Source: Ralstonia sp. ASV6 (GTDB lineage Bacteria; Pseudomonadota; Gammaproteobacteria; Burkholderiales; Burkholderiaceae). Taken from it: a DNA stretch of 54,426 nucleotides. The position numbers and the translations under genes were made by a program. The stretch lies in contig NZ_JAELUI010000017.1 of NCBI RefSeq assembly GCF_016429285.1, forward strand, positions 1-54,426, in the 5' to 3' direction. Of this stretch, positions 1 to 54,426 are shown piece by piece. How positions within the stretch are numbered: position 1 is the stretch's first letter; every line of letters begins with the position of its first letter. The notes under the pieces were generated by a model that saw only the letters and a list, made by a program, of their open reading frames with translations, was not told the DNA's origin and searched no databases.

Positions 1-1
1 G

Positions 2-178
2 TCGATCGCCTTCATCACCGACGACGGCACCATCTCCGACATTGCCGAGATGAAACCGCAGACGGAAGACAACCACTGCCCGACCAAGGCCGGCGTTTAT
101 GCGCTGGAAATGAACAAGGGCTGGTTCGCACGCAAGGGGATCAAGCCCGGCATGAAGGTGGGTGGGCTGCCCCGCTAA
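2..178 (+). CDS. DUF192 family protein, 3' end only
   Basis: The open frame enters from the left edge and gives 58 residues before TAA. The visible part has the DUF192 C-terminal pattern: a strand SIAFITDDGTI, the block IAEMKPQT, a conserved cysteine in NHCPTK, then ALEMNKGWF and GIKPGMKV. DUF192 proteins are small, usually exported beta-rich proteins of about 120-160 aa with no settled function. Only the C-terminal third is here, so signal peptide and start cannot be judged. It lies 38 bp upstream of the next gene on the same strand and may share its transcript. Confidence 0.8.
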   Translation, partial: SIAFITDDGTISDIAEMKPQTEDNHCPTKAGVYALEMNKGWFARKGIKPGMKVGGLPR

Positions 179-216
179 AGCGCAAGTACCTACAACAACA
201 GAGAGGAGACCGCCGC

Positions 217-1188
217 ATGCACGCTTTCGACAACAACCGTCGCCGCTGGATGCGGCAAGCCGGCGCGCTGGCCGTGGGCGCCGGTGCAGCGTCTGCAGGC
301 TGGCCGCTCGCAGCCTCCGCCGCCAACGCGTTCGACCAACCCAAGGGTACGCGGCTGATCCTGCTGGGCACCGGCGGCGGGCCAACGCCCAAGAAGAACC
401 GCTCGGCGCCGGCGCAGGTGATCGTCATCAACGGCGTGTCGTACGTGGTCGATTGCGGCAACGGCGTGGGGCGCCAGTACGTGAGTGCCGGGCTCAAGCT
501 CAAGGACATCCGCCACGTCTTCATCACGCACCAGCACTCTGACCACAACGCCGACTACGGCACGCTGATGCTGCTCGCCTGGGCCACCGACCTGACCGGC
601 CCCGTCGACGCCTGGGGCCCGCCCCCGCTGGCCGCGATGACGACCAAGTTCCTTGAACTGTACGACTACGACATCCGCACCCGCATCGCCGACGAAGGCC
701 GCCCGCCGCTGGCGCCGATGATCCACCCGCACGAACTGACCGAAGGTGGGCTGGTGATGCAAGACGCCAACGTGAAAGTGACGAGCGCACTGGTCAAGCA
801 CCCGCCGGTATCGCCGGCATTTGCGTTCCGCTTTGATACGGCGGACCGCTCCATCGTCATCTCGGGCGATACGGCGCCGAGCGAAAACCTCGTGCGCCTG
901 GCCTACGGCGCTGACGTGCTCGTGCACGAGGTCATGCACCTGCCCTCACTCGACAAGCTGCTCTCCACCGAGCCCAACGCCAAGACGCTGCGCGAGCACT
1001 TGCTGGCCAGCCACACCTCCACCGAAGACGTCGGCCGCATCGCCACCGAGGCCAAGGTGAAGACGCTGGTGCTGTCGCACTTCGTGCCGGGCGGCTATCC
1101 GTTCCTGGAAGATTCCGTCTGGCTGGATGCGGTGCGCCCGCACTTCAAGGGCGAGATCATCGTCGGGCGTGACTTGCTGGAAGTCTGA
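217..1188 (+). CDS. Tat-exported metallo-beta-lactamase-fold hydrolase
   Basis: A 323-aa protein of the metallo-beta-lactamase fold, closest in layout to RNase Z/arylsulfatase-like periplasmic hydrolases. The N-terminus has a twin-arginine motif (NRRRWMRQAG, residues 7-16), an Ala/Gly-rich hydrophobic stretch and an Ala-x-Ala site near residue 36, so folded export by Tat is likely. The metal signature HQHSDH is at residues 105-110, with further ligands expected in SGDTA, the HLLASHT stretch and LSHF near the C-terminus. GAGGAG lies 10 bp before the ATG. The substrate cannot be read from the sequence. It may be co-transcribed with the upstream DUF192 gene. Confidence 0.85.
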   Translation: MHAFDNNRRRWMRQAGALAVGAGAASAGWPLAASAANAFDQPKGTRLILLGTGGGPTPKKNRSAPAQVIVINGVSYVVDCGNGVGRQYVSAGLKLKDIRHVFITHQHSDHNADYGTLMLLAWATDLTGPVDAWGPPPLAAMTTKFLELYDYDIRTRIADEGRPPLAPMIHPHELTEGGLVMQDANVKVTSALVKHPPVSPAFAFRFDTADRSIVISGDTAPSENLVRLAYGADVLVHEVMHLPSLDKLLSTEPNAKTLREHLLASHTSTEDVGRIATEAKVKTLVLSHFVPGGYPFLEDSVWLDAVRPHFKGEIIVGRDLLEV

Positions 1189-1197
1189 CGCGGCTGA

Positions 1198-1656
1198 TTA
1201 CCGCGTTGTCTCGCTGCAGTCGCGGTAGAGCATGTTGCGATTGCCGGGCAGGGTCTCATCGGTCAGGAAGCCGGTGGGGCCCTTCGTCCACCAGACGTAC
1301 TGGCCCGACGCGTAGCGCGCACCTGAGGCCGCAATCACATTGGCAAAGACGAGCGTCTTGCCGTCGAGCACCATGGACGCCAGCGGCGACTCCCCCACTG
1401 TCATGTATTTCACGGTCAGCGTCTTGCCACCCTCGCAGGTGTAGCGCACATCGCGCGGGTCCTTGATCGGCAATGCCGTGTAGGCACGTGCCTGGTCGAT
1501 GGCCTTGTTCAGGCCGGCCTTGGCGAAGTCGAGCGCGGTGTTCAGATCATCAGACGACATGCCGGGCACCGGCGATTGCTGCGCCACGGCCACGCCGCTG
1601 AAAACACCCGTAGACAACGCCACGCCAAAGATCAAAGCAGTTGCAGAACGTCGCAT
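1198..1656 (-). CDS. Secreted MliC-like protein (C-type lysozyme inhibitor fold)
   Basis: A 152-aa exported protein. Residues 1-25 form a signal peptide ending AVAQQ. The second half carries the MliC pattern: YTCEGGKTLTVKY, then a strand pair around MVLDGKTLVF, YVWWTKGPTGFL, and a closing YRDC. The two cysteines (in YTC and RDC) match the disulfide of MliC/PliC proteins, which block C-type lysozymes in the periplasm. There is no lipobox, so it would be soluble rather than anchored. The N-terminal 50 residues after the signal are not part of the inhibitor domain. Convergent with the upstream hydrolase; only 9 bp separate their stops. Confidence 0.7.
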   Translation of the reverse strand: MRRSATALIFGVALSTGVFSGVAVAQQSPVPGMSSDDLNTALDFAKAGLNKAIDQARAYTALPIKDPRDVRYTCEGGKTLTVKYMTVGESPLASMVLDGKTLVFANVIAASGARYASGQYVWWTKGPTGFLTDETLPGNRNMLYRDCSETTR

Positions 1657-1713
1657 CGATCAGTCTCCTTGCAAGGTCAACAGAACCCGTTAGACGCGCG
1701 TGCACCAAAAAAG

Positions 1714-2682
1714 TTAGTCGGCTGCGGCAGCGTCCACGTTTGCACCGGTCTTGAGGACGAACGGCGTCGGCTCCAGGCGTTGCGGTAGTTCGTCAGACAA
1801 CGCACGGGCGGCTTCGGCAAAGCATTGCACCAGGCTATCCGCCAGCGAAGACGGTGCATGGTGCTCGGCACGCATGGCGCGCACCTCAAACGTCTGCGCC
1901 GGCTCCAGCGCGAAGAGCGCGATGCGGTCCATGCTGCCAGTCGCAGCCGTAAACTGATCGAGCATCGTCACGCCCAATGACTCCTCCACCAGCGAGCGCG
2001 CCAGCGAATACGTCTGCACCTCCAGCGTCGATTGCGGTGCCAGCCCGCCGCGCGCCAGCGTCTGCCCGACCAGCGAGCCGAGCGAGATCTGATCTTCCAG
2101 CCCGATGAACGGCTTCTCCGCGACCAGCTTGTGCAGCGCGCGCCCATCCGTCTTGCCCCCCACCCAGGCGCGCGGCGCGGCCAGCAGGATGCGGCCCTGC
2201 GCAACGGGCCTGGTGCTGATGGCGGGATGCACGGGTGGCGCAAAGGCGAAGCCCACATCGATGTCTTGGGAGAGCAGGCCCTGCACGATCTCGGCCGTGT
2301 GATGTGTGAACACGCGCACCAGCGTATCGGGATGCCGCTGCGAGAAACGCCGCACGGCGGGCGCGAGGATGCTCGGTGCCAGGCTGGGCGTGGCTGCCAC
2401 GCGCAGGCGCCCTGCCCCCTTGTGCCGCAGGTTGGCCGACACGCGCCGTACGCGCTCGACCTCCTGATACAGGCGCTCGACCTCGGAGAACAGTTCAAAC
2501 GCCTCCGCGGTGGGCTGCAAGCGGCCCTTGGTGCGATCGAACAGGCGAAAGCCGAGCTGCAGCTCGGTATGCTGCAGCACACGCGTCACCACCGGCTGTG
2601 ACACGTTCAGCATGCGCGCCGCTTCGCTGACCGTGCCGACCAGCATCACCGCGCGAAAGACTTCGATCTGGCGCAAACGCAT
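1714..2682 (-). CDS. LysR-family transcriptional regulator
   Basis: 322 aa, typical LysR length. An N-terminal winged helix-turn-helix (residues 1-60, with TVSEAARMLNVSQPVVTRVL as the HTH) is followed by the periplasmic-binding-protein-like effector domain. The HTH style (QPVVTRVLQHTE) resembles regulators of amino-acid or opine catabolism (NocR/OccR type), but no dedicated target gene lies beside it: the flanking genes are an MliC-like gene and another LysR gene, both on the minus strand. Effector and target are unknown. The C-terminal tail of about 20 residues after the domain is low complexity. Confidence 0.88.
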   Translation of the reverse strand: MRLRQIEVFRAVMLVGTVSEAARMLNVSQPVVTRVLQHTELQLGFRLFDRTKGRLQPTAEAFELFSEVERLYQEVERVRRVSANLRHKGAGRLRVAATPSLAPSILAPAVRRFSQRHPDTLVRVFTHHTAEIVQGLLSQDIDVGFAFAPPVHPAISTRPVAQGRILLAAPRAWVGGKTDGRALHKLVAEKPFIGLEDQISLGSLVGQTLARGGLAPQSTLEVQTYSLARSLVEESLGVTMLDQFTAATGSMDRIALFALEPAQTFEVRAMRAEHHAPSSLADSLVQCFAEAARALSDELPQRLEPTPFVLKTGANVDAAAAD

Positions 2683-2746
2683 GGCCGCCGATCCTCACAA
2701 TCCGAGTCTGAAAGCGCCGATTGTGACATCCGGCGCCGGTCTCCGG

Positions 2747-3658
2747 CTAGGCAGGCATGGCCGGCGCGCCCTCTGCCTCCAGCGCATCCAGGAACACGCG
2801 CACCTTGCGCGGCACCAGCTTACGGGCCGGCATCAGCGCGTAGACGCGCAGCGCGGTCAGTTCGAAATCGGGCAGCACGCGCACCAGGCGGCCGGCGGCG
2901 ACTTCCGTATCACCCACGGAGCGCGCCATGCGCGCCACGCCCAGGCCACGCACGGCGGCGCGGGCACGCATCTCGGCATTCAAGGTCTGCAGGCGCGGCT
3001 GGATGGGAATTTCAATGGGCTCGGCCGTGGGTTCGCCGACGGGGCGGAAGGCCCAGCTTGCATCGTCGGGGCCGGACAGACACGGCCAGCCCGCCAGATC
3101 GGCAGGCGTCTTGAGCGGCGGGCGTTCCGCCAGCAGGGTCGGCGATGCGTACAAACCGCGCGGAATCAGCACCACACGCCGCGCCACCAAGGACGAATCC
3201 GGCAACACCTGATCGACCATCACAAAGACGATGTCGTAACCGCTGGCCAGCAGATCCGGCTGCTCCCACGAGATGTGCACCTGAATCTGGAGGTGCGGAT
3301 ACTTCTCCAGCGTGCGGCACACCGGCTCGGTCAGATGCTGCGCGCCCACCTCGTACGGCGCGGCGATGCGCAGCGTGCCGGCCACGGTCTCGCTGGCGGC
3401 AGTGGTGTCGGCGTGGACTTCACGCAGGCGCTCGAACAGTGGCGCGATGTCATCGTAGAAATGCGAGCCGGCCTCGGTCAGGCGCAGCTGGCGCGTGGTG
3501 CGGGTCATGAGCCGCACACCGAGCGCGGCCTCCAGCCGGGATACGGCGGCGCTGGCGGTCGATTTGGGAATGCCCAATGCCTCGGCGGCGGCGGTAAAGC
3601 TGCCGGCCTCCACCACGCGGCAGAAGGTTTCCCAGTCGTTCCACTCCATTGTTCGCAT
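2747..3658 (-). CDS. LysR-family regulator (DmlR/CrgA type), divergent from exporter
   Basis: 303 aa. The N-terminus WNDWETFCRVVEAGSFTAAA with GIPKSTASAAVSRLE as HTH is typical of the DmlR/CrgA branch of LysR regulators. The start could be the ATG at 3658 or the in-frame ATG at 3649; family members usually begin two to four residues before the first tryptophan, which fits the inner ATG slightly better. It is transcribed away from the 14-TM exporter with about 50 bp between them, so it most likely controls that exporter and itself from a shared promoter region. Confidence 0.87.
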   Translation of the reverse strand: MRTMEWNDWETFCRVVEAGSFTAAAEALGIPKSTASAAVSRLEAALGVRLMTRTTRQLRLTEAGSHFYDDIAPLFERLREVHADTTAASETVAGTLRIAAPYEVGAQHLTEPVCRTLEKYPHLQIQVHISWEQPDLLASGYDIVFVMVDQVLPDSSLVARRVVLIPRGLYASPTLLAERPPLKTPADLAGWPCLSGPDDASWAFRPVGEPTAEPIEIPIQPRLQTLNAEMRARAAVRGLGVARMARSVGDTEVAAGRLVRVLPDFELTALRVYALMPARKLVPRKVRVFLDALEAEGAPAMPA

Positions 3659-3710
3659 GACTGGACAGTGTTCCTAGAGTTGGCCGTTTATCCGGCTGGC
3701 GGGCAAGTTT

Positions 3711-5279
3711 ATGCTCGGGCACATGTCGCTGCAAATCCTTCCGCCCGCCTCTCTGCGGGCGTTTCCCCATTTTTCTTCGGCTCGCATCCACGCTTTTGGC
3801 CTGGCGGTGGGCCTGGCCACGGGCCTCGATTTCGTCTCTTCTCAGATGATGGCCGTGGCGGGCCAGCATATCCAGGGCGGCGTGCATGCCAGCCCGGATG
3901 CGTATCTGTACGCCGTCACCGCCTATGCCGTGGCAGCCGTGGTGGCCAACTTGGCCATCGGCCGCATTGCCGCGCACGTGGGCTACCGGATGTTCGCGCT
4001 GGCGGGCATTGTGCTGTTCGGCATCGGCTGCGTGGTCTGCGCAACCTCCAACAATATTGGCGAACTCGTCATCGGCCGGACCATCCAGGGCCTGGGCGCG
4101 GGCGGGCTGTTCTCGGCCTCGCGCATTCTGGTACAGCTCACCACCGAGCCCGACGAGCGCATCCCGCCCATGCTGATGTTCAGCGTCGGCCTGTTCGGGC
4201 TGACGACCATCGCGCCGTGGATCTGCGCCGAGGTACTGGAATACAGCGAATGGCGCGTGATCTTCTGGCTGGAACTGGTGCTGGCCGTGATCGCGTGGAT
4301 TGCGATGTTCTTCCTGCCACCGGAACGCCATCAGCCGCGCACACGTGCCGCGCGCCGCCCGCACGAAGCCCCGCCGGCAGATGGCGAATGGGACTGGATT
4401 GGCGTGGGTGCCATCGCCATCGGTGCGTTGTCGTTACTGATGGGCTTGTCGGAGCTGCGCTATAACCGGCTGACCGCATCGCCCGTGATTCCGCTCTTGC
4501 TGCTGGGTGGCGCCGCTGCGCTGCTGCTGGCCATCCACCGCCTGCGCACGCACCGGGACCCGTGGCTCGATCTCTCGCGCCTGAGCGGCCGCCGCTACCT
4601 GTGGGGCATCGGCTTCTACGGCGTGTACTACCTGATGAGCGGGTATTGGTCGTACCTGTTTCCGGCGGTGTCGCAAGGCGGGCTGGGCTTCACGTTCCGC
4701 ACCACCACGCTGTTCCTGATGATCAGCGGCGCGGTGTCGACCGTGGTGGCCGTTGTCATGACGATCTGGCTGCCGTTCTTCTTCCGCAAGCGCCGCTTTA
4801 TCGCCATCGGCTTTGCCATCTATGCGGCGGCGGCATTGCTGCTGGCGACGAGCCTGATGCCCGGTGCGCCGGACTACGCGTTCTTCCCCGTGTCGTTTCT
4901 GGAAGGGATGACGCCGGGGACGGTGATGATCCAGATCGCGATGATGACCTACCTCGATCTGGACCGCGAAGACTTCGCGCACGGCTATCAGATGAAGAAC
5001 ATCGCGCGCCAGTTCGCCACCGCGGTGGGCACGGGGCTGGCCGTGGTGTCGCTGCAGACCCAGCAGGCGGAATCACGCTCGCTGATCGTCGCGCATGTCA
5101 CGCGCTTCACGTCGGACCTGCAGGCAGCCAACCCGCTCACGCCGCAGCGGTTGGCCAGCCTGTCGGCCGAAATCGACCGCCAGGCGACGCTGCTGGCGGG
5201 TACGCAGCTGTTCAGTTGGTTTGCGGTCGCGTGCGGCGTGTTGGCGGTGGTGGTGCTGGTGCAGCGGTCGCTGCGCTAA
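3711..5279 (+). CDS. MFS transporter, DHA2 (14-TM) type
   Basis: 522 aa with about 14 hydrophobic helices, the layout of the DHA2 drug:H+ antiporter group. The first helices contain GLATGLDFVSSQMM and the A-type loop GRIAAHVGYR; motif C-like sequence occurs in helix 5. The start may be ATG 3711 or ATG 3723; both fit the divergent promoter with the LysR gene at 2747-3658. Substrates of such pumps cannot be read from sequence. No membrane-fusion partner (EmrA-like) is adjacent, so it probably works alone in the inner membrane. Confidence 0.82.
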   Translation: MLGHMSLQILPPASLRAFPHFSSARIHAFGLAVGLATGLDFVSSQMMAVAGQHIQGGVHASPDAYLYAVTAYAVAAVVANLAIGRIAAHVGYRMFALAGIVLFGIGCVVCATSNNIGELVIGRTIQGLGAGGLFSASRILVQLTTEPDERIPPMLMFSVGLFGLTTIAPWICAEVLEYSEWRVIFWLELVLAVIAWIAMFFLPPERHQPRTRAARRPHEAPPADGEWDWIGVGAIAIGALSLLMGLSELRYNRLTASPVIPLLLLGGAAALLLAIHRLRTHRDPWLDLSRLSGRRYLWGIGFYGVYYLMSGYWSYLFPAVSQGGLGFTFRTTTLFLMISGAVSTVVAVVMTIWLPFFFRKRRFIAIGFAIYAAAALLLATSLMPGAPDYAFFPVSFLEGMTPGTVMIQIAMMTYLDLDREDFAHGYQMKNIARQFATAVGTGLAVVSLQTQQAESRSLIVAHVTRFTSDLQAANPLTPQRLASLSAEIDRQATLLAGTQLFSWFAVACGVLAVVVLVQRSLR

Positions 5280-5289
5280 AAACGTTGCC

Positions 5290-5700
5290 CTAGGATTTCT
5301 GCACCGCGTACTTCCCCGGCCCCGTCACAGCCAGCAGGAACAGGCCGCCCATGATGCTGAGGTTCTTGTAGAACTGCACCATATTGGCAGTCTGCATGGC
5401 GCCGTCCACATTCCAGAAGGTGTGCGCGATGAGCGCGGTGCCCAGCACGAACAGCGCCATCAGCAAGGCCAGCGGCCGCACCCAGAAGCCGATCAGCAGC
5501 GCGATCCCCACACCGAACTCCATGATGACCGCGACGGCGGCGGCGAGCATCGGCATCGGTGCGCCCACCGTCCCCATGTACCCGACGGTGCCCTGGAAAC
5601 CAGTCAGTTTGCCCCAGCCGGAAATCAGGAACAGCAGCATCATCAGCACGCGACCGAGCAGGATCAACTCGTCGCGCCAACGTTCGACAAACGCGTTCAT
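5290..5700 (-). CDS. DoxX family membrane protein
   Basis: 136 aa with four predicted helices. LLFLISGWGKLTGF near residue 25 and ALMALFVLGTALIAHTFWN are characteristic of DoxX/YphA proteins. The start is taken at 5700, where CCGGAGG sits just upstream; a longer frame reaches 5772 but runs into the next gene's end and has no ribosome site. DoxX proteins are inner-membrane proteins tied to oxidative-stress resistance and thiosulfate:quinone chemistry in some species; a role here is not shown. It lies 28 bp downstream of the LysR gene on the same strand and may share its mRNA. Confidence 0.85.
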   Translation of the reverse strand: MNAFVERWRDELILLGRVLMMLLFLISGWGKLTGFQGTVGYMGTVGAPMPMLAAAVAVIMEFGVGIALLIGFWVRPLALLMALFVLGTALIAHTFWNVDGAMQTANMVQFYKNLSIMGGLFLLAVTGPGKYAVQKS

Positions 5701-5728
5701 GTCGGCCTCCGGGGCCTGTTGATGATGC

Positions 5729-6619
5729 CTAAAGTTTAGGCGCTGTAGCCCCAAGTGTGGTTTCGAGCGCATCGAGTACCGCCTGAATCACACCGTGCCG
5801 CACGTGCTCGCGTCGCTCGATCATGCCGACCGTGCGCACAGGCGTTTGCGGTGGCATGGGTAGCACGCGCAAGGCCGGGTCACTCTCCCAGCTCGCGCGG
5901 CGCAGGCGCGGCACCAGCGTCACGCCCACCTGCTGGCGCACCAGTTCGACAATCGCCTCGATCGAGTTGACCTCAATGAATTCGTTGACGCCCATGTGCG
6001 TCTTGCGCAGGGCGCGGTCAATGAGTGCGCCCGTGCGTACCGCGCGGTCAAAGCGCAGGAACGGATGCGTGCGCAAGACCTCTTCTGCACGGCCGCGCGT
6101 CTGACGCCCCGCCACCACGACCAGCGGCTCGGTATAGAGCGGGTGCCAAGCCAGGTTGGCGGGCAGGCGCTCCAAGTGCTCGACCACCAGCGCGCCATCC
6201 AGCTCACCTGCCTCCACCTGCTCGGCAAGCTCGCCGGATTTGCCCGTGATCAGCCTCACATCGAGCCCCTTGTGCGCCTGCTTGAGCCCAGCCACGGCGT
6301 GTGCCAGCGAGCCCATCACCGACACCACCGCGCCAATCGCCACCGCGCCGGCCAACTCGGTCTGCGGTTCATCGCCGATGCGCATGGCGTCGTACAACGA
6401 CAGCAGGTGCTCGGCCTGGGGCAGCAGTGCGCGGCCATGCGCGTTGAGCGTGACGGTGCGCCCGGAGCGGTCGAACAGGTCACGGCGCAACTCGGCCTCC
6501 AGCGCACGCATCTGCAGGCTGACGGCAGCCTGCGTGAGCGCCACGCGCTCTGCAGCGGCGGCAAACGAGCCATGGCGCGCCACGGCAACAAAGGTGCGGA
6601 GAAAGCGGACGGTGCTCAC
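5729..6619 (-). CDS. LysR-family regulator, divergent from gamma-glutamyltransferase gene
   Basis: 296 aa; an N-terminal HTH (SFAAAAERVALTQAAVSLQMRALE split across helices 2-3) followed by a type-2 periplasmic-binding effector domain. It is divergent from the gamma-glutamyltransferase gene at 6741, with a 121-bp AT-rich spacer that is the natural operator region. On the other side it runs into the DoxX gene. Target assignment (the transferase gene, DoxX, or both) is by position only. Confidence 0.87.
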   Translation of the reverse strand: MSTVRFLRTFVAVARHGSFAAAAERVALTQAAVSLQMRALEAELRRDLFDRSGRTVTLNAHGRALLPQAEHLLSLYDAMRIGDEPQTELAGAVAIGAVVSVMGSLAHAVAGLKQAHKGLDVRLITGKSGELAEQVEAGELDGALVVEHLERLPANLAWHPLYTEPLVVVAGRQTRGRAEEVLRTHPFLRFDRAVRTGALIDRALRKTHMGVNEFIEVNSIEAIVELVRQQVGVTLVPRLRRASWESDPALRVLPMPPQTPVRTVGMIERREHVRHGVIQAVLDALETTLGATAPKL

Positions 6620-6740
6620 GGTAATGCGTGGACGACTCTCAAGTTTTTCTTAAGCAATATCCAACGAATTTTAGCTTTATTAAATTTCGTTCACCGCAAA
6701 TAATCATCCGATCCACTGAACCCGCCCCCATCCCTGAGCC
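6620..6740. promoter_or_regulatory. Divergent promoter region, LysR / gamma-glutamyltransferase
   Basis: This 121-bp spacer is clearly AT-rich against its surroundings (runs such as AAGTTTTTCTTAAG and TAGCTTTATTAAATTT) and lies between divergent starts. Such spacers normally hold the LysR box and both promoters. I cannot pick a unique T-N11-A operator by eye. Confidence 0.5.
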
Positions 6741-8369
6741 ATGGCCCACCGCTTCGATTGGCAGAACCCCTACCCCACCGTGCGCATTCCGCTGTTTGCG
6801 CGCAATGTTGTCTCCACCTCGCACCCGCTGGCTGCACAGGCCGGATTACGCATGCTGCTCGCGGGCGGCAGCGCGGTGGATGCGGCGATTGCTGCGGCGG
6901 CCATGCTCACCGTGGTGGAACCCGTTTCGTGCGGCCTCGGCAGCGATGCCTTTGCCATCCTGTGGGACGGTAAAGAACTGCACGGCCTGAATGCCTCCGG
7001 CACGGCACCGCAGGCGTGGAACCTGGAGTACTTCCGCAACAAGTACGGCGAAGACGCAAACGGCACGCCCAAGCGCCCGACGCGCGGCTGGGATGCGGTG
7101 ACGGTGCCCGGCGCCATCTCGGCCTGGGCGGCCCTGCATTCGCGCTTTGGCAAGCTGCCGTTTGCCGACGTGCTGGAACCGGCCGCAGAGATTGCCGAGC
7201 GCGGCTACACCGTCTCGCCCATCGTCGCGCACAAGTGGGCGGCCGCCATTCCTGATCTGCAGAACCAGCCGGGCTACGCACAGGCTTTCATGCCGCACGG
7301 CCGCGCGCCGGAAGTGGGCGAGAAGTTCATCCTCGGCAATGCCGCCGCCACTCTGCGCCGCATCGGCCAGACCCACGGCCGCGATTTCTACGAAGGCGAA
7401 CTCGCCGAGCGCATTGCCGCGTATGCGCACGAATGCGGCGGCGCCATGACCGCGCAAGACCTGCGCGACTACCAGCCCGAGTGGGTCAAGCCGATCACCA
7501 AGCGCTACCGCGGCTACGACCTGCACGAGATCCCGCCCAACGGCCAGGGTATCGCCGCGCTCATCGCGCTGGGCATTCTCGACCGCTTTGATCTGGGCGC
7601 CCTGCCCGTCGACTCCGCCGACTCGCAGCATCTGCAGATCGAGACGATGAAGCTGGCGTTTGCCGATCTCTACAAGTACGTGGCCGATCCGCGCTCGATG
7701 GAAGTCACGCCCGAGCAGATGCTCGACGATGCGTACCTCGATGCGCGCGCCAAGCTGATCGACATGGGCCGTGCGCAGGTGCCGACCTTCGGCATGCCGC
7801 GCGCCGGCGGCACGGTGTACCTGACGGCCGCCGATGAGAGCGGCATGATGGTCTCGTTCATCCAGTCCAACTACATGGGCTTCGGCTCAGGCGTGGTGGT
7901 GCCGGGCACCGGCATCAGCCTGCAGAACCGCGGCTTTGGCTTCTCGATGGATGCGCGCTCGGCCAACGTGGTGGAAGGCGGCAAGCGGCCGTTCCACACC
8001 ATCATCCCAGCCTTCCTCACCAAAGACGGCAAGCCGCAGATGAGCTTTGGCGTGATGGGCGGCGACATGCAGCCACAAGGCCACCTGCAGACGCTGGTGC
8101 GCATGCTCGACTACAAGCAGCAGCCGCAGGCCGCGTGCGATGCGCCACGCTGGAAGGTCAACCGCGATTTCACGCTCGACGTGGAGGCCACCATGAATGC
8201 CACCACCGTCGCCGCACTGGAAGCCCGCGGGCACAAGCTCAAATCGGTGGCCGACCCGTACATGGATTTCGGCTCGGGCCAGTTCATCTGGCGCCTGTCG
8301 GACGACGCTGACCATGGCTACGTGGCTGCCAGCGACAGCCGCCGCGACGGGCACGCTGTGGGCTTCTAG
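6741..8369 (+). CDS. Gamma-glutamyltransferase family protein (YwrD-like)
   Basis: 542 aa, an Ntn-hydrolase of the gamma-glutamyltranspeptidase family. The proprotein cleavage region is GGTVYLTAADESG, where the threonine aligns with the catalytic Thr of classical enzymes (TTHxSVxD); the next residues are Val-Tyr instead of Thr-His, as in the YwrD-like subgroup. MGFGSGVVVPGTGISLQNRG downstream is the conserved oxyanion/substrate region. There is no signal peptide, so it should be cytosolic, unlike glutathione-degrading GGT. The substrate is unknown. The divergent LysR gene is the likely regulator. An unrelated MHS permease follows 100 bp later. Confidence 0.85.
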   Translation: MAHRFDWQNPYPTVRIPLFARNVVSTSHPLAAQAGLRMLLAGGSAVDAAIAAAAMLTVVEPVSCGLGSDAFAILWDGKELHGLNASGTAPQAWNLEYFRNKYGEDANGTPKRPTRGWDAVTVPGAISAWAALHSRFGKLPFADVLEPAAEIAERGYTVSPIVAHKWAAAIPDLQNQPGYAQAFMPHGRAPEVGEKFILGNAAATLRRIGQTHGRDFYEGELAERIAAYAHECGGAMTAQDLRDYQPEWVKPITKRYRGYDLHEIPPNGQGIAALIALGILDRFDLGALPVDSADSQHLQIETMKLAFADLYKYVADPRSMEVTPEQMLDDAYLDARAKLIDMGRAQVPTFGMPRAGGTVYLTAADESGMMVSFIQSNYMGFGSGVVVPGTGISLQNRGFGFSMDARSANVVEGGKRPFHTIIPAFLTKDGKPQMSFGVMGGDMQPQGHLQTLVRMLDYKQQPQAACDAPRWKVNRDFTLDVEATMNATTVAALEARGHKLKSVADPYMDFGSGQFIWRLSDDADHGYVAASDSRRDGHAVGF

Positions 8370-8387
8370 ACAACGCCACACGAGCGC

Positions 8388-8417
8388 GCTGCTTCGTCGG
8401 CTGGGCCGAAGCAGCGT
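8388..8417 (+). terminator. Strong hairpin after the gamma-glutamyltransferase gene
   Basis: A perfect 10-bp stem (CGCTGCTTCG / CGAAGCAGCG) with a 10-nt loop, 18 bp after the stop. No U-tract follows, so it may stabilise the 3' end or end transcription with Rho rather than intrinsically. It sits between the transferase and the permease gene. Confidence 0.5.
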
Positions 8418-8469
8418 GTTGCAGTTCCCATAAAAACACGACCCGGCCGGCACCAAAGGAACCCTCATC

Positions 8470-9786
8470 ATGACCGCCCCCACTGCGGCAGGCGTTGCTG
8501 CGCCCGCTCGTCCTGTAAAAACCGATGCGGCCCACACACGCCGCATCGTCATCTCGTCGTCGATCGGCAATGCGCTGGAGTGGTACGACTTTCTCGTCTA
8601 CGGGTTCTTCGCGTCCATCATCGGCAAGCTGTTCTTTCCGGCGGATGACGAGTGGGTATCGCTGCTGTTTGCGGTGGGCAGCTTTGGCGTGTCGTTCATC
8701 ACACGGCCGGTGGGCGCGATCGTGCTCGGCATGTATGCCGACAGGAAGGGGCGTAAGGCCGCGCTTACGCTGTCGATCCTGTTGATGATCGTCGGCACGC
8801 TGGCGATTGCCGTCATGCCGAGCTATCAGCAGATCGGCATCGTTGCGCCGGTCACCATCCTGCTGGCGCGCCTGGTGCAAGGCTTTGCGGTGGGTGGCGA
8901 GTTCGGCAGTGCGACAGCCTTCATGGTGGAGCACAGCACGCGCGGGCGCGGCTACTACGCAAGCTGGCAATTCGCCAGCCAGGGCATTGCGACCATCCTT
9001 GCGGCTGGGCTGGGCGCACTGCTCACGGCATCGCTCACACCGGCGGACCTGGAGGGCTGGGGCTGGCGCCTACCGTTCATCTTCGGCCTGCTGGTCGGCC
9101 CGGTCGGCTTCTACATCCGCCGCCATCTCGACGAGACGCCCGAGTTCGTTGCCGAACAGAAGAAGACCACGGTCGACCCGCAGGCATCGTTCAAGGCGCA
9201 GTGGAGCAACCTGCTGCTGGCGGTGGGCGTGGTGGCGCAGTCCACCGTGTCGGTGTACGTGCTGCAGCTCTACATGCCGACGTATGCCGTCAAGCAACTG
9301 CATCTGCCGGCGGCGCAGTCGTTCGCCGTGGTGGTGCTCAACGGCGGGCTGCAGTTCCTGCTGTCGCCGGTCATGGGCGCGCTGTCGGATCGCATCGGCC
9401 GCATCCGCATCATGCTCACCACGTCGGTGCTGATGATCCTGCTGATCTATCCGATGTTTGCGCTGCTGCGTGCGTACCCGACCATCGGCGCACTGCTGGC
9501 GCTGCAGGCCGTATCGGGCATCTTCAAGGCGGCGTACTCGGGGCCAATGCCCGCATTGATGTCGGAGATCTTCCCCACGCGCGTGCGCTCAACGGGGCTC
9601 TCGCTCGGCTACAGCCTGGGCGTGACGCTGTTTGGCGGGTTCGCGCCATTCATCGTCACGTGGTTGATTCATACGACGGGCGATACGCTGGCGCCGAGCT
9701 ACTACGTGCTGACGGCAGCTGTGGTGAGCGGCATCTCGCTCACGATCATCGCGCTGCGCCATCGCAAAGCGGGGCGTGCTCCCTGA
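8470..9786 (+). CDS. MFS permease, metabolite:H+ symporter (MHS) family
   Basis: 438 aa, 12 helices. The start IGNALEWYDFLVYGFF is the hallmark of the MHS family (citrate, alpha-ketoglutarate, proline/betaine and shikimate symporters). The loop 2-3 motif is YADRKGRKAA and helix 5 has GFAVGGEFG. Substrate is probably a carboxylate or zwitterion. It resembles the second MHS gene at 33979-35319 closely enough to be a paralogue. The downstream small gene and aldolase are on the same strand and may belong to one metabolic unit, with the permease bringing in the aldolase substrate or product; that link is positional. Confidence 0.88.
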   Translation: MTAPTAAGVAAPARPVKTDAAHTRRIVISSSIGNALEWYDFLVYGFFASIIGKLFFPADDEWVSLLFAVGSFGVSFITRPVGAIVLGMYADRKGRKAALTLSILLMIVGTLAIAVMPSYQQIGIVAPVTILLARLVQGFAVGGEFGSATAFMVEHSTRGRGYYASWQFASQGIATILAAGLGALLTASLTPADLEGWGWRLPFIFGLLVGPVGFYIRRHLDETPEFVAEQKKTTVDPQASFKAQWSNLLLAVGVVAQSTVSVYVLQLYMPTYAVKQLHLPAAQSFAVVVLNGGLQFLLSPVMGALSDRIGRIRIMLTTSVLMILLIYPMFALLRAYPTIGALLALQAVSGIFKAAYSGPMPALMSEIFPTRVRSTGLSLGYSLGVTLFGGFAPFIVTWLIHTTGDTLAPSYYVLTAAVVSGISLTIIALRHRKAGRAP

Positions 9787-9900
9787 GCATTTACTCATTC
9801 TTTACACCGCCCCGCTGCCCTTTTTCACGCTTTTTACGAGCGAACCGATACGGTGTCGCCATGTTCAACGACATGGCGACGCGAGCCGTCGCCCTTCATC

Positions 9901-10263
9901 ATGGGCCGATCCATGCTCCTGTCTTCGCTCGTTCCGCATCTGCTGCCGCCCTCGCCGGCAGCAGCGCCCCGTGTGGCCGCGACACCTGCGGCTACACCTG
10001 CACGCCAGTACGTGTGCTTGCGTGTCACGGTACCGAGCGATGCACCACATGCGGTCCGCCGTCAGCTGCATGCGCTGCTGGGCGAAACGCTGGGCCTGTA
10101 CATCGTCCAGCATGACGCGCGCCGTCACATCATCAGCGTTGACCTGGAACTCGTGCAAGCCGATGTGGATGCCGTCATGGGCGCGCTGCTGCGCGGCCTG
10201 CCACGCGCTACGCTCGGCCGCATCACCCCGCTCAAACGCGGGCATACCCACCTGCTGCACTGA
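9901..10263 (+). CDS. Small unknown protein, possible ferredoxin-like (ACT-type) fold
   Basis: 120 aa from the ATG at 9901; an upstream in-frame ATG (9853) would add an unconvincing tail. After a Pro/Ala-rich N-terminus the rest alternates strands and helices: YVCLRVTVPS, helix VRRQLHALLGETLG, strands LYIVQHD and IISVDLEL, helix ADVDAVMGALLRGL, then ATLGRITPL. This beta-alpha-beta-beta-alpha-beta order suggests a ferredoxin-like or ACT-like domain. I do not recognise a named family. It ends 8 bp before the aldolase gene, so the two are almost surely co-transcribed, which hints at a regulatory role. Confidence 0.6.
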   Translation: MGRSMLLSSLVPHLLPPSPAAAPRVAATPAATPARQYVCLRVTVPSDAPHAVRRQLHALLGETLGLYIVQHDARRHIISVDLELVQADVDAVMGALLRGLPRATLGRITPLKRGHTHLLH

Positions 10264-10271
10264 GGCACGTC

Positions 10272-11168
10272 ATGTTCTCAGGTATCTGGATTCCGCTGGT
10301 CACGCCCTTTCACGATGACAAGGTCGATACGGCTGCACTGCGCCGTCTGGTGCGTCACTACCAAGCGGCAGGCGTGGCTGGCTTCGTCGCGCTGGGCACC
10401 ACAGGGGAAGCCGCGCTGCTCTCACAGATTGAGCGTTACACCGTGCTGGAGACCATCGCAGAGGCGTGTGGCGAGAGCGAGGATGGCGGCACACCCTACC
10501 TGATCGGCGTGGGTGCGGCCGACACGCGTGAGGTCTGTGCGCAGATCCGCCACTACGAGCGCTGGAACAGCGCAGGCTACCTCGTGCCACCGCCGTACTA
10601 CGTGTGCCCGTCGCAGGCGGGCTTGCGCTGGCACTACACGCAGGTAGCGGCCAGCACGTCGCGGGCGGTGGTGCTCTACAACGTGCCCAAGCGCACGGGC
10701 GTGGCCATCGCACCGCATACCTCGCTGGTACTGGCCGAGCAGGCGAACATCGTCGCCATCAAAGAATGCGTGGCCGACAATTTTGGCGCGCTGCAAGGCG
10801 GTCCACTGGATGTGCTGAGCGGGGATGACAGCGCGCTGCTCGACTGCCTCGCGCACGGCGGCGCAGGTGGCATTCTGGCCGGAGCGCATATCCGCCCCGA
10901 GTTGTTCGTGGCGCTGGTGGAACACCACCGCGCAGGCCGCATCGACGAGGCCAGGCGGCTGGCCCACGCACTCGCGCCGCTGGCTGCGCTGCTGTTTGCG
11001 GAGCCCAACCCGGCGCCGGTCAAGGCGCTGCTGGCCGAAGCCGGGCACATCGGCGAGCAGACACGCGCACCGATCCTGCCGGTCACGGAATCGTTACGGC
11101 GCCGTCTGGTTGCAGCCTTGCAGGCTTTGGAGCCTGTCGAGGCCGACCGCGCACTGCGACTGGCCTGA
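10272..11168 (+). CDS. Dihydrodipicolinate synthase / N-acetylneuraminate lyase family aldolase
   Basis: 298 aa TIM-barrel class I aldolase. GTTGEAALLS (near residue 38) is the family phosphate/carboxylate-binding loop, YNVPKRTG holds the catalytic tyrosine, and IKECVADN holds the Schiff-base lysine near residue 162. Residues match DapA well, but several catabolic paralogues share them. The location beside an MHS permease and away from other lysine genes suggests either a second DapA or a catabolic aldolase. The ribosome site TGAGG lies inside the 8-bp gap from the preceding gene, consistent with coupling. Confidence 0.8.
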   Translation: MFSGIWIPLVTPFHDDKVDTAALRRLVRHYQAAGVAGFVALGTTGEAALLSQIERYTVLETIAEACGESEDGGTPYLIGVGAADTREVCAQIRHYERWNSAGYLVPPPYYVCPSQAGLRWHYTQVAASTSRAVVLYNVPKRTGVAIAPHTSLVLAEQANIVAIKECVADNFGALQGGPLDVLSGDDSALLDCLAHGGAGGILAGAHIRPELFVALVEHHRAGRIDEARRLAHALAPLAALLFAEPNPAPVKALLAEAGHIGEQTRAPILPVTESLRRRLVAALQALEPVEADRALRLA

Positions 11169-11189
11169 TCTCTGCGTTCAAGCCGCCTC

Positions 11190-11756
11190 TTACGCGCCCT
11201 TGTACCAGTGCGCGTTCCAAGCGCTGACCGCCCTGCGGTACGTGGCGTGCCGCGTGCCGCGATGGTGGCGGCGCGGCGTGCTCGCGACGGGGCCGTCACT
11301 GTCAACGTCGTTGGCAGATTCCGTCGCCGCTACGGTGTGCGCAGCGGCAGGCGACACCTGCGAGTAGACACGCTGCTCCATGCGGTCGCGTGCCGCCTCG
11401 ACCGGGTCAGGCTGCCCAGCTTGCATGGTTGCAGCGCTGGCCGGGGTCGCCGCCATCGCCGCGCTCATCGCGTCGCTGGCCTGCACGGCGGTGGACGTAT
11501 GCCCAGCCAGACCGCGCACCCACGGCGCGTGCACCATCCCCACGTAGATTGCGCCCGTCACGGCAATGAACGCGGCCGCCACATTGGTAAATGCACCGCT
11601 GACGATGGCGCGGGAAGCACGCGTCCACCACGGCTTGCGCGCAAGCTGCGCTTGCGGCACGTCAGACACCTCTGCAGGGTCGACATAGGTGGCAGCCAGT
11701 TGCGGTGTATCCGCGGGTTCGGGTGGCTGGGTGGTAACGGAAGCGGGCAAGCGCAT
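11190..11756 (-). CDS. Unknown single-pass membrane protein
   Basis: 188 aa. A Pro/Ala-rich N-terminal segment of about 45 residues is followed by one hydrophobic helix (VSGAFTNVAAAFIAVTGAIYVG, residues ~52-73) and a long Ala/Thr-rich tail ending in a basic stretch (RRHHRGTRHATYRR). No enzymatic motif is visible. Convergent with the aldolase gene. Probably an inner-membrane anchor protein; function unknown. Confidence 0.6.
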   Translation of the reverse strand: MRLPASVTTQPPEPADTPQLAATYVDPAEVSDVPQAQLARKPWWTRASRAIVSGAFTNVAAAFIAVTGAIYVGMVHAPWVRGLAGHTSTAVQASDAMSAAMAATPASAATMQAGQPDPVEAARDRMEQRVYSQVSPAAAHTVAATESANDVDSDGPVASTPRRHHRGTRHATYRRAVSAWNAHWYKGA

Positions 11757-12068
11757 GGCGAGAACTCGAGATCGTGGGTCGGCAACATCGCACGTTGCCG
11801 ATCGTTATTCGGGAATGGCCGCAGACACGCACGTGACAGCATGGCGCTGCCGGGTGGCTCCGTTGCGGCGATCAGCCTTGGTTAGCAAGTTCCTTGCCGG
11901 GTGTTGTGCGTTGCGGCAAACACCCGCCAACCCTTGCCAGTGCTGGCGCTCGCCCCAGGAACAGACGATTTGGCCATCCGACGGAGTGCCCGTGTGCATG
12001 CAAGGCAGGTAGACTTTGCAAAGTTTACCGGGTGTGACACCCGAGTCTGCACATCATGGGAGAAAGAC

Positions 12069-12956
12069 GTGCGTTGGGATGACATGCGCGAAAGCAACAA
12101 CGTTGAGGATGAACGCGCATCCTCGGGTGGTGGATTTGGCGGTGGCGGCATGCGGCTGGGTATCGGCGGTATCGCCATCGTGGCGGTGGTTGGCCTGCTG
12201 ATGGGCAAGAACCCGCTGGAAATCCTGGGCATGGTGATGCAGGTGTCGCAAAACGCGCCCACCACGCAGAGCACGCAGCACGCACCCGCCCGCCCCACCG
12301 GCGAGACCGACAACGACCGCAGCAAGCAGTTGGTCTCGCACGTGCTGGGTGATACCGAAGACACCTGGTCGCAACTGTTCAAGCAGGCCGGCCGTGCTTA
12401 CCAGCCGCCCAAGCTCGTGCTGTTCCGCCAGGGCATCCGCTCGGGTTGCGGCGACGCCACCTCCGCCGTCGGCCCGTTCTACTGCCCGGCCGATACCAAG
12501 GTCTACCTGGATCTCGGCTTCTTCGATGAGCTGCGCCGCAAATTTGGTGCGCCGGGCGATTTTGCGGCGGCCTATGTCGTCGCGCACGAGGTGGGCCACC
12601 ACGTGCAGAACCTGCTGGGCGTGTCGGAAAAGGTCAGCCGTGCGCAGGCAGGCAAGTCGGAGCGCGTGGCCAATGCGCTGTCGGTCAAGCTGGAGCTGCA
12701 GGCCGATTGCCTGGCCGGCGTATGGGGGCACTACGCACAGAAGCGTGGCCTGCTGGAGCGCGGTGACCTGGAACAGGCGCTCACCGCGGCCCACGCCATC
12801 GGCGACGACACCCTGCAGCGCAACGCCGGCCGCAGCGTCACGCCCGATGCCTTTACGCACGGCACGTCGGAACAGCGCATGCACTGGTTCCGCCAGGGCT
12901 TTGATGGCGGCGATATCCGCCAGTGCGATACGTTCAAGGCCGGGGCAGACGCCTGA
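12069..12956 (+). CDS. YpfJ-like neutral zinc metallopeptidase family protein
   Basis: 295 aa from a GTG start at 12069; GGGAGA is 7 bp upstream, and RWDDMRESNNVED is the conserved N-terminus of the YpfJ family (RWxxxRESxNVED in others), so the longer upstream frame is not used. A glycine-rich stretch precedes one transmembrane helix (IGGIAIVAVVGLLMG). The zinc site is HEVGHH in the middle of the protein, with the downstream Glu expected in ELQADCLAGVWG. Family members are annotated as neutral zinc metallopeptidases but few have been assayed. Probably anchored in the inner membrane facing the periplasm. Confidence 0.9.
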   Translation: MRWDDMRESNNVEDERASSGGGFGGGGMRLGIGGIAIVAVVGLLMGKNPLEILGMVMQVSQNAPTTQSTQHAPARPTGETDNDRSKQLVSHVLGDTEDTWSQLFKQAGRAYQPPKLVLFRQGIRSGCGDATSAVGPFYCPADTKVYLDLGFFDELRRKFGAPGDFAAAYVVAHEVGHHVQNLLGVSEKVSRAQAGKSERVANALSVKLELQADCLAGVWGHYAQKRGLLERGDLEQALTAAHAIGDDTLQRNAGRSVTPDAFTHGTSEQRMHWFRQGFDGGDIRQCDTFKAGADA

Positions 12957-12974
12957 TCGGCGCACATGAAAAAA

Positions 12975-12999
12975 GGGCGTGCCCGCAACAGGCACGCCC
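12975..12999 (-). terminator. Intrinsic terminator of the large lipoprotein gene
   Basis: A perfect 9-bp stem (GGGCGTGCC / GGCACGCCC). Read on the minus strand it is followed by TTTTTT, making a standard Rho-independent terminator about 90 bp downstream of the 13091-15208 gene. On the plus strand no U-tract follows, so it serves the YpfJ-like gene only weakly. Confidence 0.75.
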
Positions 13000-13090
13000 A
13001 CGATCTGTACAACGGCCGACTTATCCGTTGCTGTACAGAGCTTGATCGATGCGCAACACCGTTCTGGTGTGGCGCCCGCTTCTTCCCCCT

Positions 13091-15208
13091 TTAGTTGTAC
13101 GTGTAGATCGTGCTCTTGGCGCTGTTGTCCAGCATGCGATAGCTGAAGTTCAGCGAACGTGAGGTGCTGGTCGTCAGCGCGGGAACTTGCTGTCCACTCG
13201 GCAGACTGATGACCGCCGACGTGGCCCCCTTGGGCACTGCTGTCTGTGCGCTGTATGTGCCGGCAGAATCAATGGTGACCGCAACGCCGCCGATTTGTTG
13301 AGCCGAAACGTTCTGCACCCAATCCACCGTCAACGACGTCAGGGCGCCGCTCAGACTGCTGTTGGTCGGATCAAGCGCTGCCAGCGACTGGTTCCCGGGC
13401 GTATTCCACGGCAGATTGACGCCCTGCGTTGCCGCGACGAGGTCCGTCAGAAGCGTCTTCCGGATGCTCAGATCCGGGCTCGCCACATTTGTATTCGAGC
13501 CGTAGAACAGTGCGATCGTGTACTTCACCCCTTTGGTAACGGCGGTTGGGTCGAGGTTGTCTGCAGACTGCGCCCAGGTGACGCCACTGGGGTTGGCGCT
13601 CACCAGTTGAGAGGCCGCTGAACCGCTGATCCCAGTGGTCTTGGAGATCCAGAAGTTCGGGCAGTTGTAGGTTGGCGTTTTGGTGGTGGATGTATTCCCG
13701 CACTGGTAGGTGGCGGGAATCGCTCCTGTCTTGTTGGCCAGGTCCATGTAGACCTGGCCGCTCACCACCGGCGGAATGAAAACCAGCCCCGCCTGCGGCA
13801 ACCCTGGACCCGTCACGATCGCATAGCTCAGATTGCCCTTGCCGTTGATGACGGTGCCAGGACCGGCCGCATTGATCAGGAACTGGACCCCGTTGCGGAA
13901 ATGACTGAAGTTTCCGGAGCTTGGGTTGAACTGCTCGATGCGCCGGATGACCGTCTTGGCCGTGATGTCTACCGGCTGCTGATTGCCCACCAGCCACCAA
14001 TTCGACGCATGCGCGCTCGATGCCCCCGCCGTGATGAAGCGTGCCGTCGTGATCAGGTTGCCCGGGTTGCCGTTGGCGTCCAGGTACTTGATGTTCACGG
14101 TCGCTTCATCCAGCCCGGATGCGTTGGACGCTGCCGGAGAGAACGACATGATCTCTGGCACGCTGAACTGCGCGCCCGTCATCGTGCTGCTGGTCAGCAG
14201 GCTGTAGAGCCACTGTCCACCGTTGTAGCCGTTGTGCAGGAAGGCGATGCCGCCCGCGTTGCTGGTGTCCGACACGATGTTCTGGCAGGCCGCACCAAAC
14301 GACGTCACGGTGGCGCCACCCTGAGTGGCGGGCACGGTGGTGTCGGTGGCCACCGCACGCTGCGCGACGGGCTGCGCGAAGCAGGTGGTCAATGCGCTCG
14401 CCATGGCCTGCACACCCTGCGTCAGGGTCGAAACATTGGCAGCCGGTGCGGGGAGCGTGGAACCACCGCCACTGGCCGTGGCCAGCGGCACCGGGGGTGT
14501 GGTGCTACCCACCGTCGACAGCTGTAACTGGCCGCTGCTCGGGTCTTTCGACACCTTGACGATATCAAGCACCTGGTCGGCGGTATTGCCGCTGGAAGAC
14601 GCCGTGGCGGCCGAGATGCTGGTACCGAACGGGTCATAGTTGGCCGGTGCGCCAATGGCGCTGAGCACGGACGCCAACTGTGCGACCACGTTGGCCGTCA
14701 CCGTCTTGAGCGCCGTCGCGTCCACTGTCTTGGCGTTGACCACCGTCAGCGGATTGCCGTCCGGTGAGAGCTGCGCAACGATGGCGGTCGTCAGCGGCGT
14801 GGCGTTGAGCGTGAGTGGCGAGCCAGCCGGCGGCGTGACGGTGGTCACGCTCACCAGCGGTGCAGTGTTGCCCGTCGGGTCGGTCACCACGACGAAGAAC
14901 GGTGCGGTCTCGCCCGCCTTCAACGTGCAGGTGTACGCGCCCAGCGCGGTGGTGGTGATGGCGGTTTCTACGCACGGCGAATTGCCGGCGCTGTCAGTCA
15001 CAGCCACGTTGGCGTTGGGCAACGCGCTGCCGGTGGCGGCCGTGCCGGTCAACGATGCCGAGGCAGGTGTGGTGGTGCCGCCGCCGGCGCTGGTCGAACT
15101 GCTGTCCGATCCACCACAGCCAGCGACCAGGAGCGCCACTGCCAATGCTGCCGCTGTCAAGACAACAGTGCCCGTATGCCGGCCGCGGCCGGTGCTGTTC
15201 GTTTGCAT
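13091..15208 (-). CDS. Large outer-surface or periplasmic lipoprotein, function unknown
   Basis: 705 aa. The N-terminus has a hydrophobic signal ending in the lipobox LLVAGCGGS; Cys31 would be lipidated. A Ser/Thr/Gly linker follows, then an Ig-like or carboxypeptidase-regulatory-like domain (TGTAATGSALPNANVAVTD, residues ~53-110). The remaining ~500 residues are Asn/Ser/Thr-rich beta-type sequence with scattered cysteines (CFAQP, ACQNIV, YQCGNT, YNCPNF), suggesting disulfides. No enzyme motif is evident. Similar long lipoproteins are frequent in Ralstonia and Cupriavidus. It stands alone with its own terminator. Confidence 0.75.
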   Translation of the reverse strand: MQTNSTGRGRHTGTVVLTAAALAVALLVAGCGGSDSSSTSAGGGTTTPASASLTGTAATGSALPNANVAVTDSAGNSPCVETAITTTALGAYTCTLKAGETAPFFVVVTDPTGNTAPLVSVTTVTPPAGSPLTLNATPLTTAIVAQLSPDGNPLTVVNAKTVDATALKTVTANVVAQLASVLSAIGAPANYDPFGTSISAATASSSGNTADQVLDIVKVSKDPSSGQLQLSTVGSTTPPVPLATASGGGSTLPAPAANVSTLTQGVQAMASALTTCFAQPVAQRAVATDTTVPATQGGATVTSFGAACQNIVSDTSNAGGIAFLHNGYNGGQWLYSLLTSSTMTGAQFSVPEIMSFSPAASNASGLDEATVNIKYLDANGNPGNLITTARFITAGASSAHASNWWLVGNQQPVDITAKTVIRRIEQFNPSSGNFSHFRNGVQFLINAAGPGTVINGKGNLSYAIVTGPGLPQAGLVFIPPVVSGQVYMDLANKTGAIPATYQCGNTSTTKTPTYNCPNFWISKTTGISGSAASQLVSANPSGVTWAQSADNLDPTAVTKGVKYTIALFYGSNTNVASPDLSIRKTLLTDLVAATQGVNLPWNTPGNQSLAALDPTNSSLSGALTSLTVDWVQNVSAQQIGGVAVTIDSAGTYSAQTAVPKGATSAVISLPSGQQVPALTTSTSRSLNFSYRMLDNSAKSTIYTYN

Positions 15209-15346
15209 GAGACCCCCGTGCGTTGGTTCTACCGATTTCCCGTGGATTCAGCCGGGTGCGCTCTGACGGCGCATGCCGGATGCCGTGATGGCTGTCCTAG
15301 CCACAACGACACGCCGGTCATCGTAGAAACGCCAGCCGGGCAGCGC

Positions 15347-15364
15347 ATCCCCAATTTTGGGGAT
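15347..15364. promoter_or_regulatory. 18-bp perfect palindrome upstream of the lipoprotein gene
   Basis: ATCCCCAATTTTGGGGAT is a perfect inverted repeat 139 bp upstream of the lipoprotein start codon and 42 bp beyond the SDR stop. Size and symmetry suggest a dimeric regulator site. The protein that binds it is unknown. Confidence 0.4.
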
Positions 15365-15405
15365 GGTGCAAACGGACAACGGAGGGGGGATTCCTCGCCT
15401 GGGAA

Positions 15406-16152
15406 TCAGCGCCCGCCAGAGCAATCCAGCAGCGCACCAGTCACGTACGACGCTGCGTCGGAGAGCAGCCAGACGATGGTCTCGGCCACTTCTTCCGGCT
15501 TGCCCGGGCGGCCGATGGGGGTGGCGGAGCCCAGCCGCTGTGCGCGGTCAGGCTGTCCGCCCGAAGCGTGGATGTCGGTCTCGATCAGGCCGGGGCGTAC
15601 AGCGTTCACGCGCACGCCGTCGCGGGCCAGCTCGCGCGCCAGGCCCAGCGTCATGGTATCGACCGCGCCCTTGGACGCCGCGTAGTCTACATACTCGTGT
15701 GGCGAGCCCAGCCGCGACGCCGCAGACGACACATTCACCACCGCACCGCCTACGCCACCGCGCGACGTCGATAACCGCCGCGCCGCCTCACGCGCCACCA
15801 GAAAGGCGCCCAGCACATTGGTCTCGAACATCGTGCGCAAGCGGTGCGTGGTCATGTCGGCCACGTCCTGCGCCTCGGCCACGATGCCGGCGTTGTTGAC
15901 CACACCGTGTAGCGGCCCGAAGCGCCCGGCGGCGGCCTCGAACAAGGCGATCACATCCTCATCGCTCGATACATCGCCCTGCACCGCCAGCGCGTGTCCG
16001 CCGGCCTGTTCGATCAGGCCGACCGTCTCCTCGGCTGCGGCGCGATTGCCGCGGTACTGCAGCGCAACAGACCAACCGCACTGCGCACACAACACTGCCG
16101 TGGCGCGGCCGATACCCCGGCCCCCGCCGGTGATGACGATGGTCTTGGACAT
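15406..16152 (-). CDS. Short-chain dehydrogenase/reductase (SDR)
   Basis: 248 aa classical SDR. TGGGRGIGRA (residues 8-17) is the NAD(P)-binding glycine motif, NNAG the structural motif, S around residue 145 and YAASKGA (YxxxK) the catalytic residues. The C-terminus ends DCSGGR, as in FabG-like enzymes. Basic residues after the second strand (QYRGNRAA) suggest NADP preference. The substrate is not known. Divergent from the Ada-AlkA gene. Confidence 0.88.
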   Translation of the reverse strand: MSKTIVITGGGRGIGRATAVLCAQCGWSVALQYRGNRAAAEETVGLIEQAGGHALAVQGDVSSDEDVIALFEAAAGRFGPLHGVVNNAGIVAEAQDVADMTTHRLRTMFETNVLGAFLVAREAARRLSTSRGGVGGAVVNVSSAASRLGSPHEYVDYAASKGAVDTMTLGLARELARDGVRVNAVRPGLIETDIHASGGQPDRAQRLGSATPIGRPGKPEEVAETIVWLLSDAASYVTGALLDCSGGR

Positions 16153-16289
16153 GCTTGTCTCCCGATGTGTTGTTGTGTTCGCATTGTGCCGGGGGATCGG
16201 TTTTCAGGCACAGAGGGAGTTGTCCGAATCCGGCGAACACATGCGACCCGACAGGGCTAGACTAGGCTCCAAACTCCCCGACCACCACC

Positions 16290-17789
16290 ATGCATCTCGA
16301 CCACGACGCCTGCTACCACGCCGTGCAATCGCGCGACCGGCGCTTTGACGGTTGGTTCTTCGTGGGCGTGACTTCCACCGGCGTATATTGCCGGCCGATC
16401 TGTGCAGTCCGTACACCGCAGCAGAAGAACTGCCGCTTCTTCATCGCAGCCGCCGCGGCCGAGCGCGCGGGCTTTCGCCCGTGCCTGCGCTGCAGGCCGG
16501 AGCTGGCACCAGGGCACAGCCTGGGCGAGATGTCGTCCAATCTCGCGCGCGCGGCCGCCCGCATGATCGACGAGGGTTTCCTGCAAGAGCACGACTTGGC
16601 GGCACTGGCGGCTGCCGTGGGCGTGACGGATCGCCATCTGCGACGCATCTTCCGCGCGGAGTTCGACGTCTCCCCCATTGAATATGCGCAAACGCAGCGC
16701 CTGCTGCTCGCCAAGCAACTGCTGACGGATACGACCCTGCCCGTCGGCGACGTAGCCTTTGCCGCCGGTTTTGGCAGCGTGCGGCGCCTGAACAGCGGGT
16801 TTGCCGAACACTACGGCTTTGCCCCAACGCGCCTGCGCACCCGCACTGCCGTTGCAGCGGCCACGGATGACGGCCCCACGCTCATGCTCGGCTACCGCCC
16901 ACCGTTCGCGTGGCACGCACTGCTCGACTTCCTGCGCGCCCGTGCGGTCGATGGCGTGGAGGTGGCCGATGCCGACAGCTACGCACGCACGATCACCGTC
17001 GACTATGCCGGTGCACGGCATACCGGCTGGCTGCATGCGCGCAACGTGCCGCAACGCCATGCCATCGCACTCACCCTGTCGGCCAGCCTGCTGCACGCCA
17101 TGCCACCCGTGCTGGCCCGCGCACGGCGCCTGTTCGATCTGGATTGCCGGCCTGACATGGTGGACGCGCATCTTGGCGCGCTGGCGGACGACATGCCGGG
17201 CCTGCGCGTGCCCGGTGCAGTGGACGGCTTCGAGATTGCGGTGCGCGCCATCGCGGGGCAGGTGATTTCACTGGCGCAGGCGCGGCGCATCCTGGCACGC
17301 ATGACGGCTGCGCATGGCACCGCGTTGGCGCAACCGCGCGAGAGTCTCTCGATGACATTTCCATCCCCTGCCACGCTGGCACGGGTCGACCCGCACGCGC
17401 TGTCTGTCGAAACCGGCCTGCAGGCCAGCCGCGCCGCTGCGGTGGTTGAACTTGCCCGCGCCATCGATAGCAGCCAGTTGCGGCTGGAGCCGCTGGTGCC
17501 GCTCGCCCCCACGCTGGCCGCACTGCAGGCGTTGCCCGGTATCGGCGAATGGACCGCGCAGTACGTCGCCATGCGTGCGCTCGGCTGGCCCAACGCGTTT
17601 CCGCTGGGCGACTACGTGCTGCGCAAGCGCCTGGCCAACGGCGATGGCGCCTTACCCACGCGCCGCGCCATGATCGAGCGCGCCGAACCGTGGGCCCCGT
17701 GGCGCGCTTACGCCGCCATGCATCTCTGGCACCGCGACGATGCGCTCCACCCTGAGCCAGCCGACGCACCCGTTGCCGTGACGAGCTGA
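16290..17789 (+). CDS. Ada-type regulator fused to AlkA 3-methyladenine DNA glycosylase
   Basis: 499 aa with four parts. Residues 1-75 are the Ada zinc domain with CRPIC and CLRC; the first cysteine of CRPIC corresponds to Ada Cys38, which accepts methyl from phosphotriesters. Residues ~85-190 are an AraC-type DNA-binding domain. Residues ~200-300 are the AlkA N-domain, and the rest is the HhH-GPD glycosylase with GIGEWTAQY and the catalytic aspartate in PLGDYVLRK. The protein should sense methylation, activate the adaptive response and excise alkylated bases. The Ada C-terminal methyltransferase is absent, but ogt follows 5 bp later and supplies it. Confidence 0.93.
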   Translation: MHLDHDACYHAVQSRDRRFDGWFFVGVTSTGVYCRPICAVRTPQQKNCRFFIAAAAAERAGFRPCLRCRPELAPGHSLGEMSSNLARAAARMIDEGFLQEHDLAALAAAVGVTDRHLRRIFRAEFDVSPIEYAQTQRLLLAKQLLTDTTLPVGDVAFAAGFGSVRRLNSGFAEHYGFAPTRLRTRTAVAAATDDGPTLMLGYRPPFAWHALLDFLRARAVDGVEVADADSYARTITVDYAGARHTGWLHARNVPQRHAIALTLSASLLHAMPPVLARARRLFDLDCRPDMVDAHLGALADDMPGLRVPGAVDGFEIAVRAIAGQVISLAQARRILARMTAAHGTALAQPRESLSMTFPSPATLARVDPHALSVETGLQASRAAAVVELARAIDSSQLRLEPLVPLAPTLAALQALPGIGEWTAQYVAMRALGWPNAFPLGDYVLRKRLANGDGALPTRRAMIERAEPWAPWRAYAAMHLWHRDDALHPEPADAPVAVTS

Positions 17790-17794
17790 CCGCC

Positions 17795-18343
17795 ATGTAC
17801 CGCCACACCTTCCCCTGCCCACTGGGCGATCTGCTGTTGACTGCCACGGGCACGCATCTGACCGGCGCGTTCTTCACCGGCCAGAAGACGATTCCCGTGA
17901 ACGCCGCGTGCATGGCACCGGGCGCTGACTTATCGATCATCCGTGAAGCGCAGGCGCAGTTCGAGGCGTACTTTGCCGGCAAGCTGCACGTCTTCGATCT
18001 GCCGATGGCACCTACGGGCACCTCGTTCCAGCAGGATGTCTGGCGCCTGCTGTGCGAGATTGGCTTCGGCCAGCGCAGCACTTATGGCCAGATCACAGCG
18101 CACCTGGGCCTCACGCGCGAGCACGCACGTGCCGTGGGCACGGCGGTGGGGCGCAACCCGATCTCGATCGCCATCCCCTGCCACCGCGTAGTGGGTGCCG
18201 ACGGCGCCCTCACCGGGTATGCCGGCGGCCTGCCGCGCAAGGCCGCGCTGCTGCGGCTCGAAGGCCACCCCGCGCAGGTGGGTGAACGGCTGCCGATGCT
18301 TGACGACAACCGCCAGGGCACGCTGGATCTGGTATCAGCGTAA
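17795..18343 (+). CDS. ogt: Methylated-DNA--[protein]-cysteine S-methyltransferase
   Basis: 182 aa. The active-site motif IPCHRVVG with the acceptor cysteine and the arginine-finger/HTH region ahead of it (STYGQITAHLG, ARAVGTAVGRNPISI) are intact. The enzyme removes methyl groups from O6-methylguanine and O4-methylthymine by suicide transfer. It starts 5 bp after the Ada-AlkA stop, so the two form an alkylation-repair operon that together equals Ada plus AlkA. Confidence 0.93.
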   Translation: MYRHTFPCPLGDLLLTATGTHLTGAFFTGQKTIPVNAACMAPGADLSIIREAQAQFEAYFAGKLHVFDLPMAPTGTSFQQDVWRLLCEIGFGQRSTYGQITAHLGLTREHARAVGTAVGRNPISIAIPCHRVVGADGALTGYAGGLPRKAALLRLEGHPAQVGERLPMLDDNRQGTLDLVSA

Positions 18344-18418
18344 AACGATTGAAGCGCGGACAATGGCGTCCGCCCCCTCCCGATTTCACTCACCCGACAA
18401 CGATAACGAGACAACCCC

Positions 18419-19336
18419 ATGCGCCGCTCCGATGTGCTGGAACTCCTGACGCTTGCTGCCCTCTGGGGCGGCTCCTTCCTATTCATGCGTGTTGCTGCGC
18501 CGCAGTTCGGACCGGTTGCGCTGATCGCGCTGCGCGTGGCCATCGCCTCGTGCTTCCTGGTGCCAGTGCTGACCTGGCGCGGAGGCATGGGTGCGCTGCG
18601 TGCGCACTGGCCGCATCTGCTGGCCGTTGGGGTACTGAACTCGGCCATTCCGTTCTGCCTGTTCGCCTATGCTGAGCTGACGCTCACGGCCGGCTTCACG
18701 TCGGTACTGAACGCCGCAGCGCCGCTGTTCGCAGCCATCGTTGCGTTTGCGTGGCTGGGCGAGCGCATCTCGTCGCTGCGTGTGCTGGGGCTGGCCATTG
18801 GCTTTGTCGGCGTGATCGTGCTGGTGGGTGGGTCGTCCGCCATCGATGCTACGCAGGGCGGCGTGGCGGTGGCAGCGGCGCTCTCAGCCACGGTGCTGTA
18901 TGGCGTGGCCAGCAGCTACACCAAGCGCTTCCTGACCGGTGTGCCCCCGCTGGCTGTCGCCACCGGCAGCCAATTGGCGGCAACCATCGTGCTGGCACCA
19001 CTGGCGGTGTGGCTATGGCCCGCGCATACGCCCACCGGCAGCGTGTGGCTGCACGTGATTGCCTTGGGCATTGCCTGCACAGGCATCGCCTACATCCTGT
19101 TCTTCCGCCTGGTGGCCCACGTGGGGCCGATGCGCGCGGTATCGGTCACCTTCCTGATCCCGGTGTTTGGCGTGCTGTGGGGCATCCTGTTCCTTGGCGA
19201 ACAACTCACGCTCAACATGGTGTTGGGCTGCGCGGTGATCCTGCTTGGCACGTCGCTGTCGACTGGCGTACTGGCGCTGGGCAAAAAGGCGAGTACTGCC
19301 AACGAGAAGGATTCGCTTTCGCGTTCGGGCCGCTGA
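18419..19336 (+). CDS. DMT superfamily (EamA) transporter
   Basis: 305 aa with ten helices in two EamA repeats. ALWGGSFLFMRVAAPQFGP at the start and EQLTLNMVLGCAVILLGTSLS at the end match the family. Such proteins export amino acids or other metabolites; the substrate cannot be deduced. It follows the alkylation-repair pair by 75 bp on the same strand but looks functionally separate. Confidence 0.85.
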   Translation: MRRSDVLELLTLAALWGGSFLFMRVAAPQFGPVALIALRVAIASCFLVPVLTWRGGMGALRAHWPHLLAVGVLNSAIPFCLFAYAELTLTAGFTSVLNAAAPLFAAIVAFAWLGERISSLRVLGLAIGFVGVIVLVGGSSAIDATQGGVAVAAALSATVLYGVASSYTKRFLTGVPPLAVATGSQLAATIVLAPLAVWLWPAHTPTGSVWLHVIALGIACTGIAYILFFRLVAHVGPMRAVSVTFLIPVFGVLWGILFLGEQLTLNMVLGCAVILLGTSLSTGVLALGKKASTANEKDSLSRSGR

Positions 19337-19354
19337 TGATGTTCTTTTTGTGAA

Positions 19355-19380
19355 ATCTCGCCCGCCCAGCCGGGCGAGAT
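19355..19380 (+). terminator. Hairpin after the EamA gene
   Basis: A perfect 10-bp stem (ATCTCGCCCG / CGGGCGAGAT) with a 6-nt loop, 18 bp after the EamA stop. The tail after it is only weakly T-rich, so termination may be incomplete. Confidence 0.6.
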
Positions 19381-19440
19381 CAATCTGTTTGACCGGCGCG
19401 TGCGTTAGGGTGACGTTTCCTCACTAGAGAAGACGTCACC

Positions 19441-19965
19441 ATGCCCCCTTCCCCAGAGCGCTACGCCCGCCCTTCCGTCGTCCTGCATTGGCTGATGTTC
19501 CTGCTGTTTGCGGGTGCGCTGGCGGCCATCGAATACAAGGGCACGCTGCCCAAGGGCTCCGCCGGTCGCGCACTGTTCACCTCCATCCACATGATGCTGG
19601 GACAGTGCATCCTGCTCTTCGCCTGCGTACGCGTCTGGGCGCGCTGGCGTTACACCGCGCCGGCAAACATCGGCGCAGCCTGGCAGATCGCCAGCGCCAA
19701 ACTGGTGCACTGGGTGCTGTACGCCATCATGTTTGCCATGCCCATCAGCGGCATCCTGTTCGTGCAGGCCGCCGGCAAGGACGTCACCTTCCTCACGTGG
19801 ACGCTACCCCGATTTGTGGCAGAAAACCCCGATTTGAAGTCGACACTTAAATCGGCACATGAGTTTGTCGGCAATGCGGTGTATTTCATCGTTGGCCTTC
19901 ACATTGTGGGGGCGCTTTGGCACCAATTCGTGCACCGCGACAAATTGCTGACACGAATGCGATAA
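19441..19965 (+). CDS. Cytochrome b561
   Basis: 174 aa with four helices. Conserved heme-ligand histidines are visible in VVLHWLMF (helix 1), SIHMMLGQ (helix 2), KLVHWVLYAIMF (helix 3) and GLHIVGALWHQF (helix 4). B561 proteins are inner-membrane diheme proteins that oxidise quinol or act as superoxide:quinone oxidoreductases. AGAGAAG lies just before the ATG. Single gene, followed by an AT-rich non-coding stretch. Confidence 0.88.
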   Translation: MPPSPERYARPSVVLHWLMFLLFAGALAAIEYKGTLPKGSAGRALFTSIHMMLGQCILLFACVRVWARWRYTAPANIGAAWQIASAKLVHWVLYAIMFAMPISGILFVQAAGKDVTFLTWTLPRFVAENPDLKSTLKSAHEFVGNAVYFIVGLHIVGALWHQFVHRDKLLTRMR

Positions 19966-20124
19966 ATCCTCGCTTTGCAATAAATACCTTGCCATCCAGT
20001 CGTCATAGAAACTTCTTCCATGGCCTCAGCAAAGGTTCTACAGCCAGAACTTAAAAATTCTAAAAACTGAGATAGACGCCATAAACATCTAATTTTGCGC
20101 AATCGATCTTAACCATTCGATAAT

Positions 20125-20168
20125 CCGATTTCAGAAAACTGCAACACCGAAATCGGGTTTTTCCGATT
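20125..20168 (+). terminator. Overlapping alternative hairpins between cytochrome b561 and the HipA-like gene
   Basis: CCGATTTC (20125-20132) pairs with GAAATCGG (20149-20156), followed by GTTTTT: a plausible intrinsic terminator of the b561 transcript. The 3' arm can instead pair AATCGG (20151-20156) with CCGATT (20163-20168). The two stems share bases and exclude each other. The surrounding 362-bp gap (19966-20327) is AT-rich and has no convincing gene and no HipB-like antitoxin. Confidence 0.5.
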
Positions 20169-20194
20169 GTTGCGTAGATTTTCTTTGCTATGCT
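20167..20194 (+). promoter_or_regulatory. Likely sigma-70 promoter of the HipA-like gene
   Basis: TTGTTG (20167-20172), a 16-bp spacer and TATGCT (20189-20194) fit a sigma-70 promoter. Transcription would begin near 20201 and leave a leader of about 125 nt. The ATG inside the -10 (20190) is therefore not the start codon. Confidence 0.45.
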
Positions 20195-20327
20195 CGGGCC
20201 TCGGTCGAAGAGGGGCGTGCAAGGGAATCGCGCAATCGCATTTGCGCATGGCAATTCCCGGTGGCTGGCGGATCCTCCGCTACGCGGCCAACCGCGCACG
20301 CTCCAGTCAAATACGTTGGATACGCGC

Positions 20328-21656
20328 ATGCTGGACGTCTACCTGAACAAGCATCTGATCGGTCAACTGTCGTGCGACCGCAGCGGTTGGGCGTTCGAAT
20401 ACGATTCGCGGTGGCGGACCTCCTCGCAGGGTTTTGACCTGAGCCCGCATCTGCCGCGCGCCGCAGGCAACATTGCCGATACGGCGAAGGCGCAGCCGGT
20501 ACGTCACTTCTTTGAATATCTGCTGCCTGAGTCGGCACGCGTTGCCCCGAAGGCCGCGGCGGCCGCGCTGGAGCATCTCGCACAGGCTGCGCCGCATCTG
20601 GATGGCCCGCTATCGCTGGTGCCCACCGGCCTCAAGCCATGCAACGGCCGAGCAGATGGCCTGTCCGAGCGCGATCTGGTCCTGCAGTTCCAGCAAAGCG
20701 TTGGGCGCCCACGCCAGCCCACACCGCTGCGCGTGGCCGAGCCGCGCGCGCACTACGGCGTGAGTGCCGCGCCGGAATCCAGCGAGATCAGCCTGCCCTT
20801 CCTGGCCTCCAATGGCTTGCCGGTGTCGATGTGGCTGGGCCGCTTTGCCGCGCCAGCCAACGCTGCGCAATCCAGCCATTTTGTGCGATTGGATCTGGGC
20901 GAAGGCAGCAACCTGCCCTACGCCACCATCAACCACTGCTGGGCCACGCTGCTCGGCCGCAGCATCGGGCTGGAAACGCCCTTCCTCGGCCTGCGGCAGT
21001 TTCCGGAAACCGCCGCCGTCGTGCAGCGCCTGGATCGCACCCTGCGCTGCAAGAGCGACGACACCGCGCTCGTGCAAGCCCGCTATGTCGTGTCCGCTGT
21101 GCAGTTGCTCGGGCTCTCACCCGAGCATCGCTTCCTGCCGATCACCGTTGAGCAGGTCGCGCAATGCGCACGCATGTGCGCCGACCCGACAGCCGCCACG
21201 GCATCGCTGTTCCGCTGGATGGTGTTCTGCCTGCTGATCGGCGGGCGCAACGCCTCTGCCGGCACGCTGCATTTTCATATCGGCCCGGATGGCGTCCGCC
21301 TGGCCGCACACGATCACCTGTTCTGCGCCGCCGTCTACGCCAACGAGTGGGATGCCAATGCGCTGTCGCTCGACGGCGAACGCACCCCCGATGCGCAAGC
21401 CCGCTACGACGCCATCGATCAGGATGCCCTGCTGGCCCTGGCCGATCACCTCGGCTACGACGCGGCCCAGGCCCGGCGTGAACTCCTGCGCCTGATCAGC
21501 ATGCTGGCGCCACAATCGTCGTTCGTGGCGACACATTTGTCGCAAGCACTGGGGCATTCGCCCACGCGCGCCGCAGAGATCGATTTCCTCGCACGCATCC
21601 ATCGTCACGTATCGGAAACGGCCCGGCGGCTGGGTGGAAAAACAGCTGAAATCTGA
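20328..21656 (+). CDS. HipA-like protein with lost kinase residues (orphan pseudokinase)
   Basis: 442 aa, the length of E. coli HipA (440). The N-terminal HipA domain is clear: LDVYLNKHLIGQL, WAFEYDSRW and LSPHLP. The kinase half keeps HipA layout but not its chemistry. The lysine of THILKP is Arg187 (SHFVRL), the Glu of VERFDR is Gln233 (VQRLDR), and the catalytic loop TDxHAKN is RNASAGT (D to N at 308, N to T at 313). Asp329 at the Mg site survives. HipA normally phosphorylates GltX as a toxin paired with HipB; no HipB is adjacent on either side. The frame is open throughout, so the gene is maintained. I infer a non-catalytic binding role. Confidence 0.8.
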   Translation: MLDVYLNKHLIGQLSCDRSGWAFEYDSRWRTSSQGFDLSPHLPRAAGNIADTAKAQPVRHFFEYLLPESARVAPKAAAAALEHLAQAAPHLDGPLSLVPTGLKPCNGRADGLSERDLVLQFQQSVGRPRQPTPLRVAEPRAHYGVSAAPESSEISLPFLASNGLPVSMWLGRFAAPANAAQSSHFVRLDLGEGSNLPYATINHCWATLLGRSIGLETPFLGLRQFPETAAVVQRLDRTLRCKSDDTALVQARYVVSAVQLLGLSPEHRFLPITVEQVAQCARMCADPTAATASLFRWMVFCLLIGGRNASAGTLHFHIGPDGVRLAAHDHLFCAAVYANEWDANALSLDGERTPDAQARYDAIDQDALLALADHLGYDAAQARRELLRLISMLAPQSSFVATHLSQALGHSPTRAAEIDFLARIHRHVSETARRLGGKTAEI

Positions 21657-21693
21657 CGCGGGGCCGAAATCGGCCAACAGGCGATCGAACGGG

Positions 21694-21966
21694 CTATAGA
21701 ACGGCAAGGCTGATCGTGCCGTAACGGGCGTAGCCGTGTGCGGCCAGCGTGTCCATCGCCTCGGCTTCAGCGCGGGCAAAGGTCAGCGCCAGCACATCGG
21801 GGCTGCCAGCCCCGGTGGCAAAGGCTTGATAGGCTTCGTAGGCGTCGCGCGGCGACACGCCGCTGCGCTCAAGCACCCGCTGCGCGGCTTCCAATGCCGC
21901 ACGAATCGCCGTTTCACCGGGCGGGGCGTCGCGAAACGCAAGCTGTAGACAGGACGTCGGATTCAT
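21694..21966 (-). CDS. Small unknown protein
   Basis: 90 aa from ATG 21966; a longer frame to 22128 lacks a ribosome site and has atypical composition. The sequence is mostly helical (ETAIRAALEAAQRVLERSGV, DAYEAYQAF, VLALTFARAEAEAMDTLAAHG) with a short C-terminal strand. No family recognised. It is convergent with the HipA-like gene, 37 bp between stops, and divergent from the amidohydrolase. Confidence 0.55.
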   Translation of the reverse strand: MNPTSCLQLAFRDAPPGETAIRAALEAAQRVLERSGVSPRDAYEAYQAFATGAGSPDVLALTFARAEAEAMDTLAAHGYARYGTISLAVL

Positions 21967-22167
21967 CCGCGTTTCGATCTCTGGAACGGCACACCCAACC
22001 CAGTCTAGGAAAACGCCTATCGAGTGCCAAGCGTGATGGCCCACACAGGCACGTTGCCGTCGACTTGGGGATACCCCGGGTGCGCACAGCGGCATCCCCC
22101 TGCATAATCGAATCGATTGACGAAGCAACGACTTTGCCCACTACGACATGCCAACAAGGAGATGCCC

Positions 22168-23595
22168 ATGACCCACCGCCAGAAGCGCCTGAGACGGACA
22201 GCCCTCGCCTGGTTGATGGCCGGGACCGTACTGCCAGCCTTTGCGCAGATTCCGTTCAGCCCCGCCGGCAGTGCATCTGCGCCGGCACAGGCGTCGGTTG
22301 CTGCAGGTGGCGGAATCGACGTGGCGCAGATCAAGCCGGCGGTAGACGCCGCGGTCAATGCCGAATACGGCCAGCTCGACTCGCTCTACAAAGACATCCA
22401 CGCACATCCGGAACTGGCCTTCCAGGAAACGCGCACGGCCGCCAAGCTGGCCGAAGAGATGCGCAAGATCGGCTTTGACGTGACGGAGCACGTGGGCAAG
22501 ACCGGCGTGGTGGCGGTGTATCGCAATGGCCCGGGGCCGACGATCCTGGTGCGCACCGAGCTCGACGCGCTGCCGATGGAAGAGAAGACCGGCTTGCCCT
22601 ACGCCAGCCACGTGCACACCAAATGGCGTGGCGAAGACGTGGGGGTGGCGCATAGCTGCGGGCACGACCTCCACATGGCATCGTGGGTGGGCACAGCCAA
22701 GACGCTGGTGTCGCTCAAGGACCGCTGGCACGGCACGCTGGTGTTCGTGGCGCAACCGGCCGAAGAAACCGTGTCGGGCGCGCAGAGCATGATCGACGAT
22801 GGCTTCTTCAAGCGCTTCCCGAAACCGGACTATGCGTTTGCGCTGCACACCGGCCCAGGGCCGTACGGTTCGATCGTCTTCAACAGCGGCCCGATCACGT
22901 CCAACTCCGATGGGCTGGAGATCACCTTCAAGGGCCGCGGCGGCCACGGCTCCGCACCTGACAAGACCATCGACCCGGTGATGATGGCAGCGCGCTTCGT
23001 GGTGGACTTGCAAAGCGTGATCAGCCGTGAGAAAGACCCGCAAGAGTTTGGCGTGGTGAGCATCGGCGCCATCCAGGGCGGCAGCGCGGAGAACATCATC
23101 CCCGACAGCGTGCTGCTGCGAGGCACGATCCGCTCGTACAAGCCGGCGGTACGCCAGAAGATGCTCGACGGCATCCGCCGCACGGCCAAGGCGGTCACCG
23201 AGATGTCGGGTGCGCCGGACGCCGAGATCAAGATCACGGAGGGTGGCAAGGCCGTCAACAACGACCCGACCGTGGTGGCACGCACCGAGGCGATGTTCAA
23301 GACCGCCTTCGGTAACGACCGCGTGCTGCGCGTGCCGCCGATCACGGCCAGCGAAGATTTCTCGGCATTTGTTGACGCGGGCATTCCGTCGATGTTTTTC
23401 TTCATCGGCGTGAATGATCCGCAAACCTTCTTTGCCTCGCTCAAGCCGGGTGCCAAGCCGCTGCCGACCAACCACTCGCCGCTGTTTGCGCCGGTGCCGG
23501 AGCCTTCCATCAAGACGGGCGTGACGGCGATGTCGCTGGCGGTGCTCAATGCATTGCAGTGGAACAAGACCACCGGACCCGCGGCCGGACAATAA
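22168..23595 (+). CDS. Exported M20 family amidohydrolase (hippurate hydrolase-like)
   Basis: 475 aa. AAGGAG is 6 bp before the ATG at 22168; the in-frame ATG at 22162 directly abuts it and is unlikely. A signal peptide ends near LPAFAQIP. The M20D zinc/manganese residues are visible: HSCGHDLHMA, EE in PAEETVSGA, and the dimerisation domain around FKGRGGHGSAPD. The C-terminal metal histidine is in LPTNHSP. The family hydrolyses N-acyl amino acids or indole/hippurate amides. Periplasmic location is unusual for the family. The PheC-like dehydratase follows 75 bp later beyond a terminator. Confidence 0.88.
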   Translation: MTHRQKRLRRTALAWLMAGTVLPAFAQIPFSPAGSASAPAQASVAAGGGIDVAQIKPAVDAAVNAEYGQLDSLYKDIHAHPELAFQETRTAAKLAEEMRKIGFDVTEHVGKTGVVAVYRNGPGPTILVRTELDALPMEEKTGLPYASHVHTKWRGEDVGVAHSCGHDLHMASWVGTAKTLVSLKDRWHGTLVFVAQPAEETVSGAQSMIDDGFFKRFPKPDYAFALHTGPGPYGSIVFNSGPITSNSDGLEITFKGRGGHGSAPDKTIDPVMMAARFVVDLQSVISREKDPQEFGVVSIGAIQGGSAENIIPDSVLLRGTIRSYKPAVRQKMLDGIRRTAKAVTEMSGAPDAEIKITEGGKAVNNDPTVVARTEAMFKTAFGNDRVLRVPPITASEDFSAFVDAGIPSMFFFIGVNDPQTFFASLKPGAKPLPTNHSPLFAPVPEPSIKTGVTAMSLAVLNALQWNKTTGPAAGQ

Positions 23596-23613
23596 TCGGC
23601 GAATCGCCAACGC

Positions 23614-23645
23614 AAGGCGCGGCGCCACGGCGGCCGCGCCTTTTT
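23614..23645 (+). terminator. Intrinsic terminator of the amidohydrolase gene
   Basis: A 10-bp stem (AAGGCGCGGC / GCCGCGCCTT) runs into TTTTTG. It ends 26 bp before the next start, which supports choosing ATG 23671 rather than the in-frame ATG at 23644 for the following gene. Confidence 0.75.
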
Positions 23646-23670
23646 GCTTGTCTTTCAGATGGGGACTTTC

Positions 23671-24486
23671 ATGCTTAACCGCTTCATCCGCACCAGCGCA
23701 TTCGTGCTGTGCGCCGCCTTGGCTGTGCCTGCCCTGGCCCAAACCACGCAAGCCGCCAACCGCCTCGACGAGATCATTGCCCGCGGTACGTTGCGCGTGG
23801 GCACCACCGGCGACTACAAGCCCTTCAGCTACAAGAACCCCGCCGACGGCCACTTCATCGGCCTGGACGTGGAGATGGGCGAGCGCCTGGCCCGCGCGCT
23901 CGGCGTGAAGCTGGAGGTGGTACCAACCACGTGGTCGACCCTGATGCAGGACTTTGCGGCGGACCGCTACGACATCGCCATGAGCGGCGTATCGGTGACG
24001 CTGGATCGTCAGAAGAAAGCGTTCTACTCGATCCCGTATCAGCGCGACGGCAAGACGCCGATCACGCGCTGCGAGAACCAGGCCAAGTTCCAAACGCTGG
24101 CGCAGATCGACCAGCCGAACGTGCGCGCCATCGTCAACCCGGGCGGTACCAACGAGAAGTTCGCGCGCGCGAATCTGAAGCAGGCGCAGATCCGCGTGTA
24201 TCCGGACAACGTGACGATCTTCAACGAGATCGTTGCCGGCCGTGCGGACCTGATGATGACCGACGCGGTGGAAACCAAGCTGCAGCAGAAGCTACACCCG
24301 GAACTGTGCGCCGTGCACCCAGAGGCGCCGTTTGATTTCTCGGAGAAGGCCTACCTGCTGCCGCGCGACGTGGTGTTCAAGAACTTCGTCGACCAATGGC
24401 TGCGGCAGACCATGGAAAGCGGAGAGTTTGCCAAGCGCTTTGATGCGTGGCTGACCTACCCGTGGAACGCGCCGGTCGCCAAGTAA
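23671..24486 (+). CDS. pheC: Periplasmic cyclohexadienyl dehydratase (PheC-like)
   Basis: 271 aa. The fold is that of an amino-acid ABC binding protein with a signal peptide ending ALAQT, and it would usually be annotated so, but the sequence follows Pseudomonas PheC almost block by block: LRVGTTGDYKPFSYKN, RYDIAMSGVSVTL, YQRDGKTPITRCE, NPGGTNEKFARANLK, PDNVTIFNEI, DLMMTDAVE and LHPELCAVHP. PheC converts prephenate to phenylpyruvate and arogenate to phenylalanine in the periplasm. No ABC permease or ATPase is beside it, which also favours an enzyme. GGGGA lies before the ATG. Confidence 0.82.
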   Translation: MLNRFIRTSAFVLCAALAVPALAQTTQAANRLDEIIARGTLRVGTTGDYKPFSYKNPADGHFIGLDVEMGERLARALGVKLEVVPTTWSTLMQDFAADRYDIAMSGVSVTLDRQKKAFYSIPYQRDGKTPITRCENQAKFQTLAQIDQPNVRAIVNPGGTNEKFARANLKQAQIRVYPDNVTIFNEIVAGRADLMMTDAVETKLQQKLHPELCAVHPEAPFDFSEKAYLLPRDVVFKNFVDQWLRQTMESGEFAKRFDAWLTYPWNAPVAK

Positions 24487-24511
24487 GCCAAGTCCCGCCG
24501 GCTCCGGCGCG

Positions 24512-25693
24512 CTACGCCTCAACCGCACGCCGGGCCGCACGCTGCATCAGCACGATGAGGCAGACGCCATTGAGCACAGCGCCCATCAGCCAAACCGTGC
24601 CGGACCAGAACTGCGCGGTGGCCGCATAGACTGCGGTTGCTGCCAGCGGCCCGATCATGGCGGCGACACTGGCCATGCTGGCCAACGCGCCCTGCAGTTC
24701 GCCCTGCTCGTGCTCACTCACCTGGCGCGACAACATCGCCTGCATGGCGGGCATGCCGATCTCGGCCATACACAGCAGCACCATGGTCGGGTAGACCATC
24801 CAGCCGGCGCTGATCCACGCCATTGCTGCAAAGCCGGCCATGTCCATCATCACGCTCAACACTACGGCGCGGCGCTCACCCACGGCGCGTGCAATCGGCC
24901 CGGTCAAGAACGCCTGCGACAGCGCATGCATCAATCCGTAGGCGGCCAGTGACAGGCCGGCCGCACGCGTGTCCCAGCCGAAGCGCGCTTCACCGTGGAT
25001 CACCCATAGCGTCTGCGGAATCTGCCCGACGATCTCGATGATGGCCAGCACGATCAGGAAAGGCAGCAGCGTCGGCACACGCGCCATGCGCCGCAGAGAC
25101 TGCACCGGCAGCAACGTGCGCCAGGCAAACGGCGCGCGCTCGGTACGGCGCGATTCCGGCAGCGCCACGCATGCGATCAGGAAATTGACGCCGTTGAGCA
25201 CCGCCGCCAGCAGAAACGGCGCGCGCAGCCACCAGTCACCCAGCAGGCCGCCCAGTGCGGGCCCGGCGATGAAGCCCAGACCAAAGCACGCATTCATCAG
25301 CCCATAACGGCGTGCGCGGTCCGCCGGTGCGGTGATGTCGGCGATATAGGCCGTGCCCACGGCGTAGTTGGCCCCCGTGATGCCCGCCACCACACGCCCC
25401 AGGTACAACACCCACGCATGCGGCGACAGCGCCATCACCAGATAGTCGATTGCCGCGCCTGCCAACGACACCAGCAGCACCGGCCGGCGCCCGAACCGAT
25501 CCGCCAGCGCCCCCAGGATCGGCGCGAACAGGAACTGCATGGCCGCATAGGCGGCGATCAGCAGGCCGAATTCGAATGCGATGTCACCGGTGTGATCGAG
25601 CTCGCGCAGCAGGCTCGGCAGGATGGGCATGATGAGCCCGACGCCCATGGCATCGAGCGCCAACGTGGAAAGAATGACGGCAAAGGCAGGCAT
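24512..25693 (-). CDS. MFS drug exporter, TCR/Tet type
   Basis: 393 aa, 12 helices. The start DAMGVGLIMPILPSLLREL and loop GALADRFGRRPVLL are typical of TetA-like antiporters, and GRVVAGITGANYAVGTAYIAD is the helix-5 motif C region. Substrate specificity (tetracycline or other) cannot be inferred; no TetR gene is adjacent. Convergent with pheC. Confidence 0.82.
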   Translation of the reverse strand: MPAFAVILSTLALDAMGVGLIMPILPSLLRELDHTGDIAFEFGLLIAAYAAMQFLFAPILGALADRFGRRPVLLVSLAGAAIDYLVMALSPHAWVLYLGRVVAGITGANYAVGTAYIADITAPADRARRYGLMNACFGLGFIAGPALGGLLGDWWLRAPFLLAAVLNGVNFLIACVALPESRRTERAPFAWRTLLPVQSLRRMARVPTLLPFLIVLAIIEIVGQIPQTLWVIHGEARFGWDTRAAGLSLAAYGLMHALSQAFLTGPIARAVGERRAVVLSVMMDMAGFAAMAWISAGWMVYPTMVLLCMAEIGMPAMQAMLSRQVSEHEQGELQGALASMASVAAMIGPLAATAVYAATAQFWSGTVWLMGAVLNGVCLIVLMQRAARRAVEA

Positions 25694-25838
25694 GCGAACA
25701 CGCCGCAGGCCCAGGCGGGCGGCGGCGCATGAGGAAAGAAAGTCGCGATGATGCGCCCAAGCGGTGGCGCTGTGCAGCGGGTACGGCGGGTGCGCAAGGC
25801 AAGCGCAAGCTTGCCGGCGGGTTCAGCGTCCGCTCAGG

Positions 25839-26645
25839 TCAGTGCAGGTTGGCGGGGAGGCCGTGCTGCAGGGCGAGTGCGTCGCGCAGCAGCGCATCGG
25901 TCATGTCACGGCCCAGCAGTGCAGGGTCGAAGCGCGCAGAAAAGCGCGTCGAGCACGACTCCACCTGCAGCACGACCTGACCCGGCGGCAGCAGTTCAAT
26001 GTCGACGTGGATGTCCTCGTCGTCTTCAGTAAAGGAATGCAGCAGGGTGAGCGCGCGATAGCCGTCGGCACGTTCCACCGCGGCTTCCGTCCAAGACGGC
26101 GCCAGCAGCGCGCAATCGACCAGCGTTTCGGGCTCGTCCGGACGATACAGGTGCAGGCCCATCATGGTGGATGCAGCATCGGCCACGCCCGACCACTCGG
26201 CGGCAGGAATCAGATCGCCCAGCAGGCGGACGTCGTCGACAGCGGTATCCGTCTGCACAAAGGCAGCGCCCAGGAAGAACGCGGTCTCATCACGAAACCC
26301 GCCCGCCGCCGTGTTGCGCCACAGGCGGTGGCTGCTCTTGCTGCCCAACGCCACCTGCGACAGCACCTTGGCCGCGCGCGCGCCGTCGGCGCCAGACCAT
26401 TGCTCCACCGCGCCATGCGAGAACAGGCGATCGGCCATCACCAAGCCCACGCCCTCGGGCAGCACACGCGCCTCCAGCCACCGGGCGAGCACATGCACAC
26501 CACTGAACGGCATCTCCGGGCGCCCGATCGCATGCGCGCGCACGCGGCCGTTTTCCGGCACGTGAAACGGCATGGCAAACAGCCTCGCCTGGTAGGCAAC
26601 GCCGTCAATCTCGAAACGGGCGATGGACGCAGTGGTGATGGTCAT
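25839..26645 (-). CDS. Unknown soluble protein
   Basis: 268 aa, no signal peptide, no transmembrane helix. The sequence mixes strands and helices (ARFEIDGVAYQARLFAMPF, GVHVLARWLEARVLP, then a central helix region and a closing beta stretch with HVDIELLPPGQVVLQVES). I do not recognise a family or catalytic motif. Acidic patches (TEDDEDIHVD) are notable. It stands alone ahead of a 410-bp gap. Confidence 0.65.
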   Translation of the reverse strand: MTITTASIARFEIDGVAYQARLFAMPFHVPENGRVRAHAIGRPEMPFSGVHVLARWLEARVLPEGVGLVMADRLFSHGAVEQWSGADGARAAKVLSQVALGSKSSHRLWRNTAAGGFRDETAFFLGAAFVQTDTAVDDVRLLGDLIPAAEWSGVADAASTMMGLHLYRPDEPETLVDCALLAPSWTEAAVERADGYRALTLLHSFTEDDEDIHVDIELLPPGQVVLQVESCSTRFSARFDPALLGRDMTDALLRDALALQHGLPANLH

Positions 26646-27055
26646 GATGGTCTTCCTTGCAGCAGGGGCGGAAAGCGTCGCCCCTCACCTGCTTCAACGA
26701 CCGTTCGCGTGGAATGTTTAGTGGCGTACCGCCTTACTGGAGGGAGGGGGAATCCCCAGGTCTGTAATGCGACGCAACAATCTGTCGCACCCTTGGACGG
26801 AATTTTTTGCTGGATGCCACCGTCAGATGTTCGCTGTAAGGGTTATCCCGCATCTCATATTCATGTGTCATATCAATGACTTATGTGCAGATTGCGGTGC
26901 CTGAGGGGTCACAATTGTTCGTGTTTTTTGAACAAAGAGTTTAAGAGAACTGCTTTTTACCCGCCCAAGCAACGACTAAGCTTATGCCATCGCGTTACTG
27001 CACTGCAGCGAATCTGCCCTGTAGCAATGCTCACCCCCCTGTTGTGGAGTCCATT
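26646..27055. promoter_or_regulatory. 410-bp divergent intergenic region
   Basis: This gap separates two divergent genes and should hold both promoters. It contains an inverted repeat TTGTTC-N9-GAACAA (26915-26920 / 26930-26935) in an AT-rich patch, a candidate operator about 120 bp before the repeat-protein gene, and a smaller pair GCGAC/GTCGC near 26770. No gene or known RNA is apparent. Confidence 0.35.
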
Positions 27056-27328
27056 ATGAAGACCAAGAACCTGCTTATCGCCTCGCTGATCGCTATTGCT
27101 GCTGTGCCCGCTTTCGCAGCCGGCGTGCAGAGCAAAGACCCGTACACCAATGGCCAAGCCGTGACCAAGGGCGACCCGTACACCGATGGTGCCCGCAAGG
27201 CTGACCCGTACACCGACGGCGCACTGCGCAAGGCCGATCCGTACACCGATGGCGCCCTGCGCAAGGCAGACCCGTACACCGATGGCGCCCTGGCCGGCAA
27301 GCGCGACCCGTTCACCGACGGTCTGTAA
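27056..27328 (+). CDS. Exported DPYTDG tandem-repeat protein
   Basis: 90 aa. The start at 27056 gives a clean signal peptide (KTKNLLIASLIAIAAVPAFA, residues 2-21). The mature chain is six tandem repeats of 10-12 residues: DPYTNGQAVTKG, DPYTDGARKA, two copies of DPYTDGALRKA, DPYTDGALAGKR and the closing DPFTDGL. Asp at positions 1 and 5 with Asn/Gly recalls acidic Ca-binding loops, alternating with basic linkers (RKA). It has its own terminator. Function unknown; I infer a small periplasmic or secreted polyvalent binder. No cysteine is present. Confidence 0.8.
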   Translation: MKTKNLLIASLIAIAAVPAFAAGVQSKDPYTNGQAVTKGDPYTDGARKADPYTDGALRKADPYTDGALRKADPYTDGALAGKRDPFTDGL

Positions 27329-27403
27329 GCACATCTGCATCACCCCTGATTCATCTCCCTCCCCGATGCCGGGCGCCCAAGCGGCGCCGGTGCCGGTTTG
27401 CTG

Positions 27404-27434
27404 AGGCGGCCCTTTCCGGCCGCCTTATTTTTTG
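27404..27434 (+). terminator. Intrinsic terminator of the DPYTDG gene
   Basis: An 8-bp stem (AGGCGGCC / GGCCGCCT) followed by TATTTTTTG. The rest of the 353-bp gap (27329-27681) contains a bulged hairpin (about 27458-27490) and the presumed promoter of the HD-GYP gene, with no further gene. Confidence 0.75.
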
Positions 27435-27681
27435 CCGCGCCGTTACCGGCGACAGCATGCGTGTGGCGCCATCTTTGCTGCGCCACGCATACATAGCAAG
27501 GCGTGTTCGCCACACCGCCTCGCCTCACGCGGTCGTACCCGGTATTACCGGGCTTTCCCCCCCTCAAGCCGCGCCCGCTACGTCCGATAAGATGAATGGC
27601 AACCATTGGCACAGCAGCGCCCCCTTGCGCCCGCTGCATAGGACGTGCCCTGCCAAGGCATCCGATTGTCTAGACACCAAC

Positions 27682-28884
27682 ATGCGCAAGCGCATCGCCA
27701 TCGAACACCTGCGGGTGGGAATGTATCTGGAGGAATTTGTCGGCTCGTGGCTGGACCACCCGTTCTGGCGGGCCCGCTTTCGCGTTGAAGATTCCGCCCA
27801 GTTGCAACGCCTGCGTGCCAGCGGCATCCGAGAAGTCTGGATCGATACCGCGCGCGGCACCGATGTGGCAGCAGCCAACGCTGCGCCACCCGCACCACCC
27901 AGCCCGCCGTCCGCACAGCCGGACGCCGGCATCATGCCGCGCCCGATCACCTACGCGGAGGAGATGCGCCGCGCCGGACGACTGATCAGCAAGGCAGAAG
28001 TTGCCGTCAAGGCGATGTTCTCCGACGCCCGCATGGGCCGCACCATCGAGGCGCGCGACGCGTTGCCCCTGGTCGAGGCGATCTCCGGCTCGGTCGACCG
28101 CCACCCGAGCGCGCTGATCAGCCTCGCGCGCCTGAAGACGAAAGATCGCTATACGTTTCTGCATTCCGTGGCCGTGTGCGCACTGATGGTGTCGCTCGGC
28201 CGCCAGCTCGGCCTGTCCGATGATGAAGTCCGTGACGCGGGCCTGGCCGGCCTGCTGCACGACATCGGCAAGATCGCCATTCCGCCCGAGGTGCTGAACA
28301 AACCGGGCGCGCTCACCGCCGATGAGTTCCGTACCGTGATCGTTCATCCGCAGGCCGGGCACGACATCCTGGTGGGCGACACCCAGATGCGCGATATCGC
28401 GCTGGACGTCTGCCTGCACCACCACGAGCGCATGGACGGCACGGGCTATCCGCACAAGCTGGCCGGCGAGGGCATCTCGTTGTTTGCGCGCATGGGCGCC
28501 ATCTGCGATGTGTATGACGCGGTCACCTCCGACCGCCCCTACAAGAAGGCATGGGAGGCTGCCTACGCGATCCAGCGCATGGTCGAATGGCGCGGCAACC
28601 ATTTCGACCCGATGGTGTTCAACGCCTTCGTCAAAAGCGTGGGCATCTATCCGGTGGGCTCACTGGTGCGATTGCGCTCGGGCAGGCTGGCTGTGGTCAT
28701 GCAACACACGCCGGGCGCGTTGCTCACGCCCACGGTCAAGGTATTCTTCTCCATATCGTCGGGCACGCGGATTGCGCCCGAGCTCATCGACCTGGCGCAC
28801 ACCGGCGACCAGATCGTTTCACGAGAAGAACCCAGCGACTGGGGCCTGACCGACCTCAACGAACTTTGGATACACGGCGACTGA
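27682..28884 (+). CDS. HD-GYP domain c-di-GMP phosphodiesterase
   Basis: 400 aa. The start RKRIAIEHLRVGMYLEEF is the DUF3391 N-domain usual in this class (residues 1-~100). The HD-GYP domain (from ~150) has the metal residues HSV, HDIGK, HPQAGHD and HHHERMDGTGYP, all intact, so it should hydrolyse c-di-GMP to pGpG or GMP. The long upstream open frame starting at 27457 has no family support. A Pro/Ala linker separates the domains. The stop overlaps the start region of the next gene, suggesting co-transcription with the fused transporter. Confidence 0.9.
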   Translation: MRKRIAIEHLRVGMYLEEFVGSWLDHPFWRARFRVEDSAQLQRLRASGIREVWIDTARGTDVAAANAAPPAPPSPPSAQPDAGIMPRPITYAEEMRRAGRLISKAEVAVKAMFSDARMGRTIEARDALPLVEAISGSVDRHPSALISLARLKTKDRYTFLHSVAVCALMVSLGRQLGLSDDEVRDAGLAGLLHDIGKIAIPPEVLNKPGALTADEFRTVIVHPQAGHDILVGDTQMRDIALDVCLHHHERMDGTGYPHKLAGEGISLFARMGAICDVYDAVTSDRPYKKAWEAAYAIQRMVEWRGNHFDPMVFNAFVKSVGIYPVGSLVRLRSGRLAVVMQHTPGALLTPTVKVFFSISSGTRIAPELIDLAHTGDQIVSREEPSDWGLTDLNELWIHGD

Positions 28885-30422
28885 CCTGTAGTTTTCCCCT
28901 CCGGCGTTGCCTCGTGTGGCTCGCGTTGGGCTGGCTGGCGTACAGCGCATCGGCGATTGCAGAGCCTGCGCTGCGCATCGGCTCCAAGCGCTTCACCGAG
29001 TCGTACGTACTGGGCGAAATCCTGACGCAAACCGCCGGCCAAGTCGGCCCCGCCGAACACGTACCCGGCCTGGGCAACACCGCCATCGTCTTCGCGGCGC
29101 TCCAGAACGGCAGCATTGACGCCTACCCCGACTACCTCGGCACCATCGCCGCCGAGATCCTCCACCTGCCGCAGGCACAAGCTGCCAACCCAGATCAGAC
29201 CGCACTGCTGGCCGACGTGAACCGTGCGCTTGGCCCCATGGGCCTGGCTGCGGGCGTGCCGCTCGGTTTTGAAGATACCTACGCACTCGCCATGCGCGAG
29301 GCCGATGCCGAACGCGAGCACATCCGCACGCTCGCCGATCTGGCGACCCACCCGGCGCTGCGCCTCGGCCTGTCGCACGAATTTCTCGGCCGCACCGACG
29401 GCTGGCCGGCCATCGCAGCACACTACGCGCTGCCACAACATCCAACCGGCCTCGACCATGGCGTTGCCTATGACGCGCTGCGTGCCAGGCAAATCGACGT
29501 GATCGACATCTACTCCACCGACGCCAAGATCCGCCGCGAGCATCTGCGCGTGCTCGACGACACCGCGCACGTCTTCCCGCGCTACGACGCGGTGCTGCTC
29601 TACCGCAGCGACGTTGCGCAGAAACACGCGGCGCAATGGCAGGCCATCTCGGCACTCACCGGCCGTATCCAGCGAGACGACATGGTGGCGATGAACGCAG
29701 CGGTCGAGCTGGAGGGCCAATCGTTCTCGCAGGTCGCGCGCCAGTTTGTCGCCGGGCAGCACAATGCGCCGGCCGCCACGCCGGCCCGGGCGTTCTTCGC
29801 ACAACTGACCGATGGCCTGTGGCGATTGACGCAACGGCACCTCATGCTGGTCGGCATCTCAACGGGCGTTGCGGTATTGCTTGGCGTGCCGCTGGGTCTG
29901 GCTGCCGCACGGCAGCGGATCAAGCAGCCGATCCTTGCCGTGGTGGGCGTGCTGCAGACGATTCCATCGCTGGCGCTGCTGGCCATGTTGATCCCCATTG
30001 TCGGGTCGATCGGCGTGGTGCCGGCGCTGATCGCACTGGCGCTGTATGCGCTGCTGCCCATCGTGCGCAACACCATCGTCGGCCTGGAACAGGTGCCCGA
30101 TGGCCTGCGTGATGCGGCACTGGCACTCGGTTTCACGCCCGCGCAGCGCACGCGCGTGGTGGATCTGCCGCTGGCGCTACCGGTCATCCTGGCCGGCATC
30201 AAGACGGCCGCCGTCATCAGCGTGGGCACCGCGACCATCGCCGCGTTCATCGGCGCAGGCGGCTATGGTGAGCGCATTGCGACCGGGCTTGCACTCAACG
30301 ACAGCGCAACGCTGCTGGCTGGCGCCATCCCTGCTGCCATCCTGGCGCTGCTCGTGCAGGGGGTATTCGAGGTCATCGAATGGCAGCTGCGCCGGCATGG
30401 GGGCACCCCCCCCAATCGGTAG
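28866..30422 (+). CDS. Fused binding-protein/permease of an osmoprotectant-type ABC importer
   Basis: About 518 aa. The start is uncertain: TTG 28866 gives a proper signal peptide with a basic head (RRLTCSFPLRR) and hydrophobic core; GTG 28914 is the alternative, which would lose the basic head. Residues ~40-300 form an OpuAC/OsmF-type binding domain (RIGSKRFTESYVLGEIL, NGSIDAYPDYLGTIA). Residues ~310-515 are an OpuAB/ProW-type permease with six helices and the coupling motif (EQVPDGLRDAALALGFTPAQ). Quaternary amines such as glycine betaine are the usual substrates. The binding domain comes first, the reverse of Lactococcus OpuABC. No ATPase gene is adjacent. Confidence 0.82.
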   Translation: MDTRRLTCSFPLRRCLVWLALGWLAYSASAIAEPALRIGSKRFTESYVLGEILTQTAGQVGPAEHVPGLGNTAIVFAALQNGSIDAYPDYLGTIAAEILHLPQAQAANPDQTALLADVNRALGPMGLAAGVPLGFEDTYALAMREADAEREHIRTLADLATHPALRLGLSHEFLGRTDGWPAIAAHYALPQHPTGLDHGVAYDALRARQIDVIDIYSTDAKIRREHLRVLDDTAHVFPRYDAVLLYRSDVAQKHAAQWQAISALTGRIQRDDMVAMNAAVELEGQSFSQVARQFVAGQHNAPAATPARAFFAQLTDGLWRLTQRHLMLVGISTGVAVLLGVPLGLAAARQRIKQPILAVVGVLQTIPSLALLAMLIPIVGSIGVVPALIALALYALLPIVRNTIVGLEQVPDGLRDAALALGFTPAQRTRVVDLPLALPVILAGIKTAAVISVGTATIAAFIGAGGYGERIATGLALNDSATLLAGAIPAAILALLVQGVFEVIEWQLRRHGGTPPNR

Positions 30423-30485
30423 CAAGCGCGAGCGCGGACGTTCCATTACCATGCGCGGACCATTCGATCGCTCGCCTCCCCGCTC

Positions 30486-31253
30486 ATGTCCACGCTTTCG
30501 CTCTCCACCGCCCTGCTCGTTGCAGCGGCCGGCGTCTATGCCGGTGCGCAGAATGCCATAGCCGGCGGCGGATCGTTCATCACATTTCCGGCGTTGCTGT
30601 TGGCGGGGCTCAACCCGCTGGCCGCCAACATGACCTCGACGATCGCGCTGTTCCCCAGCCAGATCACCACGTCGGTAGCCGGGCGCAAACTGGCTGGTGG
30701 CGTGGATGCCGGCGAGCACCACCTCTCGCTCAAGACGCTCATCATCATCAGCCTGATTGGCGGCGTGCTCGGCGCGCTGTTGCTGCTGGCGACGCCGCCG
30801 TCATTCTTCGCCAAGCTGGTGCCGTACCTTGTGCTGTTTGCCACCAGCGTGTTTGCGTGGGGAAGCTTCCGGCGCAAGCCGCTGCATGCCGCCACCGGCC
30901 TGTCGAGCACGACGTTGGCGACGATCCAGTTTGCGATTGCCATCTACGGCGGCTACTTCGGCGGCGGGATCGGGTTTCTGATGCTGGCGGCACTCACCGT
31001 AGCAGGACAGCAGGTACGCATGGCGGTGGCCACCAAGAACGTGCTCGCCATGACGATGAACGCGTCTGCGGTGGCGGTGTTTGCCTTCTCGCCGCAGGTG
31101 AACTGGCTGGCGGTGCTGGCCCTGGGCATTGGCGGCATCGCGGGCGGGTTTGCAGGGGCGTGGCTGCTGCACCGGTTGCCGGAGAAGGTGCTGCGCGGCT
31201 TTGTGGTGGTGGTTGGGGTTGTGTTGACGGTTTGGTTGTTTGTGCGTGCTTGA
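30486..31253 (+). CDS. TSUP (TauE/SafE) family membrane permease
   Basis: 255 aa with about eight helices. GAQNAIAGGGSFITFPALLLAG near the start and GGYFGGGIGFLMLAALTVAG in the middle are the two repeat signatures of the TauE/SafE family, which exports sulfite or organosulfonates. No sulfur gene is adjacent, so the substrate is open. It is followed by the large palindrome region. Confidence 0.87.
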   Translation: MSTLSLSTALLVAAAGVYAGAQNAIAGGGSFITFPALLLAGLNPLAANMTSTIALFPSQITTSVAGRKLAGGVDAGEHHLSLKTLIIISLIGGVLGALLLLATPPSFFAKLVPYLVLFATSVFAWGSFRRKPLHAATGLSSTTLATIQFAIAIYGGYFGGGIGFLMLAALTVAGQQVRMAVATKNVLAMTMNASAVAVFAFSPQVNWLAVLALGIGGIAGGFAGAWLLHRLPEKVLRGFVVVVGVVLTVWLFVRA

Positions 31254-31269
31254 GCCTTGATTTTGGACT

Positions 31270-31788
31270 GGGTGGTCCACCTCCCTTTCGTTCCCTGCCG
31301 GGACCGACTCACTTTCTTTGTCTTGCCAAAGAAAGTAAGCAAAGAAAGGCGCGCCCGATGCGGCGAAAGACTCCTTGAATTTCCGTGACCGTGCGGGGAA
31401 GGAGGCAAACTCGCTACGCTCAAACAAGCCTCCTTCCTTTTTCCGCCCGCTCACAAAAATTCAAGGCGCCGCATAGGGCAGGGAAAGTCAAAGGCAAAAA
31501 GACAAACCATCTGGATGCCAGCCAGAACGACAAAGGCCAACCTCGCGAGGGGTTGGCCTTTTTCTTTTGACGTTAGGCCCTTGATGGCGCCTTGGATTTT
31601 TGTGAGCGGGCGGAAAAAAGATGGGGAACTGTCTGAGCGAAGCGAGTTTTCCCCATCTCCGCCCGGTTACAAAAATCCAAGGGGAAGTCGCCATCTCGGG
31701 CGCGCCTTTCTTTTGCTTACTTTTCTTTGGCAAGACAAAGAAAAGTGAGTCAGCCCCGGCAGGGGATGAAACAAGGGATGGACCACCC
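31270..31788. repeat. About 520-bp imperfect palindrome between convergent genes
   Basis: The left arm (31270-31479) and right arm (31577-31788) are imperfect inverted copies. Matching landmarks are GGGTGGTCCA / TGGACCACCC at the tips, then CCCTGCCGGG, ACTCACTTTCTTTGTCTTGC, the GGCGCGCCCGA block, an inner hairpin with CTCGCTACGCTCAAACA against its partner CTCGCTTCGCTCAGACAGT, and CCGCCCGCTCACAAAAATTC near the centre. Each arm can also fold alone (CTTTCTTTG / CAAAGAAAG). A terminator hairpin sits at the middle. There is no transposase or open frame of coding character. It fills the whole 605-bp gap 31254-31858. Confidence 0.8.
31532..31568 (+). terminator. Terminator at the centre of the palindrome
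   Basis: An 11-bp perfect stem (AAAGGCCAACC / GGTTGGCCTTT) with an 8-nt GC loop, followed by TTCTTTTG. It can end transcription from the TSUP gene and, less strongly, from the convergent GntP gene. Confidence 0.75.
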
Positions 31789-31858
31789 CCCCCAAAAAAA
31801 ACAGGGAACGCACCACAAAGGCCCATTCCCTGCTGCACCAGAACTCACACCAAACCAA

Positions 31859-33259
31859 TCAAACAATACCCGTCGCGTAAAACACAGCAATCACGAAGAA
31901 CACAGCCAGCGTCTTGATGATCGTGACGCAAAACACATCGCGATACGCCTCGCGGTGCGTAAGCCCGGTCACGGCCAGCAGCGTGATGACGGCGCCGTTA
32001 TGCGGCAGCGTGTCCATGCCACCCGAGGCCATCGCCGCCACGCGGTGCAGTACCTCCATCGGAATGCCCGTCGCCTGCGCAGCCTGCACGAACTGATCCG
32101 CCATCGCCGCCAGTGCAATGCTCATGCCGCCCGACGCAGACCCAGTGATACCCGCCAGCGTGCTCACCGTCACCGCTTCGTTGACGAGCGGGTTCGGAAT
32201 CGCGCGCAGCCCGTCGGCCAGCACCAGGAAGCCCGGCAGCGCGGCAATCACGCCCCCAAAGCCGTATTCCGATGCAGTGTTCATTGCAGCCAGCAGGGCG
32301 CCGGACACGGCCGACTTGCTGCCTTCTGCAAAGCGGCCCTTTACGGCGCGGAAGCCGAATACCAACACCACGATGATGCCGATCAGCAATGCGGCCTCCA
32401 CGGCCCAGATCGCGGTCAGCTTGTCAGCCTCGACCGTCAGCGGCTTGGGCAGGCCCGGCAGCGCAACGGTGACGACCTTGCCGTACCACGTCGGAATCCA
32501 GCGCGTGAACAGCAGGTTCATCACGCCCACCAGCACCAGCGGCGACAGCGCAATCAGCGGATGCGCCAGCGTGCCGGTTTCGGCCGTTTCCGGCTCGTTC
32601 ACCAGCTTGGTGAGGCCATGGTCATAACCGTGGCCATTGCGCAGTGCTACGCGGCGGCGCCACTCCAGATAGGCCATGCCCACCACGATGATGAACAGCG
32701 CACCGATCGTGCCGAGCCACGGCGCGGCCCACGAGGTCGTGTGGAAAAACGTGGTCGGGATGATGTTCTGGATCTGCGGCGTGCCCGGCAGTGAATCCAT
32801 CGTGAACGAGAACGCGCCCAGCGCGATCGTGCCCGGGATCAAGCGCTTGGGGATATTGCCCTGGCGGAACATCTCCGCCGCAAACGGGTACACCGCAAAC
32901 ACCACAACGAACAGCGATACACCACCGTACGTCAGCAGCGCACAAACCAGCACGATGGACAGCATCGCACGCTTGGCACCCACCACGCGGATGACCGACG
33001 CCACGATCGAGCGCGAAAAGCCAGACAGCTCGATCACCTTGCCGAACACGGCGCCGAGCAGGAACACCGGGAAATACAGTTTGACGAAGCCGACCATCTT
33101 CTCCATGAAGATGCCGGAGAACACCGGTGCCACGGCCGAAGGGTCCGTCAGGAGCACCGCGCCCAAGGCGGCCAGCGGTGCAAACAGGATGACGCTATAG
33201 CCACGGTATGCGGCGAACATCAGAAATGCCAGCGCAGCCAGCACGATGATGACGGACAT
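31859..33259 (-). CDS. GntP family permease (gluconate/organic acid:H+ symporter)
   Basis: 466 aa, 12-14 helices. GAGGAG is 7 bp before ATG 33259; the longer frame to 33316 adds a charged tail without a ribosome site. GVSLFVVVFAVYPFAAEMFRQ and SASGGMSIALAAMADQF are GntP-type signatures, as is SGGMDTLPHNGAVITLL. The family moves gluconate, hydroxybutyrate or similar organic acids; the substrate is not given by context. Confidence 0.86.
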   Translation of the reverse strand: MSVIIVLAALAFLMFAAYRGYSVILFAPLAALGAVLLTDPSAVAPVFSGIFMEKMVGFVKLYFPVFLLGAVFGKVIELSGFSRSIVASVIRVVGAKRAMLSIVLVCALLTYGGVSLFVVVFAVYPFAAEMFRQGNIPKRLIPGTIALGAFSFTMDSLPGTPQIQNIIPTTFFHTTSWAAPWLGTIGALFIIVVGMAYLEWRRRVALRNGHGYDHGLTKLVNEPETAETGTLAHPLIALSPLVLVGVMNLLFTRWIPTWYGKVVTVALPGLPKPLTVEADKLTAIWAVEAALLIGIIVVLVFGFRAVKGRFAEGSKSAVSGALLAAMNTASEYGFGGVIAALPGFLVLADGLRAIPNPLVNEAVTVSTLAGITGSASGGMSIALAAMADQFVQAAQATGIPMEVLHRVAAMASGGMDTLPHNGAVITLLAVTGLTHREAYRDVFCVTIIKTLAVFFVIAVFYATGIV

Positions 33260-33455
33260 GAACAATCTCCTCGCATTCTTCTTTTTTGAACCTGCCCGAT
33301 CCGCAGCAAACGACACCGGAAACAGGTTCTTGGGAGCGAAGGATTGTATGTCGCAATGCAGCAGATTCCGTTACGCAATCACGCGTATTGAACTGTCGGC
33401 AGAACTGGCGTTGCGCCGCGCCAGACGTGCGTCTTCGTGAGACAGATGTGACAGA

Positions 33456-33788
33456 TCAGTGACGATGGCCCCAGCCGCCACGTCCCCAGCCCCGGCCGCC
33501 CCAGCCGCGATGGCAGCCCCAGCATCCGCCGCCGCCAATCCACACGCTGCCAAACACGGGGGCTGGATAGAACGCAGGACCATAGTAGTAGTAAGGGTCG
33601 TACGGGTAGGCCGGGTAGGCCGGGTATGAGGCGACCGGTACCGGCGCAACCGCCGCCGGGGCAATCGGATTGCCATAGGCGTCGTAGTACGGCGCGACCA
33701 CGCAGCCGCTCAGCAGGGCCGCTGCGCACACGGCCAGCGCACCGGGCAGGATGGCACTCAGCCGGGCGCGTTGCGATGTCGGGTCCAT
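33456..33788 (-). CDS. Small Gly/Tyr/Trp-rich lipoprotein
   Basis: 110 aa from ATG 33788 (GGAG 7 bp upstream). Signal plus lipobox ALLSGCVV, then a Pro/Tyr-rich middle (YPAYPAYPYDPYYYYGPAF) and a Gly/Trp/His-rich tail (WGGRGWGRGGWGHRH). This is a common type of surface or periplasmic lipoprotein in Burkholderiales; function unknown. The His-rich tail could bind metal. Divergent from the MHS permease gene. Confidence 0.75.
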   Translation of the reverse strand: MDPTSQRARLSAILPGALAVCAAALLSGCVVAPYYDAYGNPIAPAAVAPVPVASYPAYPAYPYDPYYYYGPAFYPAPVFGSVWIGGGGCWGCHRGWGGRGWGRGGWGHRH

Positions 33789-33978
33789 GATGTGCTCCGT
33801 CAGATGCATGTGCATATGCATTGGACAGCGTTTGGCCCATTCGATTCCAAGGACTTCTGATACTGGCGCTGCCAATCGCTGCTGAATCACTTACCATGGC
33901 CGCTTCGCTGCTGCGCGGGGGAGCTCGGGGGAGAAAGCGCGGCGGACGATATCCACACATATATTGGAGGACACATCC

Positions 33979-35319
33979 ATGCAAGCCACCGAAGCCACGA
34001 CTGCGCCCGCCCAGGGCAATCGTGCACCGGCCCAGGCCATCTCCGCAGCTACCCGACGCAAGGCCATCATTGCCGCCACCATCGGCAACGGCCTCGAGTG
34101 GTTCGACTTCACGGTCTACAGCTTCTTTGCCGTCATCATCGCCAGGCTGTTCTTTCCCACCGGCAATGACTTCACCTCGTTCATGCTGACGGTCGCCACG
34201 TTTGGCGTGGGCTTCTTCATGCGGCCGGTCGGCGCCGTGGTGCTCGGCGTCTACGCCGACCGCGTGGGTCGCAAGGCAGCGCTCACGCTCACCATCATGC
34301 TGATGGCGCTGGGCACGGCCATCATCGGGCTGGCACCGACGTATTCGCAAATCGGCATCGGCGCGCCGATTCTGATCGTGATCGCACGGCTCATCCAGGG
34401 CTTCTCTGCCGGCGGTGAAGTCGGCGGTGCCACGGCCTTCCTGATCGAGTATTCGCCGGACGAGCGCCGCGGCTACTTCGCCAGCTGGCAGCAGGCAAGC
34501 CAGGGCATTTCGTTCATCCTCGGTGCAGCCATGGGTGCGATCGTCACCAACGGCCTGTCGCCCGAGCAGATCGACGCCTGGGGCTGGCGCATTCCGTTCT
34601 TGTTCGGCCTGCTGATCGGCCCGGTCGGCATGTACATCCGTTCGCACCTGCACGAGCCGCCCGCATTTGAAGAGCAGAAGACCAAGGCCGCGAAGGAGTC
34701 GCGCCTCGCGCCGCTCTCGCAGGTGCTGCGCGACCATCCGCGTGAAGTGCTCGGCGGCCTGGGGGTGACCATCCTCTGGACGGTCTGCACGTACACGCTG
34801 GTGTTCTACATGCCGACGTACGCCAAGCAGCAACTCGGCCTGCCGCTGGGTGCAACGTTCCAGTCGACGGCACTGTGCGGCGCGATCATCTTCGTGCTGT
34901 GCCCGATCATGGGTACGCTGTCTGACCGCATCGGGCGCAAGCGCATGCTGGGCACCGTGGCACTCATCATCGCTGCCGCTGCGTATCCGCTCTTCCACTG
35001 GCTGAACGTCAACCCGACCGTGCAGACGCTGCTGCAGGTGCAGGTGATCCTGGGTGTGCTGCTGGCAGCGTTCACCGGCCCGGCACCGGCCGTACTGGCT
35101 GAGCAGTTCCCGACGGCGGTGCGCTCCACCGGCCTGTCCATTTCGTACAATCTGGCGGTGACGATCTTCGGCGGCTTTGCTCCGCTGATCGTGACGTGGT
35201 TGATCGCCAGCACGGGCAGCAAGCTGGCGCCGTCGTATTACGTGATGGTCGCGGCCATCATCAGCGTGTGTGCACTGTCGCTGATGCACGATCGCACAGG
35301 CAAGCCGATCGAGAAGTAA
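33979..35319 (+). CDS. MFS permease, metabolite:H+ symporter (MHS) family
   Basis: 446 aa. GGAGG is 8 bp before ATG 33979; an in-frame TTG at 33964 is not needed. IGNGLEWFDFTVYSFFAV and YADRVGRKAALTLTIML are MHS hallmarks. Overall closest in character to alpha-ketoglutarate/citrate-proline type symporters. It resembles the MHS gene at 8470 along its full length. Convergent with the NAD(P)-binding gene across a shared terminator. Confidence 0.88.
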   Translation: MQATEATTAPAQGNRAPAQAISAATRRKAIIAATIGNGLEWFDFTVYSFFAVIIARLFFPTGNDFTSFMLTVATFGVGFFMRPVGAVVLGVYADRVGRKAALTLTIMLMALGTAIIGLAPTYSQIGIGAPILIVIARLIQGFSAGGEVGGATAFLIEYSPDERRGYFASWQQASQGISFILGAAMGAIVTNGLSPEQIDAWGWRIPFLFGLLIGPVGMYIRSHLHEPPAFEEQKTKAAKESRLAPLSQVLRDHPREVLGGLGVTILWTVCTYTLVFYMPTYAKQQLGLPLGATFQSTALCGAIIFVLCPIMGTLSDRIGRKRMLGTVALIIAAAAYPLFHWLNVNPTVQTLLQVQVILGVLLAAFTGPAPAVLAEQFPTAVRSTGLSISYNLAVTIFGGFAPLIVTWLIASTGSKLAPSYYVMVAAIISVCALSLMHDRTGKPIEK

Positions 35320-35343
35320 GCAACGGAAATCACTCGACTCGGC

Positions 35344-35373
35344 AACGGCCGGTGGCTCAACCCACCGGCCGTT
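35344..35373. terminator. Bidirectional terminator, MHS permease / NAD(P)-binding gene
   Basis: A perfect 12-bp stem (AACGGCCGGTGG / CCACCGGCCGTT) with a 6-nt loop, followed on the plus strand by CGTCTTTT. It overlaps the stop codon of the convergent gene (35357), so the last codons of that gene form one arm. Confidence 0.7.
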
Positions 35374-36109
35374 CGTCTTTTGCGGCCAGCAATGCGCCGT
35401 TCTCCAACACACGCACGCCGGGTGCATCCACACGTGCGGCGCTCACCAGCGCCGCCGCCACCGACTCCGCCGGCACGGGCCGCCACGCGGTCGGCACCAT
35501 CCATCCGATTGCGTGCGACAGATTTTGCGCAATGCGTTCGCCGAAGCGGAATTCGCTGCGCTTGCCGAGCAACAGCGATGGCCGCACGATCGTGACCGAT
35601 GGAAAGCCGATCGACAGGATGTCCGCTTCCACCTCACCCTTGCACCGATTGTAAAAAACACCCGAGCGCACATCGGCGCCCAGCGCGCTGACCAGCAAGA
35701 AATGATGCGCCCCGGCTGCGAACGCGCGCCGCGCCAGTTCCGCCGGATACTCAACATCAACGCGCCGGAATGCCGCCTGCGAACCGGCCTGCCGAATGGT
35801 CGTGCCCAGCGCGCAAATCACGATATTTGCAGCCAAGGCGGCGCGCGCTTCGGGTGCATCCAACCGATCGAAATCGACCACGCGTTCACGCAACCTGCCG
35901 GGCATTGCCTGCCCTGCTGTCAAGGCCCCTTGGCGGCGCACCAACGCCGTTACGCTACCGGCCCAGGTCTGGGCGACCAAGCGGCGCACCACCGCGCGGC
36001 CCACCAATCCGTTGGCGCCAGCGACAAGCACGGCTGGTCCGCGTGGCTGTTCGGCGGCATCGCCATCGCCCGCGAAGCCTTGTGCGACAGGCGTTTGCGA
36101 ACTCGACAT
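35357..36109 (-). CDS. NAD(P)-binding Rossmann-fold protein (HTATIP2/YbjT-like)
   Basis: 250 aa from ATG 36109 with GGAG close upstream; an ATG 12 bp earlier (36121) is possible. VAGANGLVGRAVVRRL is the dinucleotide-binding motif. The later strand ICALGTTIRQAGSQAAFRRVD followed by FLLVSALGAD and YNRCKGEVEADI is typical of HTATIP2/CC3-like atypical SDRs. Oxidoreductase activity is unproven; many act as NADPH sensors. Divergent from HU over a 312-bp gap that holds both promoters and no other gene I can see. Confidence 0.82.
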   Translation of the reverse strand: MSSSQTPVAQGFAGDGDAAEQPRGPAVLVAGANGLVGRAVVRRLVAQTWAGSVTALVRRQGALTAGQAMPGRLRERVVDFDRLDAPEARAALAANIVICALGTTIRQAGSQAAFRRVDVEYPAELARRAFAAGAHHFLLVSALGADVRSGVFYNRCKGEVEADILSIGFPSVTIVRPSLLLGKRSEFRFGERIAQNLSHAIGWMVPTAWRPVPAESVAAALVSAARVDAPGVRVLENGALLAAKDERPVG

Positions 36110-36421
36110 GATGTTCTCCATAAGGTTTGCATGGGCTGCGAATACACAGTGTACGGCGGCTTTCGCACCAATTTCCGGTGCCGGGCTTGCGCGCTTTCGG
36201 TGCATTCCGGGTGCGAGCAAGGCTGACGGAAATGCAAACAAACCCCGTCGATATCAGGTGTTTCCCGTATGCCCGCCCCGCAAACGTAGACGGGACAAGT
36301 GTCGGTTACGAGCAACGGCCCGCAAAGCCTTGCAGGGAGGGGATGTGCAACCCTGCGCAACGGTGATATAAAACGGGTCGCAGTACAACGCTGTCCAACA
36401 AACCTGATGTGGGGAACTGAC

Positions 36422-36706
36422 ATGACGACCAAATCCGAACTCGTAGCCGCCATTGCAAAAGACGCAGAACTGAGCAACGCCGCCGCCGAGCGCGCGCTGA
36501 ACTCCGCGCTGGAAAACATCAAGAAGACCGTCGCCAAGGGCGGCACCATCACGCTGGTTGGCTTCGGTTCGTTCTCGTCGGGCAAGCGTGCTGCACGCAC
36601 CGGCCGCAACCCGCGCACCGGCGAAGCCATCAAGATCCCGGCAACCAAGACCGTGAAGTTCACGGCTGGCAAGGGCTTCAAGGACGCCGTGAACAAGAAG
36701 AAGTAA
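36422..36706 (+). CDS. HU family DNA-binding protein
   Basis: 94 aa. [20 protein letters not shown], then [19 protein letters not shown] and [20 protein letters not shown]: the HU/IHF beta-ribbon arm with the conserved RNPxTG tip. It ends KDAVNKKK. As a nucleoid protein it bends DNA without sequence preference and helps replication, recombination and repair. GGGGA precedes the ATG. TGATATAAAA around 36363 may be its -10 region. Confidence 0.93.
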
Positions 36707-36745
36707 GAGTCTTCTGCCGCGCTCTACGGAGCCGGGAGACTTGCA

Positions 36746-36773
36746 AGGGACCCTGTTGGGTCCCTTTTCTTTT
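36746..36773 (+). terminator. Intrinsic terminator of the HU gene
   Basis: An 8-bp stem (AGGGACCC / GGGTCCCT), 4-nt loop, then TTTCTTTT. It lies 39 bp after the HU stop and just before the end of convergent hutD. Confidence 0.85.
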
Positions 36774-36799
36774 GCCTGCTTTTTGCCTGCGCGAAAAGA

Positions 36800-37384
36800 T
36801 CAGGCGACTGGCCAGAGCGCCACCAGATAGCCGACTGACCCAACTCGCGCGACCAGCGTATCGTTGCCCGACGGCGCATCCAACCACACCGCCGCACCTT
36901 GCGACAGCGACACATCCGCGCCATCGAGCGACAGCGCGCCATGCACGCAATAGACCACCCACTGCATGCGTGCGCGCGTAGTCGGCAGCGACCGGCGTTC
37001 ACCGGCGGCCAGCGTGATCGGCTCGGCGTGATGCACCCAGGTGTCGCGGCGCGTCATCACGTTGAAGTCTGACAACGGCGCATCCACTGTCGCGTGAATG
37101 TCCACTTCGCCCGGAAAGCGCACGGGGGCCTCGCCCGGTGCGAGCGAGATGACGTTGCCGTCTGCGCGGTGCATCGTCAGCCGACCACCCGCGATCACAG
37201 CCAGCGAGCGGTCAAACCCGGTAAAACGCGAGAACGGCCCTGCAGCATCGACCTGCGCAGTGCTGATGCGCCAGTCGAAGTTGTCGAGCGTGGCACCTTC
37301 GGGTGCGATGGCGATTTCGGTGGTGACGCCGCCGCCGTTCTTCCACGGCATGCGGCGCATTGCGTCTGCAGGAATCAGCTTCAT
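36800..37384 (-). CDS. hutD: HutD family protein
   Basis: 194 aa. [15 protein letters not shown] near the N-terminus is the HutD/Ves signature, followed by [25 protein letters not shown]. HutD is a cupin-like protein thought to limit histidine utilisation, perhaps by binding formylglutamate or urocanate. Its ATG overlaps the hutG stop by 4 bp (37381-37384), so it is translationally coupled as the last gene of the five-gene minus-strand run ABC-hutG-hutD. Confidence 0.9.
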
Positions 37385-38328
37385 TGGCGGCGCAGCAGGT
37401 GATACGCCAGGCGCGCTGCCACACGCACGGTGCGGCGGTCCTGGTCGTATTCAGGGTTGGTCTCGGCGATGTCCGCTACGCGCACCTTGCCCGTGGCGCA
37501 CACATGCTGCACGAGCGCTTCGAGCACTGGCAGCGTGATGCCATATGCGGCGGGCGCGGACACACCGGGTGCGACTGCGGCGGCCAGCACGTCCATGTCG
37601 ATGGTCAAGTAGACGTGATCGACATCGGCCAGCCACGTATCCAGATCGGCCATGCGCGCGTCGAGGTGGCGCTCCTGCACGTCGGTGTCTTCCGCATAGT
37701 GCGCATGCAGCGCATCGGCACGATCGAACAGTGCAGGCGTGTTGGACAAGCGGCTCACGCCCAGACAGCAATACGTCAGGTCGATACCGTGCGCTGCACA
37801 GTCTTCAGCAATCTGGTCGAACGGCGTGCCGGAGTTGCCAGGGCGGCTCGTGCGCAGATCGAAATGCGCATCAAAGTTGACGATGGCCAGGCGCCCGCAC
37901 CAGCCCTGTTGCTGCCAATGCTTGCGCAGGCCCTGGTACGTGCCAAACGCAACCTCGTGGCCACCACCCAGCACCACCGGACGCGCGCCGGCATCGAGCA
38001 GGCCGGAGACAGCCTCACCGAGCGCGGTCTGCGCGCGTTCGAGATCGCCGTCGTCGCAGGTCACATCACCGGCATCGGCCAGGCGCGCGAGGCCGTGTGC
38101 CGGCACATTGGCCAGCGCGCGGCGAATCTCGCGCGGCCCCTGCGCCGCACCGGCGCGCCCGTGATTGCGCACCACGCCTGCATCGCAGGCAAAGCCGAGC
38201 ACGGCAGCCACGCCCGACAAGTTCATCGCACCGGCAGGCTGTGCGATCTGGAACAGGCGCGTCACGTCGCCGCGCTCGCCGCTGTCCTGTCGACCCTGCC
38301 AGATGGAAGCATCGAACATCATGGTCAT
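37381..38328 (-). CDS. hutG: Formimidoylglutamase (HutG, arginase fold)
   Basis: 315 aa of the ureohydrolase family. Mn ligands are visible in [13 protein letters not shown] and LTIDMDVLA. This is the arginase-fold HutG that hydrolyses N-formimidoyl-L-glutamate to glutamate and formamide, the fourth step of histidine degradation. Assignment against agmatinase or arginase rests on the coupled hutD and on [13 protein letters not shown], typical of formimidoylglutamases. Its start overlaps the ABC ATPase stop by 4 bp. Confidence 0.87.
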
Positions 38329-39125
38329 GAACGCGTGAGCACCGCTTGCAGGAACGATCGCGTACGCGCTTCCTTGGGCTCGCCAAAGATGACCGACGGC
38401 GGTCCGGCCTCGACGATGCCGCCACCATCCATCACCACCACCACGTCGGCCACTTCTCGCGCAAAGCCCATCTCGTGCGTGACGACCAGCATCGTCATGC
38501 CTTCCTTGGCGAGCAGCTTCATCACCTGCAACACCTCGCCGACGAGTTCCGGGTCCAGTGCAGACGTCGGCTCATCAAACAGCATCACCTTCGGCCGCAT
38601 CGCCAGCGCACGGGCAATCGCCACACGCTGCTTCTGGCCACCGGAGAGGCTCGCTGGCATCGCATCAGCCTTGTGTGCCAGGCCCACCTTCTGCAGCAGC
38701 TCGCGCGCTTCGGCTTCTGCTTCGCTCTTCGACTTGTTGCGCAGCATGCGCGGGCCGATGGTGACGTTGTGCAGCACCGAAAGGTGCGGAAACAGGTTGA
38801 ACGACTGGAACACCATGCCGACCTGCTGGCGCAGGTGGTTCAGGTCGTTCTCGGGCAGCATCGTGCCGTTGTCGATCAGCCGCTTGCCGCAGATGTCGAT
38901 GGTGCCGCCTTCGGGCACTTCCAGCCCGTTGCAGCAGCGCAGGAAGGTGCTCTTGCCCGAGCCGCTTGGGCCGATCACCACCACCACCTGCGAGGCGTCG
39001 ACCTCGAAGTCGATGCCCTTGAGCACGGTGTGATCGCCGTACGATTTGGTCAGGCCGCGGATCTGGATCATCGGCACATCCAGTGCGGATTTGAGCGTTT
39101 GCGGATTTGCGTTTGCCATGTTCAT
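38325..39125 (-). CDS. Polar amino-acid ABC transporter ATPase (HisP/GlnQ type)
   Basis: 266 aa. Walker [11 protein letters not shown]-loop [10 protein letters not shown], signature [15 protein letters not shown], Walker [14 protein letters not shown], switch His in VTHEMGFA: complete. [12 protein letters not shown] and the C-terminal PPSVIFGEP are typical of the histidine/glutamine class. It is coupled to hutG downstream and overlaps the permease gene upstream by 4 bp, so the importer probably brings in histidine or a degradation intermediate. Confidence 0.93.
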
Positions 39126-39790
39126 TGCACCATGCCTCCCGCACGGATGTTGCGTTCAAGCCGATGCAGCAAATAGCTCGCGGCGCTGGTGAGCACCAGA
39201 TACACCAGTGCAATCGCCAGGTACACCTCCAGCGAGCGGTACGACACGCTGATGATCTTCTGCCCTTCGTGCATCAGGTCGTGAATAGTCAGCAGCGACA
39301 CCAGCGCCGAGTTCTTGATCAGTGCAATGAACTCGTTGCCCAGCGGCGGGATCATCCGCACTACGGCCTGCGGCAGGATGATGGCGCGCATCGACTGCGC
39401 CGACGACATGCCGATCGAGCGCGCCGCTTCCATCTGCCCACGATCGACCGACTGGATCGCACCGCGCACGATTTCCGACACATAGGCGCCCGAATACACG
39501 CCCAGCCCCAGCACGCCGCACACGAAGGCCGGCAGCAGGATGTCGAACTGCGGCAGCCCGAAGAACAGCAGGAAGAGCTGCACCAGCAGCGGTGTGCCAC
39601 GGATGAACGTCACGTACACCGTGCAGATGCCGTAGACAAAACGCCGGCGCGGGTTCAGCCGACCGATGCCGACCAGCAGGCCCAGCACACAGCCGAGCAT
39701 CAACGCGACAGCCGTCACCTCCACAGTGACCAGCGCACCGTGGAGGATGTCCGTCCATCCCGCCCAGACAGGAGAAAAATCCAATTCCAT
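39122..39790 (-). CDS. Polar amino-acid ABC transporter permease (HisM/GlnP type)
   Basis: 222 aa with five to six helices. [60 protein letters not shown] (the EAA coupling loop) and [19 protein letters not shown] are diagnostic of this class. A single permease gene means it probably works as a homodimer. The stop/start overlap with the ATPase gene is 4 bp. Confidence 0.93.
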
Positions 39791-39808
39791 CAGCGTGTCC
39801 GTTTGTCG

Positions 39809-40564
39809 TTACTTGGCAGCAGCGCCAAACCACTTCTTGAGGATCTGGTCGTACGTGCCGTCGGCCTTGATCTTCTCCAGCGCAGCATTCAGCGCCTTGG
39901 TGAGTTCAGGCTGATCGCGACGCACGGCGATGCCGTATTCCTCGGTCGTCAGCGCCGGCTCGACGATGCGCAGGCCCGGGCGTGCCTTGACGTAGTACGC
40001 GGCAGCCGGGCGGCCCGTGACCGCAGCGTCAGCGCGGCCGATCTCGACCAGGTTGAACATCTCGTTGTTCTTCTCGACTTCCACGCGATCGACCTTCGGG
40101 TAGTTCTCGCGCAGGTAGTTGACCGACTTGGTGCCCACCTGCACGCTCACCTTCTTGCCGTTCAGGTCGGCCGGCGTCTTGACCGTCGTGTTGCCCTGCT
40201 TGACCAGTGCAACCAGACCACCGTGGTAGTACGGCACCGTGAAGTCCACGACCTTCTTGCGCTCCTCGGTGATGTAGATGCCCGAGATGGCCACGTCGAA
40301 GCGGCGCGAGATCAGGCCCGGCACGAGGCCCTTGAAGTCGATGTCGGTCCACTCGACCGGGCGGCCCATGGTGCGGGCCAGCGCCTCGATCAGGTCCACA
40401 TCAAAGCCGGTGCGCTTGCCGTTCTCGACAAACTCCATCGGCGCGAAGGTGGCATCGGTGGCCACGCGCAGCGGTTCGCCCGCAGCGTGCGCAGCAGTAG
40501 CGAAGGACGCCGCAGCGGACAACGCCACGGCACAAGCCAGCATAAAACGACGGCGATTCCCCAT
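39809..40564 (-). CDS. Polar amino-acid ABC transporter substrate-binding protein
   Basis: 251 aa from ATG 40564 (AGGAGA 8 bp upstream). A signal peptide with NRRRF head is cleaved near AAHAAG. RVATDATFAPMEFVENGKRTGFD, FDVAISGIYITEERKKVVDF and VQVGTKSVNYL are typical of GlnH/HisJ binding proteins. It is the first gene of the operon, so it should be the most expressed. The ligand is probably a polar amino acid; histidine is suggested by the coupled hut genes. Confidence 0.92.
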   Translation of the reverse strand: MGNRRRFMLACAVALSAAASFATAAHAAGEPLRVATDATFAPMEFVENGKRTGFDVDLIEALARTMGRPVEWTDIDFKGLVPGLISRRFDVAISGIYITEERKKVVDFTVPYYHGGLVALVKQGNTTVKTPADLNGKKVSVQVGTKSVNYLRENYPKVDRVEVEKNNEMFNLVEIGRADAAVTGRPAAAYYVKARPGLRIVEPALTTEEYGIAVRRDQPELTKALNAALEKIKADGTYDQILKKWFGAAAK

Positions 40565-40630
40565 GAGTGGTCTCCTAATGTGCATGTGGGGTGGAAAAAA
40601 CAATTCGGGCGACTTGAAGAATTCGAAGAT

Positions 40631-41392
40631 TCAACTGTCCTGCAGCCGCGCCGAAATGGACGCAGCGGCAGCAACGGTCATGTCGATCAGGCGCTGCTCC
40701 TTGCCGCGCACACGCGTGGCAGGCGCCATCAACGTAATGGAGCCGAGCGCGTGGCCGGGCATCCGGAACACCGGTGCACTCACGCCCCAGACGCCGGGGT
40801 CGACTTCACCTTCGGACAGCGCGTAGCCCGCGGCGCGAATGTCGGTAAGTTCGGTTTGCAGTTGCGCTTGCTGGTCCGTATCGATGGCCAGCAAGTCAGC
40901 GAGGATGGCGCGCGCTGCTGTCGGCGGCATGAACGCGAGCAACGATTTTGCCGAGGCGCCGGCCAGCAGTGGCACACCGCGCCCCTTCTCGAACGAGCAG
41001 CGCAGCGACTGCTGGCTCTCGACCATTTCCAGACAGACAGCCTGGTCCTTGACGGCCACCACCAGCCCGACCGATTCACCCGACTCGGCGACGAGCTTGG
41101 CCATGCCGATGCGCGCTTCCTGCACGAGGTGCGACGCGTGGTCGAAGCCAAGTGCGAGCTGCAGACTGATCGGACCCGGCGCGTAGGTGCCGGACGATTC
41201 GAGCACGAAGCCCCAGCGCTTGAGCATCGCCACTTGGCGGTACAGCGTGCTCTGCGGCAGGCCGGTCAGCTCAACCAGTTCACGCGCCGCGACCGGCCGG
41301 CCGTAGCGTGCGATGGTGGCGAGCACCATCAGCACACGGTCCGCACCGGCGGTGGGTTGTGCTGCAAGTTGTGGGGAACCGGGCTCGGCCAT
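40631..41392 (-). CDS. IclR-family transcriptional regulator
   Basis: 253 aa. N-terminal winged HTH (RVLMVLATIARYGRPVAARELVELTGLPQSTLYRQ split over helices) and a C-terminal IclR effector domain (GVPLLAGASAKSLLAFMPP, SEGEVDPGVWGVSAPVFR). It lies 66 bp upstream of the binding-protein gene on the same strand and is the natural controller of the ABC-hutG-hutD unit. Histidine utilisation is more often under HutC (GntR type), so IclR control would be a variant. Confidence 0.88.
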   Translation of the reverse strand: MAEPGSPQLAAQPTAGADRVLMVLATIARYGRPVAARELVELTGLPQSTLYRQVAMLKRWGFVLESSGTYAPGPISLQLALGFDHASHLVQEARIGMAKLVAESGESVGLVVAVKDQAVCLEMVESQQSLRCSFEKGRGVPLLAGASAKSLLAFMPPTAARAILADLLAIDTDQQAQLQTELTDIRAAGYALSEGEVDPGVWGVSAPVFRMPGHALGSITLMAPATRVRGKEQRLIDMTVAAAASISARLQDS

Positions 41393-41435
41393 CGCAAAAG
41401 CTCCGTGGCGTGGAATGCAACGGAGAATGCGACGG

Positions 41436-41478
41436 TTTTCTCAAATCATCAACGCGCAATTCCCGTTGGATGAGAAAA
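41436..41478. promoter_or_regulatory. Nested inverted repeat upstream of the IclR gene
   Basis: TTTTCTCA (41436-41443) pairs with TGAGAAAA (41471-41478), and inside it CAACG (41450-41454) pairs with CGTTG (41464-41468). It lies 44-86 bp upstream of the IclR start and is AT-rich at the edges, so it may be an autoregulatory operator or part of the promoter. It is also 23 bp from the end of the next gene. Confidence 0.4.
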
Positions 41479-41501
41479 GCACGCAAATTCAGTACTTACA
41501 C

Positions 41502-42020
41502 CTAGGACGTCTCGGTCACATTCCAGCTGTCTTCGTCCAAGCGTGCTTCCAGGAACGCGACGACAGCGTGGGCGGATGCCTCGCTGCGGCACGTGGCCAG
41601 CGCGGCGTACAAGGGCGCGGCCAGGCCGTTGAGAAAATCGAGCGGCGCTTCCGGCCCCTCGGCAAGGTAGCGCTGCAACGCCGAGAACGCACCCGCCTGG
41701 CTCAGGCGCCAGTCGGCAATCGAGGCCTGCCGCACATGGCGCGTTGCCACCTGCGTGGTGACCACCGGCTTGGGCGGCGCCTTGGGCTTCGGTGCCACCT
41801 TAACGGGCGCACGTCCGACCACGTAGCCGTCGGCAGCCAGGCGCATGAGATCTTCCATGTCCGGGCCGGCGCTGCTCAACTGCGCCAGGATCTCCGCGGC
41901 TGACCGCTCGCCGTTGACCAGCAGCAGGATCGCGCGCTGGCGATGCGTGACATGCCCACTGCGCGTCTGCAGCTCCTGCGTGCCGCGCTCGGTGCGCGAC
42001 AGGATATGGCTCAGGTCCAT
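41502..42020 (-). CDS. Unknown protein with winged-helix-like N-terminus
   Basis: 172 aa. Residues 1-60 (THRQRAILLLVNGERSAAEILAQL, then DLMRLAADGYVVGR) have the rhythm of a winged-helix domain, seen in several Burkholderiales hypothetical proteins. A Lys/Pro linker (KVAPKPKAPPKP) joins it to a C-terminal helical domain (WRLSQAGAFSALQRYLAEGP ... AHAVVAFLEARLDED). A strong GGGAGGGGA site precedes the ATG. Function unknown; DNA binding or second-messenger response would be guesses. Confidence 0.65.
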   Translation of the reverse strand: MDLSHILSRTERGTQELQTRSGHVTHRQRAILLLVNGERSAAEILAQLSSAGPDMEDLMRLAADGYVVGRAPVKVAPKPKAPPKPVVTTQVATRHVRQASIADWRLSQAGAFSALQRYLAEGPEAPLDFLNGLAAPLYAALATCRSEASAHAVVAFLEARLDEDSWNVTETS

Positions 42021-42272
42021 CGTTCCCCTCCCTTTTTTTATGTGTCTGTTCGATGAAGGGTCAGTCTAGAAAAACGCGGCGCAGCGCGGACCGTTTGAAC
42101 GCGGTCAGGCGCGGCATACCGACTATCACGTGCGCGGCATTGCATTTGCAGGATGGACCGACGCACGCGTCGATCATCAAATGCGAGTTGAAACCAGATC
42201 GACTCACAACCCGTTTATCGCCTCCGGATAGAAGCCTACAGTGCGGCGCATCTCAACCCACCGGAGCTTTCC

Positions 42273-42812
42273 ATGCCCACTCACCCCGTCCTCCGCCCCG
42301 CCCTGCTGGCCACCACCGCGCTGGCGCTGCTTGCCGCGCTACCGGCATTCGCCGCAGACGACGAGCTGGTCCGCCCGCAACATCTGGCTGCCCCGGACAC
42401 ACCGCAGGCTGCCGCCGCCGTGCTGGCGGCGCGCCGCTACGCCACCTTCTGGCATACCGGCGATGCGCGCTATGCCACGCAGGCGCTGTCGACCGACTTT
42501 GCCGACCGCACGCTGCCGGCAGGGCGCGTGCAAGGTCCGCAAGGCCCGCTTGACGCTTCCAAGGCCTTCCGCGCCGCTGTACCCGACATGCGTGTGGAAA
42601 TCGAAGACATGGTTGTGGCCGGCAACCGTGTAGCCGTGCATCTGCGCTTTCGCGGACATTTCACCGGCGAGTTCGGGCACACGCACGGACAGAACCAGCC
42701 AATCGACTTCCAGGCATTCGATTTGTACCGCGTGGCCGACGGCAAGATCGCAGAAAACTGGCACCTGGAAGACAACCAGACGCTGCTTGGACAGATGGGA
42801 TTGCAGCCCTGA
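42273..42812 (+). CDS. Exported SnoaL-like (NTF2 fold) protein
   Basis: 179 aa. Signal peptide ends LPAFAADD. The mature part has the SnoaL/ester-cyclase pattern: helix RRYATFWHTGDARYA, then FRAAVPDMRVEIEDMVVAGNRVAVHLRFRGHF split over strands, and FDLYRVADGKIAENWHLEDN at the end. NTF2-fold proteins of this type include polyketide cyclases and many of unknown role. The His/Asp pair in HTGD and WHLED is as usual. Upstream 42021-42272 holds its promoter and nothing else visible. Confidence 0.8.
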   Translation: MPTHPVLRPALLATTALALLAALPAFAADDELVRPQHLAAPDTPQAAAAVLAARRYATFWHTGDARYATQALSTDFADRTLPAGRVQGPQGPLDASKAFRAAVPDMRVEIEDMVVAGNRVAVHLRFRGHFTGEFGHTHGQNQPIDFQAFDLYRVADGKIAENWHLEDNQTLLGQMGLQP

Positions 42813-42958
42813 ATTCGCACGAATCTATTAACGCCCTTTAACAAGCTTGCACCCCACTCCCGCTATGCTTCGCCCCAGCTTGCAAGCCGCTTAGCGGCTG
42901 CCAGAGCGATAGAAGAAACGAGCCAGCGAATACAACAAAACGTCTTCAGGAGAAGCAC

Positions 42959-43879
42959 ATGGGAATGGGGTTTCAGGGCGCACTGCGCGCCTGGGCAGGC
43001 GCACTTGCCTGCATGTCGGTCATGGGGTTGATGAGCGCCACGGCTGCCCACGCGCAACAGGCCAGCAATCCGGAACAGGAAATCAAGCAGGCCTGGGCTG
43101 CCGCCAAGGCCAGTGCAAAGGCGGGGCCCACGTCGGTTGCACTGCGTGACCAGGCCACGCTCAAGATCGGCGCGAACGAAGTCTTCATCCCGCAGCCGGC
43201 CGCCGGCCAGCTCATGCACGCCATGGGCAACGGCAACAGCCAGGACTTGCTCGGCCTGGTCATGCCCACCGACGAAGAGAGCGACTGGATGGTGATCGCC
43301 GAGTACGAGGCGTCGGGCTATATCAAGGACGACGACGCCAAAGACTGGAACGTCGACGACCTGTTCAAGTCGCTCAAGGAAGGCACCGCTGCCGCCAACG
43401 AAGAGCGCGAGAAGCGTGGCATCCCCGCGCTGGAGATCCAGGGCTGGGTTGAGCGCCCGCACTATGACGCCGCCACGCACCGCCTGATCTGGTCGATGGC
43501 CGCGCGCTCCAAGGGCCAGCCCGCCAACGAGCCGGAATCGGTCAACTACAACACCTACGCACTGGGCCGCGACGGCTACATCAGCCTGAACCTGATCACC
43601 GCAAGCGACCACGTGGCCGCCGACAAGCCCGCCGTGCAGAAGCTCCTGGCCGACCTCGACTTCAAGGACGGCAAGCGCTACACCGACTTCAACGCCAAGA
43701 CCGACAAGGTGGCCGAGTACGGCCTGGCTGCGCTGGTCGGTGGCATCGCCGCCAAGAAGCTCGGCCTGTTTGCCGTGATTGCCGCTTTCCTGGCCAAGTT
43801 TGCCAAGGTGGCGATCCTTGCCGTGGCGGGCTTTGGCGCAGCGATTGCCAAGTTCTTCAAGCGCAAGCCGAGCGCCTGA
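42959..43879 (+). CDS. DUF2167 membrane protein
   Basis: 306 aa. Signal peptide ending AAHAQQ, a periplasmic DUF2167 domain (residues ~50-265; LGLVMPTDEESDWMVIAEYE, SGYIKDDDAKDWN, YNTYALGRDGYISLNLI), and a C-terminal stretch of one or two helices (LGLFAVIAAFLAKFAKVAILAVAG) ending in basic residues (KFFKRKPSA). It precedes the protease gene by 19 bp, so the two are an operon. DUF2167 has no assigned function. Confidence 0.85.
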   Translation: MGMGFQGALRAWAGALACMSVMGLMSATAAHAQQASNPEQEIKQAWAAAKASAKAGPTSVALRDQATLKIGANEVFIPQPAAGQLMHAMGNGNSQDLLGLVMPTDEESDWMVIAEYEASGYIKDDDAKDWNVDDLFKSLKEGTAAANEEREKRGIPALEIQGWVERPHYDAATHRLIWSMAARSKGQPANEPESVNYNTYALGRDGYISLNLITASDHVAADKPAVQKLLADLDFKDGKRYTDFNAKTDKVAEYGLAALVGGIAAKKLGLFAVIAAFLAKFAKVAILAVAGFGAAIAKFFKRKPSA

Positions 43880-43898
43880 TCAGGCGAGCACGGACATC

Positions 43899-44618
43899 AT
43901 GGCCAAGCTGCTGATCCTGCTGTTCTCGGGGCTCAAGTTCGGCAAGCTGCTGACCACCGGCGGCACGATGCTGCTGTCGGTGGTGGTGTATGCCTTTGCG
44001 TTCGGCTGGCGCTATGCGGTGGGTTTCGTGGTGCTGCTGTTCATCCACGAGATGGGGCATTTCATGGCGGCACGCCAACGCGGGCTGGCGGTAGGTGCAC
44101 CTACCTTCATCCCGTTCGTGGGCGCGTGGATCGACCTCAAAGAGCAACCGATGGATGTCGAGACCGAGGCCTACATCGGCCTGGCAGGCCCCGTCGCGGG
44201 CACAGTCGGGGCAATGCTCTGCTACGGTCTCGCGCGCTATACCGATAGCCAGTTGCTGCTCGCCTTGGCCTACGCCGGCTGCTTCCTGAACCTGTTCAAC
44301 CTGATCCCGATGTCGCCGTTTGACGGCGGGCGCATCACGGCGGTGCTGTCGCCGCGCATCTGGTTTCTGGGGGTGCCAGTGCTGGTGGCGCTGTTCATGT
44401 GGCAACCGAGCCCGATCCTGATCCTGATCGCCGTGCTGGCCGTGCCGCAGTTGATGAAGGCATGGCGCTACGATCCGGACGCGCCGGAAAACCGCGCGTA
44501 CTACAGCATCTCCAACGAGTCGCGCCTGACCTACACCGTGTACTACATCGGCCTGGTCGTCTTCCTGGCGATGATGAGCCACGAGCTGCACGACATGCTG
44601 GGCAGCGTGCGCGCATAA
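43899..44618 (+). CDS. Site-2-protease (M50) family membrane metalloprotease
   Basis: 239 aa from ATG 43899. HEMGHFMAA carries the HExxH zinc motif in a helix, and NLIPMSPFDGGRI has the third ligand Asp (NxxPxxxxDGG). There are five to six helices and no PDZ domain, so it is a compact M50B-type protease. It should cleave within the membrane. The DUF2167 protein upstream is a likely substrate or partner, by position. A split terminator and the mobile element follow. Confidence 0.88.
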   Translation: MAKLLILLFSGLKFGKLLTTGGTMLLSVVVYAFAFGWRYAVGFVVLLFIHEMGHFMAARQRGLAVGAPTFIPFVGAWIDLKEQPMDVETEAYIGLAGPVAGTVGAMLCYGLARYTDSQLLLALAYAGCFLNLFNLIPMSPFDGGRITAVLSPRIWFLGVPVLVALFMWQPSPILILIAVLAVPQLMKAWRYDPDAPENRAYYSISNESRLTYTVYYIGLVVFLAMMSHELHDMLGSVRA

Positions 44619-44630
44619 AAAAACCTCCGC
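44617..44630. terminator. Left arm of a bidirectional terminator split by the mobile element
   Basis: AAAAAAACCTCCGC overlaps the protease stop codon. Its exact reverse complement, GCGGAGGTTTTTT, is at 50196-50208 just after the sodB 3' end. Joined, the two arms make a standard bidirectional intrinsic terminator (9-bp stem, A-run on one side, T-run on the other) for two convergent genes. Alone, each arm has no partner nearby. Confidence 0.65.
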
Positions 44631-44650
44631 AAATGTTCTTTACCCCAAGC

Positions 44651-45087
44651 ACAGATACATAGATTGAGGTGAAGCAGAGCCGGAGAGGTGGAAATCGATG
44701 TCTCACGCCCCTACATCAGGGGCGTTTTCTTTGCGTTGAATTTACAAGTTATCCCCTAACGCCACATCGTATGCATGCCGATGTAGTTGAGTAGCAGTCT
44801 TTCTTTGAAAGACGAGTAGCAGCTTTTCCGCAACACACCTGCTACCGCGTTCGTAACGGCGCCTGTTTACAAATTCTGGCAAGGCGGCGTACTATCGGCA
44901 CCCGCAGTTGGGCTGGGAGGCCTTCAGCACTGTTCGAAGCTCTCTTCTGAGAGTACGGTGAGGAATCCTTAGTAGTCCTGCTCATTTGCACCGCAGTACC
45001 CGTCTGACTTGCGCCCGCAACTCGAACCCGGGCGGCTTCAAGCCAGGCGAATCCCTTTGACTTAAGTCTCAATCAAGGAGATTCGCC
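44651..45087. promoter_or_regulatory. Leader region of the mobile element
   Basis: This 437-bp non-coding stretch holds an early terminator (44706-44732) and a striking structure at 44789-44822: GAGTAGCAG, a perfect hairpin GTCTTTC-TTT-GAAAGAC, then GAGTAGCAG again. Further on is a GC-rich pair near 45020-45050 (CGCAACTCGAACCCGGGCGG region). It should contain the promoter and may contain recombinase binding sites at the left end. CAAGGAG precedes the first gene. No tRNA is present. Confidence 0.4.
44706..44732 (+). terminator. Intrinsic terminator near the left end of the element
   Basis: CGCCCCT-ACATC-AGGGGCG followed by TTTTCTTT. It would stop read-through from the protease gene into the element now that the native terminator is split. 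Confidence 0.8.
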
Positions 45088-45387
45088 GTGGCTCGTCCAT
45101 CGTCTGAAGAACTCGCTCGCTTACGCGACGTTCAAGCTGTCACCGCGCTCTTGGCCCTTGCTACACATGCCAAGCGCGACTCTACATTCACCCCAACGAA
45201 ATCTGCAGGCACACAGCGCTGGCACGCGACCGCTGGCACTCTGCACTTCGAGCTACTGCTGAACGGGCCGAAATTCTTCGATACCCGGGCACAAGCCGGC
45301 GGCGGGGGTGCTATTGACCTCGCCATCCATCTGTATCGCCTGAGCTTCAACGAAGCAATCGGATTGCTCCACGCGCGGGGCGTCTGA
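45088..45387 (+). CDS. Small DUF3991-like protein, first gene of the recombinase operon
   Basis: 99 aa. The N-terminal half is helical (SSEELARLRDVQAVTALLALA). The C-terminal half, FFDTRAQAGGGGAIDLAIHL then SFNEAIGLLHARGV, matches the GGGGAIDLVMHL...F.EAv.wL pattern of DUF3991/primase-type domains found ahead of Toprim proteins, without zinc cysteines. Here it stands alone without Toprim. Its stop overlaps the recombinase ATG by one base (TGATG at 45385-45389), so it is translationally coupled. It may bind DNA for the recombinases or be a relic of cargo. Confidence 0.7.
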   Translation: MARPSSEELARLRDVQAVTALLALATHAKRDSTFTPTKSAGTQRWHATAGTLHFELLLNGPKFFDTRAQAGGGGAIDLAIHLYRLSFNEAIGLLHARGV

Positions 45388-46799
45388 TGTTCGTTACTGT
45401 TCGAAGCAAAGTATTCACAGATGCGACCGGCGTCCATACAGAGATACCGGCGCTGTTGACCCCTGCTGGCGTGCTCGAGCCCTTGCTCGACTATTGCCTG
45501 TCCCGCAGCCATGACCGCAGCCTGGCATGGATGGGGAAGGTCACGCGGGCGGTGAGGATGTTCCTCGAATATCTGCAAGCAAATCCGGCTGAGCGCGATA
45601 CCTACCAGCTCTTTCAGAACTTCGCTCAGCGCCTCTACACCGGAACCTTCGACCGAAATACTGGGCTTGACCCCAGTGGCTTGTGCTGGGCGCCGATGTC
45701 ACCCCATGACGCTGAGCTCATCATCACGAACCTCTCCGACTTCTTCGACTGGCTTGGAGAAATGCGCCCTGAAGCCGCTAAAGTGAACCCGCGTTATGCG
45801 GGCGGCGCCTTCGACCGGCAGACTGACGAGACTGCTTACCAGTATCGACGCAACAAGGCCTTCCTCGGACACACCTGGGCGGCGAACGCATCCCCCGCCG
45901 AAACCGGGCACCGTGTCCGAGGTCGGCGTCTGCCGAAAGTCGAGAAAGGCGAGCCTCCGGCCTTCCCGGAGGAGCGATTCGAGGAGTTGCTTGTCAAGGG
46001 GTTCTGCGCAGCTGGGCGCCATGACTACCGCGGCATGCTTATCACCCTGCTATTGCACGGCGCAGGCTTCCGCGAATCGGAACCCTTCCATCTCTTCATC
46101 TCGGACGTGTTCCCGGACCCGGCCAACCCGCGCCAAGCTAGAGTCCACATCCACCATCCCAGCTATGGCGCAGCGCCGGCTGACTGGCGTGACGAAAAGG
46201 GCCGGCCGCGCAAGGGCAATCGGACGGAATACCTCGCGCATCAGTTCGGCCTCGCGCCCCGCACCGAATTGCTGAGCCGCCAACAAGCAGGCTGGAAAGG
46301 CGGCACGCACGATGCGGCGTACTACAAGCAGGCGTACTGGTTCCTACCCGAGTATGGAGAGTGGTTCCTACAGCTCTGGCACCGTTATCTCGAACAGGTG
46401 GCCCGTGTTGACCGCAGCCATCCGTTCGCCTTCATAAACCTAGGCCGTGAGCCCGTTGGCGCTATGTACAAGCTGGCCCAATACAACAAGGCGCATGCAG
46501 CTGCCTGTGAGCGCATCGGGCTCAAGGTTGGCAAGGCGCTCGGGACTACACCGCACGGTCACCGCCACGCCTATGGCCGGCGCCTTAGAAATGCTGGTGT
46601 CGACAAGGCGAATATCCGGCGCTTCATGCATCACGGCTCGCTGGAGAGCCAGGAGGTCTACACGCAATCGAACAACCGTGAGGCTCTGGTGGCGCTCGAA
46701 GTTGCCGCGCTGCGATTGCGGGACAAGGCAGTGGGGGGGCCTAGTGCTGAGCAATATCAAAACTACGACGGAGTAATCTCATGCCAGAAAAGAACATAA
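45387..46799 (+). CDS. gmtY: Tyrosine recombinase, GmtY-like
   Basis: 470 aa. N-terminal SAM-like core-binding part (DRSLAWMGKVTRAVRMFLEYL, residues 44-63) and C-terminal catalytic domain. Catalytic residues seen: Arg229 (GAGFRESE), His390 and Arg393 (HGHRH), His416 (MHHGS) and Tyr425 (EVYTQS). The full set is present, so it should be active. In the trio it is the first recombinase. It overlaps the next gene by 19 bp. Assignment to GmtY is by architecture and order, from memory of the family. Confidence 0.8.
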   Translation: MFVTVRSKVFTDATGVHTEIPALLTPAGVLEPLLDYCLSRSHDRSLAWMGKVTRAVRMFLEYLQANPAERDTYQLFQNFAQRLYTGTFDRNTGLDPSGLCWAPMSPHDAELIITNLSDFFDWLGEMRPEAAKVNPRYAGGAFDRQTDETAYQYRRNKAFLGHTWAANASPAETGHRVRGRRLPKVEKGEPPAFPEERFEELLVKGFCAAGRHDYRGMLITLLLHGAGFRESEPFHLFISDVFPDPANPRQARVHIHHPSYGAAPADWRDEKGRPRKGNRTEYLAHQFGLAPRTELLSRQQAGWKGGTHDAAYYKQAYWFLPEYGEWFLQLWHRYLEQVARVDRSHPFAFINLGREPVGAMYKLAQYNKAHAAACERIGLKVGKALGTTPHGHRHAYGRRLRNAGVDKANIRRFMHHGSLESQEVYTQSNNREALVALEVAALRLRDKAVGGPSAEQYQNYDGVISCQKRT

Positions 46800-49381
46800 C
46801 GAAAATGCACAAGACGTCCGTCATTGAAGCTCCTCCAAAGGAGAAAGGGGTGAGGCGAGAAACGGATACTACCCTCGGTTGGGTCAAGCGCGACTATCCG
46901 CAACTCGCTGCTTGGCGTGAGTTGGCTGTGTCGTGGCTCAAGGGTGAAACGCGAGGTATTGCTCCAAGACTCCAAGCCTTAGGGATATTCTTCGTTCGCT
47001 ATCTAATCCAGCAAGGTCTGCCGCTCGACCTGGCAGCATTGTTGAAACGCGACGCAATTCTGCCCGACTTCTATCGAACGACCTGCCCAGATTCAAGGCA
47101 AGGCATCGAATACAACAATATCATCCACGCCTTTCTGAACTTCGTGCTACTGCACGAGTTCAGCCACGCCGCCGACGACGGCCAACTGGTAGTCTCGCCG
47201 GCGTTTCGCAACCCCGTGCCCCGGATGTCCAAGAGCGGCCTGCCTCGTCGCGACGAGAGCGTGCATTCGCCGCTTCCATACGGCTACATTGACGAATTAC
47301 GGCAGATGCTCGCTGCTGGGCCTCACTTCCGCGATTGGCAGTGGGCGCAGAGTGCGTTGGGAGCCGAAATCGGTCAGCGCGGGCCTGGTGGGCCCGACTG
47401 GTTCGAGGTAAGCGAAGAGCAGATTGACCGGCACGACCCGGACTGCGTATGGCGCGAGCGACCAATGGCGAATGGAACGCGCTTGGAGATGTGGAGCCCA
47501 GTTCGTTGGGTGGCTCTGCTCGTGAAGCTCATCCTGCCACTCCGTACGTTTCAGGTTCGCATGCTCGACTCGGGCGAAGCCGATACTTGGCGCTACACGG
47601 CGGGGAAATGGACGCTGAGCCTAAGCCAGCTCGCACAGGGTAGCGAACGCCGGCCCTTGCAACAGGGCGTGTTCCGCCGCAGCGCCTCGCTAGTCGAAGG
47701 CGAGGCGGTCTCGACCGTGCTCTACATCAACACCAATAAGACCGCCGACATCGCAAAGTCCGGGCCGGAGAAGGGGTACGTGTTGCCGTGGTCCTTTGGC
47801 GGACCGGTACATCAGGACGTCTTCTACTGGCTTGAAAAACTCCGCGACTGGCAAGCAAAGTACAACGCCGTCGGGAGGCGTACTGCCTGGACAGAACTGG
47901 ATGGCCGCCATATGCAGGCGAAGAGCGCCGTGCAATTGGCTGAATATCCGGACACGTGCTTCCTCTTTAGAGCGCCAGAGGCCGTCGAAGGAGAGCGCCA
48001 TCTTCCTATCCGAAACAGGGGGCTGGATAGTTGCTGGTTCCGCCTGCTAGACGCACTGGAGCTGCGGCTAGCAGCCCGGGGCGAGACTCATCGCAACGGC
48101 ACGCCAATTCGCTTCCTCCCGCCGCCGGAGGAGGACAATAATGGAACGACAACTCTCTTCCCCCTGCACAGCCTACGTGTCTCCCTTATCACTGCGTTGG
48201 CACTTGAAGGCCAAGTACCATTCCCCGTCCTGCAAAAACTTGTCGGCCACAGTCGCCTGCTAATGACCTTGTACTACACGAAGCCCGGCGCGTCGCGCAT
48301 CCGCGAAGTGCTCCATGGCGCGGCGGAGCGGCTCGAGGCGAACAAGGAGGTGAGCATCCAGAACTTCCTACTCGACACCGAGCATGACGAACTCCTGCAG
48401 AATGCCATCTGTAACAGCGTGCCGAGCCTCGCCGCCTGCATCCCACAGCATCCGGCCGCGCGCAATCCGGCAGGCTGGATGCCGATGCACCACGGCCTGT
48501 GTCTTGTCGGCGGCAGCACCAGCGAGGTCGAGGAAAACGGCGCGGTGGGAGGTTGCTACAACGGCGGTCCAAACATCGGCTCAGCTTCAGCCCCCAGGCA
48601 CGGACCCGTTCCGGGCGGCAGCCGTAACTGCGTCCGCTGTCGCTGGTTCGTGACGGAGCCGCACCACCTGCCGGCGCTGGCCGCCCACTTCAACACGCTC
48701 GCCTATTGCTTCGACGAGGCGCGAAACTCCTGTCTCATTCGGGAAAACGAGCTTCAAGACCTGAAGAAGCAGAAAGCTGATGCGGAAGACGCCGGTCGGC
48801 CGTTCACCGGACTGGACGCCTACCGGCAGGCGGAACGGGTGTGGGAGAGTGCCATGAAGCGATTCAGCGACCTTGCCGAAGACCTGGTGGCCTGTTGGCG
48901 GCTCATCGAACGTTGCAAGGTCGCGCTGGAAGCCCCGCAGGGCGACGGCACGCAATTGGTGGCCGCCGGCACGGTGCGAGACGTCCATGTCGGCTTCGAG
49001 GAAACAGAGTCAGAATTGCTGCAACTCACCGGCGTGTGTGAGAGCGTCGAGGTCTACCCCGACCTCGAACCAGGCAAGGCCATATTCCGCCGCAGCCAGT
49101 TGCTCGATGCGGTCCTCTTCAACGAAGACCTGCCACCTGTGTTCATGCTGTTGAGTGAACAGGAGCAACTCCTCGCCGGCAACGCCTTCATGCGCCGCTT
49201 GGCCGAGCAGATGAACCCAGCGAATCCCGCGCTCGGCCAGCGCCAAGTGATTAGCTTGATGGACGCGGGTGCGAGCCTTGGTCGGCACTTCGACGTGGAC
49301 CTCACCTCGCTGCTGCCTAAAACAACTCGCAGCCAATCGTTACCTGCTGCGCATCGGTTCCTCGTGGAGGTCGAAGCATGA
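46781..49381 (+). CDS. gmtZ: Large tyrosine recombinase with C-terminal Cys region, GmtZ-like (VPA1269 family)
   Basis: 866 aa. The catalytic domain spans residues ~230-505: Arg255 (LPLRTF), His463 and Arg466 (HSLRV), His490 (LVGHS) and Tyr499 (LYYTKPG). After it comes a ~360-aa extension with Cys574, Cys592, Cys617 and Cys620 (CVRCRWF), a possible zinc site, then a helical/coiled stretch (NELQDLKKQKADAEDA). This two-part plan recalls TnpB of Tn554. It starts inside gmtY and ends overlapping gmtX by 4 bp. Both recombinases having complete active sites suggests a heteromeric integrase. Confidence 0.8.
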   Translation: MPEKNITKMHKTSVIEAPPKEKGVRRETDTTLGWVKRDYPQLAAWRELAVSWLKGETRGIAPRLQALGIFFVRYLIQQGLPLDLAALLKRDAILPDFYRTTCPDSRQGIEYNNIIHAFLNFVLLHEFSHAADDGQLVVSPAFRNPVPRMSKSGLPRRDESVHSPLPYGYIDELRQMLAAGPHFRDWQWAQSALGAEIGQRGPGGPDWFEVSEEQIDRHDPDCVWRERPMANGTRLEMWSPVRWVALLVKLILPLRTFQVRMLDSGEADTWRYTAGKWTLSLSQLAQGSERRPLQQGVFRRSASLVEGEAVSTVLYINTNKTADIAKSGPEKGYVLPWSFGGPVHQDVFYWLEKLRDWQAKYNAVGRRTAWTELDGRHMQAKSAVQLAEYPDTCFLFRAPEAVEGERHLPIRNRGLDSCWFRLLDALELRLAARGETHRNGTPIRFLPPPEEDNNGTTTLFPLHSLRVSLITALALEGQVPFPVLQKLVGHSRLLMTLYYTKPGASRIREVLHGAAERLEANKEVSIQNFLLDTEHDELLQNAICNSVPSLAACIPQHPAARNPAGWMPMHHGLCLVGGSTSEVEENGAVGGCYNGGPNIGSASAPRHGPVPGGSRNCVRCRWFVTEPHHLPALAAHFNTLAYCFDEARNSCLIRENELQDLKKQKADAEDAGRPFTGLDAYRQAERVWESAMKRFSDLAEDLVACWRLIERCKVALEAPQGDGTQLVAAGTVRDVHVGFEETESELLQLTGVCESVEVYPDLEPGKAIFRRSQLLDAVLFNEDLPPVFMLLSEQEQLLAGNAFMRRLAEQMNPANPALGQRQVISLMDAGASLGRHFDVDLTSLLPKTTRSQSLPAAHRFLVEVEA

Positions 49382-50031
49382 ATATGAGGACGGACATCCA
49401 CCCGGACGCAGTCCTTGAATCACTGCTCGCCAAGGGCGGACGCTCGCACCGGCGCGCAAATCTCGCGAGAATGCACGAACTTTGCCGTCGGCAGCATGAG
49501 ACAGGCGGGCGCGACTTCTCGCTGCCCTCTGTTGGCCGGCTGGCCGAAGCCGAGGGCATTATGAAAGGCCGAGCCCTCTATAACGCTCAGTCTGCGGACT
49601 ACCGCGAACTCATTCTGGCCTGGTCAGCCTATGCTGGACCGCCTTCACCGAAAGCGCCAAGGACGCTGGCGAGCCATGACTACCTCATGCGCATCGAAGA
49701 CCCCGCTATCCGCTCTATCATGCAGGCCATCGTTGCGGAACGCGACAAGCTCAAGGCGCAACTCAACGTGTTGAAAGCTAACGTGCAAGTGACCGTGGAC
49801 CGGCGGCCACTTGGCGCGGATGTCGCCGCACCTGGTTCGGTCGCCGTGCTCGCCATGGCCGCCCAGTTCACGCCTTCGGAGCGCCAAGCATTGCAAAAGG
49901 CTGTATCGACACCTTACCTCGAAGAACGTGGGCTCCGGGAGGGTAGCCACGGCGAAATCGTGAATGAGCGGGGGCGAACCATCTTCGAGGTGGGATTCGC
50001 GCGTGCGATTCGCAAAGTGCTAGGTGATTGA
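49378..50031 (+). CDS. gmtX: GmtX-like third protein of the trio
   Basis: 217 aa, largely helical. HPDAVLESLLAKG, then RANLARMHELCRRQHETGGRDFS and VGRLAEAEGIMKGRALYNAQS suggest an HTH-type DNA-binding N-terminus. A coiled-coil segment follows (VAERDKLKAQLNVLKANVQV). It plays the place of TnpC in Tn554, a small accessory factor. The ATG overlaps the gmtZ stop (ATGA at 49378-49381). No enzymatic motif. It is the last gene before the element's right end. Confidence 0.75.
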   Translation: MNMRTDIHPDAVLESLLAKGGRSHRRANLARMHELCRRQHETGGRDFSLPSVGRLAEAEGIMKGRALYNAQSADYRELILAWSAYAGPPSPKAPRTLASHDYLMRIEDPAIRSIMQAIVAERDKLKAQLNVLKANVQVTVDRRPLGADVAAPGSVAVLAMAAQFTPSERQALQKAVSTPYLEERGLREGSHGEIVNERGRTIFEVGFARAIRKVLGD

Positions 50032-50046
50032 CCAACACAATGAAAA

Positions 50047-50072
50047 GGCGCCGACAAAAAATCGTCGGCGCC
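50047..50072 (+). terminator. Hairpin after gmtX
   Basis: A perfect 9-bp stem (GGCGCCGAC / GTCGGCGCC) 15 bp after the gmtX stop, without a T-run. A second perfect small palindrome, GATGTATCCATACATC, lies at 50092-50107 and may be a protein site near the right end. Confidence 0.6.
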
Positions 50073-50195
50073 AATAGATACGATGCAATGGGATGTATCC
50101 ATACATCGAAAGCCTTGGGACACAGAAGCCTTACAAATGAAGCCTTCCGCGATACCCACCCACGAACTATGTACGGTTACGGTATAAGTCCAAGC

Positions 50196-50208
50196 GCGGA
50201 GGTTTTTT
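50196..50208. terminator. Right arm of the split bidirectional terminator
   Basis: GCGGAGGTTTTTT, the exact reverse complement of 44618-44630, lies 28 bp past the sodB stop. It abuts the direct repeat CCAAGC of the element. Confidence 0.65.
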
Positions 50209-50236
50209 CTTGGTACTGTGCTTGCTTGGTTTCGCT

Positions 50237-50815
50237 TTATGCGAAGTTCGCAGCGACGAAGTCCCAGTTGACCAGGCTCCAGAACGCCTCGACGTACTTC
50301 GGACGAGCGTTCCGGTAGTCGATGTAGTAGGCGTGTTCCCACACGTCGCAGGTCAGCAGCGGCTTGGCATCGGTGGTCAGCGGCGTAGCGGCGTTCGAGG
50401 TGGACACCAGGTCCAGCGAGCCGTCAGCCTTCTTCACCAGCCAGGCCCAGCCCGAACCGAAGGTGCCAACGGCCGTCTTCGTGAACTCTTCCTTGAACTT
50501 GTCGAAGCTGCCCCACTTGGCGTTGATGGCGTCAGCCAGGGCACCGGTCGGAGCGCCGCCGCCGTTCGGCTTCAGGCCGTTCCAGTAGAACGTGTGGTTC
50601 CACACCTGTGCGGCGTTGTTGAAGATGCCGCCCGAGGACTTCTTGACGATGTCTTCCAGGCTCAGGTTCTCGAACTCGGTACCCGGGATCAGGTTGTTCA
50701 GGTTCGTGACGTAGGTTTGGTGGTGCTTACCGTAGTGGAACTCCAGGGTTTCCTTGGAGATGGTCGGCGCCAGGGCGTCGAGTGCGTACGGCAGCGGGGG
50801 GAGCGTGTGGGCCAT
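50237..50815 (-). CDS. sodB: Superoxide dismutase, Fe type
   Basis: 192 aa from ATG 50815 (AAGGGA upstream). Metal ligands: His in [12 protein letters not shown], His in [12 protein letters not shown], Asp and His in [13 protein letters not shown]. The residues [13 protein letters not shown] and [10 protein letters not shown] are of the iron class. Cytosolic homodimer that dismutates superoxide. It lies downstream of xseA on the same strand; its 3' terminator appears to have been split by the element. Confidence 0.95.
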
Positions 50816-50975
50816 GTGTTTTTCCCTTCTGTGGGTTGTGTGCGGGGTTGCGTGAGTCGGGAGCGACGATTGTAGGAGAGTTGCAAAACCGGCGCAAACA
50901 GCGTGCCAAATACTCGGAATACCCGCGAAACACGTGCGGAATCGCAGCAATGACCGTTATGTGGACATGCGCCGG

Positions 50976-52418
50976 TCACATATCGAGCTTGGGCTGCACC
51001 TGGGCGATCTCGATGTCGACCGCGCCCTGCGCCAACCGTGCCTCGATGCGTGCCCGGGCATGCAACGCGTTCGGATCACGGATGGCGTGGCCCTTCGCGT
51101 CGAGCAGCACCGCGTAGCCGCGCTCCAGTGTGCGCTGCGGTGCCAGCAGCTCCAGGCCGGTGTGCTGCCGCGCCAAGCGCTCCTGCGACCGGGCCAACGT
51201 GTCACGCATGGCGCGTGCCAGCGCAGCTTCGGCCTGTTGCAGCACAGCGCGCTGGCGGGAGACGTCTGGGCGGGCGGCCGCCAGGCGCATGGCGAGCAGG
51301 CGCTGCACGTGCTCGGCACGCTGCACGCGGCCGGTCAGGGCAAAGCGCAGGCGCCCCTCCAGATGCGACAGCTGCGTGCGGCGCTCGCGCATCTGCGCCT
51401 GCGGGCTACGCAGGCGGCGCGCGAGCCAATCGACGGTCTGGGCGCGGCGGTCAAGCTGGCGACGAAACTGCGCTGAGAGCGCATCCCAGTCACGCACCAC
51501 GTCGCGCAGCATGCGAGCACGGTCGGGGCTGACGAGTTCTGCGGCACCGGTGGGCGTGGGTGCGCGCACATCGGCCACAAAATCGACGATCGTCACATCC
51601 GTCTCGTGCCCGACGCCCGCCACGATAGGAATCCCGGAAGCGGCCACCGCGCGTGCGACCAGCTCTTCGTTGAAGGCCCACAGGTCTTCAATGCCGCCGC
51701 CGCCCCGGCACAGGATGACGACATCGACTTCTGCGCGGGCATTGACCGTATCGAGCATGGCGGCTATGCGCTCGGAGGCGCCTGCACCCTGCACCGGCAC
51801 CGGATAGACGATCACGGGCACATGTGGCGCGCGACGGCGCAGCGTGGTCAGCACATCGCGCAAGGCTGCCGCCTGCAACGACGTCACAACACCGATCGCG
51901 CGGGGGTGGCGCGGGAGCGGCCGCTTGCGCTCGGGGTCAAATAAGCCTTGCGCCTCCAGCGCGGCCTTCAGTCGCAGGAAGGCTTCGTACAGATTGCCCA
52001 GCCCGGCACGACGGATGCCCTCTACGCTCAGTTGCAGCTCACCGCGCGCCTCGTACATCGTGACCAGCGCGCGCACCTCCACGGCCTCGCCTTCGCGCGG
52101 GGTGAAATCGGCGTACTGGTTTCGGCCTTTGAACATCACGCAGCGGATCTGCGCGCCGGCATCCTTGAGCGAGAAATACCAGTGGCCGCTGGCCGCGCGC
52201 GTGAAGTTGGAGATTTCACCGCGCACCCAGCCCAGCGGAAAGTTGCGTTCAAGCAACCCGGCAATCCGCCGGTTGACCTCGCTGACGGTCAATACATCCT
52301 GCCCGCTCCGCGCCGGCGCAGGCGATGCCGGAGTCTCTTGAGTGGCCTTTGATGCACTCGGCGCAGCGGCCGGAGCATCCATCCAGAAAGGTCGGCGGGA
52401 AGACGGTGGCGTGGTCAT
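50976..52418 (-). CDS. xseA: Exodeoxyribonuclease VII large subunit
   Basis: 480 aa. N-terminal OB-fold ([30 protein letters not shown] as start of the domain, split here), then the catalytic core with [38 protein letters not shown], and [22 protein letters not shown], all conserved. A long coiled coil follows. An Ala/Pro-rich extension of about 40 residues precedes the OB-fold. With the XseB subunit (not here) it degrades single-stranded DNA. sodB follows 160 bp downstream. Confidence 0.93.
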
Positions 52419-52631
52419 AAGTGGTCGTGGCGGCGCAATGCGATGGGGCTTCGGGGCAACTTCTACCTTGAATGAGGGAGGGATTTCGCGTCTATCGGGC
52501 TACCTGTCCACAGCATAACGCCCTTGTCAAGCTTGACAGACGTTACGTGACGCGTTCTCGGCATTTTGACGCAACCCTTTGATTTTTATGAAAAATCTGC
52601 CCGCGTTAAAAATTCAGCAGCGCAAGTAATT

Positions 52632-53295
52632 TCGTTCTGCGTCAAGCATTTAGCGCAGGGCTCCCGAGGATGTTCACAAAGTTATCCACAGCTGCGCTGG
52701 AAAACCCGAATGTGACGCCTGGGCAGTGGATAAATCGGCCGCCGATTCTCACATGTCCGGCGCTTGCACCCCTGTTCTTTCGTGGAAAACCTTACTGCCC
52801 ATTTTTTAAGCGGCGCACCGAACACCCTTTTTAATCAGTCACTTAAGGTGCTTGTCCGAGCAATGTCCACAACCCGTCCACAAGACTGTCCCGCTTCGTT
52901 GTGGATTTCCCGCCGGTTTTGCGGGCCACGCCCGGAATTTTCCCAAAATCCGCACAGAAACCCCGGCTGCACAATTCTTGAGCACGGCATCGGACGCCCT
53001 TTCATATCAAATACTTAGCGCGCTTGTTCTGGGAATGTCCACAACCCGTCCACACAACTGTCCCACCGCGGTGTGGATTACTCGCCAGTTTCAAGGGCCG
53101 TCAGACGTTTTGCGCATGAATTGGCCACAGAAACACCCATTGCATGTTTTTTAAGCAGAGCACCGAACATCCTTTCACATCAAGCACTTAGCTTGCTTGT
53201 TCTGACACTGTCCACAACCCGTCCACAAGACTGTCCCGCTTCGTTGTGGATTGTCCGCGCACTGAATTCTGTGACGACCCTTTGACTGTCAGAGG
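52632..53295. repeat. Tandem array of 172-173-bp repeats with covarying stems
   Basis: Three units align with no length drift: TTTAAGC-type anchors at 52806, 52978 and 53151, CACAGAAA at 52953 and 53126, and GTCCACAACCCGTCCACA in each. Each unit has a 7-bp stem around a 15-nt loop: TCCACAA/TTGTGGA at 52877-52905, TCCACAC/GTGTGGA at 53049-53077, TCCACAA/TTGTGGA at 53222-53250. The middle unit changes both sides of one pair. A weaker fourth unit may lie at 52632-52800. No coding sequence is convincing here. Confidence 0.85.
52682..52690. promoter_or_regulatory. Consensus DnaA box
   Basis: TTATCCACA, the perfect consensus, with a one-mismatch copy in the other orientation at 52725-52733 (AGTGGATAA). 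They sit at the xseA side of the repeat array, whose units carry further TCCACA motifs. No dnaA, dnaN or parAB genes are in the window, so a chromosomal origin is not implied. The whole gap 52419-53482 should also hold the divergent xseA and exbB promoters. Confidence 0.5.
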
Positions 53296-53482
53296 CGCCT
53301 GTCGCTACGGTACGCCATCGTGTTGCCGAGGCAGGTCCGACGCGCTAGAGTGGCGCCTGTTTTTGCCGCAACGGACCGCGTTCGGGGACGCGGACGGCAT
53401 GAACGGCAGTCAGGGCGCCAAATGCACCGCGAATCGGCGTCCTGAATCAAATTCCTTCCACAACGACAAAACGGGTTGTCCA

Positions 53483-54103
53483 GTGTTTTCCATCATTCAA
53501 GCCGCCGGCTGGCCGATCTGGCCGCTGTTGATCGCCTCGGTGCTCGCCCTCGCGCTCATCATCGAACGCTTCGTCGCCTTGCAGCGCAAGAAGATCATTC
53601 CGCCCAAGGTCTATGACGAGGCGCTGGCCGTCGCGCACCAACGCAAGGCCACACCGGAAGTGGTGAACACGCTGGAACAGGGCTCGCCGCTGGGCCGCCT
53701 GCTGGCTGCCGCGCTGCGTCACGTGGTGCTGCACCCCAACACCACGCGCGATGCCGCCAAGGAAGTGGTGGAAGAAGCCGGCCAGAATGTCGCCCATCGC
53801 CTGGAGCGCTACCTGAACGCGCTCGGCACCATCGCCTCGGTGGCGCCGCTGATGGGCCTGTTCGGCACCGTGGTCGGCATGATCGAGATCTTCGGCAGCC
53901 AGAGCGCTGCGGGCACCAATCCGCAAACGCTGGCACACGGTATCTCGGTGGCCCTGTACAACACGGCGCTGGGCCTGGTCGTAGCCATCCCGACGCTGAT
54001 CTTCTGGCGCTACTTCCGTGGCGTGGTGGATAACTACGTGGCCGAGCTGGAACACTTGTCGACCATGTACCTTGACGCGATCCTGCCGCCGCGGCGCGGT
54101 TGA
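53483..54103 (+). CDS. exbB: ExbB/TolQ/MotA-family proton channel subunit
   Basis: 206 aa from GTG 53483 (FSIIQAAGWPIWPLLIASVLA is the usual ExbB-type start); the longer upstream frame has no support. Three helices, with the second and third in GTIASVAPLMGLFGTVVGMIEIF and ISVALYNTALGLVVAIPTLIF, hold the conserved Thr/Pro/Gly residues of the channel. It forms a pentamer around the ExbD dimer and uses the proton gradient to energise TonB. Its GTG start is poorly marked by a ribosome site. Confidence 0.87.
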   Translation: MFSIIQAAGWPIWPLLIASVLALALIIERFVALQRKKIIPPKVYDEALAVAHQRKATPEVVNTLEQGSPLGRLLAAALRHVVLHPNTTRDAAKEVVEEAGQNVAHRLERYLNALGTIASVAPLMGLFGTVVGMIEIFGSQSAAGTNPQTLAHGISVALYNTALGLVVAIPTLIFWRYFRGVVDNYVAELEHLSTMYLDAILPPRRG

Positions 54104-54130
54104 TCCGGGCAACGCATTCCTGAGAACGCC

Positions 54131-54426
54131 ATGCGCTTCCGCCCGCGCCACGCTCGCGAAGAGCCGGAGATCAACCTGATCCCGCTGATCGACGTGCTGC
54201 TCGTGATCCTCATCTTCCTGATGATCACGACCACGTATTCCCGCTATACCGAACTAAAGGTCAACCTGCCGACTGCCGACGCCGAAAAGGCAACCGAGCG
54301 CCCAGGACAGATCGTCGTGTCCGTCACCGCCAACGGCGTCTACTCTGTGGACAAACAAGTGCTCGACACGCGTGACGTGACCAGCCTGGCCGATGCACTG
54401 CGCGCTGCCGCAGACAAGGCTGGCGG
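54131..54426 (+). CDS. exbD: ExbD/TolR family protein, 5' part
   Basis: 98 residues visible, cut by the right edge. EINLIPLIDVLLVILIFLMITTT has the essential transmembrane Asp (PLIDVLLV), followed by the periplasmic domain start (ELKVNLPTAD). It begins 27 bp after exbB and completes the proton-driven stator. With exbB it may serve TonB receptors. Confidence 0.93.
   Translation, partial: MRFRPRHAREEPEINLIPLIDVLLVILIFLMITTTYSRYTELKVNLPTADAEKATERPGQIVVSVTANGVYSVDKQVLDTRDVTSLADALRAAADKAG

Follow-up and report, generated by a model that had tools for sequence, protein, structure and literature searches.

Gamma-Mobile-Trio (GMT) islands are vehicles by which defence systems and antibacterial toxins spread, and the choice of their landing sites is an open question in the literature we searched. 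Tn554 carries several tyrosine recombinases and a small accessory protein, as GMT elements do. Tyrosine recombinases bind inverted half-sites directly, and integron integrases use attC as extruded or single-stranded hairpin sites. Tn916 is known for coupling sequences and AT-rich targets, and the stem-loops targeted by group IIC introns are often terminators. The strand-biased circularizing integrative elements (SEs) are described, in the passages cited here, as having the gene set intA-CDS2(tfp)-intB-CDS4(srap) (PMC9345347, PMC10214605); SE-6945 follows a rule in which the target supplies 6 bp at attL and the donor 6 bp at attR (PMC9345347), and the SE attB is reported there without an inverted repeat (PMC9345347, PMC10214605). 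According to the cited passages of three further papers, GInt islands insert at an ABC-transporter gene, at ssb and at a few other places (PMC5385486), group IIC introns target a DNA stem-loop (PMC10190682), and a terminator near the left end of Tn916 is proven to insulate the genes of the element (PMC11658703).

We analyzed a stretch of 54,426 nucleotides from Ralstonia sp. ASV6 (contig NZ_JAELUI010000017.1), referred to below as the window. A first-pass annotation had proposed that three overlapping genes in it are the Gmt trio and that the first two encode a complete Arg/His-x-x-Arg/His/Tyr recombinase set, and both proposals held. GmtY, GmtZ, and GmtX, encoded in that order, all exceeded the NCBIfam curated cut-offs (340 bits for NF040693, 600 for NF047926, and 40 for NF040692; scores in Table 1), and GmtZ had an additional Pfam match, PF13009. 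The overlaps are 19 nt between gmtY and gmtZ and 4 nt between gmtZ and gmtX. With neighbouring Arg, His, or Tyr alternatives given side by side, R229, H390-x-x-R393, H415/H416, and Y425 of GmtY were invariant in 17/17 aligned sequences, and R255/R260, H463-x-x-R466, H490, and Y498/Y499 of GmtZ in 15/15. Comparison of GmtX with PDB sequences returned C.BclI at E 0.046, plus matches without any stretch that passed alone. In a comparison aimed at the GinD/TnpC family and made with one small gin-like ORF of locus L106, the GmtX profile aligned with an hhalign probability of 0.2%, and alignment of GmtZ and GmtY with the large gin-like recombinases of the same locus was confined to the catalytic region, at low probability. 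An Rfam search of the window gave no match.

Table 1. Features of the GMT element and its insertion site in the window
Feature	Position	Strand	Remarks
Left arm of split host terminator (A-run + CCTCCGC)	44617..44630		pairs with 50196-50208; intact in congeners
Left junction hexamer CAAATG, target-derived	44630..44635 (border within 1 nt)		same bases in G011/L002 empty site
Left terminus of element (TTCTTTACCCC..ATACATAG)	44636..44662		conserved in 34 loci including the window
Element-borne terminator near left end, inward-facing	44705..44732	+	fold -19 kcal/mol, z -4.3; conserved
orf99	45088-45387	+	99 aa; recurrent small gene preceding gmtY
gmtY, tyrosine recombinase	45387-46799	+	470 aa; NF040693 520.5 bits
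gmtZ, tyrosine recombinase/integrase	46781-49381	+	866 aa; NF047926 1000.3 bits
gmtX, accessory protein	49378-50031	+	217 aa; NF040692 225.9 bits
Element-borne terminator near right end, inward-facing	50043..50072	-	fold -22.3 kcal/mol, z -6.2; hairpin recurs in relatives
Right terminus of element (AACTATGTAC..GGTATAAGTC)	50165..50190		conserved in 13 loci including the window, divergence beyond
Right junction hexamer CAAGCG, not target-derived	50191..50196 (border within 1 nt)		absent from empty site
Right arm of split host terminator (GCGGAGG + T-run)	50196..50208		pairs with left arm

The ends of the element were set by homology among elements, independently of the flanks. The element occupies about 44636-50190 (~5.56 kb) and is followed by the right flanking hexamer at 50191-50196, within 1 nt; its conserved right end runs to about GGTATAAGT, after which the sequences diverge (13 loci, the window included). 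These borders follow from the empty site and the conserved ends of relatives. The borders first proposed, 44645-50195, tracked a CCAAGC repeat, which we rejected as a border because it lies downstream of the empty site and of the left end conserved in relatives.

An M50-protease gene and sodB are separated by a terminator hairpin, and the element is inserted in its loop; the sequences flanking the element, AAAAAACCTCCGC and GCGGAGGTTTTTT, make up the arms of a single intrinsic terminator. A 641-bp query from the left flank matched 15/16 genomes of the genus (own genome included), some by short fragments only, and most of the long matches ended at the hairpin. The first reading had named the lack of any empty-site allele in related genomes as a refuting condition, and such alleles were found: 9 of the 15 other congeners have the M50 gene, the intact hairpin, and sodB in succession without the element. 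The empty site has a 13-bp stem and a 4-nt loop; in the nearest example (genome G011, flank 94% identical) the loop is the same AAAT and the uninterrupted hairpin folds at -19.7 kcal/mol (z -6.3). Judged from its sequence, the window copy is a GMT element with intact ORFs and both ends but almost no cargo, and it is presumably mobile.

We consider it probable that this intact, cargo-free GMT element belongs to a family whose recombinases target terminator stem-loops, keeping the loop of the target at the left and a hexamer of the donor at the right, and whose own terminators should compensate for the one that is split. GmtY and GmtZ, with help from GmtX, would exchange strands at the ends of the element, a division of labour among the three proteins that we infer. 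The target would be the stem-loop of an intrinsic terminator, its stem arms acting as inverted half-sites and its loop as a crossover region of ~6 bp, so that the sequence of the target would be free to vary provided that it is palindromic. At the left junction the target loop would be retained, whereas the ~6 bp at the right junction would be those that adjoined the left end in the donor. Insertion ruins a terminator, and an inward-facing terminator at each end of the element should block transcription from both neighbours.

The same arrangement recurs in relatives. A scan for the conserved ends covered 90 loci, 27 of which had both ends by score; L107, whose left end is at the record start, and L110 and L118, with flanks <30 nt, were left out, giving 24 elements. 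The other scanned loci mostly belong to branches whose ends the motif misfits or are cut by contig ends. A distant Vibrio/Shewanella/enterobacterial branch contributed 9 elements; of its other members, L158 and L162 stop at contig ends, and the remainder have no mapped right end. An inverted repeat scoring at least 10 was split by 22/33 GMT insertions vs 40/19,997 random positions in the same loci; when the arms had also to end in an A- or T-run (the strict rule), the counts were 15/33 and 9/19,997. Independent events are fewer than 33, L125/L126 being identical copies in one genome and L087/L088 lying at one site. For the 24 elements, the junction inverted-repeat score averaged 9.7, compared with 5.0 for 552 mismatched pairs; a mean this high arose in 0 of 5000 permutations. 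Terminators are split in this way at unrelated sites, among them L055, L112, L113, L114, L115, L119, L124, L134, L139, and L151. The Vibrio-type branch, whose GmtZ is ~37-39% identical to that of the window in the loci compared (those other than the two E. coli copies), behaved alike: 7/9 elements scored at least 10 and one scored 9. Its mismatched-pair control is weaker as a contrast (mean 6.2; 10/72 pairs at 9 or more) because A- and T-runs pair by themselves. A further seven Vibrio-type loci could be read at the left flank only, where a script found an A-run in 6/7; the flank of L167 has an A-run too. What the fitting elements have in common as a target is, at the sequence level, a palindrome and not a sequence.

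Not every insertion fits. There were 11/33 junctions scoring <10, among which L174 (9) and L111 (7.5) are still terminator-like. Of the 22 junctions scoring at least 10, 7 have no A- or T-run by the strict rule. In Paraburkholderia caffeinitolerans, exchanging the halves between copies L125 and L126 gave scores of 14 and 10.5, vs 7.5 and 5.5 as found, and this exchange of terminator halves may reflect recombination or misassembly. For L155 a better partner is the left arm of L159, which is in the same genome (8.5 vs at most 7.0 for 32 other right flanks), and with that partner L155 perhaps fits. Six exceptions had no recognisable terminator (L056, L104, L106, L091, L108, and L146); the last three form a subclade that shares one non-terminator target sequence.

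Terminators could also be hit if the recombinases were drawn to paused or terminating RNA polymerase and not to the shape of the DNA, an explanation in keeping with the finding that terminators bearing an A- or T-run make up most of the fitting targets (the 15/33 of the strict rule). We regard it as unlikely: the targets split in L086, L087, and L088 resemble plain palindromes without such runs, and direct binding of inverted half-sites is a general property of tyrosine recombinases. Loose integration followed by persistence only between genes, where terminators happen to lie, is less credible still and in our view highly improbable. All four annotated or congener-supported sites do adjoin gene ends, and part of the terminator enrichment could stem from the survival of insertions outside genes; survival, however, would not centre insertions in hairpin loops at the rate counted above (22/33 vs 40/19,997), nor would it place the stems a few nucleotides from the junction on both sides. 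At the left junction the stem begins 4-8 nt away in 16/23 junctions scoring at least 9.

Empty sites were compared for three further elements. The element of E. coli S1-CAM-01-A (L190) lies between crcB and cspE, and the empty site in strains WCHEC020031 and PS2Canimalfeces12 is the hairpin ACCCGCT-GATTA-AGCGGGT. That of E. coli TW05614 (L189) lies between ygcG and eno, where two other E. coli strains have a perfect 12-bp stem around the 6-nt loop CCGGAG; the element of Shewanella sp. ANA-3 (L164) was compared with the empty site in genome G682. With the window, 4/4 comparisons showed the target loop at the left junction and ~6 non-target nucleotides at the right. Right and left hexamers agree at 4/6 bases in the window and in L190. 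L189 and L174, 98.8% identical over gmtZ, are inserted in different terminators and have a common right hexamer, AAGTAT, with differing left hexamers; AAGTAT could instead be a fixed end of this sub-lineage. Grouping L125/L126 by terminator shows CTTTGG to be both the right hexamer of one insertion and the left hexamer of its counterpart, which would follow if either is a copy of the other. As a general rule, a donor origin of the right hexamer seems plausible. For L055, no empty-site plasmid record was found. Classical integration at a specific sequence, leaving the same overlap at either end, would suit the equal hexamers of L086, L106, and L126 and the common target of the L091/L108/L146 subclade. 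It was rejected as scarcely credible, since the hexamers are equal in only 3/33 insertions and target sequences differ widely.

Each end of the window element bears a terminator of its own: ACGCCCCTacatcAGGGGCGTTTTCTTT on the plus strand at the left (fold of 44695-44740) and a minus-strand hairpin with a T-run at the right (fold of 50038-50082). A simple hairpin-plus-T-run pattern recovered the left-end terminator in 26/34 left ends. It is imperfect in L056, L087, and L130 and degenerate in L106 and L150; L091, L108, and L146 have a hairpin without a T-run, and the Vibrio branch has a different hairpin, mostly AAGGCAGAGAAATCTGCCTTTTT. Because these terminators point inwards, each would halt transcripts arriving from the neighbour that had its terminator interrupted, and termination may in this way be restored.

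The first-pass annotation had also called the element a minimal one with near-zero cargo, found in a host outside the usual GMT group. The minimal gene content stands, whereas the unusual host does not: GMT elements are common in Betaproteobacteria. GmtZ relatives occur in 147/72,556 plasmid records, Burkholderia being the commonest genus (36); in the window's family the GmtZ cut-off is exceeded in 13/299 genomes, counting its own; and gmtY and/or gmtX are already annotated in RefSeq for Cupriavidus, Delftia, Caballeronia, and Burkholderia. GmtZ relatives were found in 2/369 genomes sampled from the class (own genome included). Among the best 80 of 122 confirmed stretches in a scan of named genomes were many Proteobacteria, including Microvirga (Alphaproteobacteria), and a few MAGs of other phyla. 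Viral contigs yielded no relative, and E. coli genomes no match to the window's gmtZ DNA; Leclercia gmtZ DNA was matched by 5/5426 E. coli genomes. That the element is a decayed or empty island at an ordinary site, a view resting on the lack of any cargo gene beyond the core, has hardly any chance of being right, and neither "bare ancestor" nor "decayed island" is needed, because its ORFs and its two ends are intact and equally small elements (5.1-5.7 kb) make up 10 of the 24 relatives used with both ends; bare elements are not rare. Larger relatives such as L104, L105, and L056 carry their cargo between gmtX and the conserved right end; in L108, arsenic-resistance genes come after the left end and before gmtY. 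The orientation of genes taken from raw ORFs is unreliable in GC-rich DNA and was left out of the analysis.

The 99-aa gene, at first counted as cargo, turned out to be a recurrent neighbour: the orf99 family recurs directly upstream of gmtY in relatives. By sequence, orf99 had no match at E of 1 or below in Pfam, NCBIfam, or PDB, and one of 0.14 in PHROGs. Its predicted fold may resemble the zinc-binding domain of DNA primase with the cysteines absent; a zinc-binding Cys/His set was looked for, and the window protein has no Cys and the invariant columns of 13 sequences neither Cys nor His. We rejected orf99 as the target selector because elements in which it was undetected (L111, L114, L119, L124, L134, and the Vibrio-type elements) are also in terminators.

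A bolder version of the model, which we offer as a tentative possibility, is that GMT recombinases pick hairpin shape over sequence. Extruded or single-stranded terminator stem-loops would then be attC-like attachment sites, any intrinsic terminator of any bacterium could be a landing pad, replacement terminators would be carried along, and orf99, where present, would assist on single-stranded DNA. If terminator targeting is true, a structural target recurring across bacterial genomes would explain the wide host range, the many unrelated sites, and the little harm done. For a tyrosine recombinase system, acceptance of many different terminator hairpins would be an unusual way of selecting targets. 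A target of this kind would also give exact borders, allowing the cargo of GMT elements to be listed automatically.

Terminator targeting by GMT elements is provisionally new. A literature search, with the founding GMT paper (Mahata et al. 2024) outside it, turned up no description of terminator-targeting elements that use tyrosine recombinases, and in the main texts the word "terminator" occurs 0 times in the SE papers (PMC9345347, PMC10214605), the GInt paper (PMC5385486), and three papers mentioning GMT. To judge from the published descriptions in the passages cited, SEs and GMT elements have in common tyrosine recombinases, a target-derived left hexamer, and a foreign right one (4/4 empty sites for GMT), but the SE gene set differs, and it is by this description that we set GMT apart. 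SE target sites reported without inverted repeats speak against the terminator-loop model, and the SE attB differs in this from the stem and loop of the window's empty site. As far as the cited passages go, GInt islands have several tyrosine recombinases and a small accessory protein in common with GMT elements but use other sites; group IIC introns likewise target a stem-loop but are retroelements with a ribozyme; and Tn916 also has a terminator near its left end but is conjugative. The replacement terminators of a GMT element would be the counterpart of the way in which islands restore the tRNA gene they split. The window element agrees with the GMT islands themselves in the order of GmtY, GmtZ, and GmtX, all above cut-off, and in ends common to cargo-bearing relatives; it differs in being without cargo, and the insertion into a terminator loop, the element-borne terminators, and the right hexamer are described here.

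Two GMT elements (L087 and L088), from two genera, occupied apparently the same site in opposite orientations, and the right junction hexamer of each was similar to the left hexamer of the other. The terminator halves were apparently swapped between two GMT copies of a single genome in two cases (L125/L126, from Paraburkholderia caffeinitolerans, and L155/L159), reflecting either inter-copy recombination or misassembly. A non-terminator target was common to the subclade of L091, L108 and L146, and the right end of this subclade was also present in L107 and L138. Arsenic-resistance genes were found within the element in L107 and L108. Two further, more distant GMT trios (L095 and L097) were located elsewhere in the Ralstonia congener that has the empty site.

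Features and their coordinates
Feature	Location	Description
Palindrome GTCTTTCTTTGAAAGAC	window 44786-44821	flanked by GAGTAGC repeats; upstream of orf99
E. coli TW05614 element	L189 17355-23006	annotated cargo includes ThiF-family protein, multiubiquitin-domain protein and DUF6527 protein
Further operon, Caballeronia sp. SBC1 plasmid	L106 1074-6392	tyrosine-recombinase-like genes; products of 386, 546, 614 and 112 aa

The palindrome recurred in many loci bearing orf99 and also ahead of the second operon of the Caballeronia plasmid; it is a possible operator. This second operon, which we termed gin-like from its layout alone, has an orf99 homologue of its own immediately 5' of it, which links two kinds of element.
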